The notes beneath the pieces are model-generated. The model was given only the letters and a program-made list of their open reading frames with translations. It did not search any database and was not told the origin of the DNA. The translations under genes and the position numbers were made by a program. 35,146 nt of DNA, from the NCBI GenBank assembly GCA_003218885.1, contig QHOV01000146.1:1-35146 (forward strand), written 5' to 3'. The DNA is from Verrucomicrobiota bacterium (GTDB taxonomy: Bacteria; Verrucomicrobiota; Verrucomicrobiia; Chthoniobacterales; UBA10450). Shown here one piece after another: positions 1-35,146 of the stretch. Every line of letters starts with the position of its first letter. The stretch's first letter is position 1.

Positions 1-255
1 AAGATAACCCATAATGCCGACAACGAGAAATATCATGCCCAGCGCATACAAAACGAAAGCAGTCACGCGCGCTCCCTGGACGTTTTTGCTGAGAATCAGT
101 TCGACAGCGCGCTCACCCTTCGACAGTGCCTCTGCGCACGTGCTCGAACAAGCTGTTCGCTGCGACGATGGAACTCGATCACAACTGGAGCAAAGAGCAC
201 GACCGCAATAAGCACAAACCGCCGTTGCATCCTGATTGTGGGTGGCGCATTTCAT
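1..255 (-). CDS. Partial membrane protein with N-terminal B-box-like Cys/His zinc-binding motif (runs off left edge)
   Basis: Own translation of the minus strand from ATG at 255: MKCATHNQDATAVCAYCGRALCSSCDRVPSSQRTACSSTCAEALSKGERAVELILSKNVQGARVTAFVLYALGMIFLVVGIMGYL, open to the window edge. Cys/His pattern followed by a hydrophobic segment. Not in the ORF track because it is truncated. Confidence 0.75.
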   Translation of the reverse strand, partial: MKCATHNQDATAVCAYCGRALCSSCDRVPSSQRTACSSTCAEALSKGERAVELILSKNVQGARVTAFVLYALGMIFLVVGIMGYL

Positions 256-338
256 GGCGGTTCAGGCGGTCTAACGAGAATTCGGTCCGATGTTTGCGCC
301 TTTAAAGGCGTATTTTTTGGGCCTAATACGATTGAGGT

Positions 339-1136
339 TCATCGAGAGAAAAATCCGGTCAACGGACTGGTCGCCGCCGCGGCGCTGAGTTTTTCGGCTA
401 GTCCGATTTCACGCGCTTCGCGACCTGCTTCAATGGCCTTCTTGAATGCTTTTGCCATGCGAACGGGATCGGAAGCGATTGCGATCGCGGTGTTCACGAG
501 GACGGCGTCGGCGCCCATTTCCATCGCTTCGGCGGCGTGACTTGGCGCGCCCAGCCCGGCATCAACCACGACTGGGACTGTCGCCTGTTCGATAATGATC
601 TCGATCTGCAGACGCGCCTCGATCCCGCGGTTGCTGCCGATTGGTGAACCGAGCGGCATCACCGTGGCCGTCCCGATGTCCTGCAATCGCTTCGCCAACA
701 CTGGATCGGCATTGATGTAGGGCAGCACGGTGAATCCCTCTTTCACGAGAATTTCCGCGGCCGCCAATGTCTCAACCGGATCGGGAAGCAAATAGCGCGG
801 GTCCGGGTGAATCTCGAGCTTGATCCATTTTGGCAAGCCTGCGCTCGCTGCCAGGCGCGCGAGCCGCACGGCTTCATCCGCGTTGCGTGCGCCACTGGTG
901 TTCGGCAAAAGAAGAAAACGCTTCGGATCGACAAAATCGAGAATGTTCGCAAACGGATCGTGTTTGCCGGAAATATCGGCGCGCCGCAGCGCCACAGTCA
1001 CGAGCTCGGTCCCGCTGGCAATGAGCGCATCGCGCATCAGCTCGTTCGACGCGAATTTGCCCGTGCCAACGATGAGGCGCGAAGTGAATTCGCGATCCGC
1101 AATCTTCAGTTTGGAGGGCTTGTCCGCCATTGGCAA
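339..1136 (-). CDS. thiG: Thiazole synthase ThiG
   Basis: 265 aa ORF with ThiG-typical segments ([72 protein letters not shown]). Confidence 0.95.
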
Positions 1137-1210
1137 AAGGATAAACGAATTCGTCCAAACGCGCGAGTTTCTCCTTGTACGAAATAACTAATCACGCCAC
1201 ATTCCCGACG

Positions 1211-2026
1211 ATGGCTCAGTTTGATCTCCGCCAAGAAGATTGCGTCGAAGGAATGTCACAGTTGGCAGATGAAAGTGTCGATCTTGTCGTGACGTCTCCG
1301 CCTTACAATCTCGGGATCGGTTATGGTAAATACTCCGACCGGCAGGATCGACAATCGTATTTGCGATGGTGCCGCAAATGGGCTGCGCAGGTTCGAAGAA
1401 TTCTGACATTGAACGGCTCATTTTTTCTGAACATCGGCTCCGCGCCATCGAACCCAATGTTGCCGCATGAAATTGCAATAGGGCTGACGTCCACCTCAGG
1501 CGGATTCGTTTTGCAGAACACAATTCACTGGATCAAATCGATCACGATCGAAGATGGAAAAGCAGAAGTTTGTTCGTACGGCCATTTCAAACCGATCAGT
1601 TCCAAACGGTTTCTAAACGATTGCCACGAATACATTTTTCATTTCACGAAGTCGGGTCGCGTCGAAATTGATCGGCTCGCCCTTGGCGTTCCTTATCAGG
1701 ACAAAAGCAACATTTCTCGCTGGCGTCACACTCGCGGAAACGATCTGCGTTGTCGGGGCAATACGTGGTTCGTTCCTTACGAAACGATTCAGAACCGCCA
1801 GAGAGAGCGACCCCATCCCGCGACGTTTCCGGTCCAACTGGCAGAATGGTGCATCAAGCTGCATGGAGCGTCGCGCGTTCGCACCATGCTCGACCCGTTT
1901 CTCGGCATTGGAAACTCCGCCGTCGCGGCACAACGCTGCGGAGTGAAAAAATTTACCGGCTTCGAAATTGACGAGACCTATCTCGCGGAAGCTAGACGGC
2001 GCCTTGGAACAGTACGCTTACAGTAG
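1211..2026 (+). CDS. Site-specific DNA methyltransferase (TSPPYN, beta-class motif order)
   Basis: TSPPYN catalytic motif near the N-terminus, SAM-binding DPFLGIGNSAVAA and FTGFEID near the C-terminus. ORF opens at 1175 but ATG at 1211 (MAQFDLRQEDC) is the more likely start. Confidence 0.85.
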   Translation: MAQFDLRQEDCVEGMSQLADESVDLVVTSPPYNLGIGYGKYSDRQDRQSYLRWCRKWAAQVRRILTLNGSFFLNIGSAPSNPMLPHEIAIGLTSTSGGFVLQNTIHWIKSITIEDGKAEVCSYGHFKPISSKRFLNDCHEYIFHFTKSGRVEIDRLALGVPYQDKSNISRWRHTRGNDLRCRGNTWFVPYETIQNRQRERPHPATFPVQLAEWCIKLHGASRVRTMLDPFLGIGNSAVAAQRCGVKKFTGFEIDETYLAEARRRLGTVRLQ

Positions 2027-3079
2027 TTGACCATCTTCTTTCGTGGTGTTCGCCGATTGCTGAAATTTCTCGAGCGATTTCACCAAATTCCCCGGAAGCG
2101 GCCGCACACGATCAAAAATGCGTGCGGCCAGCGGCTGAGCTGTTGCGTACCCGCCGGCAAACATTTCCAATTTTGAATCGAGATTGTCGATGTAATGCAA
2201 GGCCATCGCTTCTGGCGTCTTCGGCTCAACAGGTGAACCCAGTTCTTTCTGGCCATGGTGGGCACCAATCAAATGCAGTAAATGCAGGCGCACATCTTCC
2301 GATGATGGGGAATACCCTTTCCATACCTCTGTGTTTTCGGCGCTGAGTTTTCGCCACAGCGAATTGACGACTTCGAGTCCGATAGAAATGTGGCCGACCA
2401 GTTCGCCGAGTTCATCGTAATCCATAACAAAGCCCGTCTCGGAGAATTGGTTTTCCCAAAGTTTGCCGGAGTCGTGAAAGAGAATTCCAGCGATCAACAG
2501 ATCAAGATTCAGTTGCGGATAAAGCGGCGCGATCTCCTTCGCCACCCGCATCATTTGCGCCGTGTGTTCAACCAACCCGCCGCGACGCGAGTGATGATAT
2601 TTGCGCGCTGCTGCGGCACGGCGAAAACGATCGCCCCATTCTTTTACGAATGCTTCGCATAACCCGCGCAGGCGAGGATCGGTAATGATGTGGATGGTTT
2701 TCTCAATGAGCTCCCAGTCCGCGTTCTGTTTCGCGCGCAAATCTGCAGGGCCTAGCAATAATTCATTCTTCTCCTGGTCGGTGAGCGGGCGCACTGTCCA
2801 CTTGTCTGCCTCGAGCCCATATTGCGAGTGCACCCGGAACTCGCCAGCGAGTTCCATAAAGCTTTCCGGCGTTAGACCACTGCACGTTTTATAGGCAGGA
2901 TGATCGCTCCAGACCCGCAGTTTCATCTGATCGCACGGATCTGCCAGAACGAGTTCGCAGTACGGTTTCCCTTCGCGCTGCGTCTTGGCCGTGGCCGATT
3001 GCACCTGCACATGCACGCGCGCCGGCACGGCGCCATTTTGCGCCGCACGACGAATCTCAGTCAGCGTTAGTAGGTTCAC
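2018..3079 (-). CDS. OB-fold/HD-domain 3'-5' exoribonuclease, YhaM-like
   Basis: N-terminal OB-like region plus HD domain (HHSRRGGLVEHT, GILFHDSGKLWE, HLIGAHHG). ORF extends to 3145, but the extension reads through a palindromic repeat; GTG at 3079 (VNLLTLTEIRR) is a likelier start. Confidence 0.75.
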   Translation of the reverse strand: MNLLTLTEIRRAAQNGAVPARVHVQVQSATAKTQREGKPYCELVLADPCDQMKLRVWSDHPAYKTCSGLTPESFMELAGEFRVHSQYGLEADKWTVRPLTDQEKNELLLGPADLRAKQNADWELIEKTIHIITDPRLRGLCEAFVKEWGDRFRRAAAARKYHHSRRGGLVEHTAQMMRVAKEIAPLYPQLNLDLLIAGILFHDSGKLWENQFSETGFVMDYDELGELVGHISIGLEVVNSLWRKLSAENTEVWKGYSPSSEDVRLHLLHLIGAHHGQKELGSPVEPKTPEAMALHYIDNLDSKLEMFAGGYATAQPLAARIFDRVRPLPGNLVKSLEKFQQSANTTKEDGQLL

Positions 3080-3106
3080 AGACGTTAATCTATCACGAAT
3101 CGCAAG

Positions 3107-3161
3107 CTGTGGCCGCCTTGCTGTGCAAGGCGCTGCGCTTCCCACAGGGAAGCGGCTACAA
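3107..3161. repeat. Two-hairpin palindromic element, CTGTAG family copy R1
   Basis: CTGTGGC-CGCCTTG-CTGTG-CAAGGCG-CTG-CGCTTCCC-ACA-GGGAAGCG-GCTACA. Reverse complement aligns to R5 (GTAGYCGCTTCCCTGTGGGAAGC). Confidence 0.85.
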
Positions 3162-3173
3162 GGGCAATCGATT

Positions 3174-4382
3174 ATGCCGACAATTCGCCGTTGCGCTACA
3201 TGTACGCTCCATTGCTCAATGTTTCTGAAGCATCTCGAATGCAGCGCGTGCGGCCGTTGTCACGAGTGGTCACGCTTGCAGAATCTCTGCGTCTCCTGCC
3301 AGAAACCGCTTCTTGCGATTGTTGATCTCGCCGCGGCGAGTCGAACCCTGACGCGCGAATCGCTGGCCACGCGAGAGAAATCGTTGTGGCGTTATCGCGA
3401 AGTGTTGCCGTTGCCCGGCGAACTTGAGCCGGTTTCGTTAGGCGAAGGCGGAACACCGCTGTTGCGCGCATCCGGCAGCTGCCGGACTGGCGACATCGAT
3501 CTCTGGATCAAGGAGGAGTCGCTGAACCCAACGCAAAGTTTCAAGGCGCGGGGAATGACTGTGGCCGTTTCGATGGCAAAATATCTTGGCGCTGAGAAAC
3601 TGGCGGTTCCCAGCGCAGGAAACGCCGGCGGCGCACTCGCCGCCTACGCGGCTCGGGCGGGTCTCGAAGCGCACATCTTCATGCCGCGCGACACGCCCCG
3701 CGCGAACATCATTGAGTGCCGCGAACTGGCCGCTCATGTCACGCTGATCGACGGATTGATCACTGATTGCGCCGCTGAAATCGCGCGCCGGAAAGAAAAG
3801 GAAGGCTGGTTCGATATGTCCACGCTCAAGGAACCCTATCGCGTGGAGGGGAAAAAGACGCTCGGCTACGAATTAGCGGAGCAGTTTGCCTGGCAATTGC
3901 CCGATGTCATTTTATATCCGACCGGCGGCGGCACCGGTCTCATCGGAATGTGGAAAGCGTTCGATGAAATGGAAATGCTCGGCTGGATCGGTAAAAAGCG
4001 CCCCCGTATGTTCGCCGTGCAAGCCACCGGTTGCGCCCCGATGGTGCGTGCGTTTGAAGCCGGAGAAAAAACTGCCGCAGAATTTTCGGACGCGCATACG
4101 ATTGCCTCCGGTCTGCGCGTTCCAAAAGCGATCGGCGATTTCCTGATCCTAAACATTCTTCGTCAGTCCAAGGGGGGCGCGGTCGCTGTCGATGACGAAG
4201 AAATGATCCGCGTCGCGCGCGACGTGGGATCAAAGGAAGGCCTCTTCGTCTGTCCAGAAGGAGCAGCCTGTTTCGCTGCTTTCAAGTCGCTTCACCGTGC
4301 CGGGAAAGTTGGTTCCGGCGAGCAAGTAGTCATTTTTAATACCGGCTCGGGAATCAAATATCTCGAATGCTACAACGGCTAA
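3174..4382 (+). CDS. thrC: Threonine synthase
   Basis: PLP fold-type II enzyme: SFKARGM lysine motif, [36 protein letters not shown]-terminal CSACG...CVSC zinc ribbon. Start could also be 3219 ([12 protein letters not shown]). Confidence 0.9.
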
Positions 4383-4428
4383 ACGAGTCGACCACGGGAC
4401 GATTCCAACGATCTTAAGGCGAACTTTC

Positions 4429-4755
4429 ATGTCGATTGAACTGCCCGAAATCATTCAAGAGTATGTTGATGCCAGCAATCGGCACGACGCGAAAGCAATT
4501 CTTGCCTGCTTTTTAAATGACGCTGTTGTGCATGACGAAGGAAAAGAATTTCGAGGCGTAGAGATGATCGAAGATTGGATCCTGAAGACGATCGAGAAAT
4601 ACAAATTCCACTTCAAACCGCTCAGCATCAGAACGGACGAACCGGAAGCCGTTGTCACAGTGGAAGTGTCCGGAAGTTTTCCGGGAAGCCCTGTTACGCC
4701 CGATTATCACTTCACGATTGCGAGCGATAAAATTTCATCTCTCACAATCAACTAA
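4429..4755 (+). CDS. NTF2-like/SnoaL-fold protein
   Basis: 108 aa; pattern IIQEYVDASNRHDAKAILACFLNDAVVHDEGKEFRGVEMIEDW typical of the NTF2-like superfamily. Confidence 0.75.
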   Translation: MSIELPEIIQEYVDASNRHDAKAILACFLNDAVVHDEGKEFRGVEMIEDWILKTIEKYKFHFKPLSIRTDEPEAVVTVEVSGSFPGSPVTPDYHFTIASDKISSLTIN

Positions 4756-4854
4756 TGTGGAATCGTTACGCGTGGCAGCGAGCATGCTCTTGATTCGGCC
4801 GGAGATTTTGCGAGCAGCGATTTTATTTCGAGCGATGGTGCTAATACAGTTGAA

Positions 4855-5445
4855 ATGATTAGAGGAAGCGAAGTCCGGAAGGCGGATTTTCCGATCGAGC
4901 CGCTTTTGCTCGACCGTTGGTCGCCCCGCGCGATGTCAGGTGAAGAGATTTCGGAAGAGGAATTGATGCGACTCTTCGAAGCCGCTCGCTGGGCGCCGTC
5001 TTCATTCAACGCCCAGCAATGGCGCGCGCTTTATGCGCGCCGCGGCACCGAACATTGGCAGACATTTTTTGATTTACTCGTCGACGCGAACAAAACGTGG
5101 GCAAAAAATGCCGCCGTGCTGGTCGTGTTCATTGCGCGAAGGTTTTTCGATTACAATGATGAGCCGTCGGTTACGCATTCGTATGACGCTGGAGCAGCGT
5201 GGGAGAATTTCGCGCTGCAAGGCTTCCGCCAGGGTCTGGTGGTGCATGGCATGGAAGGCTTCGATTACGAGTGCGCGCGCAGAGAGCTGCGAATTCCAGA
5301 TGAATTCCAAGTGGAAGCAATGGCTGCTGTCGGCAAACCGGGGCCGAAAGAACTGCTGCCTGAAAAGTTGCAGGCGCGCGAAAGCCCGAATGATCGGCGC
5401 AAAGTTTCCGAGAGCGTTTTCGAGGGCCCATTCAAGTCTCAATAG
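4855..5445 (+). CDS. Nitroreductase family protein
   Basis: 196 aa; RWSPRAMSGEEISEEELMRLFEAARWAPSSFNAQQWR is characteristic of the family. Confidence 0.88.
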   Translation: MIRGSEVRKADFPIEPLLLDRWSPRAMSGEEISEEELMRLFEAARWAPSSFNAQQWRALYARRGTEHWQTFFDLLVDANKTWAKNAAVLVVFIARRFFDYNDEPSVTHSYDAGAAWENFALQGFRQGLVVHGMEGFDYECARRELRIPDEFQVEAMAAVGKPGPKELLPEKLQARESPNDRRKVSESVFEGPFKSQ

Positions 5446-5493
5446 CAATTCAGCCTAACGAGCGTCGATTCGGGCGGCGGTAATGGCTACCAC

Positions 5494-6423
5494 TCACAGC
5501 ACCACGGTTCCGCGCAGTATTTCCACCGCATACCCGCCTACGCGGACGTTGGTAATGTGCTCGCCTTCCCGAGTTGCTCGGACATACATCTCACTTGGAC
5601 GACGGCACTCGATGCCCTGGCGAATCAGCACCTGCTCATCGCTCTTTGCGACTTCGTGTTGGACCATCCAACTGGCGGCGCAGCCCGCCGCCGACCCTGT
5701 GGCAGGATCTTCACCGCCGTAAAAAAACATCCGAGCTCGAGCTTCAAGGCGGCCTTCGCGCCGTTCGGGACACAGAAAGTAAAAAAAGTTGGCACCGGAG
5801 CTCTTCAGAAATTCCGATGCCTGCGCGTACGTGAACTTCACACCGGACAGTGTCTGTTGATTGCGGAATGGCACAATCGTAAAGGTCAATCCTGTTGAGA
5901 CGGCCTGTATGGGCCATTCCGAAGAAATCTCGTCAACGGCGATTCCAATGACGCGAGCGACCTCTTCTCGCGAAAGTGTAGTTCCGAACTCGGGATCGCG
6001 CTGCCGCATTTCGCCGAAGACCTGCCCGTCTACTCGATCACGGCCCGTGTTGTCCGAATCGGCGGCGAAGCGCACGGGAATTCTCCCGGCCTTCAAGTCG
6101 AGGACGATTTCATCAGTTGTCTTTAGACCTCGATCGGACCGCAAGCTGTAAAGATACAACGCCGTACCGAGTGTCGGATGTCCAGCGAAGGGCAATTCTT
6201 CCGCAACCGTAAATATGCGAACCTGTTTGCCCGCTCGAGCTTCGGTCGCGGGTTCACGCGGCAGAATGAAAGTCGTTTCCGAAAGATTCATTTCCCTCGC
6301 CAGCGCTTGCATTTCGCCGTCGCTCAGCCCGCGCGCGTCGGTAAAGACTGCGAGCGGATTACCTGTCAGCGGCGTTCGCGTGAAGACATCGAGTTGAACA
6401 AATTCATATGTTCGCTTCCCCAT
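5494..6423 (-). CDS. PhzF family isomerase
   Basis: 309 aa; VQLDVFTRTPLTGNPLAVF, MNLSETTFI, ELPFAGHPTLGTA, GGEDPATGSAAGCAASWM motifs. Confidence 0.93.
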   Translation of the reverse strand: MGKRTYEFVQLDVFTRTPLTGNPLAVFTDARGLSDGEMQALAREMNLSETTFILPREPATEARAGKQVRIFTVAEELPFAGHPTLGTALYLYSLRSDRGLKTTDEIVLDLKAGRIPVRFAADSDNTGRDRVDGQVFGEMRQRDPEFGTTLSREEVARVIGIAVDEISSEWPIQAVSTGLTFTIVPFRNQQTLSGVKFTYAQASEFLKSSGANFFYFLCPERREGRLEARARMFFYGGEDPATGSAAGCAASWMVQHEVAKSDEQVLIRQGIECRRPSEMYVRATREGEHITNVRVGGYAVEILRGTVVL

Positions 6424-6544
6424 TCATCAACTTTGTGCCTGGGAACCCGGCAAGACGAACATTAACTTCCGCTGGCACATCGATCGGGTATTGATGCTTT
6501 CCTTGCCATCCGGCAACTGCCGGACAATGTTTTGTTCGCTCCGC

Positions 6545-6620
6545 GCCGACGTAGCTCAGCTGGTAGAGCAGCGGTTTCGTAAACCGCAGGTCACGGGTTC
6601 GAATCCCGTCGTCGGCTCCA
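6545..6620 (+). tRNA. tRNA-Thr (anticodon CGT), CCA encoded
   Basis: GCCGACG...CGTCGGC acceptor stem, D-loop AGCTCAGCTGGTAGAGC, anticodon arm GCGGT-TTCGTAA-ACCGC, T-arm GGGTTCGAATCCC, 3' TCCA. Confidence 0.97.
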
Positions 6621-6629
6621 GCCTTCCCA

Positions 6630-7418
6630 ATGACCGACTTGTCCGCATCAGACCATTCCGTCTCGATTATTGTTCCTACTTTGAACGAAGAGGAAAATAT
6701 CGCGCCGCTGGTTGCGCAAATCACTGCGTGCGCGGTTCCGTTTCGGGAAATCTTGTTTGTTGATGATTATTCGACCGACACCACTCGAGAGGAGATCCGC
6801 GCTCTTGAGGGAAGTTTGCCAATCCGCTTGATCGAGCAAAACGGAGCAGAGTTCGGATTAGCGAGCGCAATTATGTCGGGTGCCCGGGCCGCTGAAGGGG
6901 AAATTCTTCTGGTGATGGATGCAGACCTGAGTCATCCGCCTGAGCGGATCAAGGATTTATTGGCACCACTGTTTGCTGGCACGGCAGACCTGGTGGTTGG
7001 AAGCCGGTATGTGAAAGGCGGATCCACACCGGGCTGGCCGGTGTGGCGCCGGATCATATCGCGAGCAGGTGCCGCGCTTGCTTATCCACTCACCGGCCTG
7101 CACGACTCCATGTGCGGCTTCTTCGCTATTGGCCGTTCCCGGCTGCTGGAGTTGGCGCCACACACCAGCGGTTTCAAAATTGTTTTCGAGACGATCGTGC
7201 GCGGCGGTGGCGTGCTGCGATTACGTGAAATCCCCATCGCTTTTCGCGACCGCGTACGCGGGAAATCGAAAATGTCGTTCAGCGTCGCGCTGCGATTTTT
7301 TTTCCGCTGGCTGCTCGCGATGTTTCAGTATGTCGTGCGCGGAGTACGGCCCCGTGGAGACGGTGCAAAAGTGGCTCGCACAGCGGAGGCCTTACATCCA
7401 GAGGCCCCAGGAAAGTAG
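6630..7418 (+). CDS. Family 2 glycosyltransferase, dolichol-phosphate mannosyltransferase-like
   Basis: SIIVPTLNEEENIAPLV, FVDDYSTDTTRE, LLVMDADLSHPPE, VVGSRYVKGG motifs. Confidence 0.9.
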   Translation: MTDLSASDHSVSIIVPTLNEEENIAPLVAQITACAVPFREILFVDDYSTDTTREEIRALEGSLPIRLIEQNGAEFGLASAIMSGARAAEGEILLVMDADLSHPPERIKDLLAPLFAGTADLVVGSRYVKGGSTPGWPVWRRIISRAGAALAYPLTGLHDSMCGFFAIGRSRLLELAPHTSGFKIVFETIVRGGGVLRLREIPIAFRDRVRGKSKMSFSVALRFFFRWLLAMFQYVVRGVRPRGDGAKVARTAEALHPEAPGK

Positions 7419-8417
7419 GGCGGAGGCGTCGCGCCAGACGCGGCTTGAGCTATCGCCCAGTACAACGACGATTACATCTTTGCCGGGACGCGTCCCGCTT
7501 GCGATCAAACATTTGCCCGCGGCATCGGTGTAACCAGTCTTCATGCCGTTGCAGTAAGGCAGCCGTCTGAGAAGCTTGTTTGTGTTTTCAAGTTCCCGCG
7601 TGCGGCCGTTGGCATACCGAAAGACAAGCTGCGGAAGACAAACGATGGAGCGGATCGTCGGGTTCGCGTACGCGGCGCGCGCGATAAGTGAGAGGTCGCG
7701 CGCGGTTGAGTACTGCCCCGGAACCGGCAAACCATTCGGATTCACAAAATGCGAGTGCACAGCACCAAGTTCCTGAGCGCGCCTATTCATGACCTCCGCA
7801 AACGCCTCGATGCTGCCTGCATCGTCCCGCGCCAGACATCGCGCGACGTCGTTGGGACTTTTCACCAGCAGTGCTCGCAGAAGATCGATCCGCTGATATG
7901 TGTCGCCCGCTTTGATGTTCAGTTTCACCGGCTCAGCCAGCGTATCCACCGGTTGAACCGTGACCCGCTGATCCAAAAAACCGCGCTCAGCCACAATCAA
8001 CGCAGTAAGGAGTTTTTGCGTGCTGGCCGGGACCCTTATTTGATCCGCATTTTTTTCGTACAATGTTTTGCCCGTGTTCGCGTCCACCACGATAACGGAG
8101 GCCGCGCTGGTCTTGGGGATTCCTTCGGGAGTGTACTCCGTCGGCGCGGGAATTGATTCTTCGGTTTCCTTTGCCTTTGCGCGTTTCCGGTGCGACTCGG
8201 CATGAGTCGATTTGGACGTCTTTGTCTTACGAGCAGGACTGGACTCAACATCGGCATCCTCTGTGTCCTTCGCTGTGACCGCCTTCGCTTTTCGAACCGG
8301 GCCAGAGATCCCGCTCGGCCGGACTGCCGGAGAGTCAGCAGCGTCCTGACTCCACGCGCTCAGCGCGAATACTGACACCAATGCGCAAAGGAAGAAAAAT
8401 CGTTTGCGCCACATCAT
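7392..8417 (-). CDS. D-alanyl-D-alanine carboxypeptidase (PBP5/6-like, serine peptidase S11)
   Basis: Signal peptide MMWRKRFFFLCALVSVFALSAWSQ, SxxK (PASTQKLL), SPND, KTG (GMKTGYTDAAGKCL). ORF opens at 8477; start at 8417 gives a clean signal peptide. Confidence 0.9.
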   Translation of the reverse strand: MMWRKRFFFLCALVSVFALSAWSQDAADSPAVRPSGISGPVRKAKAVTAKDTEDADVESSPARKTKTSKSTHAESHRKRAKAKETEESIPAPTEYTPEGIPKTSAASVIVVDANTGKTLYEKNADQIRVPASTQKLLTALIVAERGFLDQRVTVQPVDTLAEPVKLNIKAGDTYQRIDLLRALLVKSPNDVARCLARDDAGSIEAFAEVMNRRAQELGAVHSHFVNPNGLPVPGQYSTARDLSLIARAAYANPTIRSIVCLPQLVFRYANGRTRELENTNKLLRRLPYCNGMKTGYTDAAGKCLIASGTRPGKDVIVVVLGDSSSRVWRDASALLSWGLWM

Positions 8418-8485
8418 GGACGGGAAATTAGCGACAAAACTTTTACCCGCGCAAGCGTCCCCACGCATATCTGGCAACGCAGCGA

Positions 8486-8869
8486 TTACGATTTCGACCC
8501 GCGCTCGATCAGTTCGATCTCGTACCCTTCTGGCGCATCGATGAAGGCAATCTTGCCGATACCACTCGGATGCGGTCCGTCGGATAACGGGTAACCCTTT
8601 GCCGCTGCCTCTTTCGCGAACTTTTCGAGGTCGTCCACTTCAAAAGCGAGGTGGGTGAGATCGGGACCGACCACTACCGGCCCGCTCTCGTCAAATTTGC
8701 AAATCTCAATTTCTTCGTCGCTGCCAGGCGCTTTTAGAAATACAAGTTGCGAACCGCGCCCGGAGGTTTGACGCCGAGTTTCCTGGAGTCCGAGAACATT
8801 CTTGTAGAAGGAAACCGTTTTCTCCAAGTCGTGTACGCGATAGCGCGTGTGCAGCAATCTCTTGACCAT
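8486..8869 (-). CDS. Glyoxalase/VOC family protein (lactoylglutathione lyase-like)
   Basis: LLHTRYRVHDLEKTVSFYKNVLGLQ, HLAFEVDDLE, FIDAPEGYEIELIE. Confidence 0.9.
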   Translation of the reverse strand: MVKRLLHTRYRVHDLEKTVSFYKNVLGLQETRRQTSGRGSQLVFLKAPGSDEEIEICKFDESGPVVVGPDLTHLAFEVDDLEKFAKEAAAKGYPLSDGPHPSGIGKIAFIDAPEGYEIELIERGSKS

Positions 8870-8917
8870 GCATTAGCTTATTCTTGCTAGAGATGGATTC
8901 AAACTCCTTGTCTGGAC

Positions 8918-8978
8918 AAAGCCGTCGAAACGGCTTTATTGCCGCGCGTCGCGGTGATCACCGGACTGAACTCCGGTG
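8918..8978. repeat. Two tandem palindromes in an intergenic region
   Basis: AAAGCCGTCGAAACGGCTTT (8918-8937) and CACCGGACTGAACTCCGGTG (8959-8978). Confidence 0.6.
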
Positions 8979-9007
8979 TTAATGAGAGTCAGTAGATTCG
9001 CTTTTTT

Positions 9008-9099
9008 GTCATGTCGAGCGAAGTCGAGACATCTCTTGCTGACGTTTGACAATATCTAGAGATTTCTCGGGTTCACCGCCGGGCTTCGCTCGAAATGAC
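9008..9099. repeat. Inverted repeat, GTCAT-TTCGAGCGAAG family copy
   Basis: GTCATGTCGAGCGAAGTCGAGACATCTCTTG...GAGATTTCTCGGG...GGGCTTCGCTCGAAATGAC; similar to 20021-20105 and 29364-29456. Confidence 0.85.
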
Positions 9100-9111
9100 G
9101 GCCAGACAATT

Positions 9112-10077
9112 ATGAAAAAAATCGGAATTCTTTTTGGCCAAGAACACAGTTTCCCGCCGGCGTTTGTCGAGCGGGTGAACCAAAAAACCGGCGGCAAGGA
9201 AATCGCCGCGGAGTTTGTCAGGATCGACAAAGTGATCCAAGGCGAGCCGTGCGGATATGACGTGGTGATCGATCGGATCTCGCAGGACGTCCCATTCTAT
9301 CGCGCTTGGCTCAAGAATGCTGCGCTCACCGGTACCGCAGTGGTGAACAATCCCTTTTGGTGGAGCGCAGACGACAAATTTTTCAATAACGCGCTGGCCA
9401 CCAAGATTGGCGTGGCAGTTCCGCGCACAGTTTTGCTGCCATCAAACCAGCTCCCACCGGACACCAACGACAAATCATTTCGCAATCTCGGCTACCCGCT
9501 CGATTGGGAAGCGATTTTCAGTTACGTCGGCTGGCCTGCGTTTTTCAAACCGTTCAGCGGTGGCGGCTGGAAGAACGTGTATCGATTGCACAATCGCGAG
9601 GAATTTTTCCGCGCTTACAACGACACCGGACAGCTTGTGATGATGCTGCAGGAGGAAATAAAGTTCGACATGTATTTTCGCTGCTACTCAATCGATCAGC
9701 GCCATGTGCGGATCATGCCCTACGAGCCGCGGCATCCGTTTCATCAGCGTTACCAAACCGAATGGCATGCTCCGAAGGAGATTCTGCAAAGAGTCGAGGA
9801 GGGCGTGCTCCGATTAAATCAATTTCTCGGCTACGATCTGAACACCGTGGAATTTGCCATTCGCGACGGTGTGCCGGTCGCGATCGACTTTTGCAATCCC
9901 GCGCCCGATTGCGAAGCGGCGTGGATCGGTCAGGCCAATTTTGAATGGGTCGTCGAAGCAATTTCGGAAATGGCAATTCGCAAAGCGCGCGAGCACGTCC
10001 CCGGCCGCGACAACTTAAGCTGGGGCAAATTGCTTCAAGCCGCAGTGACAAAGCGCCCGCTCAGCGACCTCGCGTAA
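9112..10077 (+). CDS. ATP-grasp domain protein (RimK-like)
   Basis: MKKIGILFGQEHSFPPAFVERVN start; PAFFKPFSGGGWKNVYRL, MLQEEIKFDMYFRCYSID, TVEFAIRDGVPVAIDFCNPAPDCE (ATP-grasp-like C-terminal ligand motif). N-terminal ORF extension (9046-9111) is repeat-derived. Confidence 0.8.
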   Translation: MKKIGILFGQEHSFPPAFVERVNQKTGGKEIAAEFVRIDKVIQGEPCGYDVVIDRISQDVPFYRAWLKNAALTGTAVVNNPFWWSADDKFFNNALATKIGVAVPRTVLLPSNQLPPDTNDKSFRNLGYPLDWEAIFSYVGWPAFFKPFSGGGWKNVYRLHNREEFFRAYNDTGQLVMMLQEEIKFDMYFRCYSIDQRHVRIMPYEPRHPFHQRYQTEWHAPKEILQRVEEGVLRLNQFLGYDLNTVEFAIRDGVPVAIDFCNPAPDCEAAWIGQANFEWVVEAISEMAIRKAREHVPGRDNLSWGKLLQAAVTKRPLSDLA

Positions 10078-10083
10078 TATCTT

Positions 10084-10171
10084 CCACAGATTGCGCAGAT
10101 TTTCGCAGATTGAAGGCAGAAGCAGTTTCGGGCTTCCCAAAATAATCTGTGTAAATCTGCGAAATCTGCGG
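10084..10171. repeat. Inverted CAGATT-rich repeat between the ATP-grasp and ligase genes
   Basis: CCACAGATTGCGCAGATTTTCGCAGATT ... AATCTGTGTAAATCTGCGAAATCTGCGG. Confidence 0.75.
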
Positions 10172-10191
10172 ATGTTTTTCTTCCGCTGTTC

Positions 10192-11319
10192 ATGAAAGGG
10201 CACACGTTTACTCTCGGTATCGAGGAGGAATTCGCGATCATCGATCCGGAGACCCGCGAGCTGCGCTCGCACATTCAGGAAATCCTCGAGGGCGGCAAGG
10301 TCGTGCTGAAAGAGCAGATCAAACCGGAGATGCATCAGTCGGTGGTGGAGCTCGGCACGGAGGTTTGCAATTCCATCGGACACGCGCGCACGCACGTGAT
10401 TGACTTACGCAGCAGGCTGGCCGAACTCGCGGGCAAGGCAGGGCTCAAAATCGCGTCGGTTGGCACACACCCGTTTTCGCATTGGCGCGACCAGCACATC
10501 ACCGAAGGCGAACGTTACAAACAGATCATTGAAGACATGCAGTTGCTCGCGCGCGCGAATCTCATTTTTGGTTTGCACGTGCACGTGGGCATTCCCAATC
10601 GCGAAATGGCCATCCACGTGATGAATCAGGCGCGCTATTTCTTACCGCACATTTACGCGCTCTCGGTCAATTCGCCTTTTTGGGTCGGACACGACACCGG
10701 CTTGAAAGGTTACCGCTTAAAAGTGTTTGAGCGCTTTCCGCGCACGGGCATTCCCGACGCGTTCGAATCGCTTTCCGAGTATGAAGATTACTGCAAGCTG
10801 CTCGTGAAAACCGGCTGCATCGATAACCCGAAAAAAATTTGGTGGGACATTCGGCTGCATCCGTTCTTCGACACATTGGAGGTGCGCGTGTGCGACGCCC
10901 AAACTCGCGTGGACGACACGGTCGCAATCGCGGCGCTGATCCAAGCTGTCATCGCGAAGCTATTCAAATTGCTGCGGCAAAACATCACCTTCCGGATTTA
11001 CCGGCGCCGACTCCTGGATGAGAACCGGTGGCGGGCGGCGCGCTATGGGATCGATGGGAAACTGATCGATTTCGGCAGGGAAACGGAAGTGGACGAACGC
11101 AGTCTGCTGAACGAATTGCTGGAGTTCGTGGCCAGCGAGGTGGACGAGTTCGGCACGCAGCGCGAGATGGCGCACATCGAACGGATCATGAGCGAAGGCA
11201 CAGGCGCGGACCGACAATTAGCGATATGGAAACAGACCCAAGAAATGAAAGCCGTGGTCGATCATATCGTGACGGAAACGTATGAAGGTTTGCGTATTGC
11301 CGCGGCGCACCTCACCTGA
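10192..11319 (+). CDS. Carboxylate-amine ligase, GCS2 / YbdK-like
   Basis: FTLGIEEEFAIIDPETREL, LIFGLHVHVGIPNREMAI, RLHPFFDTLEVRVCDAQT motifs. Confidence 0.92.
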   Translation: MKGHTFTLGIEEEFAIIDPETRELRSHIQEILEGGKVVLKEQIKPEMHQSVVELGTEVCNSIGHARTHVIDLRSRLAELAGKAGLKIASVGTHPFSHWRDQHITEGERYKQIIEDMQLLARANLIFGLHVHVGIPNREMAIHVMNQARYFLPHIYALSVNSPFWVGHDTGLKGYRLKVFERFPRTGIPDAFESLSEYEDYCKLLVKTGCIDNPKKIWWDIRLHPFFDTLEVRVCDAQTRVDDTVAIAALIQAVIAKLFKLLRQNITFRIYRRRLLDENRWRAARYGIDGKLIDFGRETEVDERSLLNELLEFVASEVDEFGTQREMAHIERIMSEGTGADRQLAIWKQTQEMKAVVDHIVTETYEGLRIAAAHLT

Positions 11320-11332
11320 TCTGTTTTCGTAA

Positions 11333-11485
11333 TCAGCAAAGGTTTACTCCGATGAATCGTCGGCGGTTGCAGTTCAACTTTCTGTGTCCTCGCGACCAAA
11401 TATCAAAGTAACCGTCAGGCCCAAGCTTCGCCAGAATTTCGGCAATGGTGAAACTAGAGGATCCAGCGAGATCTGACGTCGGCAT
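11333..11485 (-). CDS. Small 50-aa ORF with strong Shine-Dalgarno, unknown function
   Basis: Own translation: MPTSDLAGSSSFTIAEILAKLGPDGYFDIWSRGHRKLNCNRRRFIGVNLC*. Preceded by GAGGAG-TTGTT-ATG. Below the ORF-track cutoff. Confidence 0.4.
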   Translation of the reverse strand: MPTSDLAGSSSFTIAEILAKLGPDGYFDIWSRGHRKLNCNRRRFIGVNLC

Positions 11486-11605
11486 AACAACTCCTCAGCT
11501 CGATTTGTAGGAGGATGTGATAACTTGTCGCGTCGCCCGACGCTAGAAAAAGGCCGGCGGCCGAGATCGCGAAGGGCGGCGTTCACGGCGATCAGACTGG
11601 ACAGC

Positions 11606-12268
11606 CTACAGCGCTTTGTAGTCAACACTGATGGTGCGGTAAACGAGATTGTCATGTTGCGCGGAGAAATAAAAAAGCTCGAGCATCGTCGTGCCGACCA
11701 TCCACTGATAACCGACCAGCGTTTGAACCACGTCCGTGTCGTTGTCGCGAGAACGTGAAACCAGTTTTCCCGTTCCGTACTTTTCATCGAAGTATTTGCG
11801 AATTTCTCCCATGCGCTGGTTGTAACGTTCGATCGACCAGTCCGGGTATTCGTATTGTAGCTCTATGGCGACAAGCGATCTCTGTTTGAAAGTGAACACA
11901 GTGCGCTTTAATCCAGGATGAACAAGGCCTTCCACAGTCCAGACTTCACGGCTTTGTTTCTTTTCCCGCGAGGTAATTTTGGCTTTCGCGCCGTGCAGCA
12001 CGTCCTCCACACGCCGCACCGAGTCGTTCCAACGAAAGCCGAACGGCGGCACCAACTCATCAAGCGGAAATGCGTAGGGCGCTGAAAGAAGAAAAGCGAT
12101 CAGGCCGGACAGAAGAATTCGGCGCATTCCCGGCCGATTCGAATTTTTGACACACTTCTCTCGCCAGCTCGTCATTTCCGCGCGGATTGGCTGCATTTTT
12201 GATTCGCCGAGCGATCCCTCTGGCACTCTGCGGGGCGGAAAATTGCGCGTGCCGACCGTTTCGGTCAA
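11606..12268 (-). CDS. Hypothetical protein
   Basis: Long ORF; internal Met starts give a hydrophobic leader (MRRILLSGLIAFLLSAPYAFPLDELVPPFGFRWNDS), suggesting an exported protein whose true start is about 12129. Confidence 0.65.
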   Translation of the reverse strand: MTETVGTRNFPPRRVPEGSLGESKMQPIRAEMTSWREKCVKNSNRPGMRRILLSGLIAFLLSAPYAFPLDELVPPFGFRWNDSVRRVEDVLHGAKAKITSREKKQSREVWTVEGLVHPGLKRTVFTFKQRSLVAIELQYEYPDWSIERYNQRMGEIRKYFDEKYGTGKLVSRSRDNDTDVVQTLVGYQWMVGTTMLELFYFSAQHDNLVYRTISVDYKAL

Positions 12269-12369
12269 CTCAGGAGTGCCGCGCAGACTGCGACCAGCCC
12301 GACTATTTTGCGGCGATTACTGGTTGATGCGCGGCCAGCCGTCGCGGCGAAATCGGCCCGAACAATTAT

Positions 12370-12811
12370 TCTTTTTGTTTTTCCTCGGACACGCGCGTTT
12401 CCTTTTTCTAGTCAAGAAAATTTTTCTCGCCGATGAAAAATAAATTGAATTTTTTTCTTGTCGATTTTGAAACCGGTTTCTACTCTCAAGCCCGCTGGCG
12501 AGGACGGGAACAAAGCGCATGTGAATAAGTTGTGAAAATCTTTGAGAAACTTTTGGCAGCGAGAATGAACAATACCGGCAGTTCCCCGAATGAACGATCG
12601 ACTACGTGTGCGCGGCAGGCTGCAGCAAGACTGACGTTGAAGTGCGCGTCTGTTTGTTTTCCCTCGTATTTACGCGCCTTTGGCATTTTTTTTTGGCAGT
12701 TTCACGGTAGATCACACTGGAGAATAGCTCCGTCTTCTGGCGATTTTTCCGAGCGATTACCTACGCTACCAGCCACTGTGGCATTTGTGTAACACTGTTA
12801 ACAAGTCTGCT
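12370..12811. promoter_or_regulatory. AT-rich region upstream of dnaA; candidate replication origin or dnaA promoter
   Basis: A/T-rich tract (AAAATTTTTCTC...GAAAAATAAATTGAATTTTTTTCTTG) followed by TGTGAATAA at 12520-12528, one mismatch from the DnaA box TGTGGATAA, then dnaA-dnaN. Confidence 0.3.
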
Positions 12812-14170
12812 ATGGACAAGAAATGTGCGCAGCTGTGGCAGCGGTTATCGGCTGCGCTCAAGCCGCAGATTAGCGCCGATAGTTTCAAGCGCTGGTTTTC
12901 TGCCGTGGAGTTGGTCGAGGCCAAAGATAAATCGCTCACTCTTGCTGTTCCAAATAACATCTACCAGTTTTGGATCGAAAGTAATTATATGCCGGCGTTG
13001 CAGGCGGCGATCATCACTACATTTGGCACTCCGCGCTCTATAAGGTTTTGCTCGCCGTCAGGACCTGGCCCCCAAACTCTGGAGGATCCGGCCCCGTTAA
13101 AAGAAGTTTTGCCTGAGTCAATCCGTGTCACAAAGCCAGGCGCAACCGTGCCCGGACTCAATCCACGGAACACATTTGAATCTTTCGTAGTCGGCCCGAA
13201 CAACGAAATTGCGCATGCCGCAAGTCTTGCCGTCGCGCAGGCGCCGGCGCGCACCTATAACCCGCTGTTCGTTTACGGCGGTGTCGGTCTTGGCAAGACC
13301 CATCTGATGCAGGCGATTGGTCAGTACGTCTGGACGAAGAAGAAAAATATGAAGGTGCTATACGTCTCGAGTGAACTTTTCATCAACGAGTTCATCGATG
13401 CGATCCAGCACAGCAATCTGGTCAAATTCCGGAAGCGTTATCGGCAGGCTGATCTTCTTTTAATTGACGATATCCAGTTCCTCGGAGGCAAGGAGCGCTC
13501 GCAGGAGGAATTCTTTCACACATTCAACACACTTTTTGACGGGCATAAACAGATCGTCCTCTCCAGCGACCGGCCCCCTTCGGAGATTGCGAACCTGGAG
13601 CACCGCCTGGTTTCGCGGTTTGAATGGGGACTTACCGCCGAGCTTCAGCCGCCAGACATTGAGACCCGGTTGGCGATCCTGCGAAAAAAGGCGCACGGGA
13701 TGCAGATCAAATTGCACGACGAAGTTTTCCAATTCCTCGCCAGCCGCATTCGCACAAACGTGCGCCGCCTGGAGGGCGCGCTGATGCGCGTGGCCTCTTT
13801 CGCGTCACTCAGCGGCAAGGAACTCACGCAGGAAGCTATCGAGCATTTACTGAAAGATATTTTGCAGGAGGAAGGGCGCCACTCCATCACGATTGAACAA
13901 ATTCAGCGGCGCGTCGCTGAGCATTTTGACGTGCGTATCGCCGACATGACAAGCAAGCGGCGCCCGGCCAGTATCGCCTTTCCGCGACAGGTGGCGATGT
14001 TTCTGGCGCGCGAGCTCACCAAGTCGTCTTTGAATGAAATTGGAGACGCATTCGGCGGGCGCGACCACGGCACCGTGCTACACGCGTGCAAACTGGTAAA
14101 GAAACGGATGGCCGAGCAAGATAACATTCGCCAGACGATATCATTCATTGACAGTTCGCTTCAAAGGTAG
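12812..14170 (+). CDS. dnaA: Chromosomal replication initiator DnaA
   Basis: NPLFVYGGVGLGKTHLMQAIGQYV, LLIDDIQFLGGKERSQEEFFHTFN, C-terminal FGGRDHGTVLHACKLV signature. Confidence 0.97.
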   Translation: MDKKCAQLWQRLSAALKPQISADSFKRWFSAVELVEAKDKSLTLAVPNNIYQFWIESNYMPALQAAIITTFGTPRSIRFCSPSGPGPQTLEDPAPLKEVLPESIRVTKPGATVPGLNPRNTFESFVVGPNNEIAHAASLAVAQAPARTYNPLFVYGGVGLGKTHLMQAIGQYVWTKKKNMKVLYVSSELFINEFIDAIQHSNLVKFRKRYRQADLLLIDDIQFLGGKERSQEEFFHTFNTLFDGHKQIVLSSDRPPSEIANLEHRLVSRFEWGLTAELQPPDIETRLAILRKKAHGMQIKLHDEVFQFLASRIRTNVRRLEGALMRVASFASLSGKELTQEAIEHLLKDILQEEGRHSITIEQIQRRVAEHFDVRIADMTSKRRPASIAFPRQVAMFLARELTKSSLNEIGDAFGGRDHGTVLHACKLVKKRMAEQDNIRQTISFIDSSLQR

Positions 14171-14220
14171 GGACGGTTCACACGAACCGCGCGGGCGATT
14201 GAGGTCAATCGCCCCTACCT
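14166..14220. repeat. Two-hairpin element, GGTAGGG family copy R7
   Basis: GGTAGGGA-CGGTTCACACGAACCG-CGC-GGGCGATTGAGGTCAATCGCCC-CTACC between dnaA and dnaN; reverse complement shares AGGGCGATTGACCTCAATCGCCCG with 17866-17921 apart from one extra G in a G-run. Confidence 0.85.
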
Positions 14221-14286
14221 CAAGCATCTTGAGATTGCGGTTGCCGAATAAAATCCAAGGCGTTACATCTTAAGCGCCTGTTCATC

Positions 14287-15384
14287 ATGAAATTTAGCGT
14301 TACAAAAGAAAAACTGCTCGAAGGTCTGCAACAAGTTCAAAACGTGGTCAGCACCCGCACCACTCTTCCGATCCTTTCCAACGTTTTGCTGCAGGCGGAC
14401 AAGGATGAAATTCATCTCACAACGACCGATCTCGATGTCGGCGTGCGCGGCAGTTGCGAAGCGCACGTGGACAAAGCAGGAGCGACTACTCTCCCCGCGC
14501 GCCGTCTTTTCAATATCGTTCGCGAACTCCCTTCGAGCGAAATTCAGGTCGATGTCGATGGAAAGAATGCGGCTTCCATCCGGAGCGGTCAAAGCTTCTT
14601 CAAAATTCTTGGGTTGCCGGAGGATGAATTTCCCCCGCTGCCGAAATTCGAGGACGCGAAGGTGGTCACCATTCGGCAGAAAGATTTGCGCGATGGTCTG
14701 CGCAAGACTTCCTATGCCATATCTACCGACGAGACCCGTTACGTGCTCAACGGGGTTCTGTTCAGTTTCAAAGACAACAAACTTACGCTGGTCGCAACGG
14801 ATGGGCGCCGGCTAGCTATGATGGAAATCGAACTGGAATTTCCTCGTAGCCACGAAGCGGACCTGATTATTCCGACCAAAGCCGTGACTGAATTGCAACG
14901 CCTGCTGACGGATGACGGCGAAGTCAAGGTGAGCATGGGTGGCGGTCAGATCGCATTCGATCTCAACAAGACGCTGCTCGTGTCAAAGTTGATCGAGGGC
15001 AATTATCCAAATTATCGCCAGGTGATCCCGGGCGAAGCAAAGGAACGAATAAAACTCGAACGCGAAATGTTTCTCAATTCACTGCGGCGCGTTTCGCTGC
15101 TGGCCAGCGACAAATCGCACTCGATCAAACTCAATTTCAGCAAGAACAACATCGATATCACTGCAAACACGCCGGAGGTGGGCGAAGCGAAGGAATCAAT
15201 CGCGGTCGCTTATAAGGGTCGCGAGTTTTCCATCGCTTTTAATCCAGAGTTCCTCATGGCGCCTTTGCGCGCACTGACCGAGGACGAAGTATTTCTCGAT
15301 CTCATCGACGAGATGAGCCCGGGAGTTTTGAAGATTCAGACGCCGTTTCTCTATGTGCTGATGCCGATGCGCATCAGCTCCTGA
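14287..15384 (+). CDS. dnaN: DNA polymerase III subunit beta (sliding clamp)
   Basis: MKFSVTKEKLLEGLQQVQNVVSTRTTLPILSNVLL start, LVATDGRRLAMMEIE, C-terminal YVLMPMRI; downstream of dnaA. Confidence 0.97.
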   Translation: MKFSVTKEKLLEGLQQVQNVVSTRTTLPILSNVLLQADKDEIHLTTTDLDVGVRGSCEAHVDKAGATTLPARRLFNIVRELPSSEIQVDVDGKNAASIRSGQSFFKILGLPEDEFPPLPKFEDAKVVTIRQKDLRDGLRKTSYAISTDETRYVLNGVLFSFKDNKLTLVATDGRRLAMMEIELEFPRSHEADLIIPTKAVTELQRLLTDDGEVKVSMGGGQIAFDLNKTLLVSKLIEGNYPNYRQVIPGEAKERIKLEREMFLNSLRRVSLLASDKSHSIKLNFSKNNIDITANTPEVGEAKESIAVAYKGREFSIAFNPEFLMAPLRALTEDEVFLDLIDEMSPGVLKIQTPFLYVLMPMRISS

Positions 15385-15400
15385 GCAATTTTCGAAAGTG

Positions 15401-15484
15401 TTGTAAGCCACCGGCCTGTGGCCGGTCAACCCAGGCGTTGCTTTTCACATTAAGGAAGACGGCCCACGGGGCCGTGGCTACAGC
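15401..15484. repeat. Two-hairpin element, CTGTAG family copy R2
   Basis: TTGTAAGCCA-CCGGCCTGTGGCCGG ... ACGGCCCACGGGGCCGT-GGCTACAG, between convergent dnaN and the S2P gene. Confidence 0.8.
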
Positions 15485-15503
15485 GGACACCACTTAGACT
15501 GGC

Positions 15504-16586
15504 TTACAAAACCCGCCGCCGCGGCATCGCCGATTGAATCATCATCAGTTCGGTCACGTTCTCTGGAGTGAGCAAGCCGACCAAGCGCTTCATCCGATCA
15601 AGCACTGGCACCGCCGGACAATTGCATTCCTGCATAATGCGAAATGCGTCTTCAAAGCGTGTGCCCGTTGTCACCGTGGGAATATCGCGCCGCATCACGT
15701 GGCCCACGCGCAGGTCGGGATCGTTCTTGCGCAAGGCGGCGATGAGATCGTGACGCGTCAACAAACCGGCGACGCCGCCCGTTTCATCCACGACTGGAAA
15801 ATCGTGCTGCGAAGTCGCAAGCAACGCGTCCACTGCTTCCTGCAGACTGGCGTTTTCAGAGAGCGTGCGGAATTCGCGCACCATTGCGCTCGAAACAGGA
15901 AACCGGCGGGCGACATCTTTCATCTGCGCCAGGGCCGCTTCTTGCGACGCGCCGATATAAACAAAAAGCGCGATGAAAATCAGGAACGGATTCCAGAGCA
16001 GTCCGAGGAAGCCAAAGACGAACGCAAAACCCTGGCCGACCGTCGCGGCGACTTGCGTAGCGCGCGCATAACTCATCCGCGTGGCGAGTAGCGCTCGCAA
16101 CACCCGCCCGCCATCCATCGGAAATGCTGGCAGCAAATTAAAAAGAACCAGCATGATGTTGATGGTCAGCAACTGCGCGATGAGACCGCCGCCTTCGACT
16201 GTTGCGGGGTTAAGCAGGGCTTGCGATCCGCCAGCCACAAACAAACCAAGCGCGATCACCACATTCACCAGCGGCCCGGCCACCGCGATAATTAATTCCT
16301 GCACCGGCTCCTCCGGCATGCGTTCGAGTCGCGCCACTCCGCCAATAGGCAGCAACGTGATATCGGGTGTATTAATGCCGAAAGCCTTCGCCGCGAACGC
16401 GTGCCCGAATTCGTGCAGCACCACGCAAAGAAAAAGCAGCAGAACAAATATGACTCGGCTCGCCGCCACGGCGGAACCGCCTTGCGCATAATAGCCGAAG
16501 GCCAGCCAAGCAATCAGCAGCAAGAAGGTGATGTGAATCCGCAATTGAATACCGGCGATGCGGAAGATTGGGAGAGACCAGCTCAT
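15504..16586 (-). CDS. Site-2 protease family zinc metalloprotease with C-terminal CBS domain pair
   Basis: HEFGH zinc motif, NLLPAFPMDGGRVLRALLA, two CBS-like repeats (FPVVDETGGVAGLLTRHDLI; CPAVPVLDRMKRLVGLLTPENV). Confidence 0.94.
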   Translation of the reverse strand: MSWSLPIFRIAGIQLRIHITFLLLIAWLAFGYYAQGGSAVAASRVIFVLLLFLCVVLHEFGHAFAAKAFGINTPDITLLPIGGVARLERMPEEPVQELIIAVAGPLVNVVIALGLFVAGGSQALLNPATVEGGGLIAQLLTINIMLVLFNLLPAFPMDGGRVLRALLATRMSYARATQVAATVGQGFAFVFGFLGLLWNPFLIFIALFVYIGASQEAALAQMKDVARRFPVSSAMVREFRTLSENASLQEAVDALLATSQHDFPVVDETGGVAGLLTRHDLIAALRKNDPDLRVGHVMRRDIPTVTTGTRFEDAFRIMQECNCPAVPVLDRMKRLVGLLTPENVTELMMIQSAMPRRRVL

Positions 16587-16647
16587 CTAAGTCAATTTGC
16601 TCTGGTATTGAATCGCGCGCCAGCGGTGTCGAAGCCGGACTGGAAAA

Positions 16648-16730
16648 CGATTTTGAACAGAAGATAACTAAGAAAACAAAGAGTCCGCATTCGAAAAGAT
16701 AAATCTTCGTGGTCTTCGTTACTTCTGTTC
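16648..16730. repeat. Imperfect inverted repeat, GAACAGAAG family
   Basis: TTTTGAACAGAAGATAACTAAGAAAACAAAGA ... TCTTCGTGGTCTTCGTTACTTCTGTTCAA. Confidence 0.7.
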
Positions 16731-16742
16731 AATTTGCGTGCG

Positions 16743-17894
16743 ATGGAAATTTTTGATGTTGCAATCGTTGGCGGCGGCCCGGCCGGATCGAGCTGCGCGG
16801 CATTTTGCGCGCTGGCAGGTCTGCGGACGCTTGTGCTTGAGAGAGAAAAATTCCCGCGAGAAAAAGTCTGCGGCGATTGCTTGAATCCATCATGCTGGCC
16901 GGTGCTGCAGCGCCTCGGTCTCGCTCAGCGAGTCCGAGATTTGCCGCATTCCAAACTCGCGTCGGTCGAATTCATCGCAATCGATGGCCGGAAAGTGGTT
17001 GTCGATCTTCCGACCGGCGAATGGTGCGAATTGTCGGTGAAGCGCAGCCTATTCGACGATCTTCTGCTAAGGCGCGCACGCGAACTTCGCGCGCACGTTC
17101 GCGAGGGCACCACGGTTACGGCATTGAACTGTAGCCACGGGCCTGTGGCCCGTCCGGGTCGCGACGCCCCACAGCGGCGTGGCTACAGGGGCGATTGGAG
17201 AATTGAAACTGCGACCGGCGAAAGGTTCTCTGCGCGGACGCTGGTCGGCGCAGACGGGCGAAATTCTACCGTTGCGCGATTGTGCAATTTACTGCCACGC
17301 CCCGCGCGTGAACGCGTGGCACTCCAAGCGCACATCCCGCTGCCGCGAAATTTTGGCAGACGCGTCGTCCTGCAATTTCTTCCGGAAGGTTACTCCGGTC
17401 AGGCTCCGGTGAATGAAACCGAGCTGAATCTCTGTCTCGTAGGCACACCACCCACGATTTCGAGATTGCGCCGATGGGCCGAACGCTATTTTGAAATCAC
17501 TTCCGATCAGCCTTGGCGCACGATCACGCCACTCACGCGTTCGCCTGTTAGTTGCGCACACGAAAATCTTTTTTTCCTCGGCGATGCCGCCCGCGTCGTC
17601 GAGCCTTTTACCGGTGAAGGAATTTATTACGCCATACGCTCAGGCGAATTGGCAGCTATTGCCATTTCGAGAACAATTCGCGGCGAAGATCAACAAGCAA
17701 CGCTCCGCGAATTCGCTCGCGCCTGTGCCGAAATGTATCGCGGGAGACTGTGGGTCAACCGGCTTGCGCGTGCCGCAGTTCTATCGCCAAGGATCGCGTC
17801 GTTACTTCTCCGGTTTGGGCCGTTAAATCCGGCGATCATGCGATTAATGACGAAGAAGATTGCAGGTAGGGCGATTGACCTCAATCGCCCGTAG
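16743..17894 (+). CDS. FAD-dependent oxidoreductase, geranylgeranyl reductase-like
   Basis: FDVAIVGGGPAGSSCAAFCALAGLRTLVLEREKFPREKVCGDCLNP, LVGADGRNSTVARL, FLGDAARVVEPFTGEGIYYAIRSGE. Contains a 60-bp palindromic element in frame. Confidence 0.92.
   Translation: MEIFDVAIVGGGPAGSSCAAFCALAGLRTLVLEREKFPREKVCGDCLNPSCWPVLQRLGLAQRVRDLPHSKLASVEFIAIDGRKVVVDLPTGEWCELSVKRSLFDDLLLRRARELRAHVREGTTVTALNCSHGPVARPGRDAPQRRGYRGDWRIETATGERFSARTLVGADGRNSTVARLCNLLPRPARERVALQAHIPLPRNFGRRVVLQFLPEGYSGQAPVNETELNLCLVGTPPTISRLRRWAERYFEITSDQPWRTITPLTRSPVSCAHENLFFLGDAARVVEPFTGEGIYYAIRSGELAAIAISRTIRGEDQQATLREFARACAEMYRGRLWVNRLARAAVLSPRIASLLLRFGPLNPAIMRLMTKKIAGRAIDLNRP
17129..17188. repeat. Two-hairpin element inside a CDS, CTGTAG family copy R3 (60 bp)
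   Basis: CTGTAGCCACGGGCCTGTGGCCCGTCCGGGTCGCGACGCCCCACAGCGGCGTGGCTACAG, palindromic with CTGTAGCCACG/CGTGGCTACAG ends. Confidence 0.92.
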
Positions 17895-17921
17895 GCGGTA
17901 CAGGTTAACCGCCCCTGCCAA
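17866..17921. repeat. Two-hairpin element, GGTAGGG family copy R8
   Basis: GGTAGGGCGATTGACCTCAATCGCCC-GTA-GGCGGTACAGGTTAACCGCC-CCTGCC; overlaps the oxidoreductase stop codon and the ancestral folD stop. Confidence 0.85.
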
Positions 17922-18695
17922 ATTGCCGAGCCGCTTTTACTGTGTTCGCCATCAACATCGCGATAGTCATCGGCCCGACGCCACCGGGAACCGGCGTGAT
18001 CGCGCTTGCACGGCACCTTCGCGCACGTGATCGGCTTTCACAAATTCCGCTCGCCCAATCGCTGCAATGACAATGTCAGCCGAGTGGGTAATACGCGCGA
18101 GGTCGCGGCTGCGCGAGTGCACAACCGTTACGGTGGCGTTCCCGTTCTTGTTTTTCTGCATGAGCAGCAGGGCCAGCGGTTTGCCCACGATCATGCTGCG
18201 ACCAAGAACCACGACGTGCGCGCCGTTAATTTCGATTTTACTTTCCGTGAGCAAACGTTGCACGCCAAGCGGCGTGCAAGGGACGAAGCCGCTGGAATCG
18301 TCGAGCACGAGCTTCGCAACATTTTCTGGATGAAATCCGTCCACGTCTTTTCGCGGGTCGAGCGTGCGCACGATGGCTACTTCGTCGATGTGCTCAGGCG
18401 GCGGCGATTGTACCAGAATGCCGTGAATGCTGGAGTCACGATTAAGTTCTTCGACGCGCCTGAGAAGCTCTCTCTGTGTGGTCGATTCCGGCAGCTCCAG
18501 CTTGAGTGAATGCAGGCCAAGGTCGCGACACATCTTGTCTTTCGAACGCACATAGGCGCGCGAAGCTGGATTCTCTCCAACGAGAATCACGGCGAGTCCT
18601 GGGGTAATGCCTTTTGCTTTTAGCTCCGCGATCTCGCGGCGAAGATCCACGTACACTTTCTCCGCGATTGCGCGTCCATCGATCAATTTCGCCAT
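17905..18695 (-). pseudogene. folD: Methylenetetrahydrofolate dehydrogenase/cyclohydrolase FolD, disrupted by internal deletion and frameshift
   Basis: [22 protein letters not shown]...[14 protein letters not shown]...[14 protein letters not shown]...[10 protein letters not shown]...[10 protein letters not shown] then frame changes; the conserved C-terminus [34 protein letters not shown] is intact in another frame immediately downstream. Confidence 0.85.
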
Positions 18696-18710
18696 AGCGA
18701 TGCAGGCAAT

Positions 18711-18798
18711 TGAGACACGAATTACACGAATTGTCACGAATGGCAGAGTCAATCAGTCCAAATTCGGTTCGTGTAACTTCGTGAAATTCCTGTCTCAG
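18711..18798. repeat. Inverted ACACGAAT-type repeat
   Basis: GAGACACGAATTACACGAATTGTCACGAAT ... ATTCGGTTCGTGTAACTTCGTGAAATTCCTGTCTC. Confidence 0.8.
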
Positions 18799-19478
18799 CG
18801 CATTTCAACCAGCTCCATCATTGCGTTCTGCAAGGCGAGGCGTTCGCCCTCAAATTCCTCAGGCGTAGTTGTCGATTTGACGTTGTGCGGGCGGTTGATC
18901 AGCACGCGTACTTTGGCAAAAGGCCGCGGCACAATGAACCGGTCCCAACTTCCCAGCCGCCAGCAGTGCGAATATTCCAGATTCATCGGCAACACTGGCG
19001 CACCGGATTTTTGTGCAAGAAAAATGATGCCCGGCCCTAGTTCGTAGGCCGGGCCACGCGGACCGTCGGGAGTGATCACTACATCGCCACCGGACGCCAG
19101 CACCTGCGTGAGCTGGAGAATTGCGCTTGCTCCCAGCCGCGAACTGGAGCCGCGAATCACATCGTAGCCAAAACGTTGAACGGCATCGGCGAGCAAATCG
19201 CCATCGCGGCTAGCGCTGATCAATGCTGCGCCATGACGCTGCGGAAAGAAACGGCGCAAAACCAAAGGGGAGATCAGCAATCTGTTGTGCCAAAGCGCAC
19301 CGATATAATTTTCCGACACAGGTTTGCCAACGACGCCCGCGCGGTCGTCAATTTCATAACGCAGCGTACGTCCCCAGAGCTGCAACAAACGAAATCCAAA
19401 CGCGATCAACCATCGCGCAAGCCTGGCTTCGATCTTCAACTTTTTTTGCGTTTCGCCGGAGCGCTTTCCTGACCCCAA
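18795..19478 (-). CDS. Lysophospholipid acyltransferase-like protein (DUF374)
   Basis: ALWHNRLLISPLVLR, ALISASRDGDLLADAVQRFGYDVIRGSSSR, VVITPDGPRGPAYELGPGIIFLAQKSGAPVLP. Confidence 0.88.
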   Translation of the reverse strand: MGSGKRSGETQKKLKIEARLARWLIAFGFRLLQLWGRTLRYEIDDRAGVVGKPVSENYIGALWHNRLLISPLVLRRFFPQRHGAALISASRDGDLLADAVQRFGYDVIRGSSSRLGASAILQLTQVLASGGDVVITPDGPRGPAYELGPGIIFLAQKSGAPVLPMNLEYSHCWRLGSWDRFIVPRPFAKVRVLINRPHNVKSTTTPEEFEGERLALQNAMMELVEMR

Positions 19479-20011
19479 CGATATGCAGCGGGATTAGGCA
19501 GCCCAATTTGGTCGAGAATGCGCCAAACTACTGTGTCCACCACTGCGGTTATGGAACTGGGGCGGCTGTAGAAGGAGGGAATAGCTGGAAGAACAATCGC
19601 CCCGGCTTCAAGCAACGTGACCACGTTGCGCGCGTGAATCAAATTCCACGGTGTCTCCCGAGGGACCAGAATCAACTTCTGCCGTTCTTTCAAGAAAACA
19701 TCGGCTGCGCGCAAGAGCACGCTGTCGCTGGAACCGGAAGCGATTCGCCCGAGCGTGGCCATCGAGCAAGGGACAATCACCATCGCGTCGAAGCGCGCTG
19801 AGCCGCTTACGAATGGCACATTCATGTCATTTTCAGAATGCTGCGAAACGTTTGGGGGGATTTTTAAGTCATCGAGCTCCTGCTTTGCGACCGCACTTGC
19901 GTGGGCGCTCATGACGAGATGAACCTCATGCGCACCACAATCGATCTGCGCGAGCAACCGTTGTAGATAGATCGCTCCGCTTGCGCCGGTCGCTGCGATT
20001 ACCAGTTTCAT
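19436..20011 (-). CDS. ubiX: UbiX-family flavin prenyltransferase
   Basis: MKLVIAATGASGAIYLQRLL, MVIVPCSMATLGRIASGSSDSVLLRAADVFLKERQKLILVPRETP, LEAGAIVLPAIPSFYSRP. Confidence 0.94.
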   Translation of the reverse strand: MKLVIAATGASGAIYLQRLLAQIDCGAHEVHLVMSAHASAVAKQELDDLKIPPNVSQHSENDMNVPFVSGSARFDAMVIVPCSMATLGRIASGSSDSVLLRAADVFLKERQKLILVPRETPWNLIHARNVVTLLEAGAIVLPAIPSFYSRPSSITAVVDTVVWRILDQIGLPNPAAYRWGQESAPAKRKKS

Positions 20012-20020
20012 TGCCTTCTT

Positions 20021-20105
20021 GTCATTTCGAGCGAAGCCGGCGGCGAAGTCGAGAAATCTCTTGCTGTCATCAAATCAGAGATTCCTCGGCTTCGCTCGGA
20101 ATGAC
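20021..20105. repeat. Inverted repeat, GTCAT-TTCGAGCGAAG family copy
   Basis: GTCATTTCGAGCGAAGCCG...GAGAAATCTCTTG ... AGATTCCTCGGCTTCGCTCGGAATGAC. Confidence 0.9.
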
Positions 20106-20147
20106 AACGTGGCGGCTCAACATGACAGAAAACATGCGCACGCAGAG

Positions 20148-20861
20148 CTAACAAATTTTCGACAAATAATACGGCAGCATGTCTTGCCAGTAGTTCCAAT
20201 CGTGGCCGCGCCATTTTCCATCATCCAGCCAATGTTTGATCCCCTTTGAATTCAAAACTTCAGACAAACGATAGGATTCATACCGGGTGTTGTCCCATTC
20301 GCCGGTGCCGATGATGATGCTCATGTGATTGTATTTCCATGGATCGGTCGTATTCGGCAGATATTCATACGGGCTGTTGAAGTAAATGTTGTCATCGTGA
20401 TAGCCGTCGAAAAATGAGCTGATGTCGAATGAGCCGCTCAAGCTAATGAGATGACTGACGGTGTCGGGATGACGAAACGCAATGTTTGCGGCGTGGTAAG
20501 CGCCCAGGCTCGCGCCGCAGACTGCTACCCGATGAGCAGAACATTCGCGTCGCGCGAGGTCGAACACGTCGCGCACGATCACGTTTTCGTACGCGTTATA
20601 GGTCCGCATTCTATCGGCGGGATGAATCGATTTGTTGTAGAAACTTTGCAAATCGATCGCGTCCGGGCAATAAACGGCGACTTTCCCATTATCGACGTAC
20701 CACGCAATGGAGCCGACCAGCCCGAAATCCTTATTTTCGTAGTAACGGGCACCCGAAGTTGGGAAAAGAATCAGAGGCAGCCCGCGCTTTTCGCCGAAAA
20801 CCAGCATCTCAAACTCTCGGCTCAGCCACGGCGTATACCATTTGATATGGCGTTCGTTCAT
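20148..20861 (-). CDS. Esterase family alpha/beta-hydrolase
   Basis: MNERHIKWYTPWLSREFEMLVFGE..., nucleophile elbow VAVCGASLGAYHAANIAFRHPDTV, late His in WRGHDWNYWQDMLPYYL. Start set to 20861 rather than 20930. Confidence 0.85.
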   Translation of the reverse strand: MNERHIKWYTPWLSREFEMLVFGEKRGLPLILFPTSGARYYENKDFGLVGSIAWYVDNGKVAVYCPDAIDLQSFYNKSIHPADRMRTYNAYENVIVRDVFDLARRECSAHRVAVCGASLGAYHAANIAFRHPDTVSHLISLSGSFDISSFFDGYHDDNIYFNSPYEYLPNTTDPWKYNHMSIIIGTGEWDNTRYESYRLSEVLNSKGIKHWLDDGKWRGHDWNYWQDMLPYYLSKIC

Positions 20862-20953
20862 GAATTTCGCGCGAGCATCTTGATGGCGACGCGGTGAAAT
20901 CGCAAGCGAAAGGCTTGCACTACATTTCATCTTCGCGAAGCATCTCGGTTTCG

Positions 20954-21754
20954 ATGCCCAAACATACGCTCACTGGCAATATCAAGCGGCATCGCGCTTT
21001 TCACTCCAAGGTCCTGGGAAACCGGCGTGATGTGCTCGTCTATTTGCCGCCTGGTTATTGGCGCTTCTCGTCGAGACGGTACCCGGTTTTATATCTGCAT
21101 GACGGGCAGAACGTTTTCGATGCCGCCACTTCGTTTGCCGGAGTCGAGTGGGAAGTCGATGAAACCGCGCAGCGATTGATCCATCGAAAACTGATCGAGC
21201 CGCTCATCATCGTGGCGGTGGCAAACATTAGCGAGGAACGAGTCCATGAATACGCACCGACGCCCGGTGTGATCGAACCGAAAGACCACCCCAAAAAGCG
21301 CAGCCGCGGCCTGGCTCACATTTACGGGCAATTTTTGATCCAAGAATTGAAGCCATTTATCGACAAAAAATATCGAACGAAGCGGGATCCAGAATTTACC
21401 GGGCTCGGTGGATCATCGCTCGGTGGTTTGGCCACACTTGCGATGGGAATTTTTTATTCAGAGGTATTCACACGCTTAATTGTAATGTCGCCATCGATTT
21501 GGTGGGACGATTACGCGATCTTCCGGCTGGTGGGTATCCTTGGCGAAAAGCCGCCGCTGAAAATCTGGCTCGACACTGGCACGGACGAGCCCGGTTGGGA
21601 ACTGGCGCGCAACTTGCGCAATTACTTGATCGACAAAGGCTGGCAGCTCGATGTCGATCTTAGTTATCTCGAAGTCAAGGGCGCCGACCACAGTGAGGCG
21701 GCGTGGGCCGGGCGCGTCGAACCCGCGCTACGGTTTTTGTTTCCGCCGACCTGA
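20954..21754 (+). CDS. Alpha/beta-hydrolase, putative esterase (Fes/YbbA-like)
   Basis: RDVLVYLPPGYW, YPVLYLHDGQNVFD, FTGLGGSSLGGLATLAMGIFYSEVFTRLIVMSPSIWW, GADHSEAAWAGRVEPAL. Confidence 0.88.
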   Translation: MPKHTLTGNIKRHRAFHSKVLGNRRDVLVYLPPGYWRFSSRRYPVLYLHDGQNVFDAATSFAGVEWEVDETAQRLIHRKLIEPLIIVAVANISEERVHEYAPTPGVIEPKDHPKKRSRGLAHIYGQFLIQELKPFIDKKYRTKRDPEFTGLGGSSLGGLATLAMGIFYSEVFTRLIVMSPSIWWDDYAIFRLVGILGEKPPLKIWLDTGTDEPGWELARNLRNYLIDKGWQLDVDLSYLEVKGADHSEAAWAGRVEPALRFLFPPT

Positions 21755-21759
21755 CTAAA

Positions 21760-21842
21760 CTGTAGTCGCTTCCCTGCGGCAAGCGAAGCGCCGGCGTGTT
21801 CGACACCCGCATGCCGCGCCGCACACAGGGCGACGGCTACAG
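21760..21842. repeat. Two-hairpin element, CTGTAG family copy R4
   Basis: CTGTAGTCGCTTCCCTGCGGCAAGCGAAGCGCCGGCG...CCGCGCCGCACACAGGGCGACGGCTACAG. Confidence 0.85.
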
Positions 21843-21843
21843 T

Positions 21844-21948
21844 TTACCTCCCCACCGGGGGGACCGGCGGTGGGTTAGGCGGCAAAGGTTCCGGAGGCGG
21901 CGTGGGTGTCGGCGGAGCCGGTTTGGGCGGTGACGGTTGATCTGGCAT
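21844..21948 (-). CDS. Proline-rich small ORF (34 aa)
   Basis: MPDQPSPPKPAPPTPTPPPEPLPPNPPPVPPVGR*; preceded on the minus strand by GAAGGGAGCATCGATG (SD-like). Confidence 0.4.
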   Translation of the reverse strand: MPDQPSPPKPAPPTPTPPPEPLPPNPPPVPPVGR

Positions 21949-21974
21949 CGATGCTCCCTTCAAGAGAATCGCTC

Positions 21975-22772
21975 TTACTGCAGCCATTTGCCGTAAACTT
22001 GATAAACGCGCAGATAGCCGCCTACGAAATCCCAATCTTTTTGATAGGAGAAACTGCGGGTGTGCGGGGACCAGGTAAGCTCGCGCGGCGACTCTGGATG
22101 ATTAGGATCGTAAACGGAATAGGTTTCGACTCCAGGATTCGGCGAAAACGACTTTCGCTTATAAACCAAAACGGAGTGATTGATGCTGAAACGGGGGTAA
22201 GTAGTAAGAAAACCAATAAACCACTCCCCCCGCGCCAAAGCTGCATTCAAACGAGCGTGAGTCTCCTCCTGATACCCGGCGCCCTGCTGAAAAATCATCC
22301 GGGCATTGCTGATCCGGAAGTAGCTGGGCCAACCATGGCCGATATTTAATTGCACAAGTTCGCGGCGTGCTTTGCTCATTTCCCGCAGGTCCTTGTAGCC
22401 CGGAAAAACAATTCGTTGATCTTGTGACAGCGGGTCTGTCCATGGCTGTCGGCGTGTCACAGCGTGAATGCGGGCAGCCAATGACGCATCATCTAAAGGA
22501 GCGCCGCGCGGGTCGAAGCGCGCGAACTTCTTAAATTGCATGGCAGTGCGGCATAGCACGAAGCAGTGGCGCTTATACATGTCTCGTCTTACAGACGAGC
22601 CTCTTCGTAAAGAAGGATGCCCTTCGTGATATTCAAACACGGTTTGATTAGCGAATGCGAACGTGTCGCGATCGAAATGGAACTCCGACGCAATGCAGGT
22701 GGCACGCGGTAACGTGACAGCAGCGACTGCAGTCAGCCAAACACCAACTGATTTTCCCCAAGTCCCAAACAT
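21975..22772 (-). CDS. Putative exported protein with Cys-His-Asp/Asn pattern (papain/C39-like fold suspected)
   Basis: MFGTWGKSVGVWLTAVAAVTLPRATCIA leader; HCFVLCRTAMQFKKFARFDP, NHSVLVYKRK, YSVYDPNHPE. The ORF as listed starts at 22985 but that overlaps accA; ATG at 22772 is directly downstream of the accA stop. Confidence 0.6.
   Translation of the reverse strand: MFGTWGKSVGVWLTAVAAVTLPRATCIASEFHFDRDTFAFANQTVFEYHEGHPSLRRGSSVRRDMYKRHCFVLCRTAMQFKKFARFDPRGAPLDDASLAARIHAVTRRQPWTDPLSQDQRIVFPGYKDLREMSKARRELVQLNIGHGWPSYFRISNARMIFQQGAGYQEETHARLNAALARGEWFIGFLTTYPRFSINHSVLVYKRKSFSPNPGVETYSVYDPNHPESPRELTWSPHTRSFSYQKDWDFVGGYLRVYQVYGKWLQ
22583..22615. repeat. Two adjacent hairpins inside a CDS
   Basis: CTCGTCT-TAC-AGACGAG (22583-22599) and CTTC-GTAAA-GAAG (22603-22615), read in frame as the segment HPSLRRGSSVRRDM. 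Confidence 0.75.
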
Positions 22773-22776
22773 CACA

Positions 22777-23763
22777 TCAAGGGCCAGCCGAGGCGCTAAC
22801 GCTTTTACCTCCTGCGAAAACACCCAGCTGGCGAAATTTTTGGTATCGCTCTTCCAGCAGTTCGGCAATTGGAAGCTGAGAAACCTGCTGGAGAGCCCGG
22901 CGCAGCGCTCCGCCAACATTCGCAGCAACAGAATCATAGTCCCGGTGCGCACCGCCGTCCGGCTCAGGGACAATTTCGTCCACAACTTCGAGTTTCAACA
23001 AATCCTGCGCAGTCAGCTTGAGTGCCTCGGCTGCTTCGGCTGCATGCCGCCGGTCTCTCCACAAAATCGCGGAACACGCTTCGGGACTGATCACGGAGTA
23101 ATAAGCGTTCTCGAGAATCAACACGTGATCTGCGACGCCAATGCCTAGCGCGCCTCCCGACCCGCCTTCGCCGATGACGGCAGCGACGATTGGGACGTGC
23201 AGCCGCATCATTTCACGAAGATTTACAGCAATTGCCTCCGAAATGTGACGTTCTTCCGATCCGACACCAGGAAAAGCGCCCGGCGTGTCGATCAATGAGA
23301 TTACCGGCATGCCAAATTTTTCGCCCAGCCGCATCAATCGCAGCGCTTTGCGGTAACCCTCAGGATGTGCGCAGCCAAAATTGCGCAGGACGTTCTCCTT
23401 TGTGTTGCGCCCTTTTTGATGAGTGATAACAACGCAACGTTCGGTGCCGAGTGTGGCCACACCACACGGCATCGCTCTATCATCGGCAAAGCGACGATCA
23501 CCATGCAGCTCGACCCAATTTGTAAAACACCGCTCGATGTAATCCAGAGCGAACGGCCGCTGCACATGTCGCGCGATTTGGACACGCTGCCAGGCCGTCA
23601 GGTTGCCACAAATTTGGCGGCGCGTTTCGCGAAGGGTTGTCTCCAGTTCTTTGATGGCCGAATCGAGATCGACATCGTGCTTGTCGGAGTGATTCTTTAG
23701 ATCCTGCAATCGCCGTTCCAGTTCAAAGATCGGCCTTTCGAAATCGAGCGGTTGCCATTCCAT
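22777..23763 (-). CDS. accA: Acetyl-CoA carboxylase carboxyltransferase subunit alpha
   Basis: LDFERPIFELERRLQDLK, GDRRFADDRAMPCGVATLG, NFGCAHPEGYRKALRLM, VISLIDTPGAFPGVGSEERHISEAIA, EGGSGGALGIGVADHVLILENAYYSVISPEACSAILW. Confidence 0.96.
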   Translation of the reverse strand: MEWQPLDFERPIFELERRLQDLKNHSDKHDVDLDSAIKELETTLRETRRQICGNLTAWQRVQIARHVQRPFALDYIERCFTNWVELHGDRRFADDRAMPCGVATLGTERCVVITHQKGRNTKENVLRNFGCAHPEGYRKALRLMRLGEKFGMPVISLIDTPGAFPGVGSEERHISEAIAVNLREMMRLHVPIVAAVIGEGGSGGALGIGVADHVLILENAYYSVISPEACSAILWRDRRHAAEAAEALKLTAQDLLKLEVVDEIVPEPDGGAHRDYDSVAANVGGALRRALQQVSQLPIAELLEERYQKFRQLGVFAGGKSVSASAGP

Positions 23764-23767
23764 CGTA

Positions 23768-23863
23768 GGTTAAAGGTTACAGCGTTTAAAAAGTTACAAC
23801 GTCCAGCACTTCGCGGTCGTGTCGATTCGTATCCGTTTTAACATTGTAACTCTTTTAACGTTT
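23768..23863. repeat. Inverted GTTACAACGTT-type repeat
   Basis: GGTTAAAGGTTACAGCGTTTAAAAAGTTACAACG ... TTTTAACATTGTAACTCTTTTAACGTTTAAC; similar to 25919-26010. Confidence 0.8.
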
Positions 23864-23866
23864 AAC

Positions 23867-24709
23867 TCAGTCCGTAATGGTGACAGGCGTCTTGTTGTTT
23901 ACAAGGCTGCTTAGCTCCTCAACATCGGAGGCTGCCAGGCCGAGACCCACCGGCGGCGGCGGTTGTTCGAGATTGGGATGCGCAGCATCCGGCACGGAAT
24001 ATAGAGTGTAACCCGCGGCCCCCGCGAGCCGGATCCACCGGGTGCTGCCAAGGTACTCCTTGCTGCCAATGCCAACGCGTTTTCCACCTTTCCAAGCCAT
24101 CGTTTCGGCAACTTTTGCCATGATTTTAGCCGGCTGTTTGGGCTGTAGTTTTGCTTCACGCACGTGATATTGCTTGAAAAATGCGCCGTGATTGAGGACC
24201 ACAACCAAGTTCGCCTTCCGTTGAATAACAATCAAGAACTCGGGATGCGAAATGAGCAGACGTTCCCCGATGTGCAACATCGTGCCGCTCATGTTGTTCA
24301 TGCGCATGATGAGCTCGGGCGTCGTCTTCAGCTTTCGTGAAATCTTCGCCAGCACGTCTCCAGGTTTCACAACGTACTCGGTCTTTTCCGGAGAAGGATG
24401 ACGCGATAGCAAAATGTCAACGTTCACTTCCCCGAGCAAGTCTCGCGCTTCCTCAAGATGCTTTCCGGAGGGATATTTTTGGATGAACGCGACAAGCGCA
24501 TCGCGAGCTTCGGTCAGTTTCCCGTCCTGCCGCAGTTGGACCGCCGCCTGAAATTCCGGCAGGCTGATGTCCGGCGCAGGTGGCGGAGTAACTTCTCCAC
24601 GTTGCTCCTTTTTTACTGCGATTTCCTCTTTGACAAAGGTGTTGTAACCGAACCAGGCGGCGCCGCCGAAGATGATCAGTGCCAGCAGTAAGACGAAGAG
24701 CCACTTCAT
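23867..24709 (-). CDS. LysM-domain protein with degenerate L,D-transpeptidase-like C-terminus
   Basis: N-terminal TM helix, LysM (YVVKPGDVLAKISRKLKTTPELIMRMNNMSGTMLHIGERLLI), C-terminal DVEELSSLVNNKTPVTI resembling the end of YkuD domains but lacking SHGC. Confidence 0.75.
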   Translation of the reverse strand: MKWLFVLLLALIIFGGAAWFGYNTFVKEEIAVKKEQRGEVTPPPAPDISLPEFQAAVQLRQDGKLTEARDALVAFIQKYPSGKHLEEARDLLGEVNVDILLSRHPSPEKTEYVVKPGDVLAKISRKLKTTPELIMRMNNMSGTMLHIGERLLISHPEFLIVIQRKANLVVVLNHGAFFKQYHVREAKLQPKQPAKIMAKVAETMAWKGGKRVGIGSKEYLGSTRWIRLAGAAGYTLYSVPDAAHPNLEQPPPPVGLGLAASDVEELSSLVNNKTPVTITD

Positions 24710-24876
24710 GGCTTGCGACACGCGGTTGCGCCTCCGAGCGAAACTCGAGAGCCGTCCTGAGCAATATTCAAGGAAGATGCACAACAGGTTCCCATTGCTC
24801 CCGGCAAGCGAAGGTCCATCACAAAAAGAATCGTGTGTGAGGAATCAAGTGCCTGGACGAATAAAATCGCCTTCGC

Positions 24877-25335
24877 CTACGAGGCTTCCGTGCCAGATTC
24901 GCTTCCAGGAAAGAATCGATGCCAAAGCCGTCCGATGGTAGGCTCCTCCTGGTTGCTCCAGGTGAAGTGGCAATCCTGACAGTAAAATTCCTTGGGAATA
25001 ATTTTCAGGGCACAAAGCACGACGACGAGCGCTGGAGTCATGAATTTTCGGGTCATCTGCGGGTACTCGATATTTGAAGAACCGCATTGCGGGCAGCGGA
25101 TGAGAGCAGCGGAGATATCCGGATCGGTAGCCTCCCATTCGATCATAAGGTCCTGGGCCCTTTCGAAATCGCTGTCTTCCACCATCACTTTTGCATTCGC
25201 TTGCGGACGCGACATGAAGCCAACCTGTTGCAGCGGCGCTTCATTGTGAACATCGGCGGGTATGCCGGCATCGTGGAAACGTCGTTTCAATTGCCGCGCT
25301 TTAGCCGGCTCGTTGAATGTGGCAATTGTGACCAT
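24877..25335 (-). CDS. DUF2007-like protein with zinc-ribbon-like CPQCG...CQDC
   Basis: MVTIATFNEPAKARQLKRRFHDAGIPADVHNE..., ALIRCPQCGSSNIEYPQ...FYCQDCHFTW. Confidence 0.75.
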   Translation of the reverse strand: MVTIATFNEPAKARQLKRRFHDAGIPADVHNEAPLQQVGFMSRPQANAKVMVEDSDFERAQDLMIEWEATDPDISAALIRCPQCGSSNIEYPQMTRKFMTPALVVVLCALKIIPKEFYCQDCHFTWSNQEEPTIGRLWHRFFPGSESGTEAS

Positions 25336-25415
25336 AAATTCTCTCGCATGCGCGGCGGCGCATCGTGTGATCAAACATCAAATAATTGCCGAGCGCAAGA
25401 CTTGGCGTGATGGAT

Positions 25416-25494
25416 CTGTAGTCGCTTCCCTGTGGGAAGCACAACGCTGACGCTTGCACGCACGCCCGGCGTCGCCCAGAGGCGACGGCTACAG
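25416..25494. repeat. Two-hairpin element, CTGTAG family copy R5
   Basis: CTGTAGTC-GCTTCCCTGTGGGAAGC ... CGTCGCCCAGAGGCGACG-GCTACAG. Confidence 0.9.
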
Positions 25495-25917
25495 TCCCGG
25501 AGGAAACCATTTGTAGAGCATCAAATACACAAACACGCCTGTGACCGAGACATACAGCCAGATTGGGATGGTCCAGCGCGCGATCCGCTTATGCCGGTCC
25601 CATCGGCGACGAAAGACCTGAACAAGCGTCACAACGACCAGAGGCAGCGTCACAAAAGCAAGCAGAACGTGGGAAGCCAGTATCGGGAAGTAAACGGCGG
25701 CAATCCAACCGGTGTATCCCGAAGATTTCTCGCCGACCTGCGCGTGATAAATGATGTAGCCAACCAAAAAACAGGCCGACGAAATGACGGCCGTGATCAT
25801 GCATGCCATGTGACGCCGCCATGCGCCATGCCGGATAAAGTACCAGCCCATTGAGATGAAGATGGTGCTCACCAGATTAAATGAGGCATTAAGAGCAGGC
25901 AGGTCGGAGACGGACAT
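25489..25917 (-). CDS. DUF420-like membrane protein
   Basis: 142 aa with several hydrophobic helices; SVSDLPALNASFNLVSTIFISMGWYFIRHGAWRRHMACMITAVISS, HVLLAFVTLPLVVVTL. Confidence 0.8.
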   Translation of the reverse strand: MSVSDLPALNASFNLVSTIFISMGWYFIRHGAWRRHMACMITAVISSACFLVGYIIYHAQVGEKSSGYTGWIAAVYFPILASHVLLAFVTLPLVVVTLVQVFRRRWDRHKRIARWTIPIWLYVSVTGVFVYLMLYKWFPPGL

Positions 25918-25918
25918 G

Positions 25919-26010
25919 TTTAAAAGTTACATCGTTATATGATTACATCGGGATAGGCGCTGAAACGATTTAACATTGTAACTTTTGTAACGCTTGTAAC
26001 GTTGTAAACC
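25919..26010. repeat. Inverted GTTACAACGTT-type repeat, second copy
   Basis: TTTAAAAGTTACATCGTTATATGATTACATCG ... CGATTTAACATTGTAACTTTTGTAACGCTTGTAACGTTGTAAA. Confidence 0.8.
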
Positions 26011-26022
26011 CTTCAACAATTC

Positions 26023-28410
26023 ATGCCGCCCGTCCTTGAACCACCGCAGGTTCGGCCTTCCACGAAGTATCGACAACGCACGTGGGGATACCGATTCGCT
26101 CTCAGCGTGCTGCGGCTGGTAGTTCTCGGCGCAATTTTTGGAATTATCGTCGGCGGCTATTATCTGGCGCGTCGCGGATTTGGCCGGGAATGGCGGTCTC
26201 TGATCGTAGAGGAATTACACAAACGCGGTGTCGAAGCTTACATAGGGCGCCTGACGCTGGACCCGTTTCGTGGCCTGGTCGCAAAAAATGTAAGGATCTT
26301 CGACTACAAAAATCACGAAAACACGCTTGCCCTGATTAGCGAAGTCTCGCTCGATATCAATTACGCGGCGCTTATCCATCATCAGCCGTTTCTCAACGCA
26401 GTGGATGTCCGCGATGCCCAAATCACCCTCCCACTCAAGACGGCGGATCGAAAAACCGATAAAGCGCACCTCGTCAACTTTCGCGCCCACGTTTATTTTC
26501 CGCCGGAACAAATTTATGTCAGTCAGGCTGAGGGAATCTTCTGCGGAATTCAGATTTCCGTGACCGGACAATTAATCAAGCGCGAGAATTACCAGCCGTC
26601 GCCGCCGATCTCACCTGAAGAATGGCAAAGACGGATGTTGATTGCGCAGCGCTTGTTGAATGAATTGCAAAAGTTCAGGTTCCCAGCCGCAGTTCCATCG
26701 TTGCAGTTAAAGTTTAGCGGAGACGTCGCAGAAATCGAAAAGGCGCACGTAGAGGCGACGCTGCACGGGGACCGATTGCAACGCGGCAGCTATGAAATAA
26801 GAGATCTGTCCGCCGCCGCTGAATGGAATAATCAGCACTTGAACATCGCACATTGCGAATGGAGCGACCGCAAGGGCAGTTTCGTCGGACGCGCTGATTG
26901 GAACTGGGAAAGTAACAACGCCAATTTCCAAGTACGCAGCACCCTGGATTTGAAGGCGTTTCTTGATGCTTTCGGCCTGGGGGAACCGCTCGCCGGCACG
27001 GAATTTTACTCGCCGCCTCTGGTCGAAATCTCCGGGTCGGTAAATTTCGGGCCAGCTGAATTTCGGCCAAAAATCATCGGGCACGCCGCTTTTGAGCAGT
27101 TCAACTACAAGGCGGTGCCGTTCTCCGATCTCACTGCCGATTTTTCGTGGGACGGTGAGCGCACAATGGTTCGCGACCTGCGGGTGCGCCATCAAACCGG
27201 CCAGTTCAGAGCTGATCTCTTCGATGCGCCCGCCGATTTTCGCTTAGACATTGAGAGTACTATATTTCCAGATGCAATCCGTGCGCTTGTTTCTCCGGAG
27301 TTAAGCGAATTTTTGCGGGACTGGGAATGGCAACGTTCGCCCGAAATTCGACTGGTAATCAGGGGCAAAGATCGCAATCCGGGGAGCTGGCGAGGCGATG
27401 GAACCATCACTTTGGGACGTAGCCGGTTCCGCGGCACATCGATGAACAGCGCCAACACCGGAATCCATTTCGCCGATGGCGCACTCACGTGCGAGGACCT
27501 TCACGTGGCACGCGATGAAGGCACCGGCACCGGCAGTTTCACCTACGACTTTAAAAAGCACGAGGTGCGCGTCTCAAATATCAGAAGCTCGTTGAATCCG
27601 GCCGAGGCAATTTTCTGGATTGACCCAAAAATCTGGAAAACGGTGGCGCCGTACAAATTCCGGCGGCCGCCCAATGTCACCGCCAATGGCGTTTACCAAT
27701 TTCGCGGCGGCAAGAACACGCGTCTGGAGATGAAGGTAGATAACGCCAATGGAATGGACTACGTCTTTCTTGGAAAAACGCTGCCATTCGACCGTGTCTC
27801 GGCGCGATTGCTCCTCACCAACGACCGCTTGCAAATTAGTGATGTTCGCGGCGCTCTTCTCGCCGGCAGGTTGCGTGGACAGACTGAGATCTCACTGGCG
27901 CGAAACGATCCCCGTTATCGCGCAAGTGTCTCGGTGAGCGACATCAATTTTCCGCTGCTGACTGATTTGTACTACAACAACAAGACCGCGCAGGGGATGT
28001 TGAGCGGCACGTATGATTTCACCGGTCTCGGCACCGATTGGCGCACGATGCGTGGCCATGGGAAAGTGGAAGTAAGCAATGGAGACGTCTTCGCCATCCC
28101 GATTTTCGGGCCGCTCTCGGGAATTCTGAACCTCATTGTCCCCGGCAGCGGATACAGCATCGCGCATAAAGCGAGCGCCGACTTCAAGGTCGAGAACGGA
28201 ATTATTCATACCGACGATTTCGAGGCTGCTGGAAGCCTCTTTAGCATGCTGGGGCACGGAGATGTTCATTTTCTCGACGACAAGCTCGATTTCAGTATGC
28301 GTTTGAACATGAAAGGCCCCGGCGTGCTGCTCACCCCGATGTACAAACTTTTCGAATACGCCGGCGAAGGAAGCCTCAAGAAACCCGATTGGCATGCAAA
28401 GGTTTTTTAG
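26023..28410 (+). CDS. Large AsmA/DUF3971-like membrane-anchored protein
   Basis: 795 aa; N-terminal TM helix, long beta-rich body, C-terminal GKVEVSNGDVFAIPIFGPLSGILNLIVPGSGYSIAHKASADFKVENGIIHTDDFEAAGSLFSMLGHGDVHFLDDKLDFSMRL typical of AsmA-like C-termini. Confidence 0.8.
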   Translation: MPPVLEPPQVRPSTKYRQRTWGYRFALSVLRLVVLGAIFGIIVGGYYLARRGFGREWRSLIVEELHKRGVEAYIGRLTLDPFRGLVAKNVRIFDYKNHENTLALISEVSLDINYAALIHHQPFLNAVDVRDAQITLPLKTADRKTDKAHLVNFRAHVYFPPEQIYVSQAEGIFCGIQISVTGQLIKRENYQPSPPISPEEWQRRMLIAQRLLNELQKFRFPAAVPSLQLKFSGDVAEIEKAHVEATLHGDRLQRGSYEIRDLSAAAEWNNQHLNIAHCEWSDRKGSFVGRADWNWESNNANFQVRSTLDLKAFLDAFGLGEPLAGTEFYSPPLVEISGSVNFGPAEFRPKIIGHAAFEQFNYKAVPFSDLTADFSWDGERTMVRDLRVRHQTGQFRADLFDAPADFRLDIESTIFPDAIRALVSPELSEFLRDWEWQRSPEIRLVIRGKDRNPGSWRGDGTITLGRSRFRGTSMNSANTGIHFADGALTCEDLHVARDEGTGTGSFTYDFKKHEVRVSNIRSSLNPAEAIFWIDPKIWKTVAPYKFRRPPNVTANGVYQFRGGKNTRLEMKVDNANGMDYVFLGKTLPFDRVSARLLLTNDRLQISDVRGALLAGRLRGQTEISLARNDPRYRASVSVSDINFPLLTDLYYNNKTAQGMLSGTYDFTGLGTDWRTMRGHGKVEVSNGDVFAIPIFGPLSGILNLIVPGSGYSIAHKASADFKVENGIIHTDDFEAAGSLFSMLGHGDVHFLDDKLDFSMRLNMKGPGVLLTPMYKLFEYAGEGSLKKPDWHAKVF

Positions 28411-28417
28411 CAATCAC

Positions 28418-28498
28418 GGAGTGCGGATTGCGGAATGAAGAAAACACAGCGGGTCGCCTCGCGATCTCAAGCCGCAATCCGAAATCCGCGATCCGAAC
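28418..28498. repeat. Inverted GCGGATTGCGG / CCGCAATCCGAAATCCGC repeat
   Basis: CGGAGTGCGGATTGCGGAATG ... GCCGCAATCCGAAATCCGCGATCCG, spanning the nfo start. Confidence 0.75.
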
Positions 28499-29349
28499 TT
28501 CTCTTAGGCGCGCACATGTCCATCCGCGGCGGCCTGAGCATGGCGATTGAGCGGGCGCGTTCGATCCGCTGCACCGCAATGCAAATGTTCGTAAAGAACA
28601 ACATGCAATGGTTTGCCTGCCCACTGAGGCGAGAGGAAATCCGCGCTTTCCTTGATCATGTCCAGCGGGGTGAGTTGTTGTCGGTGTTTGGGCACGCCAA
28701 TTACCTAATCAATCTGGCTGCGACGAATCCGCAGTTTCACGCAAATTCAATTCGCGCCCTCTCGGAGGAACTCACCCGCGCGGATCAGCTTGAATTACCG
28801 TTTCTGGTATTGCATCCGGGTGCGCACCTCGGCGCGGGCGAAGAACCGGCTTTGGAGAAAATCATCGCTTCGATTAATGAGGTGTTTCGCAAAGTCCCAG
28901 ACGTGAAAACGAAGATCGCGCTCGAGACTACAGCCGGACAAGGCTCATGCATCGGTCATCGGTTCGAGCATCTCGCTTTCATCCTTGCCAATGTGCACGA
29001 GCCAGAACGCGTCTGGGTTTGCCTTGACACCGCGCATCTTTTCGCCGCGGGCTACGACATCAGCAACGAACATTCAACGCGAAAGACCCTGCGCGAATTC
29101 GATCGCCTGATCGGCCGGAATCGTCTCGTAGCCGTTCACCTCAACGATTCCAAACCCGCTTGCGGTTCGCGAGTGGATCGACATGAACACATCGGCAAAG
29201 GCCGGATTGGTTTGGATGCTTTCCGCTTCATCATGCGTGACCGCCGTTTCCGCAAGATCCCGAAAGTGCTGGAAACCCCGAAGGGAAAGGACTTGCGCGA
29301 AGACGTGATGAACCTAAAGACGTTGCGCCGATTGGCGGAAGTCGGGTGA
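28435..29349 (+). CDS. nfo: Endonuclease IV (AP endonuclease family 2)
   Basis: LLLGAHMSIRGGLSMAIERA, MQMFVKNNMQW, LVLHPGAHLG, ALETTAGQGSCIGHRFEHLA, VCLDTAHLFAAGYDI, VHLNDSKPACGSRVDRHEHIGKGRIG. Confidence 0.96.
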   Translation: MKKTQRVASRSQAAIRNPRSELLLGAHMSIRGGLSMAIERARSIRCTAMQMFVKNNMQWFACPLRREEIRAFLDHVQRGELLSVFGHANYLINLAATNPQFHANSIRALSEELTRADQLELPFLVLHPGAHLGAGEEPALEKIIASINEVFRKVPDVKTKIALETTAGQGSCIGHRFEHLAFILANVHEPERVWVCLDTAHLFAAGYDISNEHSTRKTLREFDRLIGRNRLVAVHLNDSKPACGSRVDRHEHIGKGRIGLDAFRFIMRDRRFRKIPKVLETPKGKDLREDVMNLKTLRRLAEVG

Positions 29350-29363
29350 CGCTGGCCAAGCGT

Positions 29364-29456
29364 GTCATTCTGAGCGGAGCGAAGCGGTGTCGAAGAATCC
29401 CGCGATTTTACGTTGGAGGCCGCGCAACGGGATCCCTCGACTTCGCTCGGGATGAC
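29364..29456. repeat. Inverted repeat, GTCAT-TTCGAGCGAAG family copy
   Basis: GTCATTCTGAGCGGAGCGAAGCGGTGTCGAAGAATCCC ... GGGATCCCTCGACTTCGCTCGGGATGAC. Confidence 0.9.
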
Positions 29457-29465
29457 GGCGCGGAG

Positions 29466-29834
29466 TTAGTTGATCAACCGAATGGTAAAGGGATACCGAT
29501 AGAACTTTCCCTCGCCAGCTTTGACGGACGCAATGATGACCAGCACCGTGTTCAATACCCATAGCGCGATCAAAATCGGAATGCCTATGAGGACGATGCA
29601 GAGAATTGCCGCAATCGCATCGTAAATCAGCATGGAAATCTGGAAATTGAGTGATTCTTTTCCGTATGCGTCGATCTCAGGTGAGTCGCCGCGTTTCATG
29701 AGCCAAACGACGAGCGGACCGAGAATGTGGCCGACAAAATGAAAGAACAATCCAAGTAATGCGCTGGCGTGGCAGAGGACGCACCACGTTCGGACATCGG
29801 ATGAAGGCGGTGGTGGTGGTGATGATTGGTCCAT
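29466..29834 (-). CDS. DUF4870-like membrane protein
   Basis: WCVLCHASALLGLFFHFVGHILGPLVVWLMKRGDSPEIDAYGKESLNFQISMLIYDAIAAIL. Confidence 0.88.
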   Translation of the reverse strand: MDQSSPPPPPSSDVRTWCVLCHASALLGLFFHFVGHILGPLVVWLMKRGDSPEIDAYGKESLNFQISMLIYDAIAAILCIVLIGIPILIALWVLNTVLVIIASVKAGEGKFYRYPFTIRLIN

Positions 29835-29901
29835 GTTTTAACCTTTCGCTTAGACCAACGACTGCCCGCTGACCGCGAGAAGAGCAAGAAAAAAGATCAG
29901 A

Positions 29902-31164
29902 TCATGCTTCTTTTACGCGCTCGATTTGCGCGCCGAGTTCGCCCAATTTTTCATCGAGACGTTCGTAGCCGCGGTCGATGTGATAGACGCGGCTCACTTC
30001 GGTAATTCCGTCCGCCTTCAATCCCGCAAGTACCAAGGCGGCCGACGCGCGTAAGTCACTCGCCATCACTGGAGCGCCAAAGAGGTGATCGACGCCCTGG
30101 ATCACCGCAGTCGCGCCTTCAAGATCGACATGTGCGCCCATCCGCTTTAATTCAGCGACATGCATGTAGCGTTGCGGAAAAATGTTCTCTGTGATGACAC
30201 TGATGCCGTCTGTCGTCGAGAGTAGCGCGCACATTTGCGCCTGCATGTCGGTGGGAAAACCTGGATATGGCTCCGTCGTTAGCTCTAGTGCACTCGCATC
30301 TCCGTTGGGCAAGATCGAAATCGCATCATCTTTGACGTCGATTGGAAGGCCGCATCGCGCCAGCGCGTCGGTGATCGCGCGAACATGCTCTGGATTTACG
30401 CGCTTAATGGTTACTTCCTTACCGGCAATTGCGCCCGCCACCAGAAATGTTCCCGCTTCGATCCGATCGGGAATGATGTCGTGCTCGACGCCGTGCAATT
30501 GGCGCACGCCTTCGATGATCATTCGGCGGGTGCCAGCGCCTTCTATCTTTGCGCCCATCTTGGTCAAAAAATTTGCTAGATCGACAACTTCCGGTTCCTG
30601 CGCCGCGCCTTCGATCACGGTTGTTCCCTCCGCCAGCACGGCCGCCATCATGACGTTATCGGTGCCGAGAACAGTGGGCCCAAATTTCCCGCGTAAGTTA
30701 ATCACCGCTCCCGTCAATTTCGGGGCAAAAACTTTTATATTGCCGCCTTCCACGCGCACGGCGGCACCCAGCGCCTCGAATCCTTTCAGATGTAAATCGA
30801 TTGGCCGATCGCCAATGACGCAACCGCCCGGCATCGATACGGTCGCTTCTTTACAACGGCCGAGCAGCGGCCCGAGCACGCAAACCGAAGCGCGCATCTT
30901 GCGCACGACATCGTAAGGCGCGACCGATTGCACGTTCTCGGCCGCCACCGTGACTGTTCCGCTGGCGCGTTCCACTTGCGCGCCGAGATGGATCAAAATT
31001 TGCAGCATGTAATGCGTGTCGCTTAGGTCGGGCACGCGATGAACGATGCACGGTTCCCGCGTGAGCAATGTGGCGGCGAGGATTGGCAGCGAAGAATTTT
31101 TCGAGCCGCTGACCTTGATCGATCCAGAAAGCGGATGGCCGCCGTGAATGAGAATTTTATCCAT
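29902..31164 (-). CDS. murA: UDP-N-acetylglucosamine 1-carboxyvinyltransferase
   Basis: MDKILIHGGHPLSGSIKVSGSKNSSLPILAATLL, MPGGCVIGDRPIDLHLKGFEALGA (catalytic Cys region), YPGFPTDMQAQMCALL. Confidence 0.96.
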   Translation of the reverse strand: MDKILIHGGHPLSGSIKVSGSKNSSLPILAATLLTREPCIVHRVPDLSDTHYMLQILIHLGAQVERASGTVTVAAENVQSVAPYDVVRKMRASVCVLGPLLGRCKEATVSMPGGCVIGDRPIDLHLKGFEALGAAVRVEGGNIKVFAPKLTGAVINLRGKFGPTVLGTDNVMMAAVLAEGTTVIEGAAQEPEVVDLANFLTKMGAKIEGAGTRRMIIEGVRQLHGVEHDIIPDRIEAGTFLVAGAIAGKEVTIKRVNPEHVRAITDALARCGLPIDVKDDAISILPNGDASALELTTEPYPGFPTDMQAQMCALLSTTDGISVITENIFPQRYMHVAELKRMGAHVDLEGATAVIQGVDHLFGAPVMASDLRASAALVLAGLKADGITEVSRVYHIDRGYERLDEKLGELGAQIERVKEA

Positions 31165-31993
31165 ACCTCGCAAACAGGAAACGTGTCACACCTGAATAAT
31201 CGGTTTTCGAAGAAATGTCGCGGTAATTTTTTTCCGCCAGAGCAGAAAAAAGCGGCTCGCTCTGACCGATTCCGATCTCCAATGCCAGCATTCCTCCCGG
31301 TCGAAGGCGCGATGGTGCCTGTGCAATCAGTTCGCGAACTAATTCATCACCTCGGGTGCTGGCGAAAACCGCGACCTCCGGATCGTGCAAAACCTCACGG
31401 GAAAGAGTGTGCCGCTCTTGTGTCGAGACATACGGAAGATTTGCGACAATGACATCGAAAACTCCCTCCACATTTTCAAGGAGATTGCTCTTCAGAAACC
31501 GGACCCGCTCGGCCAGGTTTAGCCTCGCTGCATTTTCTTGCGCGAGCGCCAGTGCATCGTTCGAAATGTCGACAGCGAGAATCTGCGCCCCGCGAAATTC
31601 CGCCGCGAGACATAGCGCAATAACCCCGCTGCCGGTGCCAACATCCATAATTTCGGATTTCGGATTTCGGATTTCCGACTTTAAGACCTCAACGAGTTGT
31701 TCGGTCTCAGGCCGGGGTATCATCGCGCGTTTGTCGCAGAGAAAGGTCAGTCCGCAGAATTCGACTGTGCCCAAAAGATGCTGGAGCGGTTCACCCTGAG
31801 CGCGACGCTTCACGAGTTCGCGTAGCGGCGCCAGTTCGGCTTCGGCTAGCTCGCGTTCGAATTCCAAATAAAGTTCGATCCGTTTCCGGCGGAGCACATG
31901 CGCCAGCAAGTGCTCTGCATTCAGTCGCGGACTTTCGAGATCATGTTTCTTGAAATACGCGGTCGTCGCTTGCAGCACTTCAAGCACGGTCAT
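31157..31993 (-). CDS. prmC: Peptide chain release factor N5-glutamine methyltransferase
   Basis: MDVGTGSGVIALCLA SAM motif, NLPYVS (NPPY-like), PRPETEQLVEVL; adjacent to prfA. Confidence 0.93.
   Translation of the reverse strand: MTVLEVLQATTAYFKKHDLESPRLNAEHLLAHVLRRKRIELYLEFERELAEAELAPLRELVKRRAQGEPLQHLLGTVEFCGLTFLCDKRAMIPRPETEQLVEVLKSEIRNPKSEIMDVGTGSGVIALCLAAEFRGAQILAVDISNDALALAQENAARLNLAERVRFLKSNLLENVEGVFDVIVANLPYVSTQERHTLSREVLHDPEVAVFASTRGDELVRELIAQAPSRLRPGGMLALEIGIGQSEPLFSALAEKNYRDISSKTDYSGVTRFLFARYG
31650..31677. repeat. Tandem heptamer TTTCGGA x3 + TTTCCGA inside prmC
   Basis: TTTCGGATTTCGGATTTCGGATTTCCGA; encodes in-frame SEIRNPKSEI on the minus strand. Confidence 0.9.
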
Positions 31994-32045
31994 GCGTCGT
32001 TCTTCTATTACTCCGAGCGAAGTTGGGACGACAGAACCAAATTGC

Positions 32046-33122
32046 TCATGCAGGCGCCGATTCTTTCAACCGCTCAGCTGCATCCGAGGCTTGCAACGCG
32101 CTGATCATCTCGCCCAGATCGCCATCGATTAGGCGATCCAAATTATGAAGCGTCAAGCCGATGCGATGATCGGTCACGCGGTTCTGCGGGAAATTGTAGG
32201 TGCGAATTTTTTCTTCGCGCCCGCCGGTGCCGATCTGGCCACGGCGTTGCGCGCTGTATTTCTCCGCTTCCTCGCGCTGCTTTCGCTCCAGCAACCGCGC
32301 CCGCAAGATCGATAGTGCGCGCTCCTTGTTCTTGATTTGGCTGCGCCCGTCCTGACAGCGCACGATCATGCCGGTCGGAACGTGCATGACCTGCACGGCC
32401 GAGTCAGTCGTGTTCACGCCTTGCCCGCCCGGACCCCCGGCACGCGAAACTTCGATTCGCAAATCTTCGGACTTCAATTCCACATCGACATCTTCCGCCT
32501 CCGGCAATACCGCCACGGTGGCTGTCGACGTATGAATACGACCTTGCGCCTCCGTCGCCGGCACGCGTTGCACACGATGAACGCCGCTTTCATAACGAAG
32601 TTTTCGAAAAACAGATTCGCCGGAAACTCGGAAGATTGCTTCCTTAAATCCGCCGAGCTCTGACGGGCTCGATTCGAGATCTTCGGTTTTCAGGCCGGCA
32701 GATTCTGCGTAACGATGGTACATGCGGTAAAGATCGGCGGCGAAAATCGCCGCTTCGTTTCCGCCCGCTCCGGCACGAATTTCCACGATGGCATCACGCT
32801 CTTCATTTTCATCGGGTGGCAGCAAGGCGATCTGAACATCGCGCTCAAGGTCGCCGACTCGTTTTTCCAAATCCGGGATTTCGTCATCCGCCATAGCAGC
32901 GATCTCGACATCACGCGACATCGCCAGTTCGCGATTGTCATCCAATTGCTTGCGCGCCGCTTCGAGCTCGCCCCACTTTGCCAGCAGTTCCTTAATGTTC
33001 GCGTGCTCACGCATGATCTCGCTCGCGCGTTGGCGGTTGGAAAAAAGCGCCGGATCAGCAATCTCGCGTTCGAGTTGTTCGAAGCGCTCGCGTTTCAGTT
33101 TAATGAGGGAATTAAAGTCCAT
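32046..33122 (-). CDS. prfA: Peptide chain release factor 1
   Basis: MDFNSLIKLKRERFEQLEREI, AGAGGNEAAIFAADLYRMY, SRAGGPGGQGVNTTDSAVQVMHVPTG (GGQ motif), TYNFPQNRVTDHRI. Confidence 0.97.
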   Translation of the reverse strand: MDFNSLIKLKRERFEQLEREIADPALFSNRQRASEIMREHANIKELLAKWGELEAARKQLDDNRELAMSRDVEIAAMADDEIPDLEKRVGDLERDVQIALLPPDENEERDAIVEIRAGAGGNEAAIFAADLYRMYHRYAESAGLKTEDLESSPSELGGFKEAIFRVSGESVFRKLRYESGVHRVQRVPATEAQGRIHTSTATVAVLPEAEDVDVELKSEDLRIEVSRAGGPGGQGVNTTDSAVQVMHVPTGMIVRCQDGRSQIKNKERALSILRARLLERKQREEAEKYSAQRRGQIGTGGREEKIRTYNFPQNRVTDHRIGLTLHNLDRLIDGDLGEMISALQASDAAERLKESAPA

Positions 33123-33179
33123 CTGTAGCCCCGAAAGCATTCGGGGAAGAAGGGCGGCAGTCATAGACAGCCGCTACAG
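33123..33179. repeat. Two-hairpin element, CTGTAG family copy R6
   Basis: CTGTAG-CCCCGAAAGCATTCGGGG ... GGCGGCAGTCATAGACAGCCG-CTACAG, directly abutting the prfA start codon. Confidence 0.8.
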
Positions 33180-33184
33180 TTCAG

Positions 33185-33412
33185 CTAAGCTTTCTTCTCA
33201 GCCCGGGCCGCTTTGGTGCTGCCGTAGCGGCGAGCGAATTTCTCGACGCGCCCGGCGGTATCGACGAACTTTTGTTCGCCGGTGAAAAAGGGATGACAAG
33301 CCGCACAAATACCGATCTTAATATCGCGACGCGTGGAGCGGGTGTGATACACCGCGCCGCACGCACAGACGATGTCGGTCTCGTAATACTCTGGATGAAT
33401 GCCTGCTTTCAT
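33185..33412 (-). CDS. rpmE: 50S ribosomal protein L31 (zinc-binding form)
   Basis: [64 protein letters not shown]. Confidence 0.96.
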
Positions 33413-33462
33413 CTTCAAAACGGAGCGCAGAATGTATCTGCGCACGCGGTTTCCTGCAAGCG

Positions 33463-34866
33463 ATGAAATCGGAAGACCCGATTTTGGCTGCGTGGGAAGA
33501 AACGCTCGCGCGCAAGGGCGATGCGCCCGCGATCTTCAACACAACTGGCGATCTCTTGAGAACGTTCAGCGGCATCGAAGAGCATGCGCATGCTGTGGAA
33601 GCGACAATCGAGCAGGCTCTCGCAGCGAAAGGACGTTCACCCAAGCCCTACAACGCAGGTGCGATTCAAATTGGCAATCATCAAGATTGGCCATCGCTTT
33701 TCCTGGTAAACTTGCGACGGCGAAATGTTTTTCTGCCGATCGATGAATCTATTCCCAAGGAGCAGGCCGACGCAGCGTTTTCGGTCGCGGCAAAGAGTGG
33801 GATTACTGATTGGGGCGATCAGCCGCCTACGCTGTTCAAACTGACTTCCGGCACGACGGCCACGCCGCGGTTGGTGCGTTTTCGCAGCGAGCAGTTGCTA
33901 GCCGATTGCAACCAAATTTGCGACACGATGGGAATTTCCGATGTCGATCTTAACTTTGGCGTGATTCCGATCTCGCATTCGTACGGATTCAGCAATTTGC
34001 TCACGCCGCTGATCGTGCGCGGCGTGCCGATGGTGGTGAGCAATGATCGCACGCCGCGTGCGATACTTGTCGATCTTGCACGCACAGGCGCGACCGTGTT
34101 TCCCGGGATGCCAGTGTTTTATCAGGCGTTTTGCGAGATGGATGATATTCCCGCGGTGCCGAAACTCCGGCTTTGCATTTCCGCAGGCGCGCCGCTTTCG
34201 GCGACCGTCGCAAAAAATTTCTTCGAAAAATTTAAGCAGCCAATCCATTCATTTTACGGCGCGTCGGAGTGTGGCGGGATTTGCTACGACCGCGATGGGA
34301 CGACATTCGAAGACGGCTTCGTCGGCGAACCAATGAAAGATGTTGATGTTGAGATAGTCGATCCTGTCGCGACATCGAGCCAGATTCGCGTGCGGAGCGC
34401 TGCCGTGGGCGACGGTTATTTTCCAGAGACGGACGAAGAGAAACTTAGCGGCGGACTGTTTGTTCCAGACGACCTGCTTGAGCAAAGTGGCTCGGGATTC
34501 AAAATCGTCGGCCGGATCTCAGACGTGATCAACGTCGCAGGAAAGAAAGTGAATCCAGCGGAAGTAGAAGCGCACTTGCTGCGCTTTGGCGGGGTGCGGC
34601 AGGCAGTCGTGTTCGGTCGTCCGGCGGCTGTCGGAGCGTTGCGCAATGAGGAGGTGGCGGCGTGCGTAGTGGCATCCCCGCATATAAGGGAGAGCGACCT
34701 CCTGCGATTTTGCCGGACTGCGTTAAGCGCGTGGCAAGTGCCGAAGCAGATTTTTATCATGGATGCAATCCCAACGAATGAGCGCGGAAAAATCAGCCGG
34801 CGCGACCTGGCGCGGCGGTTCTCCACGACGGGCGAGAGTTCCCCGTTGCGAAGATTGGGCTCTTGA
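33463..34866 (+). CDS. AMP-dependent synthetase/ligase (ANL superfamily)
   Basis: [65 protein letters not shown]. Confidence 0.92.
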
Positions 34867-34910
34867 TAAAGCCTTCACATGGGATTTGCTTACTACGACG
34901 AGGAATGACC

Positions 34911-35146
34911 ATGCCGAAATCACACGGCAAACCAAAACCAATAGAAGCTCAAATGGAATCTTCGAAGAGCGAAGATCCAGAGCAAACCGACAGCCCGCCT
35001 GTTCCGCAGGAGGAAGAATCTGTGCCGGAAGCTGGTGCGAATGTGGAGAGTGTCCAGTCCGAGGACTGGTGGAGCATGTCGGAACCAGCTCCGGATTGGT
35101 CTCAACCTGAGACTGAAGCTCCGGCCACGGAAGTCATTCCCCGAAA
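34911..35146 (+). CDS. Partial acidic/proline-rich hypothetical protein (runs off right edge)
   Basis: Own translation: MPKSHGKPKPIEAQMESSKSEDPEQTDSPPVPQEEESVPEAGANVESVQSEDWWSMSEPAPDWSQPETEAPATEVIPR..., open to the edge. Confidence 0.55.
   Translation, partial: MPKSHGKPKPIEAQMESSKSEDPEQTDSPPVPQEEESVPEAGANVESVQSEDWWSMSEPAPDWSQPETEAPATEVIPR

Follow-up and report, generated by a model that had tools for sequence, protein, structure and literature searches.

A probable GTAG-tagged REP dimer inserted in frame in a flavin reductase gene of a Verrucomicrobia genome, and comparable in-frame repeats at orthologous sites across its genus

The 60-nt palindrome CTGTAGCCACGGGCCTGTGGCCCGTCCGGGTCGCGACGCCCCACAGCGGCGTGGCTACAG, which lies inside a flavin reductase gene of a Verrucomicrobia genome, is very probably a GTAG-tagged REP dimer (REPIN) inserted in frame, as its sequence features suggest. 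The window analysed here is a stretch of 35,146 nt, contig 42 of a 2.3-Mb MAG (G000; 217 contigs, 82% complete) that is related to soil MAGs of Verrucomicrobia and to a Candidatus Udaeobacter MAG belonging to the same genus. The element comprises two arms of 26 nt each, 81% complementary and separated by 8 nt, and in each arm TGTAG precedes a short hairpin whose loop is TGT (Table 1); it contains two REP units in inverted orientation, with GTAG adjoining a GC-rich hairpin at both outer ends (TGTAG + CCACGGGCC-TGT-GGCCCGT and its counterpart). Folded as RNA, the 60-mer reaches -36.5 kcal/mol (z = -4.1), and none of 200 shuffled sequences folded equally well. The frame opening at the ATG at position 16743 is stop-free through the element and reads TVTALN-CSHGPVARPGRDAPQRRGYR-GDWRIETATGERF; among the three frames of the element, that containing CTG-TAG always stops, and the remaining two can be open. 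The original prediction of a 60-bp palindromic element exactly in frame is confirmed in its coordinates, arms, fold and stop-free frame, while its claim of 20 added codons holds in part, as the 60 nt are stop-free but the net gain over element-free orthologues amounts to 54 nt (18 codons), the target lacking about 6 nt. It missed the class concerned, the GTAG REP dimers or REPINs, a known superfamily tied to tyrosine transposases.

Table 1. Positions in the window of the flavin reductase gene, its insert and a related intergenic element
Feature	Position	Strand	Basis
FAD-dependent oxidoreductase gene, geranylgeranyl-reductase-like, host of the insert	16743..17894	+	Pfam, TIGR02032, orthologues
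Probable in-frame REP dimer (REPIN), 60 nt, encoding CSHGPVARPGRDAPQRRGYR (codons 17130-17189)	17129..17188	+	Sequence, orthologue alignment
Left REP unit, C-TGTAG + hairpin CCACGGGCC-TGT-GGCCCGTC	17129..17154	+	Sequence
Right REP unit, inverted; minus strand reads C-TGTAG + hairpin CCACGCCGC-TGT-GGGGCGTC	17163..17188	-	Sequence
Intergenic REP dimer, same family as the 60-mer, left GTAG written GTAAG, ~1.6 kb upstream	15402..15483	.	Between ORFs 14287-15384 and 15504-16586

The host gene contains 383 codons, and its product matches FAD_binding_3 in Pfam (E=3e-22) and TIGR02032 GG-red-SF (E=1e-41; 143 bits, below the cut-off of 158.8); the solved structures closest to it in fold include halogenases and a geranylgeranyl reductase. 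Orthologues are present in most congeners. In the alignment of 30 congeners, the element is found in frame in four (G000, G032, G010 and G030), while G017 holds a decayed copy and G011 a different short hairpin; the remaining orthologues have a short turn (e.g. ALAHSGNW), as do those of both outgroup genera. The alignment identifies the 20 residues as a lineage-specific and not ancestral insertion. The short loop anticipated at this site in related reductases is borne out by nearly all the other congeners, and the outgroup genera are empty at the site, distant homologues with the same residues having been named as counter-evidence. The gene tree built without the insert columns requires a minimum of five presence/absence changes, and purifying selection acts on the gene apart from the insert (dN/dS of 0.24 against G032 and 0.14 against G010). 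In the AlphaFold model of the host protein (pTM 0.79), the insert is predicted to occupy a disordered surface loop, having pLDDT values of 41-44 and no secondary structure between the strands 125-130 and 152-156. The flavoprotein gene of G006 (C58, L058) has a frameshift beside the insertion site and further stops, with no REP there; this gene was considered as a failed insertion and rejected, as the frameshift is near the site but without an insert.

The 60-mer has 70 matches in G000 at E<=10, whole or half, and is thus repeated elsewhere in its genome, as had been anticipated. Four of these copies are full-length, namely the 60-mer itself and three others with identities of 88, 79 and 76%, and the remainder are mostly two halves with a wider spacing. 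The element ends (CTGTAGCC) have six occurrences in the window, compared with an expectation of 0.21, and the proposed match of these ends to intergenic copies is seen in the upstream dimer of the same family (Table 1). When the 35 genomes of the genus were searched with the pattern TGTAGCC-N(28-58)-GGCTACA, using the reversed pattern as control, the matches listed contained 2 to 30 dimers per genome in all 35 (control, 0 to 2), at least 11 in G000 (control, 1), and fell into several stem families. The many dispersed copies are mostly intergenic; 24 of the 87 dimers at the fetched loci are inside long open frames, in a collection that was gathered by searches and region fetches, is non-exhaustive and is biased towards such copies. 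Twenty of these 24 share one class of length modulo 3 (26, 23 and 14 for the others), which was set aside as proof of frame selection, since orthologous copies are non-independent and the total is in any case fixed by the genes being intact.

Several REP families coexist in G000. A different family, (GG)TAGGGGCGATT..AATCGCCC, is found at the 3' end of the flavoprotein gene (17861-17917) and in contig C128 (L077), and flanks both sides of the only Y1_Tnp gene of this genome. GTAG-tagged palindromes with other stems are located at 3100-3160, 21756-21846, 25440-25494 and 33123-33180 of the window, which also contains long inverted repeats of other types without the GTAG tag at 10076-10179 and 25922-25986.

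The genus was searched with the peptides that the element encodes in its two open frames, and the loci were then read. Among the matches listed, open-frame copies are found at least in argS and in a GlcNAc kinase-MurQ fusion (named from alignment to 4oby and 4s12, respectively), so that the in-frame intragenic copies for which a search had been proposed do exist. The same matches include copies in a PAS histidine kinase (G032 and G034), a TPR membrane protein (G013) and an S9-type peptidase (G018), names which are a reading of the sequence, as well as in an ArnT-like membrane protein (G005 and G020), methionyl-tRNA synthetase (metG; G005) and a ligase-like protein (G024), which are named from profile matches. 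Element-free orthologues were compared for the flavoprotein, argS and murQ, and the copies in the other genes are recognized from their open frames. Open-frame hits at gene ends (the nuoM tail and the N-termini of heptosyltransferase-like and acyltransferase-like ORFs) were not counted as insertions, and a fused ORF in G034 (C74) was likewise left out. The ArnT-like protein of G020 (C362, L118) contains two different in-frame REP-like peptides, VVAGVGDSG.. and CSHGSVSRS..TGHRPVAT.

In argS, an insert between RSIFRKAG and (I)NLAKRL is present in 16 of the 30 congeners. By labels assigned by eye from the insert sequences, nine of these inserts belong to the family of the 60-mer, two are decayed (G015 and G029), three are a GTGGCAT-stem palindrome, and of the last two G023 carries a GTAGCCGCC-stem dimer and G012 another; among the loci examined, the GTGGCAT-stem palindrome did not turn up as a dispersed repeat. 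The murQ insert follows ILLTCNP in 26 of the 30 congeners (L223-L252), with four empty, and this loop is an insertion hotspot: labelled in the same way, five inserts are of the 60-mer's family, nine are GTAGCCGG-type dimers, six are GTAGTGGCAGGC-type (some decayed) and the rest are unclassified. Both the GTAGCCGG and the GTAGTGGCAGGC families are dispersed in the genus. The sites align loosely and with gaps to 4oby (E. coli-type ArgS) and 4s12 (bacterial MurQ), as expected of a loop, and no insert is present in the outgroup genera where the site was found. The host genes are under purifying selection in most comparisons (dN/dS of 0.07-0.24). In argS of G032 (L137/L194) and murQ of G026 (L229), the REP dimer itself encloses another palindrome, about 30 nt long (CCGCCTTCGCC..GGCTACGGCG..), which is likewise in frame.

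The history of these copies was examined on gene trees from which the insert columns had been left out, the minimum number of changes being compared with that for shuffled labels. The argS tree requires no fewer than 10 presence/absence changes (13 if families are distinguished), and the fraction of shuffles as low is 0.36 for presence/absence and 0.18 for families, i.e. there is no phylogenetic signal, whereas the murQ tree requires 3 changes (15 counting families) and keeps some signal, the corresponding fractions being 0.02 and 0.009. We tentatively propose that the argS and murQ loops may be standing sites where members of several REPIN families repeatedly arrive, degenerate and are cleared or exchanged, always in frame and faster than speciation, which, if true, would imply site-directed insertion together with clean removal or replacement. 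It is also possible, though on balance doubtful, that each gene received one ancient insertion which was inherited and later lost or replaced in place, via recombination at the shared TGTAGCC/GGCTACA ends, or which spread by gene transfer, a reading that concerns the history of the copies and not the identity of the element. Within any one gene, the copies of the 60-mer's family all point the same way. This speaks against insertion having recurred fully at random, and common descent or gene transfer seems to account for it better than a large number of independent random events; similar stretches of target are missing, and murQ is occupied nearly genus-wide. Against a single ancient event stand the number of changes in the argS tree, the argS copy of G025, which has different borders on both sides, and the argS inserts of G000 and G007, which differ at about 13% of sites while dS at the synonymous sites outside is 0.78, so that these two may be separate arrivals, transferred or constrained. 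No target-site duplication is evident at the inserts, where the target seems to have lost 6-20 nt. As inspected by eye, the compensatory changes in the stems are the variants of the subfamilies at large, and thus cannot separate selection from separate arrival.

The insert peptide is most likely tolerated rather than useful, and we infer its neutrality because the same loops in other species are empty, decayed or filled by a different family with an unrelated peptide. That the insert has been put to use, either as a loop peptide or as an mRNA hairpin (a pause or stability element) helping the host gene, is improbable, although it would suit the occupancy of murQ in most congeners, the position of its presence/absence changes within the lowest 2% of shuffles and the hairpins that are still strong in many copies; the peptides of the different families have no shared sequence, argS occupancy is without phylogenetic signal, and close relatives have clean empty sites as well as decayed copies (argS of G015 and G029, the flavoprotein of G017).

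The byp elements of Magnusiomyces mitochondria provide a model for inserts that are bypassed or excised, and the 60-mer, a strong intragenic hairpin whose ends match, could be read in the same way, with ribosomes bypassing the hairpin or with RNA excision leaving it untranslated. Such a reading is very hard to sustain, as a skipped element need keep neither frame nor freedom from stops, whereas neither stops nor frameshifts occur in any occupied copy of argS, murQ or the flavoprotein gene (the argS and murQ orthologue searches were not made by the frame of the insert), with lengths that include 57, 60, 72, 75 and 90 nt, and the inserts with a nested second palindrome are also in frame. An assembly or binning artefact, conceivable in a MAG so fragmented, or a chance palindrome is scarcely credible, being refuted already by the orthologues, since the separately assembled MAGs G032, G010 and G030 carry the insert at the identical site, and by the fold z-score given above.

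REP-associated tyrosine transposases are related to IS200/IS605, and a pair of inverted REPs flanks each of their genes (PMC2817692). Y1_Tnp genes are present in 33 of the 35 congeners, and in two of them (G015, C215; G006, C111) HUH/tyrosine transposase genes are bounded on both sides, within about 70-200 nt, by REPs of the 60-mer's own family; the G015 transposase passes NF047646 REP_Tyr_transpos with 94.5 bits (cut-off, 80). A transposase flanked by the 60-mer's family was not found in G000, where the single Y1_Tnp gene adjoins the other repeat family described above, and because this genome is 82% complete the cognate enzyme may be missing from the assembly or lost. From the arrangement in G015 and G006, we infer that the family of the 60-mer is mobilized by a tyrosine transposase. 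The REP dimers would be non-autonomous and depend for copying to new sites on the REP-associated tyrosine transposase, whose substrate would be single-stranded DNA; most copies would persist between genes, and an intragenic copy would survive only if the frame is kept, no stop is introduced and a surface loop is hit. The 60-mer would have landed in the turn between two strands of the flavin reductase and would be translated as a disordered loop of 20 residues.

In-frame GTAG-REP dimers are already known, including in a Verrucomicrobium, and the 60-mer belongs to this known kind. Intragenic in-frame GTAG and CGTC REPs were catalogued in 2013 in BMC Genomics; over half of them are dimers or groups, encoding 20-30 amino acids, the richest GTAG case is Opitutus terrae, a Verrucomicrobium, the targets include tRNA synthetases, and different REPs were found at about the same site in two recB genes (PMC3733652). 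The elements described here share with those GTAG dimers the tag, the inverted arrangement, the tyrosine-transposase link, in-frame copies of 20-30 amino acids in unrelated genes and the phylum, a likeness of tag and architecture; they differ in coming from another genus, in the orthologous sites followed over 30 congeners, in the several families involved and in the very fast turnover at argS and murQ. With the REPIN/RAYT system (PMC2817692, PMC8049555) they share GTAG-ended REP pairs forming a larger hairpin and, in G015 and G006, a transposase bounded by inverted REPs; however, REPINs are described as mainly extragenic, whereas here a clear minority is in frame within genes. The palindromic elements of Rickettsia (Ogata 2000, 2002), in the account of a review (PMC10969869), are about 150 nt long and lie in frame in unrelated housekeeping genes, and RPE-4 and RPE-6 belong to the CGTC superfamily with no transposase link (PMC3733652). 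The predicted resemblance to these elements, in an unrelated bacterium and repeat family, was right for the mode of working, as the flavoprotein, argS and murQ are unrelated genes with in-frame inserts relative to element-free orthologues, and the host is one of the Verrucomicrobia; the 60-mer, being 60 nt long and GTAG-tagged, has neither the length or CGTC tag nor the Rickettsia host of the RPEs, and its closest kin are, by all appearances, the GTAG REPs. Our literature search found no paper joining Udaeobacter with palindromic repeats, and the comparison of orthologous sites in 30 species, in which one site is held by several families in succession, goes beyond the descriptions found.

Loop peptides such as AVATPLWGV..TGHRPVAT or CSHGPVAR.. 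should accordingly be annotated with caution in these genomes, as they are probably translated REPs and not domains. In-frame palindromes are a known curiosity which in the Ca. Udaeobacter genus is unusually frequent and quick to come and go, and thirty related species in which the same codon positions of essential enzymes are empty, occupied, decayed or swapped offer a comparison beyond that of single genomes. Whether selfish palindromes serve as raw material for proteins, or the in-frame copies are merely survivors, becomes a testable question, and the turnover at standing sites, if true, would be a continuing source of new loop peptides for essential enzymes.
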